64,000 nucleotides of DNA from Allobosea sp. (GTDB lineage: Bacteria > Pseudomonadota > Alphaproteobacteria > Rhizobiales > Beijerinckiaceae): positions 124,001-188,000 of the forward strand of contig NZ_JAUYTP010000008.1 of NCBI RefSeq assembly GCF_030695125.1. Direction: 5' to 3'. The position numbers and the translations under genes were made by a program. The notes beneath the pieces were generated by a model, which was not told where the DNA came from, made no database searches, and was given only the letters and a program-made list of their open reading frames with translations. Shown piece after piece: positions 1 to 64,000 of this stretch (positions within the stretch are counted from its first letter, which is position 1; every line of letters begins with the position of its first letter).

Positions 1-217
1 CAGCGCTCGCAGGAGCGGTTCTCGCAAAGCTTCGGCGAGGGGCCTCCCCCGACGAAAGCAGGGCGAGGCGAGCGTGGGCGGGAAGGCGTCGTGACCCGTC
101 TCATCCGCAAGACATGACGCCAGCACGGAAAGAGATGCACCAAGAAGACCTAAGAAATACGGCTTGGTTCAGCGACGTTGAGATCAACAAGAGCGATCCC
201 ATGGGAGGGACAACAGA

Positions 218-1189
218 ATGAAGACCTATCTGACGATGGCGGCCGTAGCCGCGAGCCTGATCGTCGCCGGCGCCCCGGCGCAGGCCCAGACCAAGCTCAA
301 ATGGGCCCATGTCTACGAGACCTCGGAGCCCTTCCACACCGAATCCGTCTGGGCGGCCGACGAGTTCAAGAAGCGCACCAATGGCCGCTATGAGATCACC
401 GTCTATCCGGCCTCGCAGCTCGGCAAGGAAACCGACATCAACCAGGGCCTCACGCTCGGCACGGTCGATATCATCATCTCCGGTTCGAGCTTCGCCGCGC
501 GCGCCTTCCCGCCGATCGGCGTGACCTACTACCCCTTCACCTTCCGCAGCCCCGAGCATCTGCTCGCCTACACCAAGAGCGATGTCTTCACTGACATGGC
601 CAAGGGCTATCAGGAGAAGAGCGGCCACCAGATCGTCTCGGTGACCTATTACGGCACGCGCCACACCACCTCGAACAAGCCGATCAAGAGCTGCGCCGAT
701 ATGAAGGGCCTGAAGATCCGCGTGCCCGACGTGCCGGCTTATCTCGCGATGCCGCGCGCCTGCGGCGCCAACACCGCGCCGATCGCCTTCGCCGAAGTCT
801 ATCTCGCGCTGCAGAACGGCACGGTCGAGGCCCAGGAGAACCCGCTGACCACGATCGAGGCCAAGAAGTTCTACGAGGTCCAGAAGCACATCGTCCTGAC
901 CGGCCACATCGTCGACCACCTCAACACGGTCGTCGCCAAGCAGCTCTGGGACAAGCTCTCGCCCGAGGATCGCAAGATCTTCAGCGAAGTCGCGCAGGAG
1001 GCCTCCGCCCGGGCCACCAAGAAGATCCAGGCCGACGAGGTCAAGCTCGTCCAGTTCTTCAAGGACAAGGGCCTGACCGTGACCGAGGTCGACAAGGCCG
1101 AGTTCCTCGCCAACGTCCAGAAGAACGTCACCTTCGAGCAGTTCGGCTACCGCAAGGCCGACTGGGAGCGCATCCAGGCGATCAAGTAA
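218..1189 (+). CDS. TRAP transporter substrate-binding protein (DctP family)
   Basis: 323-aa ORF with signal peptide (MKTYLTMAAVAASLIVAGAPAQAQ) and DctP-like sequence; followed by the small and large TRAP permeases. Confidence 0.93.
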   Translation: MKTYLTMAAVAASLIVAGAPAQAQTKLKWAHVYETSEPFHTESVWAADEFKKRTNGRYEITVYPASQLGKETDINQGLTLGTVDIIISGSSFAARAFPPIGVTYYPFTFRSPEHLLAYTKSDVFTDMAKGYQEKSGHQIVSVTYYGTRHTTSNKPIKSCADMKGLKIRVPDVPAYLAMPRACGANTAPIAFAEVYLALQNGTVEAQENPLTTIEAKKFYEVQKHIVLTGHIVDHLNTVVAKQLWDKLSPEDRKIFSEVAQEASARATKKIQADEVKLVQFFKDKGLTVTEVDKAEFLANVQKNVTFEQFGYRKADWERIQAIK

Positions 1190-1221
1190 GTCTCTCTCTT
1201 GCCTCCTCGCGACGACGTTCT

Positions 1222-1307
1222 CGTCATTGCGAGGAGGCGCAGCCGACGAAGCCATCCAGAGCCGCCGCGCGGGCCCCCTGGATGGCTGCGCTGCGCTGGC
1301 AATGACG
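1222..1307. repeat. Intergenic inverted repeat, family D
   Basis: CGTCATTGCGAGGAGGCGCAGCCGACGAAGCCATCCAG...CTGGATGGCTGCGCTGCGCTGGCAATGACG. Confidence 0.85.
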
Positions 1308-1347
1308 ATGGCCGCCTCGGCCTAGCTCCTCACGACTGGACCAGCCT

Positions 1348-1926
1348 ATGACCACAGCCCCCGAAATCCACACGCCCGTGACCGGCGAGGAACTCGCCCA
1401 CGTCTTCGACGAGGCGGCGCCGCCGGCCGACCTGTCGGTCTACGGCGTCGAGGATTGGATCACGATGGCCGCGTTCTGGGTCATGGTCGGCTGCGTCATC
1501 CTGCAGTTCTTCACCCGCTACGTGCTCAACAATTCCTTCGCCTGGACCGAGGAGATCGCGATCAACGCGCTCGTCGTTGTCGTCTTCCTGGGCGCCTCGC
1601 TCTGCGTGCGCGCCTCCCGCCACATCCAGGTCGATTTCCTCTACCGCTACATGTCGCCCGGCATGGGCCGGATCATGGCGACCTTCGTCGATGCCGTGCG
1701 CATCGGCTTTTTCGCCTACGGAACCTGGCTGATGTACAAATACGCGTCGCTGATCCCCGACGAGATGATGACGACGGTCGATCTGCCGAAGTCCATCATC
1801 TTCAACGCCGTCGTCCTCGCCTTCGCGCTGATGACGCTGCGGGCGCTCCATGTCGCCTGGCAGAACATGCGCCGCGGCTATTCCGTGCTGGAAAAGCCGG
1901 AAGCCTTCGACGGCTCGGAGGCCTGA
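1348..1926 (+). CDS. TRAP transporter small permease (DctQ family)
   Basis: 192-aa membrane ORF between the SBP and DctM genes. Confidence 0.9.
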   Translation: MTTAPEIHTPVTGEELAHVFDEAAPPADLSVYGVEDWITMAAFWVMVGCVILQFFTRYVLNNSFAWTEEIAINALVVVVFLGASLCVRASRHIQVDFLYRYMSPGMGRIMATFVDAVRIGFFAYGTWLMYKYASLIPDEMMTTVDLPKSIIFNAVVLAFALMTLRALHVAWQNMRRGYSVLEKPEAFDGSEA

Positions 1927-1933
1927 GACCACC

Positions 1934-3340
1934 ATGCTGATCCTGCTCGGTTCCTTTCTTGGCCTGATGATCCTCGGCGTGCCGGTGGCGATCGCCATGG
2001 CCGTCGCCTCGCTCGCCTTCATCGTCATCTCGGGTACCGTGCCCGACGTCATCCTCGCGCAGCGCATGATCGCGGGCGTCGAGAGCTTCCCGCTGCTTGC
2101 CGTGCCCTTCTTCATCCTGGCCGGCAATCTCATGAACATCGCCGGCGTGACCGGCCGCATCTATGCCTTCGCGGTCGCGCTCGTCGGCTGGATGCGCGGC
2201 GGCCTGGCCCAGGTCAACATCATCGGCTCGGTGATCTTCTCGGGCATGTCGGGCACCGCGATCGCCGATGCCGCCGGCATCGGCACGATCGAGATCAAGG
2301 CGATGAAGGACCACGGCTACCCGACCGAGGTCGCCGTCGGCGTCACGGCGGCCTCCGCCACGCTGGGACCGATCATCCCGCCCTCGCTGCCCTTCGTCAT
2401 CTACGGGATGATGTCGAACACCTCGATCGGCGCGCTCTTCCTCGCCGGTGTCGTCCCCGGCGTGATGATGACGCTGTTCATGATGATCACTGTCGCGATC
2501 TTCGCGCGTATCTATAAATGGGGCTCGGACGCCACCTTCTCTCTGCGCGAGATCGGAACGGCCGGCATCGAGGTCGCGGTCGTTCTCGGCTTCCCGCTGC
2601 TGGCCTATTGCCTGCTCTGGGCGGGCCTGCCCGACAACCTCGCGATCGGCCTTGCGCTCGCGGTGCTGCTGGGGCTCGACTACTATTTCGACTTCTCGGC
2701 CGTGATGGCGCTGATGACGCCGGTCATCCTGATCGGCGGCATGACGATGGGCTGGTTCACGCCGACCGAGGCCGCTGCCGCCGCGGTGATCTGGTCGCTC
2801 TTCCTCGGTCTCGTCCGCTATCGCTCGATGACCATGCGCAGCCTGACCAAGGCGACCTTCGACACGATCGAGACCACGGCCTCCGTGCTCTTCATCGTCA
2901 CGGCGGCCTCGATCTTCGCCTGGCTGCTGACGGTCTCCAACACCGCCCAGATCCTGTCTGACCTGATCCTCAGCCTGACCCAGAACAAATGGGTCTTCCT
3001 GGTGCTGGTCAACATCCTGCTGCTCTTCATCGGCTGCTTCCTCGATACCATCGCCGCCATCACCATCGTGGTGCCGATCCTGCTGCCGATCGCGCTGAAG
3101 CTCGGCGTCGACCCGATCCATTTCGGGCTGATCATGGTGCTGAACCTGATGATCGGGCTTTTGCACCCGCCACTCGGCATGGTGCTGTTCGTGCTCTCGC
3201 GCGTCGCCAAGCTCTCGGTCGAGCGCACTACCATGGCGATCCTGCCCTGGCTGGTCCCGCTCTTCGCGGCGCTGATCGCGATTACCTTCATCCCCGAACT
3301 GACGCTCTGGCTGCCGCGCCAGATGGGGATGGTACGGTGA
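1934..3340 (+). CDS. TRAP transporter large permease (DctM family)
   Basis: ORF with start MLILLGSFLGLMILGVPVAIAMAVASL; hydrophobic throughout, typical DctM; ATG at 1934 chosen over the upstream ORF start. Confidence 0.92.
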   Translation: MLILLGSFLGLMILGVPVAIAMAVASLAFIVISGTVPDVILAQRMIAGVESFPLLAVPFFILAGNLMNIAGVTGRIYAFAVALVGWMRGGLAQVNIIGSVIFSGMSGTAIADAAGIGTIEIKAMKDHGYPTEVAVGVTAASATLGPIIPPSLPFVIYGMMSNTSIGALFLAGVVPGVMMTLFMMITVAIFARIYKWGSDATFSLREIGTAGIEVAVVLGFPLLAYCLLWAGLPDNLAIGLALAVLLGLDYYFDFSAVMALMTPVILIGGMTMGWFTPTEAAAAAVIWSLFLGLVRYRSMTMRSLTKATFDTIETTASVLFIVTAASIFAWLLTVSNTAQILSDLILSLTQNKWVFLVLVNILLLFIGCFLDTIAAITIVVPILLPIALKLGVDPIHFGLIMVLNLMIGLLHPPLGMVLFVLSRVAKLSVERTTMAILPWLVPLFAALIAITFIPELTLWLPRQMGMVR

Positions 3341-3377
3341 GGATGGTCCCGGCCCGTGAGAGGGAGCCGGTGGAGGC

Positions 3378-4526
3378 ATGACCGATCCGTGGACCCCCTT
3401 CCGCTTCGGCGGCGGGCGCACTCTGCCCAACCGCTTCTTGCTGGCGCCGATGACGACGGATGCCTCCGATCCCGACGGAATGGTCAGTGCCGGGGAGCGC
3501 GCTTTCGTGCGGCGACGCAGCCTGTCGGGTTTCGGTGGCCTGATCAGCTCATGCGCTTACGTTCATGATGATGGTCGCTCCTGGAACGGCATCGGAGCGG
3601 CAAAGCCCGGGCACCTTCCGAGCCTCGAGGCGCTGGCTGGGGATCTTCGTGCCGGCGGCGGTCTTGCGATCCTGCAGATCTACGATGGCGGCCGCATTGC
3701 GCGGCCCGCCCTGATCGGGGAGGGACGGATGCGTGCCCCGTCGGCCGTCGCGTCGCTACGACCCGGCGCGCTGACCCCGCGCGAGATGACCGGAGCCGAG
3801 GTCGATGATCTCGTCGGCTGCTTTGGTGCCGCAGCGGAGCGGGCGCGACAGGCCGGCTTCAACGGCGTCGAACTCCATGGCGCCAATCACTACCTGCTGC
3901 ACCAGTTCTTCTCGCCGCGCGCCAACCGCAGGCGGGACCGCTGGGGCGGTGACCGCGATGCGCGGATGCGCTTTCCACTCGCCGTGGTGCAGGCGGCCCG
4001 AGAGGCGTTGGGGCCGGGCATGGTTCTCGGCTACCGGATCACGCCGTTCGAGCCTGAGCCCGATGGCTACAGGCTCGATGACGCGCTCGCGCTCGTCGAT
4101 CGGCTCGCCGGTCTCGGCCTCGACTACATCCATGTGTCTCTCGATGATTTTCGCCTTCAGCAGCCGCAGCGCGAGGATCGCAATTATCTAATTCCCACCG
4201 CGCCGACCGGCAGTGACGGTCGCAGCCCGCTGGCGGAAATCCGTGCGGTGATCGCGGGGCGCTGCACGGTCATCGCCTGCGGCGGCGTCGGTACGCTCGC
4301 GGATGCCCAGGCCGCTATGGCGGCGGGCGGAGATCTCGTCGCGGCTGGCCGGGCGCCATTGATCGACCCGGACTGGCTTCGCAAGCTCGCTGACGGTCGC
4401 GAGGCTGACATCGCGTTGCGATTCCCAAACGCGCCCGAGGACATCGCGGCGCGCTGCGCGATCCCGCCGCGCATGGTCGATTATCTGCTGAGCCGGCCCG
4501 GCTGGATCAAACGCGAGGACGCCTGA
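3378..4526 (+). CDS. NADH:flavin oxidoreductase / old yellow enzyme family protein
   Basis: OYE motifs including GFNGVELHGANHYLLHQFFSPRANRRRDRWGG. Confidence 0.88.
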   Translation: MTDPWTPFRFGGGRTLPNRFLLAPMTTDASDPDGMVSAGERAFVRRRSLSGFGGLISSCAYVHDDGRSWNGIGAAKPGHLPSLEALAGDLRAGGGLAILQIYDGGRIARPALIGEGRMRAPSAVASLRPGALTPREMTGAEVDDLVGCFGAAAERARQAGFNGVELHGANHYLLHQFFSPRANRRRDRWGGDRDARMRFPLAVVQAAREALGPGMVLGYRITPFEPEPDGYRLDDALALVDRLAGLGLDYIHVSLDDFRLQQPQREDRNYLIPTAPTGSDGRSPLAEIRAVIAGRCTVIACGGVGTLADAQAAMAAGGDLVAAGRAPLIDPDWLRKLADGREADIALRFPNAPEDIAARCAIPPRMVDYLLSRPGWIKREDA

Positions 4527-4534
4527 GCGGGGCC

Positions 4535-6201
<1,667 letters not shown>

Positions 6202-6205
<4 letters not shown>

Positions 6206-7008
6206 GAACGGCTCCGTTCGTGCTGGGCCGCCGCGTCCAGCGCTGCGGCGATGATGGCGGAGAGGGAGGATTGCAGGGTCGCGGCGATGGCCGCGTCGAA
6301 AGTCCAGGGCGCCGCTTCCGTGGCGAGATAGGCGCTGAGCGCCTTTTCCATCTGCAGCGCATGGACGTGTTCGGCGGGCCGGCCGTAATGGCGGGTGATC
6401 CAGCCGCCTTTGAAGCGGCCGTTGACGACATGGGTCAGCGGCTGCGCGGCCATCGCCGCCGCTGCCGCCGCCTCGATGGCGGGTGCGCAGCTCGCGCCTG
6501 AATTGGTGCCGAGATTGAGCGTCGGCAGCGTGCCGGGAAACAGCCGCGGGATCACCGACTTGATCGAGTGGCAGTCCCACAGCACGGCATAGCCATGGGC
6601 GGCCTTGACGCGGTCGATCTCGGCTGTGAGCGCCTCGTGATAGGGTTGGAAATAGACGGCGCGGCGCCGCTCGATCTCGGCGGCGTCAGGCAACACCGTC
6701 CAGATCGGCGCTCCGTCGAAGGTCGTCGTCGGCACCAGCTCGGTCGTGGCCTGTCCGGGATAGAGCGAGACGCCGGAGGGATCGCGGTTCAGGTCGATGA
6801 CGAAGCGCGACAGCTTCGCCTCGACGATCGTCGGCTGGAAGCGCTCCGCGAAGGCATAGACCTCGCGCATGTGCCAGTCGGTGTCCTCGACCAGCCGCCC
6901 GCGTTCGTTCAGCGCAGCATCGACTTCTGAGGGCAGCCCGGTGCCGGGATGCGGCATCGAGAGGATGAGCGGGGAGGGGCCCCGGGTGACGGTGACGATC
7001 GAGGTCAT
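6202..7008 (-). CDS. hutG: N-formylglutamate deformylase
   Basis: 268-aa N-formylglutamate amidohydrolase-like ORF ([26 protein letters not shown]) in hut cluster. Confidence 0.93.
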
Positions 7009-7045
7009 GAGCGTCTCTTCGCGAGCGTTGCGTCTTGTCCATCGA

Positions 7046-7214
7046 GGCGCGGGGAACCCCTCTCCTGTAAGGAGAGGGGCAGGGGTGAGGTGTAGGCCCC
7101 TGGACCAGCGAAACGCACTCCTGACGGCGGCTCCGGGGAGGTCACGGCCACGGTGTCAAACGGCCGACCCCTCACCCCTGCCCCTCTCCCTACGGGAGAG
7201 GGGTTCCCCGCGCC
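7046..7214. repeat. Intergenic inverted repeat, family E, between hutH and hutG
   Basis: GGCGCGGGGAACCCCTCTCCTGTAAGGAGAGGGGCAGGGGTGAGG...CCTCACCCCTGCCCCTCTCCCTACGGGAGAGGGGTTCCCCGCGCC. Confidence 0.9.
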
Positions 7215-7249
7215 TGCTCGGTTGACGAGGACCGCTCTTTGCCAACGCC

Positions 7250-8785
7250 TCACGCCGAAAACTCCGCAAACGAATCCAGCCCCGCCGCCCGGCCCACAGC
7301 CCCCGACAGAACCAGATCCGTCGCCGCGGCGAGATCGGGCGCGAGATAGCGGTCCTCCGTCAGCGGCGCGATCCGGCTCCGCAGCAGCGCCAGAACAGGC
7401 TCCAGCCGCGGGCTCGTCGTCATCGGGCGGTGATGCTCGATCGCTTCCGCCGCCGCCATCAGCTCGACGCCGATGATGCTCGCGGCATTCGCTGCCATGT
7501 CGAGCAGGCGATAGGCGCCATGCGTCGCCATCGAGACATGGTCTTCCTGGTTGGCCGAGGTCGGGATGGTATCGACCGAGGCCGGATAGGCCTTCTGCTT
7601 GTTCTCGGAGGCCAGCGCGGCCGCGGTCACCTGCGCGATCATGAAGCCGGAGTTGAGCCCCGCATCGCGCGCCAGGAACGGCGGCAGGCCGCTCATCACG
7701 GGGTCGACCAGAAGCGCGATCCGCCGCTCGGAGAGGTTGCCGATCTCGCATAGCCCCATCGCCAGCATGTCGGCGGCAAAGGCCACCGGCTCGGCATGGA
7801 AGTTCCCGCCCGAGACGACCTCGCCCGGCCCCAGCACCAGCGGGTTGTCGGTGACGGCATTGGCCTCGATCGCAAGCGTCGCGGCGGCATTGGCGAGCAG
7901 GTCGCGCACCGCGCCCATCACCTGCGGCTGGCAGCGCAGCGAATAGGGGTCCTGCACCTTGCTGTCGCCGAAGCGATGGCTGTCGCGGATCTGGCTGCTG
8001 GCGATCAGTTCGAGCAGCAGCGCCGCGACGCGGATCTGGCCGGGCTGGCCGCGCAAGCGTTGGATGCGCGGGTCGAACGGCGTGTCGGAGCCCTTCAGCG
8101 CATCGACCGAGAGCGCGCCGGCGACCAGTGCGGCATCGAACACCCGCGCCATGGCGGTGAGGCCAGTGAGCGCCAGCGCGGTCGAGACCTGCGTGCCGTT
8201 GATCAGCGCCAACCCCTCCTTGGGTCCGAGCGCCAGCGGCGCCTGGCCGATCCGTGCGAGCGCGTCCGCAGCCGGCATCACCTCGCCCTTCAGCCTGATC
8301 TCACCGACGCCCATCAGGGCGGCGGTGAGATGGGCGAGCGGCGCGAGATCGCCCGAGGCGCCGACCGAGCCCTTCGCCGGAACGACCGGAAGCGCGTCGG
8401 CCTTGAGCGCGCCGAGCAGCGCCTCGACCACCACAGGCCGCACGCCGGACGCGCCACGCGCCAGGCTCGCCGCCTTCATCGCGAGAATGAGCCGCACCAC
8501 GCCGTCGGGGAGGGCCGGGCCGGTGCCGACCGCATGCGACAGGATCAGATTGCGCTGGAGCGTCGCGAGGTCGCCATCCGCGATCCGCACGCTGGCGAGC
8601 TTCCCAAAGCCGGTGTTGACGCCATAGGTCACGGTGCCCGCCGCGACGATGTCGTCGACGATCGTCTGGGCGGTACGAATCGCATCCGCACTCGCCGCCG
8701 ACAGCGTGATCGACGCGCCGTCGATCACGTCGCGCCAGTGAGTCAGGGCGGCATGGCCGGGGTCGAGGAGAAGGGGCGTGCTCAT
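7250..8785 (-). CDS. hutH: Histidine ammonia-lyase
   Basis: 511 aa; MIO motif context [25 protein letters not shown]. Confidence 0.97.
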
Positions 8786-10014
8786 TGTCCGTTCCAGATC
8801 CGGGCGTGAAGCGGGTTGAAGCCGATGCGGTAGGCGAGCTCGGCCGGGCGCTCAATGTCCCAGATCGCGAGGTCGCAGGCCTTGCCGGCTTCCAGCGTGC
8901 CGATTTCGTCGGAGAGGCCGAGCGCCTGCGCGGCATGAAGGGTCAGCCCCGCCAGCGCCTCCTCCGGCGTCAGCCGGAACAGCGTGCAGGCCATGTTCAT
9001 CACCAGCAGCGGCGAGGTCAGCGGCGAGGAGCCGGGATTGGCGTCGGTCGCGAGCGCGATGGGCACGCCATGTCGGCGCAGCAGCGCGATCGGCGGCTTC
9101 ACCGTCTCGCGCAGGAAGTAGAAGGCCCCGGGCAGCACCACGGCGACCGTGCCGGCCTTGGCCATGGCGATCACGCCGGCCTCGTCGAGATATTCGAGAT
9201 GATCCGCCGAGAGCGCACCCAGGCCGGCTGCCAGCGCCGCGCCGCCGAGATTGGAGAGTTGCTCGGCGTGGATTTTGATCGCCAGCCCCTTCGCCTGAGC
9301 GGCCTCGAAGACGGCCCGCGTCTCCTCGGGCGAGAAGGCGATGCCCTCACAGAACACATCGACTGCATCCGCCAGGCCCTCAGCCGCGATGGCGTCCAAC
9401 ATCGGCCCGGCGACGAGCGCGGTGTAGTCGCCCGAGCGACCCTTGAATTCGGGGGGCACGGCATGGGCGCCGAGGAAGGTCGTGCGCACCCGCACCGGCC
9501 GCTCCCGCCCGATCCGGCGCGCGACCCGCAGCGTCTTGACCTCGGCCTGCGTCTCCAGCCCGTAGCCCGACTTGATCTCGACCGTGGTCACGCCCTCGGC
9601 CAGTAGGGCCGACAGCCGCCGGTCGGCATTGGCGAACAGCGCGTCCTCGCTCGCCGCCCGGGTCGCGGTCACCGTGGAGAGGATGCCGCCGCCGGCGCGC
9701 GCGATTTCCTCATAGCTCGCGCCCTGCAGGCGCAGCTCGAATTCGTGGGCGCGGTCGCCGCCATAGACGAGATGGGTGTGGCAATCGATCAGCCCCGGCG
9801 TGATCCAGCGCCCGCCGCAATCGATCGTCTCCGCCGCCGCGAAGGCCGGCGCCTGGCTGCGCGGCCCGGCATAGAGGATGCGCCCGTCGCGGGCGGCCAC
9901 GACGCCATCCTCGACCGCGCCATAGGGAGTCGCCACCGAGGGCGCCATCGTGGCCAGCCGGGCCCGCGTCCAGAGCCGGTCGCAGGTCGGGGTCTCAGCC
10001 GACATCGTCGCCAT
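8782..10014 (-). CDS. hutI: Imidazolonepropionase
   Basis: 410-aa amidohydrolase with [33 protein letters not shown]; 4-bp overlap with hutH. Confidence 0.96.
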
Positions 10015-10057
10015 GTCGCGTCCTCTCGACTATCCTCGAATGGAGAGTATGCTAGCT

Positions 10058-10100
10058 AATTGCATATGCAAATGACAAGCCCTTAATTGCATAGGCAATT
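10058..10100. promoter_or_regulatory. Tandem palindromes in the hutI/hutF divergent promoter; candidate HutC operator
   Basis: AATTGCATATGCAAAT (10058-10073) and AATTGCATAGGCAATT (10085-10100), centres 27 bp apart, between divergent hut units; hutC lies in the same locus. Confidence 0.75.
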
Positions 10101-10118
10101 GGACGCTGGAGAGACGCC

Positions 10119-11486
10119 GTGACCCTGACCCTGCATCTGCAGCAGGCCCTGCTGCCGGACGGTTTTGCCGAGAATGTGCGCCTGACCCATTCGGGGGGAA
10201 CGATCACGGCGGTCGAGCCGGGCGTCGCGGCGCAAGCGGGCGACATCAGGCTCTCCGGGCTGGCGCTGCCCGGCATGCCGAACCTCCACAGCCACGCCTT
10301 CCAGCGCGGCATGGCCGGCCTGTCGGAGCGCCGCGGCGCGAGCGAGGATTCGTTCTGGACCTGGCGGGAGGTGATGTACCGCTTCCTCGACCGGCTCGAC
10401 CCCGATGACGTGCAGGCGCTCGCCGCCCAGGCCTTCGTCGAGATGCTGGAGGGCGGCTTCACGGCGCTCGCCGAGTTCCACTATCTGCATCACGACAAGG
10501 ACGGTCGCCCCTATGCCGACATCGCCGCGATGGGGGCCGGCATTGCCGCGGCCGCCGAGGAAACCGGGCTCGGCCTGACGCTGCTGCCGGTCCTCTACCG
10601 CTTCGGCAATTTCGGCCAGGCGCCCTCGGTCCACGGCCAGCGCCGCTTCGTCAACGACCGCGACTCCTATCTCAGGCTGATCGAGGCGAGCGAGGCCGCG
10701 CTCCGTCCTCTGTCCGACGCTTGCCTCGGCTTGGCGCCGCATTCTCTGCGCGCCGTGGCGCTGGAGGATCTGGACTGGCTCGCCGGCCTGCGCCATGGCA
10801 CGCCCCTGCACATCCATGTCGCCGAGCAGATGCGAGAGGTCGAGGATTCGATCGCCATCATGGGCAAACGGCCCGTCGCCTTGCTCAATGACACCATCGC
10901 GCTCGACGCGCGCTGGTGCCTGATCCACGCCACCCATCTCGACGATGCCGAGCGCGATGCGATCGCAGCCAGCGGCGCCGTCGCGGGCTTATGCCCCATC
11001 ACGGAAGCGAGCCTCGGCGATGGCATCTTCGATGGCGTGCGCTACCGGGCGTCGGGCGGCCGCTACGGTGTCGGCAGCGATTCCAACATCCAGATCGATG
11101 CCGGCGCCGAACTGCGCCTGCTCGAGTATTCGCAGCGCTTCCGTGACCGCCGCCGCGCGCTGCTGGCGGAGGAGGATGCCTCGACCGGCGTCGCGCTGTG
11201 GCGCGCTGCCGCCACCGGCGGCGCCCAGGCCTGCGGGCGGGCACTTGGGGCTCTCTCGCCGGGCATGAGGGCCGATCTCGTGACGCTCGATCCCGACCAT
11301 CCGGCCCTCATCGGCAAGACGGGCGGGGCGGCCCTCGACAGCGCGATCTTCGCCACCAACGCGCTGCCCGTTCGGGATGTCGTCGTCGGCGGCCGGCATC
11401 TCGTGGCGGAGGGGCGGCACCTTGCCCGCGTCGCGGTCAAGACGCGCTTCGGCACCGTCATGCGCAAGCTGCTGGCGGCGCTGTGA
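10119..11486 (+). CDS. hutF: Formimidoylglutamate deiminase
   Basis: 455-aa amidohydrolase (MPNLHSHAFQRGMAGLSERR); GTG start; in hut locus. Confidence 0.94.
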   Translation: MTLTLHLQQALLPDGFAENVRLTHSGGTITAVEPGVAAQAGDIRLSGLALPGMPNLHSHAFQRGMAGLSERRGASEDSFWTWREVMYRFLDRLDPDDVQALAAQAFVEMLEGGFTALAEFHYLHHDKDGRPYADIAAMGAGIAAAAEETGLGLTLLPVLYRFGNFGQAPSVHGQRRFVNDRDSYLRLIEASEAALRPLSDACLGLAPHSLRAVALEDLDWLAGLRHGTPLHIHVAEQMREVEDSIAIMGKRPVALLNDTIALDARWCLIHATHLDDAERDAIAASGAVAGLCPITEASLGDGIFDGVRYRASGGRYGVGSDSNIQIDAGAELRLLEYSQRFRDRRRALLAEEDASTGVALWRAAATGGAQACGRALGALSPGMRADLVTLDPDHPALIGKTGGAALDSAIFATNALPVRDVVVGGRHLVAEGRHLARVAVKTRFGTVMRKLLAAL

Positions 11487-11491
11487 CGGCG

Positions 11492-12241
11492 ATGGCTCAG
11501 GATCGGCTCGATGCGGTGAAGCTGGATGGCACCGGTCCGATCTATGATCAGATCCGCCGGTCTATCCGCGATCTCATTCTCGGCGGCACCTGGCCTCCCG
11601 GCACGTCGGTCCCGCCCGAGCACGCGCTGATGGAGCAGCTCGGCGCCTCCCGCATGACCGTCCACCGCGCGCTCGTACAGCTGGCGCGCGAGGGGCTGAT
11701 CACCCGCCGGCGCCGCTCGGGCACCGTGGTGGCGAGCCCGCCGACGACCCATGCCATGCTCGACATCCTGTCGATCCCCGCCGAGGTGGAGCGGCTCGGG
11801 CAGCGCTATGCCTATGAGGTTCTGGCGCGGCATGACGGGCGGCCCTCGCCGGAACTGGCGCTGCGCTTCGGGCTGAAGCGAGGCGAGAAGATCGCCCATC
11901 TCGTGACGCTGCACCGGGCCGACGACCGGCCGCATGTGCTGGAGGAACGCGTCATCCACCTTGCGACCGTACCGGCCGCAGCCGCAGAGGATTTCGCGAG
12001 GACCCCACCGGGCGACTGGTTGCTGCAGCACAGTCTCTGGTCGCAGGCGGAGCACGCCATCAGCGCCATTCCGGCCGAACCGGACGATGCCGCGCTGCTC
12101 GACATCGCAGCCGGGGAAGCCTGCCTGCTGATCGAACGCCGGACCTGGAACCAAGCCGCTCCGGTCACGGCGGTGCGGCTGCTGTACCCTGGAAACCGCC
12201 ACCGTTTCGTCGGCCGTTTCGGGCCTTACGGAGCGGTCTGA
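11492..12241 (+). CDS. hutC: Histidine utilization repressor, GntR family
   Basis: GntR winged helix (GPIYDQIRRSIRDLILGGTWPPGTSVPPEHALMEQLGASRMTVHRALVQLAREGLITRRRRSGTVV) plus UTRA-like C-terminus; adjacent to the hutF stop. Confidence 0.93.
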   Translation: MAQDRLDAVKLDGTGPIYDQIRRSIRDLILGGTWPPGTSVPPEHALMEQLGASRMTVHRALVQLAREGLITRRRRSGTVVASPPTTHAMLDILSIPAEVERLGQRYAYEVLARHDGRPSPELALRFGLKRGEKIAHLVTLHRADDRPHVLEERVIHLATVPAAAAEDFARTPPGDWLLQHSLWSQAEHAISAIPAEPDDAALLDIAAGEACLLIERRTWNQAAPVTAVRLLYPGNRHRFVGRFGPYGAV

Positions 12242-12251
12242 CGCCGACACG

Positions 12252-12285
12252 AAAAAGCCCGGCCGGCGCGATGCGCCAGCCGGGC
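12252..12285 (-). terminator. Rho-independent terminator-like hairpin downstream of the glycine-zipper gene
   Basis: GCCCGGCTGGCGCATCGCGCCGGCCGGGC followed by TTTTT read on the minus strand. Confidence 0.75.
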
Positions 12286-12316
12286 CTCGAACTCACCGCA
12301 GGAGCGGTCGGGTCGC

Positions 12317-12580
12317 TCAGCAATCGTAGCGGAAGCGACGGCCATACTCGTCGCGGCCGACGCAGGTGCGGGTCGGCGAAGTGGCCCCGCCGATTGCGCC
12401 GCCGGCGACACCCCCGATCGCGGCGCCCGCGAGAGCGCCACCGGCGCGGCCCGTTGCGAGGCCGCCGATGACGGCGCCCGTGCCGGCGCCGATCAGGGCG
12501 CCACCGCCGATACGTTCTTCCTGAGCCGTGCAGGCACCCAACGAGGCTGCGATGGCGGCGATGATCATGATTTTCTTCAT
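12317..12580 (-). CDS. Small glycine-zipper (YMGG-like) lipoprotein
   Basis: MKKIMIIAAIAASLGACTAQEERIGGGALIGAGTGAVIGGLATG...: lipobox-like LGAC and GxxxG repeats. Confidence 0.8.
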   Translation of the reverse strand: MKKIMIIAAIAASLGACTAQEERIGGGALIGAGTGAVIGGLATGRAGGALAGAAIGGVAGGAIGGATSPTRTCVGRDEYGRRFRYDC

Positions 12581-12882
12581 GGCGATGTGTCCTTGGCGCT
12601 TCGGGTTCATGGCGATGGCCGTGGGTACCGATGTACGACACGCGAGCGTGGCATGGCCATGGCCGACCGTCCCGACCAAACGTCGTACTGTCCCGAATGT
12701 TCCTTTTATTCGCGCCAGCGCGGCGTTTGGCCGACGCTCCGCTGGTCATTCTGTCGATCTGTGATGGTCATTCTCGAAATCCGCCCACGCGTGCGACAAC
12801 CTGCGATTTCGCTCCGGAACCTTTCCCGGCCGCGCGACGTTGTCCCGGTAATCGCATCACTCGCTGTCCGGAGACATTGTCC

Positions 12883-13284
12883 ATGACCCTGGTTGACACG
12901 TTCGACTCTGAAGTTGCGCAGGTGCAGGCATCGTCGAACCCGCTGATTTCCGGCGCTCGCGTCGCAGGCACCGCGGTCTTCAACACCTCAGGCGACCGGC
13001 TCGGCGAGATCTACGACATCATGCTCGACAAGCGGACCGGCAAGGTCGCCTACGCGATCATGTCGTTTGGCGGCTTTCTCGGGGTTGGCGAGAAGTATCA
13101 CCCGATTCCCTGGAGCGTGCTCGATTTCAATCCTGAACAGGGCGGATACGTCGTGCCGATGACCAGGGACAAGCTCGAGGCGGCGCCGATGTATGACAGC
13201 CAGGGCGAGCCCAATTGGGACGACAAGGCCTATGGCCAGCGCGTCCACGACTACTACGGAACCATGCCCTACTGGATGATGTAG
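12883..13284 (+). CDS. PRC-barrel domain protein
   Basis: Core GARVAGTAVFNTSGDRLGEIYDIMLDKRTGKVAYAIMSFGGFLGVGEKYHPIPWSVL; ATG 12883 preferred over the upstream ORF start. Confidence 0.85.
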   Translation: MTLVDTFDSEVAQVQASSNPLISGARVAGTAVFNTSGDRLGEIYDIMLDKRTGKVAYAIMSFGGFLGVGEKYHPIPWSVLDFNPEQGGYVVPMTRDKLEAAPMYDSQGEPNWDDKAYGQRVHDYYGTMPYWMM

Positions 13285-13347
13285 GCGCTGACCAGACGCA
13301 GGTCGCGGCGGTTGCTATCCCCCCAGCCGAACCGTCGTGATGGCGGG

Positions 13348-13381
13348 ATGCGGGCCGAAAGGCCCGCATCTTCCGTTTTTT
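13348..13381 (+). terminator. Rho-independent terminator after the PRC-barrel gene
   Basis: GATGCGGGCC GAAA GGCCCGCATC stem-loop followed by TTCCGTTTTTT. Confidence 0.85.
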
Positions 13382-13498
13382 GAGCAGGTCGATTCGACGG
13401 GGCGTCTGGTGCGCAGCCGTTTGCCGCAAGGCAGCCGAATCGGGCACCGGCAGACCTCCGGACCGCCGCGTCCGGCATCGACGGCGGAAGGCCACTCG

Positions 13499-14413
13499 AT
13501 GGAAACCCGCGAGAGCGTCATGCGCATCCGCTACGGCTACGACATCGAGATTGTTTGCCAGCAGGAACTCCCGCTCGTCACCTTGCTCGATGTCCACCCT
13601 TCGCGCCGGCACGATCTGGTCGAGCCCGACGAGATGACCGTGACGTCGCTGCGCGATCCGTCCTTGCGGATCGACGCCAAGCAGTACACCGACCAGTTCG
13701 GCAACATCTGTCGCCGCATCACGGCCCCGCCGGGAGGCATCGCCCTGCGTGCGCAGGGGATCGTCCGGGATTCGGGGCAGCGCGACCCGGTCGATCCGGC
13801 GGCTGGAGAGGTTTCGCCAGCCCGTCTGCCCGACGATGCCCTGGTTTACCTGATGGGCAGCCGCTATTGCGAAACCGACAAACTTTCGGCGCAGGCCTGG
13901 AGCCTGTTCGGTCACATCCCCGGCGGATGGGCGCGCGTTCAGGCGATCGTCGACTTCGTCCACAACCACCTGACGTTCGGCTACCATTTCGCCCGCAGCA
14001 CCCGCACGGCGGCGGAAGCCTTCGAGGAGCGCATCGGCGTCTGCCGCGATTTCGCGCATCTCGCCGTGGCGCTGTGTCGCTGCGTCAATGTTCCGGCGCG
14101 CTACTGCAATGGATATCTTGGCGACATCGGCGTTCCGCGCGATCCCGCCCCAATGGACTTCAATGCCTGGTTCGAGGTGTTCCTGGGCGGACGCTGGTAC
14201 ACCTTCGATGCCCGCCACAACATGCCGCGCATTGGCCGAGTGGTGATCGCGCGCGGACGAGACGCCACGGACGTCGCGATGGTGAGCTCGTTTGGCCCGC
14301 ATGTCCTGCAGCGCTTCGAGGTGATCACCGAGGAAGTCGAGGATGCCGTTGCCGGCATGCCGGTTCAGCCATCGCGTTTCGGCCAGCACGGGAATGAGGC
14401 GGCCCGCGCGTGA
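13499..14413 (+). CDS. Transglutaminase-like domain protein
   Basis: Core motif RTAAEAFEERIGVCRDFAHLAVALCRCVNVPARYCNGYLGDIG...DFNAWFEVFLGGRWYTFDARHN; start 13499 or 13520, since the listed 13337 start lies upstream of the terminator hairpin. Confidence 0.87.
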   Translation: METRESVMRIRYGYDIEIVCQQELPLVTLLDVHPSRRHDLVEPDEMTVTSLRDPSLRIDAKQYTDQFGNICRRITAPPGGIALRAQGIVRDSGQRDPVDPAAGEVSPARLPDDALVYLMGSRYCETDKLSAQAWSLFGHIPGGWARVQAIVDFVHNHLTFGYHFARSTRTAAEAFEERIGVCRDFAHLAVALCRCVNVPARYCNGYLGDIGVPRDPAPMDFNAWFEVFLGGRWYTFDARHNMPRIGRVVIARGRDATDVAMVSSFGPHVLQRFEVITEEVEDAVAGMPVQPSRFGQHGNEAARA

Positions 14414-14490
14414 CCCCCATCGTCGGGGAACAGACCAAGCCGGCCGCCATCTTGCGATCGGGTCGACGGCCAACCAAGTCTCCGAGGGCC

Positions 14491-15390
14491 ATGCATCACA
14501 CCGTCATCGTCAATGCCCGTGCCGGCACTGCCCTCGAGGCCGGGCCCGACGCGTTTGCCGCCCGAATCATCGCGGCTTTCGAGGCCAGTGGCTGCACGGC
14601 GGACGTCCGCATGGTGCATCCGCGCGAACTCGACGACGCGTTGTCGCTCGCCATTGACGATCGGGAGTGCGTGCCGGTCATCGCCGGCGGCGATGGCACG
14701 ATCAATGGCGTTCTCCCTGTCCTCATTCACGCCAACCGCCCCGTCGGGATCCTCCCGCTGGGCACGGTCAATGTGCTCGGCCGCGATCTCGGCCTCGCCG
14801 GGACGCTCGAACACCAGATCGCGGTCCTCTGCCAGGGCGAGCCGATCGTGCTGGATGTCGGCAGCGTCAATGACCGCCTGTTCCATTCGCTGTCGGGCAT
14901 GGGCTTTTTCAGTCTCATGGCGCGCGAGCGTGAGCAGGCGCGCCGACGCTTCCCCTTCAGCCGGGCTCTGGCCTTCTTCGTCGCGGCGACGCGCTCGGTC
15001 CTCTTTACCCGCGCGATCACGGTCGATGTCGGGGTCGGCCCCGATCGTCGCGTGGTGCAGGCGGATGCCGTCTTGGTCACCGTCAATGCGTTCGAGGGCG
15101 CCGACTGGCACCGGCCGCGTTTGGACGGAGGCGTCTTCGAGGTTCACATCCTCAATGCCGGTGGCCTCTTCTCCCGCTGCAAGGCGGCGTTGTCGATCGT
15201 GTCCGGCAGTTGGCGCACCTCGCCCAACCTGACCTCGTTCACCGGTGCGGACGTGACCTTGACGCGCAAGGACAAGCGCCGCGGCCACATCACCTTCGAC
15301 GGCGAGGTCGAGCGCAAGGCCGGGCCGCTGGTTTACAGCCTGATGCCGGGGGCCGTGACGTTGATTGGGGCCCGTGGCCGGTCTGCCTGA
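14491..15390 (+). CDS. Diacylglycerol kinase catalytic-domain family protein
   Basis: MHHTVIVNARAGTAL...VIAGGDGTINGVLPVLIHANRPVGILPLGTVNVLGRDLGL: DAGKc GGDGT motif. Confidence 0.85.
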   Translation: MHHTVIVNARAGTALEAGPDAFAARIIAAFEASGCTADVRMVHPRELDDALSLAIDDRECVPVIAGGDGTINGVLPVLIHANRPVGILPLGTVNVLGRDLGLAGTLEHQIAVLCQGEPIVLDVGSVNDRLFHSLSGMGFFSLMAREREQARRRFPFSRALAFFVAATRSVLFTRAITVDVGVGPDRRVVQADAVLVTVNAFEGADWHRPRLDGGVFEVHILNAGGLFSRCKAALSIVSGSWRTSPNLTSFTGADVTLTRKDKRRGHITFDGEVERKAGPLVYSLMPGAVTLIGARGRSA

Positions 15391-15443
15391 GCGGGCAAGG
15401 CGGAATTGAATGAAACTCGCCGCGCCGCCTGCGCTGCGGCGCT

Positions 15444-16145
15444 TTGACCGGAGACGTCGTTCCCTTGCTTCAGCCGCGCATCCTGATCCCCCTGGCCGCC
15501 GCTTTTGCCTTTCTGGGTTTGGCGCTGTTCATCGCGTCTGGTCGCAGCTTTGCTTTCGATCGCAGTTTGGTCCTGCTCTTCCGCGAGGCCGGCAACCCGT
15601 CTGTCCCGATCGGGCCCGCCTGGCTGCGCGAGGCCGTGCGCGACGTCACGGCGCTCGGCAGCTTTACCGGGTTGGGCCTCATGACCATTGTCGCGAGCCT
15701 CACGCTCTGGCTCTGCCGCCACCGCCCTCTTGCGATCGGGCTCGTCTTGACCGTTGTCTCGGCCACGGTCGTCTCGACCTGGCTGAAGATCTGGATCGGC
15801 CGCGATCGCCCCGACATCGTCGAGCATGCGGCGCTGACGTTCACGGCGAGTTTTCCGAGCGGCCACGCCTTTTTGTCGGCCGCGACCCTCTTGAGCATAG
15901 CGGGCTTCGTCGGCCTGGCGGCGCGCCGGGACGACATCACCCGGCTCTGCATCGCTCTCGCCTGGGTGATGGTCGTCGTCATCGGGATCAGCCGCGTCTA
16001 TCTCGGCGTTCATTGGCCGACCGATGTCATCGGCGGCTGGTGTCTCGGCATCGCCTGGTCGGGCCTGGCGGTCGGATTGCTGGGACGCAGAATGGCGAAG
16101 GCGGAAGCGCTGGCCGCGAGGAGGGCTCCCGGCCAGGCTGGCTGA
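15444..16145 (+). CDS. PAP2-family phosphatase (membrane)
   Basis: Motifs KIWIGRDRPD, SFPSGHAFLSA and SRVYLGVHWPTDVIGGW; non-ATG start. Confidence 0.88.
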   Translation: MTGDVVPLLQPRILIPLAAAFAFLGLALFIASGRSFAFDRSLVLLFREAGNPSVPIGPAWLREAVRDVTALGSFTGLGLMTIVASLTLWLCRHRPLAIGLVLTVVSATVVSTWLKIWIGRDRPDIVEHAALTFTASFPSGHAFLSAATLLSIAGFVGLAARRDDITRLCIALAWVMVVVIGISRVYLGVHWPTDVIGGWCLGIAWSGLAVGLLGRRMAKAEALAARRAPGQAG

Positions 16146-16318
16146 ACGGCTGGAGGGTGGCCCGCCGCTGACGCGCGGGTCCGAGCCAAGCGCGCGCCGG
16201 CATCGTCGCGGCTTGGGCTTGGCTCCGCCGGGAGCCCGACCTGATTGTGGGAACAATGAGGCGGCTGACGGGTTTCCGACGCGCCGTCTCCTGGACGGTT
16301 CACATTCGGAAAGCCTCC

Positions 16319-16471
16319 ATGCTCGCATCCCGCAATCTTCTCGTCGCCCTCGTCGTGGTTCTTGTCGCCGGCCTCGCCGCCACCGGCTACGCGCTCTATC
16401 AGGAAAAGAAGCAGCCCGAGGGCGTCGAGATCTCGGTCGGCAAGAGCGGCCTGTCGATCAAGGAGAAATGA
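16319..16471 (+). CDS. Small single-pass membrane hypothetical protein (50 aa)
   Basis: MLASRNLLVALVVVLVAGLAATGYALYQEKKQPEGVEISVGKSGLSIKEK, one TM helix; part of ORF 16247..16471. Confidence 0.6.
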   Translation: MLASRNLLVALVVVLVAGLAATGYALYQEKKQPEGVEISVGKSGLSIKEK

Positions 16472-16497
16472 TCGCGAGGGCTTCGGCGGCCAGACGC

Positions 16498-17712
16498 TCA
16501 GCTGTTGGCGAGGATCATGTTGCGGACGATCGGGTAGATCTGCCCGTCCCATTTGCGGCCGGAGAACACGCCGTAATGGCCGACACCGGCCTGCATGTGG
16601 TGGCGCTTGCGGAAGGGCTTCAGCCCGGTGCAGAGATCGTGCGCCGCCGAGGTCTGCCCGAGCGCGCAGATATCGTCGCGCTCGCCCTCCACCGTCAGAA
16701 GCGCCGTCTTGCGGATCGCGCGGCAATCGACGACGTCACCGCGATAGGTCAGGGTACGCGCCGCCAGCCGCGCCTCCTGGAAGATCCACTCGACCGTTTC
16801 GAGGTAGAATTCCGCCGGCAGATCCAGCACGGCGAAATACTCGTCGTAGAACGACTTGATCTTCTGCGCTTCCTCGGTCTCGCCAGCCGCGAGATGGGTG
16901 AACAGGTCGATATGCGCGTTGACGTGCCGTTGCATGTTCATCGCGACGAAAGCGCCGAGCTGGATGAACCCCGGATAGACCCTGCGCCCCGCCCCGGGAT
17001 AGCGCGACGGCACCGTCGCGATCAGGTTCCGGCGGAACCAGTCGATCGGCTTGTCCATGGCGAGCTTGTTGACGGTGGTCGGGTTGACGCGCGTGTCGAC
17101 CGGCCCGGCCATCAGCGTCATGCTGCGCGGCTGGAAGGCGCTGCCCGCCTGCGCCATCACGGCGGCCGCCGTGAGCACCTGCACGCAGGGCTGGCACACG
17201 GCGACCACATGCGTCTGGTCGCCGAGTGTCTCGATGAAGCGGATCAGGACATCGACATAGTCGTCATAGCCGAAGGGGCCGGCGTCCAGGCCGACGTCGC
17301 GGGCATTGTGCCAGTCGGTGATGTAGACGTCGTGGTCGCGCAGCAGCGTCGCAACGGTGTTGCGCAGCAGCGTGGAGAAATGCCCAGACATCGGCGCGAC
17401 GACCAGCACCTTGGCCTGCGGCGTGTCGCTGTCCTTCTTGAAGCGCAGCAGATCGCCGAAGGGCAGGCTCAGCACCACCTCCTCGGTGACGGGGACGTCG
17501 CGATTGCCCTCGCGGACGCTGTCGATCTCGTAGGAGGGCCGATGATGGGTCAACCCGGCGCGCGTCACCATTTCGCAGGCCGCCGCTGTGGCCCGCCAGT
17601 CGATGGGCTGCCCCGTCATCGCCCGGGCGCCCAGCGCCGCCAGCGCCGATTGGGCCAGCAGACGCGCAGGGTTCATCAGGTCCGACTGGGCCTGGTAGGC
17701 GAGATAGAGCAT
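16498..17712 (-). CDS. phaZ: Intracellular polyhydroxyalkanoate depolymerase
   Basis: 404 aa from MLYLAYQAQSDLMNPARLLAQ; VLVVAPMSGHFSTLLRNTVATLL, DVYITDWHNARDVG and VCQPCVQVLTAAAVMA match the PhaZ family. Confidence 0.88.
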   Translation of the reverse strand: MLYLAYQAQSDLMNPARLLAQSALAALGARAMTGQPIDWRATAAACEMVTRAGLTHHRPSYEIDSVREGNRDVPVTEEVVLSLPFGDLLRFKKDSDTPQAKVLVVAPMSGHFSTLLRNTVATLLRDHDVYITDWHNARDVGLDAGPFGYDDYVDVLIRFIETLGDQTHVVAVCQPCVQVLTAAAVMAQAGSAFQPRSMTLMAGPVDTRVNPTTVNKLAMDKPIDWFRRNLIATVPSRYPGAGRRVYPGFIQLGAFVAMNMQRHVNAHIDLFTHLAAGETEEAQKIKSFYDEYFAVLDLPAEFYLETVEWIFQEARLAARTLTYRGDVVDCRAIRKTALLTVEGERDDICALGQTSAAHDLCTGLKPFRKRHHMQAGVGHYGVFSGRKWDGQIYPIVRNMILANS

Positions 17713-17737
17713 CGGTGTGCGACCTCGGATGGACAGA

Positions 17738-17778
17738 CCTCCCGCCGCCACCGGCATCGATCCGGCGGCGGCGGGAGG
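17738..17778. other. Strong GC hairpin upstream of phaZ
   Basis: CCTCCCGCCGCC...GGCGGCGGGAGG, perfect 12-bp arms, between the phaZ start (17712) and the GST gene. Confidence 0.55.
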
Positions 17779-17880
17779 CCCTAAGCGATGTTGCACTGCA
17801 AAAGGGGGGTTCCGCAAGATTGTTCTAATCTGACCGCGCTCTTGGAATGCCTCTTGCGTCAAATGTGACAGCCGCAGAGG

Positions 17881-18546
17881 ATGCCTGTCATGAGCAACGC
17901 CACCCTGACGATCAGCAGCAAGAACTATTCCTCCTGGTCGTTGCGCGGGTGGCTGCTCTGCATGATGGCCGGGCTGGAGGTCGAGGAGTTGATGCTGTCG
18001 GCCGACGATCCCTCGACGCGGGCCGAATTGCTGCTGCTCTCCCCCTCCTTCCTCGTGCCCTGCCTGAGGCATGACGGCATCACCGTCTGGGACACGCTCG
18101 CCATCGCCGCCTATCTCGACGAGATCAGGCCCGCTGCCGGCCTCGTGCCGAAGGACGCCGCCGCCCGCGCGCATTGCCGCGCGATCTGCGGCGAGATGCA
18201 TTCCGGCTTCGCCAATCTGCGCTCGGCCCTGCCGATGAACCTCAAGGCGCATTACCCGGGCTTCAAGGTCTGGGCTGGCGCCCAGGCCGACATCGATCGC
18301 GTCACCGAGATCTGGCGCAATTGCCTGTCGACCTATGGCGGGCCCTATCTCTTCGGCAAGACGCTGACCATGGCGGATGCGATGTATGCCCCCGTCTGCC
18401 TGCGGTTCCTGACCTATGACGTGGCGCTGGACCCGCTGTGCCAGGCCTATTGCCGGACCATCTCGGCTTGGCCCGCGCTGCGGCGCTGGATCGAGGCCGC
18501 CAAGGCCGAGCCCGACGACGTCGAAGAACTCGACGCCGAGTTCTGA
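17881..18546 (+). CDS. Glutathione S-transferase family protein
   Basis: ISSKNYSSWSLRGWLLCMMAG...VPCLRHDGITVWDTLAIAAYLDE, GST N-terminal fold signature. Confidence 0.87.
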   Translation: MPVMSNATLTISSKNYSSWSLRGWLLCMMAGLEVEELMLSADDPSTRAELLLLSPSFLVPCLRHDGITVWDTLAIAAYLDEIRPAAGLVPKDAAARAHCRAICGEMHSGFANLRSALPMNLKAHYPGFKVWAGAQADIDRVTEIWRNCLSTYGGPYLFGKTLTMADAMYAPVCLRFLTYDVALDPLCQAYCRTISAWPALRRWIEAAKAEPDDVEELDAEF

Positions 18547-18657
18547 ACGCAGCCATCATGCATCGCGGGACAGGGCCGATGCCCCGGCCCGCATTGGCCA
18601 TCTCGCGCCAAAGACGCTAAACCCCCACGAACGTTAAAACGCCGTGGGAGGCCGCTG

Positions 18658-20103
18658 ATGACCGAGATGTTCAAGAACCTGATTGCCGGCGAATGGGCCG
18701 GTGGCACGAATGCTTCGCGCAACATCAACCCCTCCGACACCAACGACGTCGTCGGCGAGTACGCGCAGGGCACGGTCGAACAGCTCAACGACGCGGTCGC
18801 CGCCGCCAAGGCCGCCTTTCCCGCCTGGAGCCGCTCCGGCCCGCAGGAGCGCTACGAGATCCTGAAGAAGGCCTCCGATGAGATCCTCGCCCGCAAGGAG
18901 GAACTCGGCCGCCTGCTCTCGCGTGAAGAGGGCAAGACCCTGGCCGAGGGCATCGGCGAGGCCGGCCGCGCCGGCCAGGTCTTCGCCTTCTTCGCCGGCG
19001 AGTGCCTGCGCCTGACGGGCGAGGCGCTGCCCTCGGTGCGTCCGGGCGTCGGCGTCGAGATCACGCGCGAGCCGGTCGGTATCGTCGGCATGATCACGCC
19101 CTGGAACTTCCCGATCGCGATCCCCGCCTGGAAGATCGCGCCCGCGCTCGCCTACGGCAACTGCGTCGTGATCAAGCCGGCCGATCTGGTGCCGGGCTCG
19201 GCCTGGGCGCTGGTCGACATCCTCCAGCGCGCCGGCCTGCCCAAGGGCGTGCTCAACCTCGTCATGGGCCGCGGCTCGGTCGTCGGCCAGGCTCTGCTGC
19301 AGCACAAGGACGTCCACGCCATCTCCTTCACCGGCTCGGTTTCGACCGGGCGCAAGGTCGCCGAGGCCTGCATCGCCTCCTCGCCGATGAAGAAGGTCCA
19401 GCTCGAGATGGGCGGCAAGAACCCGCTCGTCGTGCTCGACGACGCCGATCTGAAGACGGCCGTCGAGGCCGCCGTCACCGGCGCCTTCTTCTCCACCGGC
19501 CAGCGCTGCACGGCCTCCTCGCGCCTGATCGTCCAGGCCGGCATCCATGACAAGTTCGTCGAGGCCTGCATCGAACGGCTGAAGGGCGTCGTCGTCGACG
19601 ATGCGCTGAAAGCCGGCACCCATATCGGCCCGGTGGTCGACCAGAGCCAGCTCGACCAGGACCTCAAATACATCCAGATCGCCAAGGACGAGGGCGGCAA
19701 GCTCGCCTTCGGCGGTGAGTTGCTGAAGCGCGACACCCCCGGCTTCTATCTCCAGCCGGCGCTCTTCACCGAGACCACCAACGCCATGCGGATTTCGCGC
19801 GAGGAGGTCTTCGGCCCCGTCGCCAACATCATCCGCGTCAAGGACTATGAGGAGGCGCTAAGCGTCGCCAACGACACCGAGTTCGGCCTGTCCTCGGGCA
19901 TCTGCACGACCTCGCTGAAGCATGCGACGCATTTCAAGCGCAATGCCGAGGCCGGCATGGTGATGGTCAACCTCGCCACGGCGGGCGTCGACTACCACGT
20001 GCCCTTCGGCGGCCGGAAGGGCTCGAGCTACGGCCCCCGCGAGCAGGGCGCCTACGCCAAGGAGTTCTACACCACGGTGAAGACGGCCTACACGCTGGCC
20101 TGA
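18658..20103 (+). CDS. Aldehyde dehydrogenase, alpha-ketoglutaric semialdehyde dehydrogenase-like
   Basis: 481 aa; ALDH motifs TPWNFPIAIPAWKIAPAL, LEMGGKNPLVVLDDAD and FFSTGQRCTASSR. Confidence 0.88.
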   Translation: MTEMFKNLIAGEWAGGTNASRNINPSDTNDVVGEYAQGTVEQLNDAVAAAKAAFPAWSRSGPQERYEILKKASDEILARKEELGRLLSREEGKTLAEGIGEAGRAGQVFAFFAGECLRLTGEALPSVRPGVGVEITREPVGIVGMITPWNFPIAIPAWKIAPALAYGNCVVIKPADLVPGSAWALVDILQRAGLPKGVLNLVMGRGSVVGQALLQHKDVHAISFTGSVSTGRKVAEACIASSPMKKVQLEMGGKNPLVVLDDADLKTAVEAAVTGAFFSTGQRCTASSRLIVQAGIHDKFVEACIERLKGVVVDDALKAGTHIGPVVDQSQLDQDLKYIQIAKDEGGKLAFGGELLKRDTPGFYLQPALFTETTNAMRISREEVFGPVANIIRVKDYEEALSVANDTEFGLSSGICTTSLKHATHFKRNAEAGMVMVNLATAGVDYHVPFGGRKGSSYGPREQGAYAKEFYTTVKTAYTLA

Positions 20104-20260
20104 GCCAGACAGAGCGACGCCGTCGACAAGGGCCGTGCCGGTGAGGCGCGGCCCGATTTATGTGGGCCAAGCAATCAGGGCGCCCGCCGTTACGAATGTC
20201 TTGGATGGGTCGACAGCGGACCTATGGTCTGTTTCATTCATTGGCCCATAGGGATCATAG

Positions 20261-21247
20261 ATGAAGCAGAAGGTCACACGGTCTGTTCTGGCCTGCCTCA
20301 TGGCCCTCGTCATTTCTCGACCGGGAACAGCGCAGATGAGTAGTCCCAGGATGATTGAAGCACCCGGCCCGGCCGGGCCGCTCTCGGGAACCGCGCTAGG
20401 CCCCTCCGACACCGATGCCCCCGTCGTCCTGATCGTCCCCGGCTCCGGGCCGACCGACCGCGATGGCAACAACCCGCTCGGTGTACGGGCATCCCCATAC
20501 CGCTTAATCGCCGAGGGGTTGGCGGCGCGTGGGATCAGGAGCGTCCGTATCGATAAGCGGGGTATGTTCGGGAGCGACCGGGCCATCCCAGACGCCAACG
20601 CCATCACCATTGAGGACTACGCCGCAGACATCCAGACTTGGGCTACCACTATCCGTAAAACGATGGGTGTCCCATGCGTTTGGGTGCTGGGCCACAGCGA
20701 AGGCGGTCTGTCGGCGCTGGTCGCAGCCCAACAGCCCGGCGGCATCTGCGGGTTGCTGCTGGTATCGGCGACGGGACGCCGGCTGGGTGACGTGCTCCGT
20801 GAGCAGATCGCGGCGAACCCTGCCAACGCGCCCATCCGCCAACAGGCTGAAGCCATCATAACGCAGCTGGAGGCAGGCCAGCGGGTGGAGGCAGGAAACA
20901 TCCATACGGTGTTGCGCCCACTGTTCCGACCTGAGGTCCAAGGCTTTTTGATCAGCACATTCGCTCTCGATCCGGCCAAGTTGATAGCGGCGTACGCGGG
21001 ACCGGTACTGATCCTTCAGGGGCTGCGCGATATACAAGTGGGGCGGGTAGACGCTGAGCGATTGCACCATGCGCGACCGGACACCGATCTGGTTCTCCTC
21101 GCGGACGCAAATCACGTTCTGAAGGCAGTCCCATCCGACGACCGTGCTGCCAACATCGCGGCCTACCAAGACCCTGCTAGACCCCTTGCTGGAGGCGTGA
21201 TCGAAGCTCTAGCCGCGTTCGTCCAAGCGCAGAGGAAGCTCCGCTAA
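20261..21247 (+). CDS. Alpha/beta hydrolase (secreted)
   Basis: 328 aa; signal peptide, VLIVPGSGPTDRDGNNP, GHSEGGLSALVA nucleophile elbow, conserved Asp and ANHVLK His. Confidence 0.85.
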   Translation: MKQKVTRSVLACLMALVISRPGTAQMSSPRMIEAPGPAGPLSGTALGPSDTDAPVVLIVPGSGPTDRDGNNPLGVRASPYRLIAEGLAARGIRSVRIDKRGMFGSDRAIPDANAITIEDYAADIQTWATTIRKTMGVPCVWVLGHSEGGLSALVAAQQPGGICGLLLVSATGRRLGDVLREQIAANPANAPIRQQAEAIITQLEAGQRVEAGNIHTVLRPLFRPEVQGFLISTFALDPAKLIAAYAGPVLILQGLRDIQVGRVDAERLHHARPDTDLVLLADANHVLKAVPSDDRAANIAAYQDPARPLAGGVIEALAAFVQAQRKLR

Positions 21248-21274
21248 GGGTCGAAAGCTGACACGTCACCCGCC

Positions 21275-23530
<2,256 letters not shown>

Positions 23531-23534
<4 letters not shown>

Positions 23535-26050
23535 GCGATGCCTGTGAGGCGCGAGCCTTCCGGGCCGCTGTTCTGGAGAAAATAGCGGTCGGCGATCGCG
23601 CTGGAGACGCCCATCAACAACTGCTCGAACAGGAGGATGCTGGTGCGGTCGAGCCGGGAGGCCTCGGCTGTCCGGCACTCGGCGGCGAGTTTCAGGATCA
23701 GCCGGCGCGGCGCCTCCAGCATGCCGTCCTCGGTCAGCGACGGCAGATCGCGGATCTCGGTGTCGAGACGGTCGATCTGGAAAGCGACCGAGCGCGGGTT
23801 GAAGGGATCGAGCATGACGAGATCGAGCACGGGCTGCAGGCTGGCGCCGAGCAGGTAGCGCGAGCGATAGGTGATCTGCGAATCCGTCAGGTCGAGCAGC
23901 GCGTCGAGCGCGTCGCTGGGCGCCGTCGTCTCGGCGAAGTGGCGCGCGAAGCGGCAGGTCGCGATGCCGCGCTCCAGCCGCCGCCCGATGTCGAGGAAAC
24001 GCCAGCCAGGCCCGCGCACCATGTTCTCCTGGCTGAGGCCGGAGAAGGCGGCGAGCGATTTCAGCGCGCGGTCGGCGGTTTCATAGGCCTCGCCCTCGCT
24101 CGGCTTGCGCCCCTCCCCGAGGGTGAGTTGCTGCTGCATGTCGCCAAACAGCCGCCAGGCATCGACCGACAGCCTTTCGCGGATGACCGAGGCCGTCCGC
24201 CTCGCTTCGCGCGTCGTCGAAATCGCCGAGCCATACTGGTCCAGCGCGTGCAGCGCGGCCGAGGCCTGGCTGGCCGGCGTTTGGCCGCGGCCGCCCGGCG
24301 ACGCGCCCCAGGAAACCAGCAGATGGGCGAGCCGGCGCAGCGTCTCGTTGCGTCCCTGGGTCGGGTCGGTGTCGATCAGGCGGCCGAGCAGCGCGCGCAC
24401 CAGCCGCAGTGTCGCCTCGGTCCGTTCGAGATAGCGCCCGAGCCAGAACAGGTTGTCGGCGGCGCGGCTCGGCAGGGTGCCGGTGATCCGGCGGATCGGG
24501 ATGCGGTCGGGCGTCGGCAGTAGCGTGACATGGTCGACGGGCCCGTCCGACGTCACCCAGACATCGCTCGAGCGCACGCCGCTGCGCAGGCTGACGGCGC
24601 GCGCATCGGGCTCGTCAGAGATGCGACAGAAGCCGCCCGGCATCACCTTCCAGCCATCCGGCGTGGCGGCGGCGAAGACGCGCAGCGTCATCGGGCGCGG
24701 CTGCAGACGGCCGTTCTGGAAGACGGGCGTCGTCGAGAGCCGCACCACCTCCTGGCCGACATAGTCCATGCCCCGCGCCTCGACCCTGGCCCGCAGCGCC
24801 TCGCGCTGCTCGGCCGACAGGTCGGCGGCGACCACGGGCCCGGTGTCGAGCCCGCCGCCGGCGCTGCGGAATGCCGGCGCGATGCTCATCTCGTCGAGCC
24901 GGCTGAGCACGTCGGCGCGCTCGCGCGGCTGCCCGCACCACCAGGTCGCGACATTGGGCAGGATCATCTCCTCGCCCAGGATCTTCTCGCCCAGCGCCGG
25001 CAGGAAACTCATCAGCGCCCGCGCCTCGACGACGCCGGAGCCCAGCCCGTTGGCGATATGGACGCTGCCCTTGCGCACGGCCTGGACGAGGCCGGCGACG
25101 CCGAGCGCGGAGGAGGCGTTCAATTCGAGCGGGTCGGCGAAATCGCCGTCGATGCGGCGCCAGATCACGTCGGCGCGCTTGAGGCCGGCGATGGTGCGCA
25201 CATGCACGCGGCCCTCCCGCATCACGAGATCGCCGCCTTCGACCAGGAGGAAGCCGAGATAGCGCGCCAGATAGGTCTGTTCGAAATAGCTTTCGTTGAG
25301 CGGGCCCGGCGTCAGCAGGCAGATGCGCGGCTCGACCCGCTTCGAGCGGGCGACGAGCCCGGCGCGGAAGCCCTGGAAGAAGGCCGCCAGCCGCTCGATG
25401 TTCATCGTCCGGAACATGTCGGGAAAGGCGCGCGACAAGGCGAGCCGGTTTTCCAGCGCATAGCCGGCGCCCGAGGGCGCCTGCGTGCGGTCCTGCAGAA
25501 CCCACCAGCGCCCGTCGGGCCCGCGCCCGAGATCGGCGGCGTAGAGCTGGAGCGCGCCGCCGCCGGGAGCCCCCTGCAGCGGGCGCAGATAATCCGGGCT
25601 GCCGGTGACCACCGAAGCGGGAAGCAGCCCGTTGGCGATCATCTCGCCGGGGCCGTAGATGTCGTCGAGCAGGCGGCTGAGCAGATCGGCGCGCTGGGCG
25701 ACGCCGGCTGCGATCGTCTGCCATTCGGCGCCGGTGATGACCAGCGGGACATGGGACAGCGGCCAGGCGCGCTCGCCTGCCGTGGGATCGCGCGGGTCGA
25801 TGTCGCCATGGACGCGGTAGGACACGCCGGTATCGTGGACATGCCGGTCGGCGAGGCCGAAGCGCTGGGTCAGCTCGTCGGGCGAAAGCGCGCACCATTC
25901 CGACAGGAACGGCTCCCAATGCGGGCGAATCTGCCCGTCCGGGCCGACGAGCTCGTCATGCACGCCGGGAAGCGGGCGATAGCCCGCCAGCAGAGCGTTG
26001 CGCCGCTCCGTCCTCGTGCGCACAGACGGTGATCGGCTCTGTAATGCCAT
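23531..26050 (-). CDS. Fused circularly permuted ATP-grasp / alpha-E domain protein
   Basis: 839 aa; N-terminal half has IYGPGEMIANGLLPASVV and LNESYFEQTYLARYLGFLLVEGGDL (permuted ATP-grasp family); C-terminal half starts LPSRAADNLFWLGRYLERTEATLRLVR (alpha-E). Confidence 0.88.
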
Positions 26051-26059
26051 CGGTTGCGT

Positions 26060-29000
26060 CTACACTCCGGGAGGACGCCGCAAATCCAGAGTCAGCGGAA
26101 ATTCGGCGCTGCGCTCTTCGGGCGGAATCGCCAGCGCGCCGGGAGTATGACCGATCGCTTCGAAACGTGCGAGCCGGCGCGCCTCCGCCTCATAGGAATT
26201 CACAGGCGGCGTCTCATAATTGCGACCGCCGGGATGGGCGACATGGTAGACGCAACCGCCGAGCGAGCGTCCGACCCAGGTATCGACGATGTCGAAGGTC
26301 AGGGGTGCATGCACCGGGATCGTCGGATGCAGCCCAGAGGCCGGCTGCCAGGCCTTGAAGCGCAGGCCCGCGACGCTCTCGCCCGGCGCTCCCGCCGCCG
26401 TCATCGGCAGGCGCCTGCCGTTGCAGGTGATGAGGTGGCGGCCGGGCACCAGCCCTTTGGCCTTGACCTGCAGGCGTTCGACCGACGAGTCGACATAGCG
26501 CACCGTGCCACCGATCGCGCCCTCCTCGCCCATGACATGCCAGGGTTCGAGCGCCTGCCGGATCTCGATCTCGACGCCGCCATGCTCCACCTTGCCGAAG
26601 AACGGGAAGCGGAATTCGGCCTGCGCCTCGAACCAGACCGGATCGAAGGCGTAGCCGGCGCGCCCGAGATCGCCGAGCACGTCCTTGAAGTCCTGCCAGA
26701 CCATCTCGGGCAGCATGAAGCGGTCATGCAGCGTCGTGCCCCAGCGCGTCAGGCTGCCCGTCTGCGGCTCGCGCCAGAACCACGCGATCAGCGCGCGCAC
26801 CAGAAGCTGCTGCGCCAGGCTCATGCGCGCATCCGGCGGCATCTCGAAGCCGCGGAACTCGATGAGCCCGAGCCGCCCCGTCGGCCCGTCGGGCGAGTAG
26901 AGCTTGTCGATGCAGATCTCGCTGCGGTGGGTGTTGCCGGAGACGTCGACCAGCAGGTTGCGCAGCAGCCGGTCGACCAGCCAGAGCGGGATCGCGGGCT
27001 CGCCCGGACGCGGGATCTTGGCCAGCGCGATCTCGAGTTCGTAGAGCGCGTCGTGCCGGCCCTCGTCGATGCGCGGCGCCTGGCTGGTCGGGCCGATGAA
27101 CAGGCCCGAGAACAGGTAGGACAGCGAAGGGTGCCGGTTCCAGTACAGCACCAGGCTCTTGAGCAGGTCGGGGCGCCGCAGGAAGGGCGAGTCGGGCGGG
27201 GTGATGCCGCCGAGCACGACATGGTTGCCGCCGCCGGTGCCGGTGTGGCGCCCGTCGACCATGAGCTTCTCGGCGCAGAGCCGCGACTGCCGCGCCTCGT
27301 CATAGACGCCCCGCGTGATCTCGACCGCTTCACGCCAGTTGCGGGCCGGATGGATGTTGACCTCGATAACGCCGGGGTCGGGCGTGACCTTGACGACGTT
27401 CAGCCGCGGGTCGTGCGGCGGCGGGTATCCCTCGATATGGACCGGCTGGTTGCGCTCGCGCGCCACCTGCTCGACGCTGGCGATCAGGTCGAGGTAATCC
27501 TCCAGCCGCTCGACCGGCGGCAGGAAGACGCACAGCACCTTGTCGCGGATTTCGAGGCTGATCGCAGTGCGCACATGCTCCCCGCCGATCTCCTGCTCGG
27601 TGCGGTCCTGAGCGGAGGCGCCACTCGCCTCGACCGAACGCGACATCTGGTGCGGGGGCTGCTGGGAGAACGGCGCCTCGACATGAATCGGAGCCTCTGG
27701 CGGCGGCGGATCGGCGGCCGGACCGAATCCCCCGGCGATGCGCGGCAGCGGCGGGCGCGCCTCCATCGGGTCCTGCGGGTGGACATGCGGATACTCTGCC
27801 TTCGGTACCACCGGCAGCGAGCCGAGCGGCAGCCGGTAACCGACGGGGGAATCGCCCGGCACGAGGAAGAGCTTGCCGCGCCTGAGCTTCCATTTCTCCG
27901 AGCGCCAGCGCTTGTCGCCCGCCTGGCTCTGCCAGCGCTGGACGGGAATGACGTAGCCACGCGGCTTGCCCAGGCCCAACTGGAAGACCTGCTGCATGCG
28001 CGCGCGTTCTTCCGGGTCGGCCAGACGCGGGTCGAGCGGGTCGACATTGTCGGGAAGCTGGGCCTCCTTCAACAGCCAGTAGCCGGTGTCCTCATAGGCT
28101 GGCATCACATAGTCGGAGCCGAGCCCGAGCTTGTCGGACAGGCCCTCGGCCAGCGCCTCGGCCTCGGCCATCGTCGCGCCGGCTTCCAACTCGCGATCGC
28201 CTCCCGTCGGGGCGCCGGGCTCGCGGGCGATCAGCGCGGCGTCGCGCCAGATCGGCTCGCCATCGGCGCGCCAGTACAGCGCGAAGGCCCAGCGTGGCAG
28301 GCTCTCGCCGGGATACCATTTGCCCTGGCCGTAATGCAGCATGCCGCCCGGCGCGAAACGCTCGCGCAAGCGTCGGATCATGACGTCGGCGCGTTGGCGC
28401 TTGGTCGGCCCGACAGCGGCGATGTTCCATTCCTCGCCGGTCTGGTCGTCGACGGAGACGAAGGTCGGCTCGCCGCCCATGGTCAGGCGGACATCGCCGG
28501 CCTGGAGATCGGCCTCGACCTGCTCGCCCAGCGCATCGAGCCGCTGCCAGGATTCATCCGAGAAGGGCAGGGTGATCCGCGGCACCTCATGCACGCGCGC
28601 CACGCTCATCTCGAAATCGAAGGTCGTCTCGGCATAGCTGGCGACACCCGAGACCGGCGCGGCCGAGCGGTAATGCGGCGTCGCCGCCAGCGGCAGATGG
28701 CCCTCGCCGGTCAGGAGCCCTGAGGTCGGGTCGAGCCCGATCCAACCGGCGCCGGGGATATAGACCTCCGCCCAGGCGTGGAGGTCGGTGAAATCCTTGT
28801 CCGTGCCGGCCGGCCCTTCCAGCGGGTCGATATCCGCCTTCATCTGGATCAGGTAGCCGGAGACGAACCGCGCGGCGAGGCCGAGCTGTCGCAGGATCTG
28901 CACGAGCAGCCAGCTCGAATCGCGGCATGAGCCGGATCTGATGTCGAGCGTATGCTCCGGCTCCTGGACGCCGGGCTCCATGCGGATACCGTAGGCGATC

Positions 29001-29464
29001 GCGCCGGAGAGCCGCGCATTCAGGTCGACGACGAAGTTGACGGTGTTGGTCGGCTCGCGCGGGATCGTCGCCAGGAAGGCCTGCAGCAGCGGCCCGGCCG
29101 GCTCTGTCACGAGATAGGGGGCCAGCTCCGCCCGCAGCTCGTCAGGGTAGCTGAAGGGGAAGATCTCGGCATCGGTTTCGACGAAGAAGTCGAAGGGGTT
29201 GATGATCGACAACTCGGTGACGAGATCGACCTCGATGCGGAACTCGCTCACCGGCTCCGGAAAGACATAGCGCGCCAGCCAGTTGCCGCTCGGGTCCTGC
29301 TGCCAGTTCACGAAATGCTCGGCCGGGGTGACCTTCAGCGCGTAGCTGTTGATCGCGGCCCGGCAATGCGGCGCCGGCCGCAGCCGGATGATCTGCGGCC
29401 CGAGCGTGACCGGGCGATCATAGCGGTAATGGGTGACGTGGTGGAGCGCGGCGATGATGGCCAA
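26060..29464 (-). CDS. Transglutaminase-like + DUF2126 large protein (1134 aa)
   Basis: N-terminal [26 protein letters not shown]...[35 protein letters not shown]-terminal region resembles DUF2126. Confidence 0.87.
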
Positions 29465-29709
29465 GGGCTGGGCACCTGCTTGTCATGGGCCGGCAAGATG
29501 CCGGGATGTCTCACGTTAGCGAGGCCGGCATGGCTCGCAAAGCCGCATCTCGCGACGCATTGCCCGATCCGGGCGGCTCGATGCACAAGAACTGTGCAGC
29601 AACATCTGGACACGGGCCTCGTCCTGCTGGACAGAAGCCGCCGACTGGTTCCACATTCACGCCAATGGCCGACGCGTTCGGCCGACAATCCAAAACGATG
29701 GGGACTGCG

Positions 29710-31314
29710 ATGCGTCAGGTTGCGAAATTGATGATGGCGTCGGCCTTCACCGCCTTGCTGGCGACGACGGCCCATACCACGGGGGCGCTGGCCCAAACCC
29801 CGAAGGACACGGTGGTGATGGCCAAGCAGATCGACGACATCATCTCGCTCGATCCCGCCGAGGCCTTCGAATTCTCCGGCGTCGAAGTCGTCACCAACCT
29901 CTACGACAAGCTGATGGGCGTCGATCTCGCCAAGAACAACGAACTCGTCCCGGAACTCGCCCAGAGCTGGACGGTCAGCCCCGACAACCTGACCTACACC
30001 TTCAAGCTCCGTCCCGGCGTGAAATTCCATTCCGGCAACCCACTGACGGCGGCCGACGTGGTCTATTCCTTCCAGCGCGCTGTGACGCTCAACAAGTCGC
30101 CGGGCTTCATCCTCGCCCAGTTCGGCTTCACCAAGGACAACGTCACGGACAAGGTGAAGGCGACCGACGACGGCACGGTCGTGATCACCGTCTCCAAGCC
30201 CTTCGCGCCGACCTTCTTCTTGAACTGCCTGACCTCGGGCGTCGCCTCGATCGTCGACACCAAGCTGGTCAAGGCCAATGAGAAGGACGGCGACTGGGGC
30301 AATGGCTGGCTGAAGCAGAACTCGGCCGGCTCCGGCGCCTACAAGGTCCGCGCCTACCGCCCCAACGAGCAATACGCGCTCGACGCCAACGAGGCCTGGT
30401 ACAAGGGCGCGCCGAAGAACAAGCGCATCGTCGTGCGCCATGTCGCCGAGCCGGCTTCGCAGCGCCTCCTGCTCGAGAAGGGCGACATCGACATCGCCCG
30501 CAACCTCTCGAAGGACCAGCTTGCCGCGGTCAAGACCAACAAGGACGTCGACATCGTCCAGGGCGACAAGGGCTACATCCTTTATCTCGGCCTCAACACC
30601 AAGAACCCCAACTTCGCCAAGCCCGAAGTGCGCGAGGCGCTGAAATACCTCGTCGATTACGCCTCGATCGAGCGCAACATCGTCGAGGGCACCTACAAGG
30701 CCCATCAGTCCTTCCTGCCCAAGGGCTTCCTCGGCGCGATCGACGACAAGCCCTACACATTCAATCCGGCCAAGGCCAAGGAACTGCTCGCCAAGGCAGG
30801 CCTCCCCAACGGCTTCAGCGTCACCATGGATGTCCGCTCGGTCAGCCCCATCACCGACATCGCCCAGGCGATCCAGGCGAACTGGGCCCAGGCAGGCATC
30901 AAGCTCGAGCTGCTCCCAGGCGACGGCAAGCAGACCCTGACCAAGTACCGCGCCCGCACCCATGACATCTATATCGGCCAGTGGGGTCCGGACTATCTCG
31001 ACCCGCATACCAATGCCGAGACCTTCGCCATCAACGAGAACAATGGCGAGGACGCGAAGTCGAAGACGCTGGCCTGGCGCAATGCCTGGGACATCCCCGA
31101 GATGACCAAGACGACGCAGGCCAACGTCCTCGAGACGGACGCCGCCAAGCGCGCCGCCGTCTACGGCACCCTGCAGCGGGAACACCAGAAGGTCTCGCCC
31201 TTCGTCATCATGTTCCAGCAGGTCGAAGTCTCGGCCGATCGCAAGAACGTCAAGGGTTGGGCCATCGGGCCGAGCTCGGACACCAACTTCTACGCGCCGA
31301 TCTCGAAGAACTGA
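29710..31314 (+). CDS. ABC transporter substrate-binding protein (SBP_bac_5, peptide/nickel family)
   Basis: Signal peptide; YDKLMGVDLAKNNELVPELAQSWTVSPDNLTYTFKLRPGVKFHSGNPLTAADVVYSF. Confidence 0.92.
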   Translation: MRQVAKLMMASAFTALLATTAHTTGALAQTPKDTVVMAKQIDDIISLDPAEAFEFSGVEVVTNLYDKLMGVDLAKNNELVPELAQSWTVSPDNLTYTFKLRPGVKFHSGNPLTAADVVYSFQRAVTLNKSPGFILAQFGFTKDNVTDKVKATDDGTVVITVSKPFAPTFFLNCLTSGVASIVDTKLVKANEKDGDWGNGWLKQNSAGSGAYKVRAYRPNEQYALDANEAWYKGAPKNKRIVVRHVAEPASQRLLLEKGDIDIARNLSKDQLAAVKTNKDVDIVQGDKGYILYLGLNTKNPNFAKPEVREALKYLVDYASIERNIVEGTYKAHQSFLPKGFLGAIDDKPYTFNPAKAKELLAKAGLPNGFSVTMDVRSVSPITDIAQAIQANWAQAGIKLELLPGDGKQTLTKYRARTHDIYIGQWGPDYLDPHTNAETFAINENNGEDAKSKTLAWRNAWDIPEMTKTTQANVLETDAAKRAAVYGTLQREHQKVSPFVIMFQQVEVSADRKNVKGWAIGPSSDTNFYAPISKN

Positions 31315-31330
31315 GATCATCTGACCAGCC

Positions 31331-31370
31331 AGCCCCGCCTCGGCCTCTTAGGGCTGCGGCGGGGCTTTTG
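31331..31370 (+). terminator. Terminator/attenuator-like hairpin between SBP and permease genes
   Basis: AGCCCCGCC...GGCGGGGCT followed by TTTTGCTT. Confidence 0.65.
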
Positions 31371-31426
31371 CTTCCGGTTGGCCCTGCAGGGCCGGTCCCG
31401 GTCAAAGAAAACGGAAACAAGCTGGC

Positions 31427-32491
<1,065 letters not shown>

Positions 32492-32498
32492 GGCGCTC

Positions 32499-33389
32499 AT
32501 GACCACCTGGACCGACTACCTCCTCTCCGATTCGCCAGCCTCCCGCCGTCAGGCCCGCCTGGGCCAGGCCTATCGCAAATGGCTCGCCTTCCGGCGCAAC
32601 CCACTCGCCATGGTCGGGCTTTGCATCATTGTCGCGCTCCTGCTGGTCGCGGCCTTCGCGCCGCTGATCGCCACCGCCGATCCGCTGGCGCAGAATCTCG
32701 ACCGCCGGCTGCTGCCGCCCTCGGGCACCAATATCTTCGGCACGGATTCGCTCGGCCGCGACATCTTCAGCCGCATCGTCTACGGCACCCGCGTCACGCT
32801 GGTCATCGTGCTGCTCGTCGTGGTGTCGGTGGGGCCGATCGGCCTCCTGATCGGCGCGACCTCGGGCTATCTCGGCGGCTGGGTCGATCGGCTGTTGATG
32901 CGGATCACGGACGTATTCCTGGCCTTTCCTCGGCTCGTGCTGGCGCTCGCTTTCGTGGCCGCGCTCGGCCCCGGTCTGGAGAACGCCGTCATCGCTATCG
33001 CCATCACCGCCTGGCCGCCCTATGCGCGGGTCGCCCGCGCCGAGACGCAGATCATCCGCCAGCAGGACTATATCGCTGCGATCCGCCTGCAGGGGGCCTC
33101 GCAATGGCGCATCGTCTGGAAGCATGTCGTGCCGATGTGCCTGCCCTCGCTGATCGTGCGCACCACGCTCGACATGGCCGGAATCATCCTGATCGCGGCG
33201 GGCCTCGGCTTCCTGGGTCTCGGCGCCCAGCCGCCGATCCCCGAATGGGGCGCGATGATCTCGGCCGGCCGCGAGCAGATCTTCGACCAGTGGTGGGTCG
33301 CGACCTTCCCCGGCATCGCCATCTGCGTCGTCGCACTCGGCTTCAACCTGCTCGGCGACGGCCTGCGCGACGTCATGGATGCGAGGTGA
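32499..33389 (+). CDS. ABC transporter permease (DppC-like)
   Basis: 296 aa; GTNIFGTDSLGRDIFSRIVYGTRVTL typical of DppC. Confidence 0.92.
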   Translation: MTTWTDYLLSDSPASRRQARLGQAYRKWLAFRRNPLAMVGLCIIVALLLVAAFAPLIATADPLAQNLDRRLLPPSGTNIFGTDSLGRDIFSRIVYGTRVTLVIVLLVVVSVGPIGLLIGATSGYLGGWVDRLLMRITDVFLAFPRLVLALAFVAALGPGLENAVIAIAITAWPPYARVARAETQIIRQQDYIAAIRLQGASQWRIVWKHVVPMCLPSLIVRTTLDMAGIILIAAGLGFLGLGAQPPIPEWGAMISAGREQIFDQWWVATFPGIAICVVALGFNLLGDGLRDVMDAR

Positions 33390-34246
33390 GCGTGATCGAC
33401 CAGCCCCTCCTCGAACTCGACAATCTGCGCGTCGATTTCCACACGCCCACAGGCATCGTCCATGCCGTGCGCGGCCTGTCCTTCACGCTCGGCCGCGAGC
33501 GGCTCGGCATCGTCGGCGAGTCCGGCTCCGGCAAGTCGATGACCGGGCGCGCCATCCTCGACCTGATCCCGCCGCCCGGCGTCGTCGCGGCCGACCGCAT
33601 GGTCTATCGTGGCCAGGACCTGCAGACGATGGACAAGCGCGAGCGCCGCAAGCTGCGCGGCCGCCACATCTCGATGGTGATGCAGGACCCGAAATTCTCG
33701 CTCAACCCGGTCCGCACGGTCGGCGACCAGATCGCCGAGGCCTATCGCGTCCACCACAAGGCCAGCGCCCGCGAGGCGAAGCAGCGCTCGCTCGCCATGC
33801 TGGAACAGGTCCAGATCCGCGAGCCCGCCCGCGTCTACGGCCTCTACCCGCACGAGGTCTCGGGCGGCATGGGCCAGCGCGTCATGATCGCGATGATGCT
33901 GATCGCCGAGCCCGACATCCTGATCGCCGACGAGCCGACCTCGGCGCTCGACGTCACCGTCCAGCTGCAGATCCTCAAGATCCTCGACGATCTCGTCACC
34001 CAGCGCGGCATGGGGCTGATCTTCATCAGCCATGATTTGCATCTGGTGCAGTCCTTCTGCGACCGCGTCATCGTCATGTATGGCGGCAAGGCGATGGAAA
34101 CGTTGCCGGCGGCCGAACTCGCCGACGAATCCGCCCGCGCGAGGCGCCACCCCTACACGCTGGGCCTGCTCGGCTGCCTGCCCGATCTCGACCATCCCAA
34201 GGCCGAACTCGCCACGCTCACCCGCGACCCGGCATGGCTGGCATGA
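33386..34246 (+). CDS. ABC transporter ATP-binding protein (DppD-like)
   Basis: Walker A GESGSGKSM, signature VSGGMGQRVMIAMML, Walker B DILIADEPTSALDV; GTG start at 33386 or 33392. Confidence 0.92.
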   Translation: MSVIDQPLLELDNLRVDFHTPTGIVHAVRGLSFTLGRERLGIVGESGSGKSMTGRAILDLIPPPGVVAADRMVYRGQDLQTMDKRERRKLRGRHISMVMQDPKFSLNPVRTVGDQIAEAYRVHHKASAREAKQRSLAMLEQVQIREPARVYGLYPHEVSGGMGQRVMIAMMLIAEPDILIADEPTSALDVTVQLQILKILDDLVTQRGMGLIFISHDLHLVQSFCDRVIVMYGGKAMETLPAAELADESARARRHPYTLGLLGCLPDLDHPKAELATLTRDPAWLA

Positions 34247-34263
34247 TGAGCTCGACCCTCCTC

Positions 34264-34390
34264 TGTCATTCCGGGGCGCTGCGCAGCAGCGAACCCGGAA
34301 CCCACGACCGGGTTGAGCCTGCATGCAGTCCGACCGGTGCGCCCGGTCGTGGGTTCCGGGTTCTTCGCTGCGCGAAGCCCCGGAATGACA
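34264..34390. repeat. Intergenic long inverted repeat, family A copy 1
   Basis: TGTCATTCCGGGGC...GAACCCGGAACCCACGACCGGG...CCCGGTCGTGGGTTCCGGGTTC...GCCCCGGAATGACA. Confidence 0.92.
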
Positions 34391-34403
34391 GCGAGTTGCC
34401 CGC

Positions 34404-35156
34404 ATGACCACTGAACCCGCCATCCGCGTCGAAAACCTCAACGTCTCCTTCGGCGACTCGCATGTCGTGAAGGACCTCTCCTTCTCGGTCGCCTCCGGCG
34501 AGAGCTACGGCATCGTTGGCGAATCGGGCTCGGGCAAGTCGACCGTGCTGCGCGTGCTCTCGGGGCTGAACCGGCACTGGAGCGGCACGGTCGAGATCGC
34601 CGGGCAGACCCAGCCGAAGATCCGCGACAAGGCGTTCTACCGCGCCGTCCAGATGGTCTTTCAGGACCCCTACGGCTCGCTCCACCCCAAGAAGACGGTC
34701 GATGACACGCTGGCCGAGCCGCTCGCCATCCACGCCATCGGCGACGCCGAGACGCGGATCGGCCGGGCGATGTCGGAGGTCGGCCTGCCCGCCTCCTTCC
34801 GCTTCCGCTATCCGCACCAGCTTTCCGGCGGTCAGCGCCAGCGCGTCGCGATCGCGCGCGCCCTGGTGCTCGAACCCACCATCCTGCTGCTCGACGAGCC
34901 GACCTCGGCGCTGGACGTCTCGATCCAGGCCGAGGTTTTGAACCTGCTGCAGGCGCTGCGCCACGAGCGGAAGCTGACCTACATCCTCGTCAGCCACGAT
35001 CTCGCCGTCGTCGCGCATATGTGCCAGCGTTTGCTGGTGATGCAGTTCGGCCAGGGTGTCGAGGAGATGACGGCCCAGACGCTCGCCGCCCGCACGCCGA
35101 AGACGGATTATGCCCGGCAGCTGTTGACCGCGAGCGAGGGCTTCCGGCGAGTCTGA
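34404..35156 (+). CDS. ABC transporter ATP-binding protein (DppF-like)
   Basis: GESGSGKSTVLRVLSG, LSGGQRQRVAIARALVLEP, LLLDEPTSALDVS. Confidence 0.92.
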   Translation: MTTEPAIRVENLNVSFGDSHVVKDLSFSVASGESYGIVGESGSGKSTVLRVLSGLNRHWSGTVEIAGQTQPKIRDKAFYRAVQMVFQDPYGSLHPKKTVDDTLAEPLAIHAIGDAETRIGRAMSEVGLPASFRFRYPHQLSGGQRQRVAIARALVLEPTILLLDEPTSALDVSIQAEVLNLLQALRHERKLTYILVSHDLAVVAHMCQRLLVMQFGQGVEEMTAQTLAARTPKTDYARQLLTASEGFRRV

Positions 35157-35275
35157 GGGGCGCCCCTCGATCTGAGCGTTTGGCAATCCCGCGGCTTGGT
35201 CGCATTCTCGTCGCAAGCCCGCGGTCCAGATGGACGCCGCCCGATATTGCGACCGGGCATGGAGAAAGCAAAGAC

Positions 35276-36778
35276 ATGGATGCCATTGCCGAGCGCGCCC
35301 TCCGGCCCGAGACGATCCCCGAGCGGACCCCGGTTCCGTCCTTCGATCTGGTGATCTTCGGCGCCGGCGGCGACCTGGCCCTGCGCAAGCTGTTCCCGGC
35401 GCTGGCCCAGCGCAGCCGCGAGGGCGTGCTCCCGGGCGAAAGCCGCGTGCTCGGCATCGTCCGCAAGCAGGAGGATGTCGAAGGCCTGCCCAAACAGGTC
35501 GCCAAGCGGCTGAAGGAGGAAGGGCTCTCGCCCGAACACATCCGCGACTTCCTGCAGCGCCTCACCATGGTCCTGCTCGATGCCGTGAAGCCCGAGACCT
35601 ACAAGGCGCTCAAGCAGGCGCTGGGCGACAACAACCGCGTCCGCTCCTTCTATCTCTCGACGCCGCCAGACCTGTTCATCCCGATCTGCGAGAACCTCGC
35701 CGCCGCCGACATCCTGACGCCGACCTCGCGCGTCATCCTCGAGAAGCCGCTGGGCCGCGATCTCGCCTCGGCGCGCGAGATCAACGACGCCGTCGCGCGC
35801 ATCCTGCCGGAGGACCGGACCTACCGGATCGACCATTATCTCGGCAAGGAAACGGTGCAGAACCTCCTGGTTCTGCGCTTCGCCAACACGCTGTTCGAGC
35901 GCTCCTGGACCGGTCGCGACATCGACCATGTCCAGATCACCGTCGCCGAGACGGTGGGGCTCGAAGCCCGCGCCGGCTACTACGACAAGGCCGGGCAGAT
36001 GCGCGACATGGTCCAGAACCATCTTATGCAGCTACTGACCCTCTTCGCCATCGAACCGCCCAATCTGCTCGAGGCCGGCGCCGTGCGTGACGAGAAGATC
36101 AAGGTTCTGAAGGCCCTGCGGCCGATCGTCGGGCCCGATGTCGAGCGCTACACCGTGCGCGGCCAGTACGGCGCGGGCCAGATCGACGGCCAGCGTGTGC
36201 GCGGCTATGCCGATGAGCTCGGCCATCTCAGCAACACCGAGACCTTCGTCTCGATCCGCTGCGAACTCGACAATTGGCGCTGGGCCGGCGTGCCGATCTA
36301 TCTGCGCACCGGCAAGCGCATGGCGCAGCGCTATTCCGAGATCGTCGTCACCTTCAAGCCGGTGCCGCATTCGATCTTCGGCGGCGGCTCCTGCGACAAG
36401 CTCTATGCCAACCGCCTGCTGATCCGCCTGCAGCCCAATGACGGCGTCCAGCTCCAGCTGATGATGAAGGTGCCGGGCTCGGGCCGGCTCAAGATCGTGC
36501 CGCGCCAGCTCGACCTGCGTTATTCCACCGCCTTCGACGAGCGCACGCCTGACGCCTATGAGCGGCTGCTGACGGATGTCATCCGCGGCGACCAGACGCT
36601 GTTCATGCATCGCGACGAGGTCGAGCAGGCCTGGCGCTGGGTCGATCCGATCATCGCAGGCTGGCAGGAATACGCCCCGCATCCGCATCGCTACGCCGCC
36701 GGCTCCTGGGGGCCGTCGCAGGCGATCGGCCTGATCGAGCGCGAAGGCCGCTCCTGGGCCGATCCGGACTTCGAATGA
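35276..36778 (+). CDS. zwf: Glucose-6-phosphate 1-dehydrogenase
   Basis: FGAGGDLALRKLFPAL and active-site RIDHYLGKETVQNLLVLRFAN. Confidence 0.96.
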   Translation: MDAIAERALRPETIPERTPVPSFDLVIFGAGGDLALRKLFPALAQRSREGVLPGESRVLGIVRKQEDVEGLPKQVAKRLKEEGLSPEHIRDFLQRLTMVLLDAVKPETYKALKQALGDNNRVRSFYLSTPPDLFIPICENLAAADILTPTSRVILEKPLGRDLASAREINDAVARILPEDRTYRIDHYLGKETVQNLLVLRFANTLFERSWTGRDIDHVQITVAETVGLEARAGYYDKAGQMRDMVQNHLMQLLTLFAIEPPNLLEAGAVRDEKIKVLKALRPIVGPDVERYTVRGQYGAGQIDGQRVRGYADELGHLSNTETFVSIRCELDNWRWAGVPIYLRTGKRMAQRYSEIVVTFKPVPHSIFGGGSCDKLYANRLLIRLQPNDGVQLQLMMKVPGSGRLKIVPRQLDLRYSTAFDERTPDAYERLLTDVIRGDQTLFMHRDEVEQAWRWVDPIIAGWQEYAPHPHRYAAGSWGPSQAIGLIEREGRSWADPDFE

Positions 36779-37467
36779 TGCAGCCGCAAGGTCCCGTCGC
36801 CTGGCATCGCTTCGCAACCCTCGCTGACGCCTCCGAGGCGTTGGCCGAGGCCGTTGTCATCCGCCTGCGCGCGCTGCTGGCGGGGCAGGGCAGGGCCTCG
36901 CTCGCCGTGCCCGGCGGCACGACGCCGGCCCGCTTCCTCGCCGATCTCGGCACGCGTGAACTCGCCTGGGAGAAGGTGACGCTGCTGCCGACCGACGAGC
37001 GCTTCGTTGCCGCCGACGATGCCGCCTCGAACGAACGCATGATCCGCGCGCAATTCGCGCCGCTGCGGGAGGGGCGGGTCGGGTTCCTCTCCTTCCATGA
37101 CCGTGGCGGCGACATCGAGGCGGCCGCCGCCGCGCTCTCCTCCGAACTCGCGAGCCTGCCGCCGCTGGATCTCGTCGTCAGCGGCATGGGCACCGACGGC
37201 CATATCGCCTCGCTGTTTCCCGGCGAGGAGGATTGTTTCTCCGCCATGCCCGACAGCGGCATCTGCATCGCCATGCCGCCCGGCCTGCCGCCGCGTCTCT
37301 CGCTCTCGCCCGCGCGTCTCGCGGGCGCGGGCTGGGCGAGCCTGCTGGTCTCGGGCGCGCAGAAGGAGGCCGTGCTGAAGGCTGCTCTGGATCGCCTCCA
37401 ACCGCTGCCCGTCGACCTCCTCCTGGACCGCCCGCAGGGCCTCGACGTCTACTGGGCGAAAGAGTAG
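36775..37467 (+). CDS. pgl: 6-phosphogluconolactonase
   Basis: LAVPGGTTPARFLADLG, LLPTDERFV; ATGA overlap with zwf. Confidence 0.94.
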   Translation: MMQPQGPVAWHRFATLADASEALAEAVVIRLRALLAGQGRASLAVPGGTTPARFLADLGTRELAWEKVTLLPTDERFVAADDAASNERMIRAQFAPLREGRVGFLSFHDRGGDIEAAAAALSSELASLPPLDLVVSGMGTDGHIASLFPGEEDCFSAMPDSGICIAMPPGLPPRLSLSPARLAGAGWASLLVSGAQKEAVLKAALDRLQPLPVDLLLDRPQGLDVYWAKE

Positions 37468-37506
37468 ACCGCCCGCACCCGTTCAAACGATTGAAAGACG
37501 CCGACG

Positions 37507-38151
37507 ATGGACGAGACCGCCGCGATTGCCCGCCTCGAAGCCTGTGGCGTGATTCCGGTCGTGGTGATCGAGGACGCCTCGCGCGCCATCGACCTGGCGC
37601 ACGCCCTCGTCGCCGGCGGCATCGACGTCGTCGAGGTCACGCTGCGCCGCCCGGCCGGGCTGGCCGCGCTGGAGGCGATCGCCAGATCGGTGCCGGGCGC
37701 GCTGCCGGTCGCAGGCACGGTCGTCACGCCGACGCAGGTCCAGCAGGTCAAGGATGCCGGCGCGAAAGCCGTGGTCAGCCCCGGCTTCAGCGAGGCGGTC
37801 GACGAGGCGCTGAAGGCGGCGGGGCTGCCCTGGCTGCCGGGCGTCGCCACCGCGTCGGACTGCATGCGCGCGGTTGCCGCCGGCCGCACCGTCGCGAAAT
37901 TCTTTCCCGCCGAGACGGCGGGCGGCCCGCCCGCGCTGAAGGCGCTGTCGGGGCCGTTCCCGCAGATGCGCTTCTGCCCGACCGGCGGCGTCGGCCTGAA
38001 CAATCTCGCGAGCTACCTCGCCTTGCCGCAGGTCATCTGCGTCGGCGGCTCCTGGCTGGTGCCGGCGGACGCCATCGCATCCGGCGACTGGACGCGCGTG
38101 ACGAAGCTCGCGAAAGAGGCGAGCGAGGCGTTCAGGGCGCTGAGGGGCTGA
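37507..38151 (+). CDS. eda: 2-dehydro-3-deoxyphosphogluconate (KDPG) aldolase
   Basis: GVIPVVVIEDASRAIDLAHALVAGGIDVVEVTLR, KFFPAETAGG, FCPTGGVGLNNL; next to zwf-pgl. Confidence 0.93.
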   Translation: MDETAAIARLEACGVIPVVVIEDASRAIDLAHALVAGGIDVVEVTLRRPAGLAALEAIARSVPGALPVAGTVVTPTQVQQVKDAGAKAVVSPGFSEAVDEALKAAGLPWLPGVATASDCMRAVAAGRTVAKFFPAETAGGPPALKALSGPFPQMRFCPTGGVGLNNLASYLALPQVICVGGSWLVPADAIASGDWTRVTKLAKEASEAFRALRG

Positions 38152-38158
38152 TCGCAAG

Positions 38159-38269
38159 CGTCATTCTCGGGCGAAGCGCAGCGCAGACCCGAGAATCTCC
38201 TGCAGGATGGAATACGGGCACGAAGGCCTCATTGGCCTGAGATGCTCGGGTCTTCGCCCGAGCATGACG
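38159..38269. repeat. Intergenic inverted repeat, family C
   Basis: GCGTCATTCTCGGGCG...AGACCCGAGAATCTCC...GATGCTCGGGTCTTCGCCCGAGCATGACGC. Confidence 0.8.
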
Positions 38270-38274
38270 CTGTG

Positions 38275-39381
38275 TCAGGCCCTTAGCCGCTCCACCACCA
38301 TCTCCGCGATCGCCAGCGAACTCGTCAGCCCCGGGCTCTCGATCCCCAGCAGATTGACCAGCCCGTCCACCCCATGGACCTGCGGCCCGTCGATGCGGAA
38401 ATCGGGCATCGGCTGCGTCGAATCATGCAGCTTCGGGCGGATGCCGGCATAATCGGCGACGAGCGCGCCGTCAGGCAGGGCCGGCCAATAGGTCCGGATC
38501 GCGGCGTAGAACTTCTCGGCCCGCTGCGGATCGACGACGAGGTCCTGATCGTGCGCGACCCATTCGACATCGGGGCCGAACTTGACCCGCCCGCCCATGT
38601 CGATCGTGGCGTGGATGCCCAGGCCCGCTGCCTCGGGCACCGGGTAGACCAGATGCGAGAAGGGCTGCTTGCCGAGCAGCGCGAAGTAATTGCCCTTGGC
38701 GTAGTGCTGCACCGGCACATGCTCGGGCGGGAATCCCTCCAGCGCGCCGAGCAGTTTCGGCGCGCCATGGCCGGCCGAATTCACGATCGTCCTGACGGTA
38801 TAGGTCGCGGGCTCATCGCCGCCGAAATCGACGCTGAAGCCGTCCGCCTCGCGACGCCATCCGCCGATCGGTGTGTTGAGCGCGAGCGAGCCACCGGCCG
38901 CCTCGCATTCGCCGAGCAGCGACAGCATGAAGGCATGGCTGTCGACCACGCCGGTTTCGGGAGACAGCAGCGCGATCTCACAACGCACCTCCGGTTCCCT
39001 CGCCTTGGCCTCCGTGGCGTCGAGCCAGCGCAGGCTGTCGACGCCCGAGGCCTGGGCGCGGGCCATGATCGTCTCCAGCGCCGGCTTCTGCGCCGCGCTG
39101 GTGGCGACGATCAGCTTGCCGCAGGCCTTGTGGGGCAATCCGCGCTCACCGAGATAGGCATAGAGCCGCTTGCGCCCCTCGACGCAGACCTTCGCCTTCA
39201 GCGAGCCCGGCGGATAATAGATTCCCGCATGGATGACCTCGCTGTTGCGCGCCGAGGTCTGCGTGCCGATGCCCTCGGCTGATTCGGCGATCACGACCTC
39301 GCGGCCGGCCAGCGCCAGGGCGCGGGCGACGGCGAGGCCGACGACGCCGGCCCCGATCACCAGGCAATCGATGTCATGCAT
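38275..39381 (-). CDS. FAD-dependent oxidoreductase (L-2-hydroxyglutarate oxidase-like)
   Basis: MHDIDCLVIGAGVVGLAVARALALAGREVVIAE...SARNSEVIHAGIYYPPGSLKA. Confidence 0.88.
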   Translation of the reverse strand: MHDIDCLVIGAGVVGLAVARALALAGREVVIAESAEGIGTQTSARNSEVIHAGIYYPPGSLKAKVCVEGRKRLYAYLGERGLPHKACGKLIVATSAAQKPALETIMARAQASGVDSLRWLDATEAKAREPEVRCEIALLSPETGVVDSHAFMLSLLGECEAAGGSLALNTPIGGWRREADGFSVDFGGDEPATYTVRTIVNSAGHGAPKLLGALEGFPPEHVPVQHYAKGNYFALLGKQPFSHLVYPVPEAAGLGIHATIDMGGRVKFGPDVEWVAHDQDLVVDPQRAEKFYAAIRTYWPALPDGALVADYAGIRPKLHDSTQPMPDFRIDGPQVHGVDGLVNLLGIESPGLTSSLAIAEMVVERLRA

Positions 39382-39407
39382 GCCCAAGGCCTTCCAACTC
39401 CGAGGCT

Positions 39408-40580
39408 TTAGGCCTTCGCAGGCATCGCGGTTTCGATGAGGTTCGCCCAATAGGTGACGCCGACCGGAATGACCTCGTCGTTGAACTCATAGGCCGGGTG
39501 ATGCAGCCCGGCCGACTCGCCATTGCCGATATTGATGAAGGCCCCGGGGCGCTCCTCCAGCATGTAGGAGAAATCCTCCGAGCCCATGGTCGGCGGCACG
39601 GTCGTGTCGACCTTGCCCTCGCCGAAGGCGGCCTCGATCGTGCCGACGACGAAGTCCGCCTGGTCCGCATGGTTGAAGGTCACGGGGTAGCCGTGGAGAT
39701 AGTCGCAGACGAAGCTCATGCCGAAGGCGGTCATGATGCCGGCGGTGACTTCCTTGATCCGCTTCTCGGCGAGTTCGCGCATCTGCGGCGTCAGCGTCCG
39801 CACCGAGCCCTTGAGCTCGACGGTCTGCGGGATGACGTTGAAGGCCTCGCCGGCATTGATGGCCGTCACCGAGACGACGATCGAATCCAGCGGGTCGGCA
39901 TTGCGCGAGGAGATCGTCTGCAGCGCGGTGACGAGCTGGCAGGCGGCGACGATCGGATCGTTGACGCGGTGGGGCGCGGCGGCATGGCCGCCCTTGCCCT
40001 CGATCTTGATATGGATGCGGTCGGCGGCGGCCATGGTCGGGCCCTTGCGGACGTCAAACTGGCCGACGGCTAAGCCCGGCTTGTTGTGCATGCCGTAAAC
40101 TTCCTGGATTCCGAAGCGGGTCATCAGCCCGTCATCGATCATCGCCTTGGCACCGGCGCCGCCTTCCTCCGCGGGCTGGAAGATCACCACCGCGGTCCCG
40201 TCGAAATCGCGCGTTTCGGCGAGGTACTTTGCTGCGCCCAGCAGCATGGTGGTGTGGCCGTCATGGCCGCAGGCGTGCATCTTGCCCGGCACGGTCGAGC
40301 GATGCTCGAGATTGGTCTCCTCATGGATCGGCAGCGCGTCCATGTCGGCGCGCATTGCGACGACCTTGCCCGAGCCCTGGTTGCGGCCCTTGATCACGCC
40401 GACGACGCCGGTCTGGCCGATGCCCGTCACGACCTCGTCCACGCCCCAGGCCTTCAGCTTCTCGGCGACGACACCGGCCGTGCGGTGCACGTCGTACATC
40501 AGCTCGGGATGGCGGTGCAGGTCGCGGCGGATCGCGGTGAGCTCGGGATGGATCGCGGCGATGAGTTCGGCTTTGGGCAT
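39408..40580 (-). CDS. M20-family amidohydrolase (hippurate hydrolase-like)
   Basis: IRRDLHRHPELMYDVHRTAGVVAEKLK, MHACGHDGHTTMLLGAAKYL, MGSEDFSYMLEERPGAFINIGNG. Confidence 0.92.
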   Translation of the reverse strand: MPKAELIAAIHPELTAIRRDLHRHPELMYDVHRTAGVVAEKLKAWGVDEVVTGIGQTGVVGVIKGRNQGSGKVVAMRADMDALPIHEETNLEHRSTVPGKMHACGHDGHTTMLLGAAKYLAETRDFDGTAVVIFQPAEEGGAGAKAMIDDGLMTRFGIQEVYGMHNKPGLAVGQFDVRKGPTMAAADRIHIKIEGKGGHAAAPHRVNDPIVAACQLVTALQTISSRNADPLDSIVVSVTAINAGEAFNVIPQTVELKGSVRTLTPQMRELAEKRIKEVTAGIMTAFGMSFVCDYLHGYPVTFNHADQADFVVGTIEAAFGEGKVDTTVPPTMGSEDFSYMLEERPGAFINIGNGESAGLHHPAYEFNDEVIPVGVTYWANLIETAMPAKA

Positions 40581-40652
40581 CGTGACCTCGAAAGGGCTGA
40601 ACCGATCCACTGGGGGCGGATCGCAGGGTAAGCGGGTTGTCAGCGGCGCCGA

Positions 40653-41042
40653 TCAGGCGTCGGTGGGCACGTAGCGGCGCGACAATTCGTTGCGGTCGTC
40701 ATAGGACGCCTCGAAGATGGCGGCGGCCAGCGTGGCGCGCACATGCAGCGTGTCGGTGCCGATGTTCTTGAAGCCGTGCCGGGCGCCCGCCGGCACCAGA
40801 ACGGACTGGTTGGCGGTGACGACCATGGTCTTGTCGCGCAGATAGATCTCGGCCGTGCCGCCCATCACCTCGAGCACCTCCTCGACCGCGTGCAGATGCA
40901 TCGGCGCGCCCAGTCCGGGCTCGCAGAACTGCTCGAAGATGCAGAGCTGCTTGCTCTGGACCAGCGCCGAGACCCGCATTTCGGTCATCACGCCATCGCG
41001 CCATTTGTCCTGCGGCTGCGTCTTGTGGTCGAGGATCGTCAT
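40653..41042 (-). CDS. Cupin domain protein
   Basis: GAPMHLHAVEEVLEVMGGTAEIYL...VPAGARHGFKNIG. Confidence 0.85.
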   Translation of the reverse strand: MTILDHKTQPQDKWRDGVMTEMRVSALVQSKQLCIFEQFCEPGLGAPMHLHAVEEVLEVMGGTAEIYLRDKTMVVTANQSVLVPAGARHGFKNIGTDTLHVRATLAAAIFEASYDDRNELSRRYVPTDA

Positions 41043-41206
41043 CGTGAAATCCTTAGTGTTCGGCCGCGCCCCGTCGAAACAGCCCCCCGCCGGATCAGGC
41101 GAGCGCGGGCCCATCCTCCCAAACCCGAACGCGGCGCAGCGTCAAGGCCGGGCGTCGCGACCCTGCCGCGCGCCCGCGACACGTCGGCCAGCGGCGAGGC
41201 GCCGCT

Positions 41207-42175
41207 TCAAACCCCGAACTGCGTCCGCCAGGCGGCGATGTCGTCGAGCGCGACATTCGAGCCGCAGAGCACGAGGCCGACGCGCTCGCCCGGCTGGAAC
41301 AGCTCCTTGCGCGCCATCGCCGCTGCGACGACGCAGGAGGCTGCCGGCTCCAGCAGCACGCGCCCGTTCTGCAACACCCAGGTGATCTCGCGCACCGCCT
41401 CGGCGTCGGGCACGATCACGATGTCCTCCAGGAACTGGCGCGCAGCGGCCATGGTGCGCTCGGTGGCGAAGGGGGCGCCCAGCGTGCGCGCGATCGAGGT
41501 CGGGCGGATCGGAACCGGCTGGCCGGCCTCCAGCGCCTGCGTCATCGCGGTCGCGCCCTCCGTCTCGACGCCATGGATGCGCAGGGCCGGGTCGAGCCCC
41601 TTCATCGCCGCGCCGACGCCGGCCGCGAAGCCGCCGCCGCCGATCGAGATGAAGACATGGTCGAGCCGCCCGCCGGCATCGTTGTTCATCTCCAGCCCGA
41701 GCGAGCCATGGCCCGCGATGATCGCCGGATCGTCGTAGGAATGGACATTGGTCATACCCTGCGCGGCGTAATCCTCGGCCTTTGCGAAGGCTTCGATCGA
41801 ATCCGCGCAGAGCTCGATCTCGGCCCCGAGCCCGCGCGCCATCTCGACGTTGAAGGTGGCCGCATTCTGCGGCATCAGCACCAGCGCGCGGCAGCCCATC
41901 GTCTTGGCGACCAGCGCGACCGCGATCGCATGATTGCCGCCGGACACGGTGACGACGCCGCGCGCCAGCTCCGCCTCGCTCAGCCCCATCAGCTTGTTGA
42001 AGCAGCCACGCACCTTGAAGGAGCCGCCGAGCTGCAGGCTCTCGACCTTGACCACCGTCTCGACACCCAGCCGTGCCGAAAGCCCGGCACTGTAGAAGGT
42101 CGGCGTGCGCCGGATCTTGCCGGCGATGCGGGCCGCGGCGGCCTGGATGTCGCCGAGTGTGACGTCGAAATTCAT
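41207..42175 (-). CDS. Threonine/serine dehydratase-like PLP enzyme
   Basis: LQLGGSFKVRGCFNKLMGL (PLP Lys), VVTVSGGNHAIAVALVAK, GGGGFAAGVGAAMKGL. Confidence 0.9.
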   Translation of the reverse strand: MNFDVTLGDIQAAAARIAGKIRRTPTFYSAGLSARLGVETVVKVESLQLGGSFKVRGCFNKLMGLSEAELARGVVTVSGGNHAIAVALVAKTMGCRALVLMPQNAATFNVEMARGLGAEIELCADSIEAFAKAEDYAAQGMTNVHSYDDPAIIAGHGSLGLEMNNDAGGRLDHVFISIGGGGFAAGVGAAMKGLDPALRIHGVETEGATAMTQALEAGQPVPIRPTSIARTLGAPFATERTMAAARQFLEDIVIVPDAEAVREITWVLQNGRVLLEPAASCVVAAAMARKELFQPGERVGLVLCGSNVALDDIAAWRTQFGV

Positions 42176-42341
42176 GAAAGGCGCCTCTTGCTTCGTCGCA
42201 CCCTTATAGGAGTGCATTGCGGCTCACGGAAACGCGCCGTTGGCAGGCGGGGCGAGGGCGCCTACACAATATATCAGGACAGCCGAATGATGCGCCACGG
42301 CACGAAATCTGCCTCGGGTCGCTTTTCTGGAGAACCGCCTC

Positions 42342-43508
42342 GTGACCATGACGCCTGCACCATTCACGCCCAAGGACATGCTGGCGAAGCTGGTTTCGTT
42401 CAACACGGAATCGCAGCGCAGCAATCTCGAGCTGATCCATTTCTGCCGCGACTATCTCGCCGGCCTCGGCGTCGAGAGCACGCTGGCGTTCAATGCCGAT
42501 GGCGACAAGGCCAATCTCTACGCCACGATCGGGCCGAAGCTGGATGGCGGCGTCGTCCTCTCCGGCCATACCGACGTGGTGCCGGTGGCGGGGCAGGACT
42601 GGACCTCCGACCCCTGGACGCTGACCGAGCGCGACGGCAAGCTTTTCGGCCGCGGCACCTGCGACATGAAAGGCTTCGACGCCATCGCGTTGGCGCTCGT
42701 CCCCGAGATGCTCGCCGCCCCGCTGAAGCGGCCGATCCATATCGCGTTGTCCTATGACGAGGAGGTCGGCTGCCAGGGCGCCCGCGTCCTGATCGCCGCA
42801 ATGGCCAAGGACGGTCTGAAGCCCGCAGCCGTCGTCGTCGGCGAGCCCTCGATGATGCAGGTCGTCACCGGCCATAAGGGCGGCTTGCGAATGAAGACGA
42901 CCGTGCGCGGCCACGCCGTCCATTCCAGCCGCGTCGACATCGGCGTGCCCGCGGTGATGATCGCCGGCCGGCTGATCGACTGGCACAACCGGGTGATGGC
43001 GGAAAACAAGGCGAAGGCCGACGCCGCCAACGGCTTCGAGCCGCCTTACACCACGCTGCATGTCGGCGTCGTCAACGGCGGCACGGCGGTCAACATCACC
43101 GCCGAGCATTGCAGCTTCACCCATGAGGTCCGCTGCATCCCCGGCGAAAGCTTCGAAAGCTATGTCGAGCGCTACCGCGCCGAAGTCGCGCAGCTCGAAG
43201 CGCAGATGCAGGCGATTGCGCCTGCGGCCGGCATCGACTTCGTCGTCACCTCCGACACCCCGGCGATGGGGCCCGAGGAGAACGGCGCGGCCGAGGAGCT
43301 CTGCCGCCGTCTGACCGGCGACAATGGTCGCCATGTCGTCGCCTATGGCACGGAGGGCGGCCTGTTCCAGCGCGCCGGCTGGTCGACCGTGGTCTGTGGC
43401 CCCGGCGACATCGCCCAGGCCCACCAGCCCGACGAGTTCATCACGGTGGCGCAGCTCGAGGCGGGGACTGGCTTTGTGCGGAAGCTGATCGCGGAGCTGT
43501 CGCGGTAG
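42342..43508 (+). CDS. argE: Acetylornithine deacetylase
   Basis: VVLSGHTDVVPVAGQDWTSDPWTLTERDGKLFGRGTCDMKGFDA; YDEEVGCQGAR. Confidence 0.92.
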   Translation: MTMTPAPFTPKDMLAKLVSFNTESQRSNLELIHFCRDYLAGLGVESTLAFNADGDKANLYATIGPKLDGGVVLSGHTDVVPVAGQDWTSDPWTLTERDGKLFGRGTCDMKGFDAIALALVPEMLAAPLKRPIHIALSYDEEVGCQGARVLIAAMAKDGLKPAAVVVGEPSMMQVVTGHKGGLRMKTTVRGHAVHSSRVDIGVPAVMIAGRLIDWHNRVMAENKAKADAANGFEPPYTTLHVGVVNGGTAVNITAEHCSFTHEVRCIPGESFESYVERYRAEVAQLEAQMQAIAPAAGIDFVVTSDTPAMGPEENGAAEELCRRLTGDNGRHVVAYGTEGGLFQRAGWSTVVCGPGDIAQAHQPDEFITVAQLEAGTGFVRKLIAELSR

Positions 43509-43665
43509 CGGCTGAAGCGGCCCGCGGCAGATGACAAAAAATTGTGCAGGCATTGCCTTATGCCATGCGCCAGGCGCGCATGAGGCCCGTGACTCGCGCG
43601 CAGCCTGCCCCTAACATCTTTTCTTTCGGGCGCCCCATCGCGCCCGCGACGGGAGGTGTCATTCG

Positions 43666-45267
43666 ATGAAAGCGCGTGTTTTCGGCCTTGCGGCCGCTCT
43701 GCTCGGGGTTTCGCTGCTGGCGCTCGGCGCCGCCGAGGCCCGGCCGTTGAAATGGGCCGCCGCGGGCGACGCCCTGACGATCGATCCCCACGGCCAGAAC
43801 GAGGGGCCGACGACGGCGCTTACCCAGCACATCTATGAAGCCCTGACCGAGCGCGACCATGCCGGCAAGCTCCTGCCGCTGCTCGCCTCGTCCTGGCGGG
43901 TGCTGCCCGACGATCCGACGACCTGGGAGTTCAAGCTCCAGCCGAACGTCAAGTTCCATGACGGCAGCGCCTTCACCGCCGACGACGTGGTGTTTTCCTA
44001 TGAACGCGCCATGCAGCCGAGTTCCGACTTCAAGGGGCTGCTGACCTCCGTCGAGAAGGTCAGCAAGGTCGACGACCTGACGGTGCGCATCAAGACCAAG
44101 GGCGCCAACCCGCTGCTCGTCAACAACACCGTCTCGATCCGCATCATGAGCAAGGCCTGGGCCGAGAAGAACAACGCCACCAAGGCGCAGGACTTCAAGA
44201 ACAAGGAAGAGAATTTCGCCGTCCGCAATGCCAACGGCACCGGCCCGTTCACGCTGGTCACCCGCGAGGCGGACGTGAAGACGGTGATGAAGCGCAACGA
44301 CGCCTACTGGAACAAGGCCAAGGTGCCGCTCGAGATCACCGAGCTGACCTACGTGCCGATCAAGCAGGACGCCACCCGCGTCGCCGCGCTGCTCTCGGGC
44401 GAAGTGGACTTTGTCCAGGACGTTCCGGTGCAGGACATCGCCCGCCTCAAGAGCCAGTCCACGCTGCGGGTCAATTCGGGCGCCGAGAACCGCACCATCT
44501 TCTTCGGCATGGACGTCGCGTCCGCCGATCTCAAGGGCGACGACGTCCAGGGCAAGAACCCCTTCGCCGACAAGCGCGTCCGCCAGGCCCTCAACATGGC
44601 GATCAACCGCCCGGCGATCCAGCGCGTCGTCATGCGCGGCGAGTCGATCCCCACCGGCGTCATCATGCCGCCCTTCGTGAATGGCTGGACCAAGGAGCTA
44701 GACGCTTTTCCCGCGGTCGACAACGCCAAGGCCAAGGCCCTGCTCGCGGAAGCCGGCTACCCCAACGGCTTCTCGGTGACGCTGCACTGCCCCAATGACC
44801 GCTATGTCAATGACGAGGGCATCTGCCAGGCGGCCGTCGGCATGTTCGCGCAGATCGGCGTCAAGGTGAACCTGGTCTCGCAGTCGAAGTCGATCCACTT
44901 CACCCTGATCCAGAAGAACCCGCCGGAGACCGAATTCTACCTCGTCGGCTGGGGCGTCCCGACCTTCGACAGCGACTACATCTTCTCCTTCATGTACCAT
45001 TCGCGCACCGGCTCGCAGGGCTCCTGGAACGCCACCGGCTTCAAGAATGCCGAGGTCGACGCCATGATCCAGTCGCTCTCGCAGGAGGTCGACATTCCCA
45101 AGCGCGACGCCACCATCTCCAGGATCTGGACGCGGCTGAAGGACGAGACGATCTATCTGCCGATCCACCATCAGTCGCTGAGCTACGCGATGAAGACCAA
45201 TCTCGACATTCCCGTCGACGTGTCGAACTCGCCGAAGCTGAAGATGGTGAGCTTCAAGGGCTCGTAG
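43666..45267 (+). CDS. ABC transporter substrate-binding protein (SBP_bac_5)
   Basis: Signal peptide; YEALTERDHAGKLLPLLASSWRVLPDDPTTWEFKLQPNVKFHDGSAFTADDVVFSYER. Confidence 0.93.
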   Translation: MKARVFGLAAALLGVSLLALGAAEARPLKWAAAGDALTIDPHGQNEGPTTALTQHIYEALTERDHAGKLLPLLASSWRVLPDDPTTWEFKLQPNVKFHDGSAFTADDVVFSYERAMQPSSDFKGLLTSVEKVSKVDDLTVRIKTKGANPLLVNNTVSIRIMSKAWAEKNNATKAQDFKNKEENFAVRNANGTGPFTLVTREADVKTVMKRNDAYWNKAKVPLEITELTYVPIKQDATRVAALLSGEVDFVQDVPVQDIARLKSQSTLRVNSGAENRTIFFGMDVASADLKGDDVQGKNPFADKRVRQALNMAINRPAIQRVVMRGESIPTGVIMPPFVNGWTKELDAFPAVDNAKAKALLAEAGYPNGFSVTLHCPNDRYVNDEGICQAAVGMFAQIGVKVNLVSQSKSIHFTLIQKNPPETEFYLVGWGVPTFDSDYIFSFMYHSRTGSQGSWNATGFKNAEVDAMIQSLSQEVDIPKRDATISRIWTRLKDETIYLPIHHQSLSYAMKTNLDIPVDVSNSPKLKMVSFKGS

Positions 45268-45297
45268 TTCCCTCTGCCTCGTTCGTGAACCTCCGAC

Positions 45298-45398
45298 GTC
45301 ATCCCGGACAAGCCGCGTCAGCGGCGCTGATCCGGGATCCATGCCTGAACGGTTCCGGCATGGATCCCGGGTCTGCGCTGCGCTCCGCCCGGGATGAC
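45298..45398. repeat. Intergenic inverted repeat, family B copy 1
   Basis: GTCATCCCGGACAAGCCGCG...GATCCGGGATCCATGCC...GGCATGGATCCCGGG...CCCGGGATGAC. Confidence 0.88.
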
Positions 45399-45442
45399 CT
45401 GGAGACTTGTTTTTCTGACGGTGTTGGGAAAGTAGCCCCGTA

Positions 45443-46426
45443 ATGCTCGCCTACATCCTGCGCTCGCTGATGCAGGGCATCGTCGTGATGCTGGCCGTCG
45501 CCTTCATCGCCTTCTCGATGTTCCGTTTCGTCGGCGACCCCGTGGTCAATATGCTCGGCCAGGAGGCGACGCTGCAGGACCGCGCCGAACTGACGGAGCG
45601 GCTCGGCCTCAACGACCCCGTGCCGCTGCAATTCGCCCGTTTCGTGGCCGATGCGGCACAGGGCGATTTCGGCATCTCCTACCGCCAGGGGCGCAAGGTC
45701 TCCTCGCTGATCCTGGAACGTCTGCCGGCGACGGTGGAACTCGCCGTGCTCTCTGCCATTTTCGCCTTCGTCGTCGGCATCGCGCTCGGCGTCTATGCAG
45801 CGATCCGGCGCGATGGCTGGATCGCCAACCTCGTGATGGCGCTGTCGCTGATCGGCGTCAGCCTGCCGACCTTCCTGATCGGCATCGGGCTGATCTACAT
45901 CTTCGCGGTCGAACTGCGCTGGCTGCCCTCCTTCGGGCGGGGCGATACGGTCGCGATCGGCTGGTGGACGACCGGGCTGCTGACCACGAGCGGGCTGAAA
46001 TCGCTGGTCATGCCGGTGCTGACGCTCGGCTTCCTGCAACTGACCTTGATCATGCGCCTCGTCCGCTCCGAAATGCTGGAGGTGATGCGCACCGACTTCA
46101 TCCGCTTCGCCCGGGCCCGCGGCATCCCCGAGCGGCGCATCGAGTTCCGCCACGCGCTGCGCAACACGCTGATCCCCGTCATCACCATCGCCGGCGTGCA
46201 ACTGGGCGGCGTCGTCGCCTTCGCCATCGTCACCGAGACGGTGTTCCAATGGCCGGGACTCGGCGCGCTCTTCGTCAACGCCGTGCAGTTCGTCGATGTG
46301 CCGGTGATGTCGGCCTATCTCCTGTTCGTGGCCTTCGTCTTCGTGCTGACCTCGCTCCTGGTCGATCTCGTCTACGTCGCGCTCGATCCGCGCCTGCGCA
46401 GCGGCAATCCGGCCATGGCGAAGTGA
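45443..46426 (+). CDS. ABC transporter permease (DppB-like)
   Basis: MLAYILRSLMQGIVVMLAVAFIAFSMFRFVGDPV; BPD permease. Confidence 0.92.
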   Translation: MLAYILRSLMQGIVVMLAVAFIAFSMFRFVGDPVVNMLGQEATLQDRAELTERLGLNDPVPLQFARFVADAAQGDFGISYRQGRKVSSLILERLPATVELAVLSAIFAFVVGIALGVYAAIRRDGWIANLVMALSLIGVSLPTFLIGIGLIYIFAVELRWLPSFGRGDTVAIGWWTTGLLTTSGLKSLVMPVLTLGFLQLTLIMRLVRSEMLEVMRTDFIRFARARGIPERRIEFRHALRNTLIPVITIAGVQLGGVVAFAIVTETVFQWPGLGALFVNAVQFVDVPVMSAYLLFVAFVFVLTSLLVDLVYVALDPRLRSGNPAMAK

Positions 46427-46448
46427 GGGCGGCGATGAGCGCATCCAT

Positions 46449-46599
46449 TGTCATTCTGGGGCGGCCCATAGGGCTGAACCCGGAACCCACGACCGGGCGA
46501 GCCCTGTCGGATCAACCTTCCCTGATCACGATTCGCGTCGAGGCGGCTCACCCGGTCATGGGTTCCGGGTTCTTCGCGGTGCGAAGCCCCGGAAAGACA
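46449..46599. repeat. Intergenic long inverted repeat, family A copy 2
   Basis: TGTCATTCTGGGGC...GAACCCGGAACCCACGACCGG...CCGGTCATGGGTTCCGGGTTC...GCCCCGGAAAGACA. Confidence 0.9.
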
Positions 46600-46610
46600 G
46601 AGGGCGCACC

Positions 46611-47558
46611 GTGACGACGCTTCATCCGCCAAAGCCCCGCACTCCCGGCCGCCTCGCGCGCCTCTGGGATTCCGACATCGCCTTCTCCTTCCGCTCCTCG
46701 CCGGTGACGGTCGCCGCGACGCTGCTGGCGCTGCTGCTCGTGCTGGCTGCGGTCGCGGCGCCGCTGATCGCGCCCTATGATCCCTTCGATCCCGCCTCGC
46801 TCGATCTCTCCGACGGTTTCTCGCGGCCGATGGTGCCCAACGAGATCACCGGCAAGGTGTTCTGGCTGGGCTCGGACGCGCAGGGCCGCGACATCTTCTC
46901 GGCCATCCTCTACGGCTCGCGCGTCTCGCTTTTGGTCGGCGCGGCCTCCGTGCTGTTCTCGCTGGTCATCGGCGTCGGCCTGGGCCTCGTCGCCGGCTAT
47001 GTCGGCGGCCGCACCGAGGCGCTGATCATGCGTGTCGCCGACGTCCAGCTCTCCTTCCCGGCGATCCTCGTCGCGCTTCTGGTCTTCGGCGTCGCCCGCG
47101 GCCTGATCCCGCCGGCGCTGCAGGAGCAGATGACGCTACTGGTGCTGGTCGTCGCCATCGGCCTCTCGAACTGGGCGCAATATGCCCGCACCGTGCGCGG
47201 CTCGACGCTGGTCGAGAAGAACAAGGTCTATGTCGACGCCGCCCGGCTGATCGGGCTGAAGGCCTGGCCGGTGATGCTAAGGCACGTCCTGCCCAACGTC
47301 GCAGGCCCCGTCCTGGTGATCGCCACCATCAACCTGGCGCTCGCCGTCATCGAGGAGGCGACGCTCTCCTTCCTCGGCGTCGGCATGCCGCCGACCCAGC
47401 CGTCGCTGGGCACGCTGATCCGCTTCGGCCAGCAATATCTGTTCTCGGGCGAGTGGTGGATCCTGCTGTTCCCCTCGCTCGTACTGGTTCTGCTCGCCTT
47501 GTCGATCAACCTGTTCGGCGACTGGCTGCGCGACGCGCTCAACCCGAAGCTGAGATGA
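46611..47558 (+). CDS. ABC transporter permease (DppC-like)
   Basis: VFWLGSDAQGRDIFSAILYGSRVSLLVG; operon context. Confidence 0.92.
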   Translation: MTTLHPPKPRTPGRLARLWDSDIAFSFRSSPVTVAATLLALLLVLAAVAAPLIAPYDPFDPASLDLSDGFSRPMVPNEITGKVFWLGSDAQGRDIFSAILYGSRVSLLVGAASVLFSLVIGVGLGLVAGYVGGRTEALIMRVADVQLSFPAILVALLVFGVARGLIPPALQEQMTLLVLVVAIGLSNWAQYARTVRGSTLVEKNKVYVDAARLIGLKAWPVMLRHVLPNVAGPVLVIATINLALAVIEEATLSFLGVGMPPTQPSLGTLIRFGQQYLFSGEWWILLFPSLVLVLLALSINLFGDWLRDALNPKLR

Positions 47559-48577
47559 GCGCGATGTCGTCTGAAGAAGCCGTCCCCGTCGTCTCCGTCC
47601 GCGACCTCACCGTCGAGTTCGTCACCCGGCGTGGCACCTTGCGCGCGCTCGATCGCGTCTCCTTCGATGTCGGGCGCGGCGAGGTTCTGGGCGTCGTCGG
47701 CGAGTCGGGCGCCGGAAAATCCGTGACCGGGGCCGCCATCATCGGCCTGATCGACCCGCCCGGCCGCATCGCGGGCGGGCAGGTTCTGCTCTCGGGCGAG
47801 CGCATCGACAACCTGCCCCCTGACCAGATCCGCAAGCTGCGGGGCAAGCGCATCGGCATGATCTTCCAGGATCCGCTGACCAGCCTGAACCCGCTCTTCC
47901 GGATCAGCGAGCAGCTGATCGAGACGATCCGCGTTCACAGCGATCTCGATGCCGCCCAGGCCCGCGCCCGCGCCATCGCCCTGCTCGACGAGGTCGGCAT
48001 TCCCGCGCCCGAACGGCGCATCGACAGCTATCCGCATGAATTCTCAGGCGGCATGCGCCAGCGCGTGGTGATCGCGCTCGCGCTCTGCGCGGAACCGGAC
48101 TTCATCATCGCCGACGAGCCGACCACGGCGCTCGACGTCTCCGTCCAGGCGCAGATCATCGCGCTGATCAAGACGCTCTGCCGCGAGCGGGGCACCTCCT
48201 TCATGCTCGTTACCCATGACATGGGCGTCATCGCCGAGACGGTCGACCGCGTCGCGGTGATGTATGCCGGCCGCGTTGCCGAAATCGGCCCGGTGCGCGA
48301 CGTCGTGAAGCAGCCGCTCCACCCCTATGCCCAGGGGCTGATGGGCGCGATTCCCTCGCTGGAGGGGCAGGCCCAGCGGCTGGTGCAGATTCCCGGGTCG
48401 ATGCCGCGGCTCTCCGCCATCCCGCCGGGCTGCGCCTTCAACCCGCGCTGCGCTCAGGCTTTCGCCCGCTGCCATGTCGAGCGCCCGGAACTGATCGCTG
48501 TCGGCGATCGCAGGGTCGCCTGCCACCTCTACGACCAGCCCAGTTCCGGCAGTGCCGGCGCGGAGATCGTTTCATGA
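47555..48577 (+). CDS. ABC transporter ATP-binding protein (DppD-like)
   Basis: GESGAGKSVTGAAIIGLIDPPG, SGGMRQRVVIALALCAEP; ATGA overlap. Confidence 0.93.
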   Translation: MSAMSSEEAVPVVSVRDLTVEFVTRRGTLRALDRVSFDVGRGEVLGVVGESGAGKSVTGAAIIGLIDPPGRIAGGQVLLSGERIDNLPPDQIRKLRGKRIGMIFQDPLTSLNPLFRISEQLIETIRVHSDLDAAQARARAIALLDEVGIPAPERRIDSYPHEFSGGMRQRVVIALALCAEPDFIIADEPTTALDVSVQAQIIALIKTLCRERGTSFMLVTHDMGVIAETVDRVAVMYAGRVAEIGPVRDVVKQPLHPYAQGLMGAIPSLEGQAQRLVQIPGSMPRLSAIPPGCAFNPRCAQAFARCHVERPELIAVGDRRVACHLYDQPSSGSAGAEIVS

Positions 48578-49584
48578 GCAAGCGCGCGGACGACGAACTG
48601 CCCTTCGTCGCGGTGCGCGACCTGCGCCGCGTCTTCGACGTCTCGAAACCCTGGCTCAACCGCGTGATCGAGGGCGCGCCGCGGGCCTATCTGAAGGCCG
48701 TCGACGGCGTCTCCTTCGAGATCCGCCGCGGCGAGACCTTCGCGCTCGTCGGCGAATCCGGCTCGGGCAAGTCGACCGTGGCGCGCATGGTGGTCGGCCT
48801 GCTGCCGCCCTCTGCCGGCACCGTCACCATCGACGGCGTCTCGATGAACGACGCCGAGGCCGCGCAGCAGCGCCAGCAGTTGCGCCGCCGCATCCAGATG
48901 ATCTTCCAGGACCCTTACGCCTCGCTCAACCCGCGCTGGCGCGTCGGCAACATCATCGCCGAGCCGATCCGCGCCTTCGGGATCGTCGAGGGCGAGGCGC
49001 AGATCAAGGACCGCGTCGGCGAGTTGCTGAGGCTCGTCGGCCTGCATCCCGACGACTCACGGAAGTTCCCGCACGAGTTCTCCGGCGGCCAGCGCCAGCG
49101 CATCGCGATTGCCCGGGCGCTCGCCTCCGATGCCGAGTTCATCGTCTGCGACGAGCCGACCTCGGCGCTCGACGTCTCCGTCCAGGCGCAGATCCTCAAC
49201 CTGATGCGGGACCTGCAGGAGCGGCTGGGCCTGACCTATCTCTTCATCTCGCACAACCTCGCCGTCGTCCGGCACATGGCGAGCCGCATCGGCGTGATGT
49301 ATCTCGGCCGTCTCGTTGAGGTCTCGGAGGGCAAGAGCCTGTTCTCCAACCCCCGCCATCCCTATACGCGCCTGCTGCTCGACGCGGTGCCCGACGTCGC
49401 CATGGTGGGCAAGGCCCGCGAAGCGGTGAAGGGCGAGATTCCCAACCCGATTGCGCCGCCACCCGGCTGCACCTTCCATCCGCGCTGCCCGCTGGTCTTC
49501 GAGCGTTGCCGCATCGAGAATCCGGCCATCATCGACGGCGTCGCCTGCCACGCCGTCAATGCAGGCCGCGTCGTCGCGGCCTGA
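48574..49584 (+). CDS. ABC transporter ATP-binding protein (DppF-like)
   Basis: GESGSGKSTVARMVVGLL, FSGGQRQRIAIARALASD; ATGA overlap. Confidence 0.93.
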   Translation: MSKRADDELPFVAVRDLRRVFDVSKPWLNRVIEGAPRAYLKAVDGVSFEIRRGETFALVGESGSGKSTVARMVVGLLPPSAGTVTIDGVSMNDAEAAQQRQQLRRRIQMIFQDPYASLNPRWRVGNIIAEPIRAFGIVEGEAQIKDRVGELLRLVGLHPDDSRKFPHEFSGGQRQRIAIARALASDAEFIVCDEPTSALDVSVQAQILNLMRDLQERLGLTYLFISHNLAVVRHMASRIGVMYLGRLVEVSEGKSLFSNPRHPYTRLLLDAVPDVAMVGKAREAVKGEIPNPIAPPPGCTFHPRCPLVFERCRIENPAIIDGVACHAVNAGRVVAA

Positions 49585-49593
49585 CGCGCGACG

Positions 49594-50850
49594 TCAGGGC
49601 GCCGGGCCGCCTGCCTTCGGGCGCGTGGTTGCGGCAGCCGGCTTGTCGAGCAGCGGCGCGACCGGCCGGTCGGTGCGGTACTGTCCGCGCGCGATCGCCC
49701 CGAACATCAGCACGACGGCCGTCAGCGTCATCAGCCACCAGGGCTGCAGGGTGGCGAAGCCGAAAGCCGAGAGCGCGAAGGCGGTGGTGAAGGCGGCGAC
49801 GCCGCCGGCGGCCAATGCGCCGGGCATGCGGCCCGCCGCCCGGACCGCGAAATACAGGCAGGTCGCCGCCGCCGCGGCACCGACCAGCCCGAGTTCGTAC
49901 CAGGTCTCGAACAGCAGCGTCGTCGGCGCCGATTGCGGCAGGGCGCCGATCAGCCGGCCGCGCAGCACCGTGTCGAGGCCGTGTCCGGTGATGAGCTGGA
50001 CCGGTGCGCTGCTGACGACATCGGCCCAGACCGAAAGGGATTGCGCGGCGGCGCCCGCACCGTCGGGAAAGCGCGACAGGATCGGAATCAGCAGGAAGGG
50101 CAGGATCGGCGCCAGCAGCATCAGCCCGGCCAGGATCGCGGCGACGATGGCAGCCGATTTTTCGCGGTTGGCGCTGACGGCGCCGAAGGCGACCGCGCCG
50201 CAGATCATCGCGGCGGCCTCTCCGTCCTCGAAGCGGGTCAGCGCCAGCAGGCCGACGACGAGCGCCAGCCCGAGCGCGCTCAGGCCGCGCTCCCGCGACA
50301 AGAGCCAGGCGAGCGCCGGCCAGGCCATGATCAGGATGACGCTGATTCCGCGCTCGACGCTGCCGGGCTCTGCATCGGTATGACGCAGCGCGGCGATCAC
50401 GATCAGTGCCAGCGCGAAGGTCGCGGCGACGCCGGTGCCCAGAGGCGCGAGGTTGAGGTTCGAGGCCCGCATCCGCTCGGGCAGCGCCGCATGGCCGCAG
50501 AAGCCGAGCAGAACGGCGAGGACGAGATTGCCGGCCTTGTCGGCCGCCGAGGTGGTGTAGGGGCTCCAGACCAGCGAGAGAACCGACCAGGCGACGAGGC
50601 CGATCAGGATCATCCCCGGCAGGCTCAACACCGAGCGCTTGAGCATCGTGCCGAAGCCGCCCGGGTCCTCGATCAGCGCCGCGATGATCAGCAGCACGAC
50701 CCCGATCGGCACCAGAACGACCGCCGCGCGGCGCGAGACCAGCGACGCGAGCGGCAGCACCAGTGCCAGCGTGCCGAAGGCGATGCGCCGCAGCAGCAGA
50801 GCCGCGTCGGCGGCGGGGTCGAGCGGGGCGTGGACGTGACGACGGGACAT
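49594..50850 (-). CDS. Polytopic membrane protein, O-antigen ligase/polymerase-like
   Basis: 418 aa, many TM helices; ITGHGLDTVLRG...LLFETWYELGLVGAAAAATCLYFAVRA resembles the Wzy_C signature. Confidence 0.7.
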   Translation of the reverse strand: MSRRHVHAPLDPAADAALLLRRIAFGTLALVLPLASLVSRRAAVVLVPIGVVLLIIAALIEDPGGFGTMLKRSVLSLPGMILIGLVAWSVLSLVWSPYTTSAADKAGNLVLAVLLGFCGHAALPERMRASNLNLAPLGTGVAATFALALIVIAALRHTDAEPGSVERGISVILIMAWPALAWLLSRERGLSALGLALVVGLLALTRFEDGEAAAMICGAVAFGAVSANREKSAAIVAAILAGLMLLAPILPFLLIPILSRFPDGAGAAAQSLSVWADVVSSAPVQLITGHGLDTVLRGRLIGALPQSAPTTLLFETWYELGLVGAAAAATCLYFAVRAAGRMPGALAAGGVAAFTTAFALSAFGFATLQPWWLMTLTAVVLMFGAIARGQYRTDRPVAPLLDKPAAATTRPKAGGPAP

Positions 50851-51042
50851 GGATCGAGAACCGGAAGACGGTCTTCAGCCGGAAAGCGCGCCGGAGATAG
50901 ACACATCGACCGTAGCGGGCTCGTGGGGGCGCGACTGTAGGGCGCGCGCAACACTGCGCCCGCATCTCGCCCGCGGGGGCTCCGCCCCGGCTGCGACCAA
51001 AGCCCTCTGGCCGCGGCCGCGCTTTCATGGGATGACGTCGGC

Positions 51043-51558
51043 ATGACGCTGCTGGCCGCCATTCCCTATGCTTCCGGTTTCCAGATCGACCAGTTCATGG
51101 CCGATCTCGCCCTGCGCCTGAAGGGCCGCGGCCTGCGCCTCGGTGGCGTGGTTCAGCACAATGATGGCAGCTGCGACCAGGGCTGCCTGTCGATGGCGCT
51201 GGAGGATCTCGCCAGCGGGACCCGTTTTCCGATCAGCGAGAACCGGGGCGCGGCATCGACCGGCTGCCGGCTCGATGCGCGCGGCCTCGCTGCGGCCGGT
51301 GGTGCCTTGACCGCCGCGCTCGCTGACGGGACGGACCTCGTCATCGTCAACAAGTTCGGGCGACAGGAGGTTCTGGGGCAGGGCCTGCGCCAGGAAATCG
51401 CCGCCGCGCTTCTGGCCGACGTGCCCCTGCTGATTGCCGTGCGGCAGGATTTTCTGCCCGCCTGGCGGGAGTTCGCCGGCGACGACTGGATCTCGCTCGC
51501 CGCGCAGCCCGAGATCATTGAAGCCTGGGCGCTGTCGCTGGCGTGCGTCACGGCCTGA
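51043..51558 (+). CDS. DUF2478-type protein
   Basis: 171 aa; QIDQFMADLALRLKGRGLRLGGVVQHN...DLVIVNKFGRQEVLGQGLRQEIAAAL; next to fdhD and mobA. Confidence 0.75.
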   Translation: MTLLAAIPYASGFQIDQFMADLALRLKGRGLRLGGVVQHNDGSCDQGCLSMALEDLASGTRFPISENRGAASTGCRLDARGLAAAGGALTAALADGTDLVIVNKFGRQEVLGQGLRQEIAAALLADVPLLIAVRQDFLPAWREFAGDDWISLAAQPEIIEAWALSLACVTA

Positions 51559-51580
51559 GCGCCCCGCTGGAGCAGCCGCC

Positions 51581-52474
51581 ATGGCGCAGGATATGAGCTT
51601 CCTTAACGACTATCTCGTCCGGCCCGATCCGCAGGCGGTCCGACTTGGTGCCACCGTCTCCGGCATCGACCAGACGGGCGCGACCGTCGAGACCCGCGTC
51701 GTCACCGAGCGCGCGCTGACGCTCTATCTCAACGCCCAGGAGATCGTCACGATGATGACGATCGGCGACCATCCCGACGCGCTGGCGCTGGGCTATCTGC
51801 TCAACCAGAACATGCTCAAGCGCGGCGATGTCGTCGACGCCATCGATTATGACGAGGAACTCGAGGTCGTGGTCGTCCGCACGCCGGAGCGCACCAATTT
51901 CGAGGAGAAGCTGAAGAAGAAGACGCTGACCTCGGGCTGTGCCCAGGGCACGGCTTTCGGGGACCTGATGGAGGCGATCGACGAGATCGAATTGCCCAAG
52001 GCGGAGCTACGCACGAGCTGGCTCTACGCGCTGACCAAGAAGATCAACACCACGCCCTCGCTCTATCTGGAGGCCGGCGCCATCCATGGCTGCGTGCTCT
52101 GCGAGGCCGACAGGCCGCTGGTCTACATGGAGGATGTCGGCCGCCACAACGCCGTCGACAAGGTCGCCGGCTGGATGTTCCGGCACGATGTCGATCCCGC
52201 GAAGATGATCTTCTACACCACCGGCCGCCTGACTTCGGAAATGGTGATCAAGACGGTGCGCATGGGCATCCCCGTGCTGGTCTCCCGCTCCGGCTTCACC
52301 GAATGGGGCGTCGAACTCGCCCGCAAGGCCGGGCTGACCCTGATCGGTCGGGCCCGCGGCAAGCGCTTCGTCGCGCTCGCCGGCGAGCAGAACATCGTCT
52401 TCGATCAGGATCCCGACACGGTCGAGGAGGAGGGCGGCAAGAGCCGGCGCAAGGGGGCTGATCGTGATGATTGA
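51581..52474 (+). CDS. fdhD: Formate dehydrogenase accessory sulfurtransferase FdhD
   Basis: LTSGCAQGTAFGDLM, GCVLCEADRPLVYMEDVGRHNAVDKVAGWM, FYTTGRLTSEMVIK. Confidence 0.94.
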   Translation: MAQDMSFLNDYLVRPDPQAVRLGATVSGIDQTGATVETRVVTERALTLYLNAQEIVTMMTIGDHPDALALGYLLNQNMLKRGDVVDAIDYDEELEVVVVRTPERTNFEEKLKKKTLTSGCAQGTAFGDLMEAIDEIELPKAELRTSWLYALTKKINTTPSLYLEAGAIHGCVLCEADRPLVYMEDVGRHNAVDKVAGWMFRHDVDPAKMIFYTTGRLTSEMVIKTVRMGIPVLVSRSGFTEWGVELARKAGLTLIGRARGKRFVALAGEQNIVFDQDPDTVEEEGGKSRRKGADRDD

Positions 52475-52481
52475 GTTGCGT

Positions 52482-52611
52482 TGTCATTCCGGGGCGATCC
52501 ACAGGATCGAACCCGGAACCCACGACGGGGCTCGACGATCTGACGGGGTTTCACAGGGCTCGCCCGGTCGTGGATTCCGGGTTCTTCGCTGCGCTAAGCC
52601 CCGGAATGACA
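52482..52611. repeat. Intergenic long inverted repeat, family A copy 3
   Basis: TGTCATTCCGGGGCGATCC...GAACCCGGAACCCACGA...TCGTGGATTCCGGGTTC...GCCCCGGAATGACA. Confidence 0.92.
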
Positions 52612-52624
52612 AGGTGGGATCACA

Positions 52625-53251
52625 ATGAGCGCCCCTCCCACCCTCGGCCTGCTCCTCGCCGGCGGACTCGCGCGCCGCATGGGCGGCGGTGACAAGCCGC
52701 TGCGGACCATCGCGGGCCGCACCATCCTCGCCCATGTGATCGAGCGCCTGGCGCCCCAATGCGACGGGCTCGTGGTCAACGCCAATGGCGACCCCGGCCG
52801 CTTCGCCGATTACGGCCTGCCGGTGGTCGCCGACAGCGTGCCCGATTTCGCCGGGCCGCTCGCCGGCATTCTCGCCGGGCTCGACTGGATGGCGGTCAAT
52901 CGGCCTCAGAACGAATGGCTCGTCAGCGTCGCCGCCGATACGCCCTTCATACCCCACGATCTCGTCGCCCGCCTGCATGCGGCGCGCGAGGCGCAGAACG
53001 TCCCGCTCGCCTGCGCAGCCTCGGGCGGCTGGACGCATCCGGTGATCGGCCTCTGGCCGGTTCGGCTGCGCGCCGATCTGCGCCACGCGCTGACAGTCGA
53101 TGACGAGCGCAAGATCGACCGCTGGACCGCCCGCCATGGCTGCGCCAGCGCGCAGTGGCCGGTGGTGCCGGTCGATCCCTTCTTCAACGCCAACAAGCCC
53201 GAGGACCTCGACGAGGCCGAGCGGCTTTTCGCCACCCTGCCGCCGGCTTGA
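52625..53251 (+). CDS. mobA: Molybdenum cofactor guanylyltransferase
   Basis: [25 protein letters not shown]...[22 protein letters not shown]. Confidence 0.93.
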
Positions 53252-53321
53252 ACCCCCTGCGGTCCTTCGCTATCTGTCCTGATAAGAGCCGCTTATCGCT
53301 GCCGCGCTCCGGGGGAAAATC

Positions 53322-53447
53322 ATGAAGTCGTTTGTCGCCGCCATCGCCGTCGCCGCCATCCTCGCCTTTGGCGCCAGCCTCGTGCTGAACGACTATTTCC
53401 AGAAGCCGGTCGACGTTGCCTTCTCGACGGGCGGCGTCAGGCTCTGA
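53322..53447 (+). CDS. Small membrane hypothetical protein (41 aa, not in the ORF track)
   Basis: MKSFVAAIAVAAILAFGASLVLNDYFQKPVDVAFSTGGVRL: N-terminal TM and defined C-terminal tail. Confidence 0.6.
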   Translation: MKSFVAAIAVAAILAFGASLVLNDYFQKPVDVAFSTGGVRL

Positions 53448-53478
53448 GCGTCTGGTTCGGTCAGTTTCGGAACCACCT

Positions 53479-53585
53479 CGTCATCCTGGACTAGCCGCGC
53501 AGCGGCGCAGATCCGGGATCCATCATAGGGCGACGTCGTGCCCTATGATGGATCCCGGGACGACCTTCGGTCGCCCAGGATGACG
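53479..53585. repeat. Intergenic inverted repeat, family B copy 2
   Basis: CGTCATCCTGGACTAGCCGCG...GATCCGGGATCCATCATAGGG...CCCTATGATGGATCCCGGG...CCCAGGATGACG. Confidence 0.87.
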
Positions 53586-53607
53586 ATGGTCGCTACAGAC
53601 CAGCCCC

Positions 53608-54741
53608 TCACTCGATGACGATGCGCGGCGCGGCCCGGGCCGTACCTCCGGCCATCGACGCCATCACCTGCCGCGCGATGCCGAGATAGGCCTTCGCATG
53701 AGCCGAATCCGGGTCGCTCGCCACGATCGGCCGGCCTGAGTCGGAGGTCTCGCGGATCGGCATGGCCAGCGGCACCTCGCCGAGGAAGGGCACGCCGAGG
53801 CGTTCCGCCTCATGCCGCGCCCCGCCATGGGCGAAGATGTCCGAGCGCGTGCCGCATTCCGGGCAGATGAAATAGCTCATGTTCTCGACGATGCCGAGGA
53901 TCGGCACTTCGACCTTCTTGAACATCGCGACGCCGCGGCGCGCATCGAGCAGCGCCAGATCCTGCGGGGTCGAGACGATGACGGCGCCGGCCAGCGGCGT
54001 CTGCTGCGCCATGGTGAGCTGCGCGTCGCCGGTGCCGGGCGGCATGTCGACGACGAGCACGTCGAGTTCGCCCCAGGCGACCTCGCGCAGCATCTGGGTG
54101 ATCGCCGAGATCACCATCGGCCCGCGCCAGATCATCGGCGTCTCCTCGTCGATGAGGAAGCCGATCGACATGATCTTCAGCCCATAGGCCTCCATCGGCG
54201 CCAGCGTCCGTCCGGAGACCAGCCGCGGCTTGCCGGTAATGCCGAAGATCTTGGGCACCGAGGGGCCGTAGATGTCGGCGTCGAGCACGCCGACCTTCAG
54301 CCCGAGAACGCTGAGCGCCACGGCGAGATTGGCGGTGGTGGTCGACTTGCCGACGCCGCCCTTGCCGGAGGCGACCGCGATGATCTGCTTGACGCCGGGC
54401 ACGCCGGCAGCCTTCGGCGTCGGGCCGCCAGGACCCGCGCCGGGGGCCGGACGCTGCGCCTGCTGGCGCGCCTGCGCGGCGGCCGAGGAGGGCGCCTTGT
54501 CGGCGGTCAGCCCGACCAGGACCTGGCTCACGCCGGGCAGGCCAGACACAGCGCTTTCGGCCGCCTTGCGCACCGGCTCCATGGCCGCGGCTTCGGTGGC
54601 GTCGATGCCGATGGCGAAGATCACCTTGCCGCCGTCGATCAGGATGTCGGCGACGCGGCCGGACGCGGAGAGCGACTGGCCACTGGCCGGCAGCTTCACC
54701 AGTTCGAGCGCGCGCAGGATGTCGGCTTGGGTGAGGGCCAA
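53608..54741 (-). CDS. Mrp/NBP35 (ApbC) family Fe-S carrier ATP-binding protein
   Basis: IAVASGKGGVGKSTTTANLAVAL (deviant Walker A), YFICPECGTRSDIFAHGG. Confidence 0.92.
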   Translation of the reverse strand: MALTQADILRALELVKLPASGQSLSASGRVADILIDGGKVIFAIGIDATEAAAMEPVRKAAESAVSGLPGVSQVLVGLTADKAPSSAAAQARQQAQRPAPGAGPGGPTPKAAGVPGVKQIIAVASGKGGVGKSTTTANLAVALSVLGLKVGVLDADIYGPSVPKIFGITGKPRLVSGRTLAPMEAYGLKIMSIGFLIDEETPMIWRGPMVISAITQMLREVAWGELDVLVVDMPPGTGDAQLTMAQQTPLAGAVIVSTPQDLALLDARRGVAMFKKVEVPILGIVENMSYFICPECGTRSDIFAHGGARHEAERLGVPFLGEVPLAMPIRETSDSGRPIVASDPDSAHAKAYLGIARQVMASMAGGTARAAPRIVIE

Positions 54742-54765
54742 GGGCTGAACTCCTATCGGCGCGGT

Positions 54766-54996
54766 TCAGGCCGACGCCTTGCGGATGTGGAAGACGAGCA
54801 GATCACCGTCGCTGCGGCTCTCCTCGATCGCATCCCCGGTTTCGCGCATCAGGTTGGGAATGTCGATGGCCGCCATCGGATCGGTGCATTCGACCAGAAA
54901 CAGCGCGCCGGGCGCAGCCCCCTTCAGCGCCTTGCGGACCCGCAGCGCCGGCAGGGGGCATTTCAGGCCGCGGAGATTGAGAGGCGTGGCGGTCAT
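54766..54996 (-). CDS. TusA-family sulfurtransferase
   Basis: 76 aa; LNLRGLKCPLPALRVRKALKGAAPGALFLVECTDPMAAIDIPNL. Confidence 0.88.
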   Translation of the reverse strand: MTATPLNLRGLKCPLPALRVRKALKGAAPGALFLVECTDPMAAIDIPNLMRETGDAIEESRSDGDLLVFHIRKASA

Positions 54997-55097
54997 GGCG
55001 GGAACCGGTTGCGATGGTCGCGCTTCATAGGCCGCGAGCTTGGGGCGGGGCAACTGGCCGCTTTGTCACGGCGCCCGCGCCGATCCATGATGGCGCC

Positions 55098-56372
55098 ATG
55101 CGAACGATCCTTCAGCCTCTCGCCGTTCTCGCTCTCCTGAGCCTGCCCGCTTCCGCCCAGGAACTCCGCGGCCATGGCGGCCCGGTGCGGGCGATTGCGG
55201 TCTCGCCCGACGGTCTGTCTGCGATGACCGGCTCCTTCGACCAGTCGGCGATCCTCTGGAGCCTGTCGGGCGGCGCGGCGCAGGCGGTGCTGCGCTTTCA
55301 CGAGGGCGCGGTGAACGCGGTCGTCGCCGTTCCCGGCCTCGGCTTCGCCACCGGCGCCGAGGACGGCCGCATCGCGCTGTGGCGCGGCGAGGCGGCCGTG
55401 CCGGTGCGGATCGTCGAGGGGCACAAGGGCCCCGTGGCCGCGCTGGCGGTCTCCGCCGATGGGCGCCGCATCGCCTCCGCCTCCTGGGACGAGACTGTGC
55501 GGGTGACGGCGCTCGGCGATGGTGGCGCGCGCCTGCTCGAAGGCCACAAGGGGCCGGTCAACGGCGTCGCCTTCCTGCCCGGCGGCGGCCTGGTCAGCGC
55601 CGGCTATGACGCGACGCTGCGGATCTGGCCGGCCGAGGGCGGCACGGAGCGCGTCGTCACGCTGCCGGCGGCGCTGAACGGCGTCGTCGTCGCGCCCGAT
55701 GGCGAGATCGCGGTGGCCGCAGCCGATGGGCGCCTGCGGCTGTTTTCGCCCGAGGGCGAGGCGCGCGCCGAGATCGTCGTGGGCGAGACGCCGCTGATCG
55801 CACTCGCGCTCTCCGCCGACGGCACGACGCTGGCCGCTGGCGGCCTGCGCGGGCAGGTGGCGCTGATCGACCGGAAGGCACGTGCGGTGCGCGCCACGCT
55901 CGTCGGGCCGGGCCTGCCGGTCTGGTCGCTGGCCTTCCTGCCGGATGGCCGGCAACTGCTTTCGGGCGGGGCCGACCGGCTGGTGCGGCGCTGGAACGCG
56001 GTCACGGGCGAGCATATCGGCACGGTCGTGCCGCGCGCGGGCGCCGATGTACTGGCCGCCTTCAACGGCGAACGCGGCGCGCAGGTCTTCCGCGCCTGCG
56101 CCGCCTGCCACACTTTGACCCCGTCGGACGGCAACCGCGCCGGGCCGACGCTGCACGGGATCTTCGGCCGCCGCATCGCGAGCGCACCCGGCTACGCCTA
56201 TTCCGAGGCCTTCAAAGCCATGGACATCGTCTGGACCAAGGAGACGGTGGCAAAGCTCTTCGAGGTGGGCCCCAACGCCTACACGCCCGGCACCAAGATG
56301 CCCGAGCAGACCATCGGTTCGGCTGAAGACCGGCAGGCGCTGGTCGATTGGCTGGAGAAGGTGACGCGCTGA
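55098..56372 (+). CDS. WD40-repeat / c-type cytochrome fusion protein
   Basis: Signal peptide, WD40-like repeats (GHGGPVRAIAVSPDGLSAMTGSFDQSAILWSL...), C-terminal CAACHT haem motif with GPTLHGIFGRR and M ligand region YTPGTKMP. Confidence 0.9.
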   Translation: MRTILQPLAVLALLSLPASAQELRGHGGPVRAIAVSPDGLSAMTGSFDQSAILWSLSGGAAQAVLRFHEGAVNAVVAVPGLGFATGAEDGRIALWRGEAAVPVRIVEGHKGPVAALAVSADGRRIASASWDETVRVTALGDGGARLLEGHKGPVNGVAFLPGGGLVSAGYDATLRIWPAEGGTERVVTLPAALNGVVVAPDGEIAVAAADGRLRLFSPEGEARAEIVVGETPLIALALSADGTTLAAGGLRGQVALIDRKARAVRATLVGPGLPVWSLAFLPDGRQLLSGGADRLVRRWNAVTGEHIGTVVPRAGADVLAAFNGERGAQVFRACAACHTLTPSDGNRAGPTLHGIFGRRIASAPGYAYSEAFKAMDIVWTKETVAKLFEVGPNAYTPGTKMPEQTIGSAEDRQALVDWLEKVTR

Positions 56373-56378
56373 TCCATT

Positions 56379-56420
56379 TGTCATTCCGGGTTCGCGGCTT
56401 TGCCGCGCCCCGGAATGACA
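56379..56420. repeat. Family A-like mini inverted repeat
   Basis: TGTCATTCCGGGTTCGCGGCTTTGCCGCGCCCCGGAATGACA, terminal arms shared with family A. Confidence 0.75.
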
Positions 56421-56428
56421 GGCTGGCC

Positions 56429-58486
56429 CTACTGCAGCGGGTCTTCTCCGCGCTCGGCCCGCTCGCGCAGATAATCCTCCGTCGTGCGCACCGGCGGGCG
56501 TGGCGGCGAGAGATGCGGGTCGAAGCTTTCGTTGACGACGACCTCGACGCGGCAATCCTCGCACATTTTCAAAACCGAGATGCGCTTGGCCGCGTCGCCC
56601 GAGAACATCCAGTGCTTGTTCTCGAGCTTGGCGGCGATCTTCTCGATCGTGCTGCGGACGCCGAAGGGCTTGGCGCAACTGATGCAGTGGAACGGCTCCT
56701 CCTGCTTGATCACGCGCCGTCCGCCCTTCCAGGCCTCGAAATCGATGCGCGGCTCCAGCGTGATGACCTTCTCCGGGCAGGTTGCCTCGCACAGCCCGCA
56801 CTGCACGCAGAGATCCTCCTGGAAGCTCAGCGTCGGCCGCTCGGGATCATCAGACAGCGCCTGCACGGGGCAGGCCGAAACGCAGGCCAGGCACAGCGTG
56901 CAGCCATCCGTGTCTACATGCACGGTGCCGAACGGCGCCCGCGGCGGCATCGCCACAGTGGCAACGGGGCTGGGCGCGGCGGCGTGCAACTCGCCGATCG
57001 TCTGGCGCAGCAGCGGCCGGCCTTCGCCCATCGGGCGGAAGCGCGCCGGTGCTGGCGAAACCGTGCCCGGCACCAGGCGGGAGAGCGCTGCCGCCAGCTG
57101 GTCGGGGTCGTCGGTCTCGATCAGCCCGATGCGGTCGGGACCGAAGCCGAGCCCGGCCGCGAGCGTGTCGGCATAGGCGAGGTTGCGCTGCAGCCCCGCG
57201 AGATCGTGCTTGGGCCGGGCCCGGCCGAGCACGCGCACCGCGCTCGCGCCGAATGAGAGCGCCGCGGCGAAGGTCTCGAGCCCGATCTGGGTGATTTCGT
57301 TGACCCGCAGCGGCAGCACCCGGGCCGGCAGGCCGTCACCGAAGCGCGCGAGCGCGTCGATCAGCGCCTCGCCATGCTCGCCGTCATGCAGCAGCACGAC
57401 CGCCTCGCGCCCGCCGGCGTCCGCATAGGTCGTCAGCAGCGTGCGCAGGCGGCGCAGCAGCGCGTCGGTCGGGGGCAGGGCGTAGGTCACCGCCCCGGTC
57501 GGGCAGACGGCGGCGCAGGCGCCGCAGCCGGCGCAGATTTCGGCCGAGATCGCGACATGGTCGCCGTTGGGCGTGATCGCCCCGGTCGGGCAGAGTTCGA
57601 GGCAGCGGGTGCAGCCGGTCTTCTTCGAGCGGGAATGGGCGCAGAGGTCCTCGTTCAGCCGCACATAATTCGGCTTGTCGAATTCGCCCACGAGATGGGC
57701 GGCTTCCGCGATCAGCTTTTCGATCGCGGCCGGGCTGCCGGGGTCGGCGCGCAGATAGCCGGCGCGCAATTCGCCCGCCGGGAACAGCGGCGTCCCGCCG
57801 GAGACGTCGATGACGATGTCGCAGTGCGAGGTCGCGCCGTTGCGCGGCTCGCCGAAGACGAGCCTGGCGCGCGACGACGGGGCGGGCGCGGCATAATCGT
57901 CGATTCGCAATTCGAAGGCGCCGAGCCAGCCGGTTGCGGTGGCGATCGTGCCTTTCAGCACCGGCGTCTCGGCGACGCGCGGCGGCGTGATCTCGCCGGG
58001 CCGGCTGAGCAGGATCGTGACGTCGAGATGCTCGGCCAGCCGCTGCCCGATCGAGAGCGCGGCCTCGTCGCGACCATAGACCAGCGCGACGCCCTTGCTG
58101 GTCAGGGTGGTGAAGGAGACCGGCGGCATCGGCTCGGCGGCGGCGGCGAGCAGGGCCGCCATTTTCGGCCCCGCCGCCTTCGCCTCGCGCGACCACCCGC
58201 CCGTCTCGCGGATGTTGGCGAAGACCAGATCCCCGGCATAGTCGAGATCGGCCGCAATCTCCTCGAACAGCGGCGCCTCCTGTGTGCAGGCGACGGTGAC
58301 GGCGGCGCTCTCGCCGAGCGCGCGGGTGAACAGCTCGGTCTGGGTCCGGCAGAGATGCCGCGCGGTGCGGATCTCGGCGCCCTTGCAGCCACGGGACAGG
58401 GCGGCGCCGTCGAGCGGCATCGTGTCCTCGCACGAGCACACCATCAGCATCCGGGTGGCTTCCTGCGGGCGGGTGGCTTGCGTCAT
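56429..58486 (-). CDS. 4Fe-4S polyferredoxin-type protein of the formate dehydrogenase locus
   Basis: 685 aa; several CxxCxxCxxxC clusters (CTRCLELCPTGAI, CAGCGACAAVCPTGAV, CTLCLACVSACPVQAL, CVQCGLCEATCPEKVI). Confidence 0.88.
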   Translation of the reverse strand: MTQATRPQEATRMLMVCSCEDTMPLDGAALSRGCKGAEIRTARHLCRTQTELFTRALGESAAVTVACTQEAPLFEEIAADLDYAGDLVFANIRETGGWSREAKAAGPKMAALLAAAAEPMPPVSFTTLTSKGVALVYGRDEAALSIGQRLAEHLDVTILLSRPGEITPPRVAETPVLKGTIATATGWLGAFELRIDDYAAPAPSSRARLVFGEPRNGATSHCDIVIDVSGGTPLFPAGELRAGYLRADPGSPAAIEKLIAEAAHLVGEFDKPNYVRLNEDLCAHSRSKKTGCTRCLELCPTGAITPNGDHVAISAEICAGCGACAAVCPTGAVTYALPPTDALLRRLRTLLTTYADAGGREAVVLLHDGEHGEALIDALARFGDGLPARVLPLRVNEITQIGLETFAAALSFGASAVRVLGRARPKHDLAGLQRNLAYADTLAAGLGFGPDRIGLIETDDPDQLAAALSRLVPGTVSPAPARFRPMGEGRPLLRQTIGELHAAAPSPVATVAMPPRAPFGTVHVDTDGCTLCLACVSACPVQALSDDPERPTLSFQEDLCVQCGLCEATCPEKVITLEPRIDFEAWKGGRRVIKQEEPFHCISCAKPFGVRSTIEKIAAKLENKHWMFSGDAAKRISVLKMCEDCRVEVVVNESFDPHLSPPRPPVRTTEDYLRERAERGEDPLQ

Positions 58487-58544
58487 CGAAGAACAATCCT
58501 TGGGCCTGGCCGGGAGAGCGTCTTTTCGTCTCTCTTGCGGGTTG

Positions 58545-58572
58545 GAACGCATATATGGAATTGGAGGCGTTC
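58545..58572. promoter_or_regulatory. Interrupted inverted repeat in the divergent FDH-locus promoter region
   Basis: GAACGC(58545-58550)...GCGTTC(58567-58572); extended TTGGAACGC/GCGTTCAAA matches 8 of 9. Confidence 0.35.
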
Positions 58573-58623
58573 AAAAGAAACGAACGATGCGCACTTCGTC
58601 GCGCCATCGGAGGATTTGCATCC

Positions 58624-59367
58624 ATGGCGGCCAGCGCCCAGCGTCCTGATGATCTGCGCCGCGAGCCGGTTCTGCCTCCGGGCTTCTCGCTCGTGACCCT
58701 GCGCGAAGCGGGCGACGCCTTCGCCCATGCCTGCGCCATCGCCCCGGAAGCCGGCGCGGCGACGCTGGTCTGGACGCGGCGTTTCGACGTCATCGAGTTC
58801 GCGGTCGTGCTCGAGCCTGAGAACCCGCTCCGCGAGGCGCGGCTGGCGCATTACCTCGCGATGAATGCGCTCGCCGACGCACTCGCCATCTACAGCCCGC
58901 CCGAGCGCCCGATCCTGTTCCGCTGGCCCGACGCGCTGATCTACGATCTCGGCCTGATCGGCGGCGGCCGGCTCGCCTGGCCGGACGCCTGCGCCGAGGA
59001 CGAGGTGCCCGAATGGATCGTGTTCGGGGCGATGCTGCGCGCGACCACGATGACGCCCTTCGCTGTTGGCCAGGTCGGTGTCGGCATGGCCGAGGAGGGC
59101 TTCGAGGAGATCGACGCGGTCGATCTGATCGAGGCCTTCGCCCGGCATCTGATGCTGGGTGTCACGCGCTGGCAGAGCGCCGGCCCCAAGGCGACGGCGC
59201 TGCGCTGGCTCGACCGGCTCGACAAGGTGATAGGCACCCGCCACGGCATCGAGCCGAACGGCGACCTCGTGGCGACGACCCAGGCGGGGACCAACCGCAA
59301 AAGCCTGGTCGAAGCGTTGGCGCGGGTCGACTGGCTCGATCGCGAGAGCGGCGGGCCGAAGCTGTGA
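58624..59367 (+). CDS. Biotin/lipoate protein ligase-like protein
   Basis: 247 aa; LARHYLAMNALADALAIYSPPERPILFRWPDALIYDLGLIGGGRLAWP-type sequence; conserved FDH-locus context; start 58624 preferred. Confidence 0.7.
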   Translation: MAASAQRPDDLRREPVLPPGFSLVTLREAGDAFAHACAIAPEAGAATLVWTRRFDVIEFAVVLEPENPLREARLAHYLAMNALADALAIYSPPERPILFRWPDALIYDLGLIGGGRLAWPDACAEDEVPEWIVFGAMLRATTMTPFAVGQVGVGMAEEGFEEIDAVDLIEAFARHLMLGVTRWQSAGPKATALRWLDRLDKVIGTRHGIEPNGDLVATTQAGTNRKSLVEALARVDWLDRESGGPKL

Positions 59368-59912
59368 GCGGGTTCAAACTCCCTCGCGCCATCAGGCTCG
59401 ATCCGTCCGACACCTTCGTCTTTCGGCGGGCCGCCGAGCCCGGAGAATGGCTGGTGACCGGCTCCTTCCTGTTCGGCCAGGCCGACCCGTCTGCGCTCGA
59501 TTCGAAAGGCAAGGCGGCCTTCCGCTCGGGCTTCCTCGGGGTCGGCAGTTTCGGCTGGAGCACGCTGGCGGTGGTGACGGAGGCGACGCAAGCCGAGCGC
59601 GAGGACGCCATCGGCCAGCTCGCCGCACATCTGATCGACAAGCTCGGCGCGCCCGATGCCGCGACTGCGCACGCCGCCGCGGCCGAAGAGATCGCCTTTG
59701 CCGCCTCGCTCTGCGATCATCCTGCGCAGACGCTTTTGGCCCTGCACCGGGCGCTGGAGGACGGCGAAATCCGCGAGCGTTTCCGCACCCTGACGCCCCG
59801 CGACGCCAGCCAGAGCGAGGGCTTCCGCGCCTTCGAGTTTCTGGAGGTGGCCGGCGAGGATGATGGCCCGCTGGAGCAGGTCGATCTTCTCAATCTCGAA
59901 AAGACCAGCTGA
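59364..59912 (+). CDS. Uncharacterised FDH-locus protein (DUF6505-type)
   Basis: 182 aa from a GTG start (SGFKLPRAIRLDPSDTFVFRRAAEPGEWLVTGSF...); assigned by recall of FDH-locus families and gene order. Confidence 0.6.
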   Translation: MSGFKLPRAIRLDPSDTFVFRRAAEPGEWLVTGSFLFGQADPSALDSKGKAAFRSGFLGVGSFGWSTLAVVTEATQAEREDAIGQLAAHLIDKLGAPDAATAHAAAAEEIAFAASLCDHPAQTLLALHRALEDGEIRERFRTLTPRDASQSEGFRAFEFLEVAGEDDGPLEQVDLLNLEKTS

Positions 59913-59913
59913 C

Positions 59914-60924
59914 ATGACGCATTTCTGGGCCACCTCCGGCCATCTGCTGCTGGACCGCGACGCAGGCGGCGGCCTACGGGTCACCGACGATTTCCTCAAG
60001 GCCTATCTGGCGCGGCCCGAATTGCTGCCGCCCGACGAGGCCTGCGCCGCGGAGCGCGCCTTGCATGGCAAGCTGATGGAGACCCCGCAGGCCGACATCG
60101 CGCCCGCCGAGCTCGCCGCCATCCTCGATGAGGATGCCCGCGAGAACTGGCGCTTCATGCTGGCCTGGCGCGACCGGCTGCTGGCGGCGCCGACGCTGGA
60201 GGCGGCCTATGCCGGGATCATCCGCGAGGGTGTCGTCGGGATTCCGCCGCTCTTCCTGGACCAACTCGTCCACGTCATCCTGCGCGCGGCGCTGGACGAG
60301 CTCGACGATCCCTATGTGACGCGCGCCGCCGAATGCCTGTTCCGGCCGCAGCGCGTCACCCATCACGAGAACACAATCCTGCTGGCCGATGCCGACATCA
60401 TCGAGGGCCACGAGGCCGACCGACACGCCTCGCCGCTGCTGGCGATGCTGGGCGGCCCGGCGGCGACCTCGCTCGACATCCTCAAACCCGCCAATGCCGA
60501 CCAGTACTGGCAGCGCTCGGACGGGTTCGACATGGTGCTGGATCTTGGCGGAGCGCCGTCGGGGCGCGCCGCGCTCGGCCAGGCGCTGCGCCATTGGGTC
60601 CGTCAGATCCATGGCTTCGACGTCACGGTCGCGCCGCTCGAGACGGTCAAGGATGCCGATTGGCGCTGGTTCGTCGGCCTCGACGCGCAAGCCACGGCCA
60701 TCGGCAACGCGCTCTGGCAAGGGCAGTCGGTCGGCGACGACGAGCTGTCGCGCGTGCTGGCGCTCTACACGATGACCCTGCCCGACGATGTGCCCGTCTT
60801 GCCGGCGGCGAAGGGCAAGCCGATCTATCTGATCATGGCGATGTCGCCGGACCGGCTGCTGCGGCTGAAGCCGCAGAACCTGGTCACCGGCCTGCCGCTC
60901 GCGGTCCGCGAAATGGCCCATTGA
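59914..60924 (+). CDS. Uncharacterised FDH-locus protein (DUF6352-type)
   Basis: 336 aa MTHFWATSGHLLLDRDAGGGLRVTDDFLKAYLARPEL...; same context. Confidence 0.6.
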   Translation: MTHFWATSGHLLLDRDAGGGLRVTDDFLKAYLARPELLPPDEACAAERALHGKLMETPQADIAPAELAAILDEDARENWRFMLAWRDRLLAAPTLEAAYAGIIREGVVGIPPLFLDQLVHVILRAALDELDDPYVTRAAECLFRPQRVTHHENTILLADADIIEGHEADRHASPLLAMLGGPAATSLDILKPANADQYWQRSDGFDMVLDLGGAPSGRAALGQALRHWVRQIHGFDVTVAPLETVKDADWRWFVGLDAQATAIGNALWQGQSVGDDELSRVLALYTMTLPDDVPVLPAAKGKPIYLIMAMSPDRLLRLKPQNLVTGLPLAVREMAH

Positions 60925-60934
60925 GGATGAGCCG

Positions 60935-61453
60935 ATGACCCAAGTCCATATCGAGGTCGGCATCGTCGTCGAGCGCCGCGCGGTCGAATCGCCCTGGATC
61001 GATCATGCCTGGGCGCCGCTCGCCGTCCTGCCGGAGCCGCCGCCGCTGGCGCCCTGGACGTCGCTGCAGGGCACGCCCGAGCGCCAGAGCTTCTATCTGG
61101 GCCCGGCGACGCTGACGCTGCACTCCGTCGATACCGCCCATTTCCGCGAGAATTTCCAGGCCGGCCGCGCCAAGCTCTGGGTCGCCATCCGCCCGACCGG
61201 GATCGAACCCGAGATCGAGTTCGTCGGGGTCACCGCCGACCCTTTCGAGGGTGAGGTCTACTCCGAGAATGTCGCCGATCTCGTCGAGGCGCTGCCGATG
61301 CCGGAAGCGATCGCCGAGCAGGTGCTGGCTTTCTTCGAGGCGCATCATGTCGAGCGCGAGTTCATCAAGCGCAAGCGCGCCGAGCATGATCCGCGCAAGG
61401 GCGGGGCGCCGCGCCCGGAAAGTGGCCTGCGCCGCCGTGAGGGCGAGGCATGA
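60935..61453 (+). CDS. DUF3305-type protein
   Basis: 172 aa; VGIVVERRAVESPWIDHAWAPLAVLPEPP; upstream of the DUF3306-like gene, ATGA overlap. Confidence 0.75.
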   Translation: MTQVHIEVGIVVERRAVESPWIDHAWAPLAVLPEPPPLAPWTSLQGTPERQSFYLGPATLTLHSVDTAHFRENFQAGRAKLWVAIRPTGIEPEIEFVGVTADPFEGEVYSENVADLVEALPMPEAIAEQVLAFFEAHHVEREFIKRKRAEHDPRKGGAPRPESGLRRREGEA

Positions 61454-62172
61454 GCGCCGGCTCGCCCGAAGACGAAGGCTTCCTGAGTCGCTGGTCGCGT
61501 CGCAAACGTGAACTGGTCGAACGCGACGAGGCAGCTCCCGCACTGCCGCCCGCCGCGGAGGTGCCAGCCACCGCTCGGCCGACCGACCCCGAGGTCGCCG
61601 AGGTTGCCGAACCCGAGCCGGTCGAGCCACCTTCGCTCGACCTGATCGACAAGGATTTCGATCTCGCCTCCTGGCTGAAGCAGAATGTGCCGGAAGCTTG
61701 GAAGCTGGCGGCGATGCGGCGTGCCTGGGAAAACGACCCGGCGATCGCCGGCTTCGAGAATCCGGCGCGTGACTACGCGCTCGACTGGAACACACCGGGC
61801 ATGGCACCGGGCTACGGCCCCCTGACGGAATCGGATGATGTCGGGGCGATGGTGCGCAGCATTTTCGGGGAGCCGCCGCCGGCCGAAGCGCAGACGCTGG
61901 CGGGTCACGAGGGTGCAGGCGACGGCATGTCGCATCAACTTTCGTCTAATTACGAAAATGACGCGTTGAATGCCGCAGCGCGAGATGACGCGGCCGAGGA
62001 GGGGGGGGCGGTTTCGGTTCGATTGAGCGAAGAGAGCGAAATCACGGCCGATCCGGCGCCTCTTCCCGAGATCGCCGCGCAGCCAGTCTATGCTGCAGTG
62101 CAGCAAACGGCCGATCCCGCCATCGTTTCGCCGCGCGGGCGGAAGCGCGGAGGCGGTGCAATTCCAATCTGA
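61450..62172 (+). CDS. DUF3306-type protein
   Basis: 240 aa; GFLSRWSRRKRELVE N-terminus and basic C-terminus RGRKRGGGAIPI. Confidence 0.75.
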   Translation: MSAGSPEDEGFLSRWSRRKRELVERDEAAPALPPAAEVPATARPTDPEVAEVAEPEPVEPPSLDLIDKDFDLASWLKQNVPEAWKLAAMRRAWENDPAIAGFENPARDYALDWNTPGMAPGYGPLTESDDVGAMVRSIFGEPPPAEAQTLAGHEGAGDGMSHQLSSNYENDALNAAARDDAAEEGGAVSVRLSEESEITADPAPLPEIAAQPVYAAVQQTADPAIVSPRGRKRGGGAIPI

Positions 62173-62219
62173 ATAGAGATTGGAATAATTATATTTCTGA
62201 GCGATAAGCACGCGTTATC
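62161..62219. promoter_or_regulatory. AT-rich leader with two inverted repeats upstream of the HTH-TorD gene
   Basis: ATTCCAATCT-GAATAG-AGATTGGAAT (62161-62186, perfect 10-bp arms) and GATAAGCACGCGTTATC (62203-62219). Confidence 0.5.
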
Positions 62220-62276
62220 ACGGCGCTGGAAAGACGGCGCTCGGCCGACGAAAAAAGAGAAACTGCTCCTGTCCCT

Positions 62277-63086
62277 ATGCGTGACCCGGCACTGGAAAAA
62301 GCGATCGGCAGCGTGGGCGGCGTCAGGGCTCTGGCGCGCAGCCTCGGCATTTCGCAGCCGGCGATCTCGAGCTGGAAGCGCGTTCCCGCCGATCGCGTCC
62401 TGTCCGTCGAGGCGACGACCGGCATTCCGCGCAGCGACCTGCGTCCCGACCTCTACCCAGATGGGGGGGCTTCTGTGATGGCGGCTCAGTCGGAGATCGC
62501 GGTGCCCCTCATGATCGACGAGGTCGACGAGGCCCGGGCCCGCGAATGCGAGCTGATCGGCGCCCTGCTCTGGCGCGCGCCGACCGCCGAGACGCTGGCG
62601 GCGCTGCGCGGCCTGCAGGGGGATGCCTCGCCGCTGGGCATGGCGCATCTGGCTCTGGCCGAGGCCGCCGACGAGGCCACGCCCGAAAGCCTGCGCGACG
62701 AATTCTTCGAGCTCTTCATCGGCGTGGGCCGTGGCGAGCTCCTGCCCTACGGGTCCTATTATCTGACCGGCTTCCTGCACGAGCGGCCGCTCGCCCTGGT
62801 GCGCGAGGATATGGGGGCGCTCGGCCTGGCGCGCGACGCGCGCGCCGGCGAGCCGGAGGACCATATCGCCGTCCTGCTCGACATCCTAGCGAAGCTGATC
62901 CGGGGCGAGGTCGCGGCCGACACGGTCGATGCCGATCGGTTTTATGCCCGACACATCGAGGCCTGGGGCGAGCGCTTCTTCGCCGACCTCGAAGTCGCGA
63001 AAGCGGCGAAATTCTACAAGGCCGTCGGCCGGCTCGGCAGCCTGTTCCTGTCGATCGAGACACAAGCCGCGAGGCTGCCGGCATGA
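62277..63086 (+). CDS. HTH (YdaS/Cro-like)-TorD/DmsD chaperone fusion as sequenced
   Basis: N-terminal 62277-62459 encodes ALEKAIGSVGGVRALARSLGISQPAISSWKRVPADRVLSVEATTGIPRSDLRPDLYP; from ATG 62478 a TorD-like chaperone (LRDEFFELFIGVGRGELLPYGSYYLTGFLHERPL). Junction is a G7 tract. Confidence 0.8.
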   Translation: MRDPALEKAIGSVGGVRALARSLGISQPAISSWKRVPADRVLSVEATTGIPRSDLRPDLYPDGGASVMAAQSEIAVPLMIDEVDEARARECELIGALLWRAPTAETLAALRGLQGDASPLGMAHLALAEAADEATPESLRDEFFELFIGVGRGELLPYGSYYLTGFLHERPLALVREDMGALGLARDARAGEPEDHIAVLLDILAKLIRGEVAADTVDADRFYARHIEAWGERFFADLEVAKAAKFYKAVGRLGSLFLSIETQAARLPA

Positions 63087-63130
63087 TGGCCGTGACGATG
63101 ACCGCAAAACACGATGCGTGGGAGACGACG

Positions 63131-63331
63131 ATGTCGAAACCGAAAGAAGCCGGCAGCCCGGCCGTCGATCGCCGTAGCTTTTTCAAGGCGCTCGGCGCCG
63201 GTGCCACCCTGGCGGCGACGCCGGCCATGGTGACGCCGGCCGCCGCCGTCGATCCCGGCAAGGAAGAAACCAAGGCGCGCTACCGCGAGTCGGAGCACGT
63301 CAAGGACTTCTACCGCGTCAACCGTTACTGA
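63131..63331 (+). CDS. Small Tat-signal protein of formate dehydrogenase loci (TIGR02811-type)
   Basis: 66 aa MSKPKEAGSPAVDRRSFFKALGAGATLAATPAMVTPAAAVDPGKEETKARYRESEHVKDFYRVNRY; twin-arginine DRRSFFK. Confidence 0.82.
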   Translation: MSKPKEAGSPAVDRRSFFKALGAGATLAATPAMVTPAAAVDPGKEETKARYRESEHVKDFYRVNRY

Positions 63332-63345
63332 GAGGCGCCAAAACC

Positions 63346-64000
63346 ATGCTGATCAAGCGCAAAACCGCCGACGTCCAGCGCGGCCGGCTCCAGGCGGCGA
63401 TCGCCGGCCTGTCCTCCGGCGTGATGGATCGCCGTGCCTTCCTTCGCCGGTCCGGCCTCGTCGCGGGCGGCGTCGCCGCTGCCGGCGCCCTGCAGATCGG
63501 TTCGGTCCGCAAGGCCGAGGCCGCCGGCCTGGGTCCGGCGACGGGCACCAAGATCGTCAAGAACATCTGCACCCATTGCTCGGTCGGTTGCACGGTCAAG
63601 GCCGAGGTCGTCAATGGCGTCTGGGTCGGCCAGGAGCCGGCCTGGGAAAGCCCGATCAACCGGGGCTCGCATTGCGCCAAGGGCGCTGCGGTTCGCGAAC
63701 TCGTCCATGGCGACCGCCGCATCAAGTATCCGATGAAGCTGGTCGATGGCCAGTGGCAGCGCATCTCCTGGGACGTCGCGATCAATGAGATCGGCGACAA
63801 GATGATGGAGATCCGGGCCAAGTCGGGCGCGGACTCGGTCTATCTGCTCGGCTCGGCCAAGTTCTCCAACGAGGGCGCCTACCTGTTCCGCAAGTTCGCG
63901 GCCTTCTGGGGCACCAACAACGTCGATCACCAGGCGCGCATCTGTCACTCCACCACGGTCGCGGGTGTTGCCAACACCTGGGGCTACGGCGCGATGACGA
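63346..64000 (+). CDS. fdhA: Formate dehydrogenase catalytic (alpha) subunit, truncated by the window end
   Basis: Open to window end; MLIKRKTADVQ...Tat DRRAFLRRSG; CTHCSVGCTVKAEV 4Fe-4S motif; DHQARICHSTTVAGVANTWGYGAMT Mo/W-ligand region with Cys. Confidence 0.93.
   Translation, partial: MLIKRKTADVQRGRLQAAIAGLSSGVMDRRAFLRRSGLVAGGVAAAGALQIGSVRKAEAAGLGPATGTKIVKNICTHCSVGCTVKAEVVNGVWVGQEPAWESPINRGSHCAKGAAVRELVHGDRRIKYPMKLVDGQWQRISWDVAINEIGDKMMEIRAKSGADSVYLLGSAKFSNEGAYLFRKFAAFWGTNNVDHQARICHSTTVAGVANTWGYGAMT

Follow-up and report, generated by a model that had tools for sequence, protein, structure and literature searches.

A chaperone gene with an N-terminal helix-turn-helix domain

The window (the whole stretch of 64,000 nucleotides that was analysed) carries genes of a formate dehydrogenase (FDH) cluster, among them one that is open from an ATG at 62277 to a stop codon ending at 63086 and that joins a helix-turn-helix (HTH) domain to a TorD-type chaperone domain. 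This gene and its neighbours are as follows:

51434–52474, + strand: fdhD (PF02634), start uncertain
52625–53251, + strand: mobA, molybdenum cofactor guanylyltransferase (TIGR02665, above cut-off)
60935–61453, + strand: DUF3305 gene (PF11749)
61450–62172, + strand: DUF3306 gene (PF11748)
62277–63086, + strand: HTH-TorD fusion gene, 269 aa, coordinates including the stop codon
62277–62459, + strand: Cro/YdaS-type HTH domain, residues 1–61 (PF15943/PF14549; Cro 3bd1 by sequence and fold)
62460–62516, + strand: linker, residues 62–80, variable and of low confidence, with a G7 tract at 62463–62469 and an in-frame ATG at 62478
62517–63083, + strand: TorD/DmsD-family chaperone domain, residues 81–269 (PF02613; DmsD/TorD/NarJ folds; invariant columns)
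63131–63331, + strand: small Tat-signal protein of the formate_TAT type (TIGR02811, ‘formate dehydrogenase region TAT target’; RRSFFK motif)
63346–64000, + strand: fdhA, catalytic molybdopterin subunit with a Tat signal, continuing to 66324 in the contig

In the contig, fdhA is followed by fdhB and then by the gene for a cytochrome b subunit. Also near the FDH genes are an ORF at 55014–56372 encoding WD40 repeats and a C-terminal cytochrome c domain, and a biotin/lipoate-ligase-like gene at 58555–59367 (PF16917), which heads the DUF6352-DUF3305-DUF3306 row of the cluster.

The earlier note on this DNA had described a YdaS/Cro-like HTH of about 61 aa at the N-terminus of a TorD/DmsD chaperone, both in a single ORF, and profiles, PDB matches and predicted fold all agreed with that description. 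The N-terminal part matched the YdaS family PF15943 over residues 6–61 (E = 3e-14, 53 bits against a cut-off of 30) and the P22_Cro family PF14549 over residues 7–48 (35.9 bits against a cut-off of 30.2), and its recognition helix, SQPAISSWKR, lies around residues 26–35. The C-terminal part matched the NarJ/TorD/DmsD family PF02613 over residues 116–235 (E = 8e-27, 94.4 bits against a curated cut-off of 22.2) and contains the conserved motifs GRGxxLPYxSYYxTGFLHE and EPEDH. When a profile of the protein's own family was compared with the PDB, residues 4–73 matched Cro Xfaso1 (3bd1) and the remainder matched DmsD/TorD (3cw0, 3efp, 1n1c). Both domains were present in the predicted structure, with the linker (residues 63–77) and some loops of the TorD part at low confidence. 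Foldseek assigned the predicted model an all-helical TorD/DmsD fold, matching DmsD (3efp/3cw0), YcdY (9m26) and NarJ (8jzc) with a probability of 1.00, and also returned Cro (3bd1) for the HTH part.

The protein is an ortholog of neither TorD nor DmsD by the NCBIfam equivalog cut-offs (56.7 bits against 132 and 40.3 against 162, respectively). It was the only PF02613 member found by a genome-wide profile search, so any TorD-type chaperone work in this genome falls to it. RefSeq labels such proteins, in plasmid records, ‘molecular chaperone TorD family protein’ and nothing more. Two Tat-signal proteins, which the earlier note had also pointed out, do follow directly. The first, TIGR02811-like, scored 45.2 bits, just below the cut-off of 48.45, and is presumably a client of the chaperone; the second is FdhA.

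An error of assembly or a frameshift could have created such a gene from two ORFs, since the G7 tract lies at the junction and one G fewer would give a TGATG overlap dividing them. Independent relatives at 54–90% identity, however, all hold the single frame with linkers that differ from ours in length and sequence and that lack the G7 tract. This excludes a homopolymer or assembly artefact, which we regard as next to inconceivable, and it disposes of the concern over the G count that the earlier note had raised; the fusion is real. Nor were the HTH and TorD always encoded as separate ORFs in relatives, as that note had allowed they might be: the relatives were either fused or without the HTH, and in the TorD-only loci checked there was no separate HTH ORF adjacent to TorD (best HTH match, E = 0.6). 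The G7 tract is followed by the in-frame ATG with Shine-Dalgarno-like spacing, an arrangement that is not kept in relatives. An internal start at this ATG, yielding a separate TorD protein, was considered and rejected because the ATG is not conserved in them.

Distribution and origin of the fusion

Judged by its named relatives, the window belongs to a Bosea genome. The two domains were fused in frame in 24 Bosea genomes, and in a 25th the gene was truncated by the end of a contig. The genus was represented by 37 genomes; the gene was present in all 25 that carry DUF3305, our marker for the FDH cluster (one of them being the copy cut at the contig end), and missing from all 12 that lack DUF3305. 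The best 80 matches in named genomes all aligned over both HTH and TorD as a single ORF (80/80). The fusion occurs in Bosea, Salinarimonas, Chelatococcus, Afipia, Bradyrhizobium, Phreatobacter, Pseudolabrys and other genera, dozens in all. An even sample of 398 genomes from across the order had the full-length fusion in 38 among the matches listed, and TorD without the HTH in many more genomes. Comparison of relatives places the recognition helix in a conserved part of the protein; the linker varies both in length and in sequence.

Three fusion proteins (L245, L246 and L247) have a clearly different recognition helix, and the TorD tree places them with TorD-only proteins, outside the main fusion group (starred split). 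This position suggests that a Cro-type HTH was probably joined to a TorD chaperone more than once, the alternative being many losses. That the fusion looks repeated argues that the coupling is useful. Three TorD-only proteins (L217, L219 and L213) branch within the fusion group of the TorD tree and have probably lost the HTH.

A conserved dyad upstream of the fusion gene

An alignment of Bosea upstream regions contained a conserved island in otherwise drifting DNA, GYGATAAG-N5-CATTATCAC, at 62203–62219 of the window. The elements considered in this section are:

62161–62186, + strand: terminator-like hairpin, located between DUF3306 and the operator; weak (1 found against 0.4 expected in shuffles)
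62203–62219, no strand assigned: candidate operator GATAAGCACGCGTTATC, with the core ATAR-N7-YTAT at 62204–62218, upstream of the fusion gene
53281–53297, no strand assigned: second candidate operator GATAAGAGCCGCTTATC, an exact copy of the dyad upstream of a 41-aa ORF
53322–53447, + strand: 41-aa membrane-type ORF with the hydrophobic stretch MKSFVAAIAVAAILAFGASLVLNDYF...

A generalised form of the dyad, ATARG-N5-CYTAT with at most two mismatches, was found at 80/80 named loci; all 80 of their 200-bp upstream regions contained the dyad, against 0.4% of dinucleotide-preserving shuffles. The core ATAR-N7-YTAT was present, exactly, at 115/115 fusion loci, a set made up of the 80 named and 35 further loci that includes many close relatives and spans several families. 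Between genera little beyond the dyad is similar in the upstream DNA, and exact copies were also found at two fusion loci outside the order (L240 and L243). The centres of the half-sites are 11 bp apart, or about one helical turn. At TorD-only loci the dyad was present within 400 bp in 2 of 40 cases; one of the two is L219, which may have kept an operator-like dyad while losing its HTH. When whole genomes were searched with the strict pattern CATAGG-N5-CCTATG, the fusion promoter was the only exact match in several of them (for example G405, G438, G439, G440, G441 and G416).

The sequence of the dyad is linked to that of the HTH. Residue 29, which homology to Cro places in the recognition helix, is Ala, or Ser/Thr, and it matches operator base 5 (A or G) in 114 of the 115 loci, an agreement that rests on three to four changes on the tree and thus on too few for a sign test. 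It also had the highest normalised mutual information with base 5 of all protein columns, those of TorD included (0.71, against 0.44 for the next). The base-5 rule was chosen after the data had been seen: a first rule, pairing residue 29 with the outer base, had held in the first 80 loci and failed in the wider set. At the divergent-HTH fusions L245, L246 and L247 the ATAR-N7-YTAT dyad was absent. Because an operator-like dyad is found at all 115 loci and covaries with the recognition helix, these comparisons strongly support the view that the fusion protein is a transcription factor. L246 and L247 may have another dyad, of 14 bp, just upstream of the gene start (ACAAACAAGTTTGT / ACAAATGAATTTGT), seen in these two genomes only.

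A consensus scan found no consensus sigma70 promoter at the dyad, and repression is therefore presumed from the protein family and the position of the site. Given the hairpin between DUF3306 and the operator, a separate transcription unit may begin at the fusion gene. The same region (62161–62195) contains a second conserved dyad-like element, approximately TTGGAAY-NR-TTSYAA, also seen in the corresponding regions of L118 and L141. In Bosea this element precedes the operator, and in Bradyrhizobium (CTTGGAATAATTCCAG) it follows the operator; it may be part of a promoter or a binding site for a different regulator.

The second copy of the dyad in the window precedes the 41-aa ORF, which sits between mobA and an Mrp-like gene in the same FDH cluster as the fusion. 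Many Bosea genomes, though not all of them, have such a pair of sites, spaced by 9–10 kb, and the dyad was found before the 41-aa ORF in six of the eight Bosea loci in which both ORF and upstream DNA could be read. It was absent in Chelatococcus and Afipia, although the ORF occurs near FDH there. Two related MAGs, L117 and L119, have two dyads ahead of an operon for a tupBCA-like tungstate transporter, located about 7 kb from the fusion gene (15960–16100 in L117 and 9144–9220 in L119). No dyad was present there in six further genomes whose tup genes are near FDH (0/6), and we rejected a broad tungstate regulon on these grounds. Also rejected was a third site, GATAAT-N5-CTTATATG, before the biotin/lipoate-ligase-like gene of other Bosea; it lies outside the window and fails the strict pattern. 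The dyad is thus essentially limited to the fusion's own promoter and to extra sites that are lineage-specific, and this restriction suggests that the regulon is mainly the own operon.

Proposed function and its alternatives

Both halves of the protein belong to families with known behaviour. YdaS acts as a repressor of its own promoter, on which it binds palindromic sites (PMC8630535), and it has been argued that its Pfam family is misnamed a ‘toxin’ and has a Cro role instead (PMC5917428). TorD binds its client at two places, the Tat leader and the core of the apo-enzyme, and the significance of TorD dimers is debated (PMC10609526). We consider it likely that the fusion protein is bifunctional, a maturation chaperone that is also an autoregulator, and most likely a repressor, of the FDH operon, tuning synthesis to the amount of immature enzyme. 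From the sequences we infer that the protein binds DNA, represses, acts as a chaperone and is switched by its occupancy. The Cro/YdaS HTH would bind the ATAR-N7-YTAT dyad of its own promoter as a dimer, and in this state would control, most likely repress, an operon of HTH-torD, the Tat peptide and fdhABC. The TorD domain would handle the Tat leader and apo-FdhA, and binding of apo-FdhA would alter the dimer state or the DNA affinity in a manner comparable to group II BirA. Since one polypeptide would do both jobs, the simplest function is to match the synthesis of chaperone and FDH to the amount of immature enzyme.

More tentatively, the signal could be apo-FDH or the Tat leader itself, the fusion protein acting as a one-component transcription factor that reads unfinished enzyme and adjusts how strongly the operon is transcribed, together with other genes in certain lineages, such as those for tungstate uptake; we find this slightly less likely than not. 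Such an occupancy effect, a coupling that the earlier note had suggested as well, could have either sign. If the free form represses, the supply of chaperone would rise when apo-enzyme accumulates; if the occupied form represses, production of enzyme that cannot be finished would stop.

The protein shares family, fold and linkage to a Tat-exported molybdoenzyme with the TorD/DmsD chaperones (NarJ subfamily, PF02613), and differs from them by its additional N-terminal Cro/YdaS HTH. With YdaS and P22-type Cro (PF15943, PF14549) it shares the HTH by profile, PDB sequence and fold. The YdaS protein of CP-933P has a palindromic site upstream of its own gene (PMC8630535), and the fusion likewise has a predicted site; unlike the HTH of these regulators, that of the fusion belongs to a chaperone encoded at a metabolic locus rather than to a phage switch, with the predicted site ATAR-N7-YTAT. 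Group II BirA works alike, one chain being both a modifying factor and a transcriptional regulator with an N-terminal HTH (PMC4016012, PMC6391492), and by this analogy is the nearest working counterpart of the fusion. The BirA and TorD families both have HTH-bearing and HTH-less forms. There is, however, no homology between them; the putative client here is an apo-molybdoenzyme rather than a biotin acceptor, and sensing is a proposed property of the fusion.

Other readings share parts of this evidence. The protein could be a plain autorepressor that acts through the dyad to hold chaperone and FDH levels constant, with TorD merely sharing the chain or supplying dimerisation and with no sensing of occupancy. 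Cro/YdaS proteins do autorepress, with no ligand reported (PMC8630535), and a disordered, variable linker offers no obvious route for a signal. A stand-alone HTH would serve equally well for this purpose, however, whereas the fusion has been kept in many genera and seems to have originated repeatedly, and we think this reading rather unlikely. It is improbable, in our view, that another FDH regulator, for example a molybdate or tungstate sensor, reads the dyad while the fusion protein's HTH recognises other sites or no site at all. The two dyads before the tungstate-transporter-like operon in L117 and L119 are what one would see for a metal sensor, yet the six other genomes with tup beside FDH lack them. 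The dyad moreover follows the HTH and not the FDH cluster (115/115 fusion loci against 2/40 TorD-only loci), it is missing where the HTH of the fusion diverges, and residue 29 tracks its variable base better than any other column.

It might also be that the HTH is a remnant, or has a structural role only, and that the TorD chaperone carrying it does not act on DNA. TorD-only relatives do without it, and the several TorD-only proteins inside the fusion group suggest that it can be lost; conservation of the recognition helix alongside a drifting linker, together with the operator dyad and its covariation with the protein, makes this highly improbable. We therefore return to the bifunctional chaperone and autoregulator as our preferred reading.

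A survey of the NarJ subfamily describes dmsD/torD with fdhGHI and upstream DUF3305/DUF3306; its text contains none of the terms by which we looked for HTH, DNA binding, fusion or transcription (PMC4464133). We found no earlier description of an HTH-TorD protein in the open full-text literature. What appears to be new here is the combination, predicted from sequence, of a TorD-family chaperone and a Cro-type repressor domain in one chain, with a conserved candidate operator.

The link between enzyme maturation and expression is otherwise made via metal sensors and two-component systems. The recurring fusion and its matching dyad suggest a direct connection between assembly of the enzyme and gene expression, and, if this is true, a chaperone equipped with a DNA-binding domain and an operator would report directly on how well a complex molybdoenzyme matures. 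The fusion is widespread in Bradyrhizobium, Afipia and Bosea, yet it is annotated merely as a TorD chaperone.
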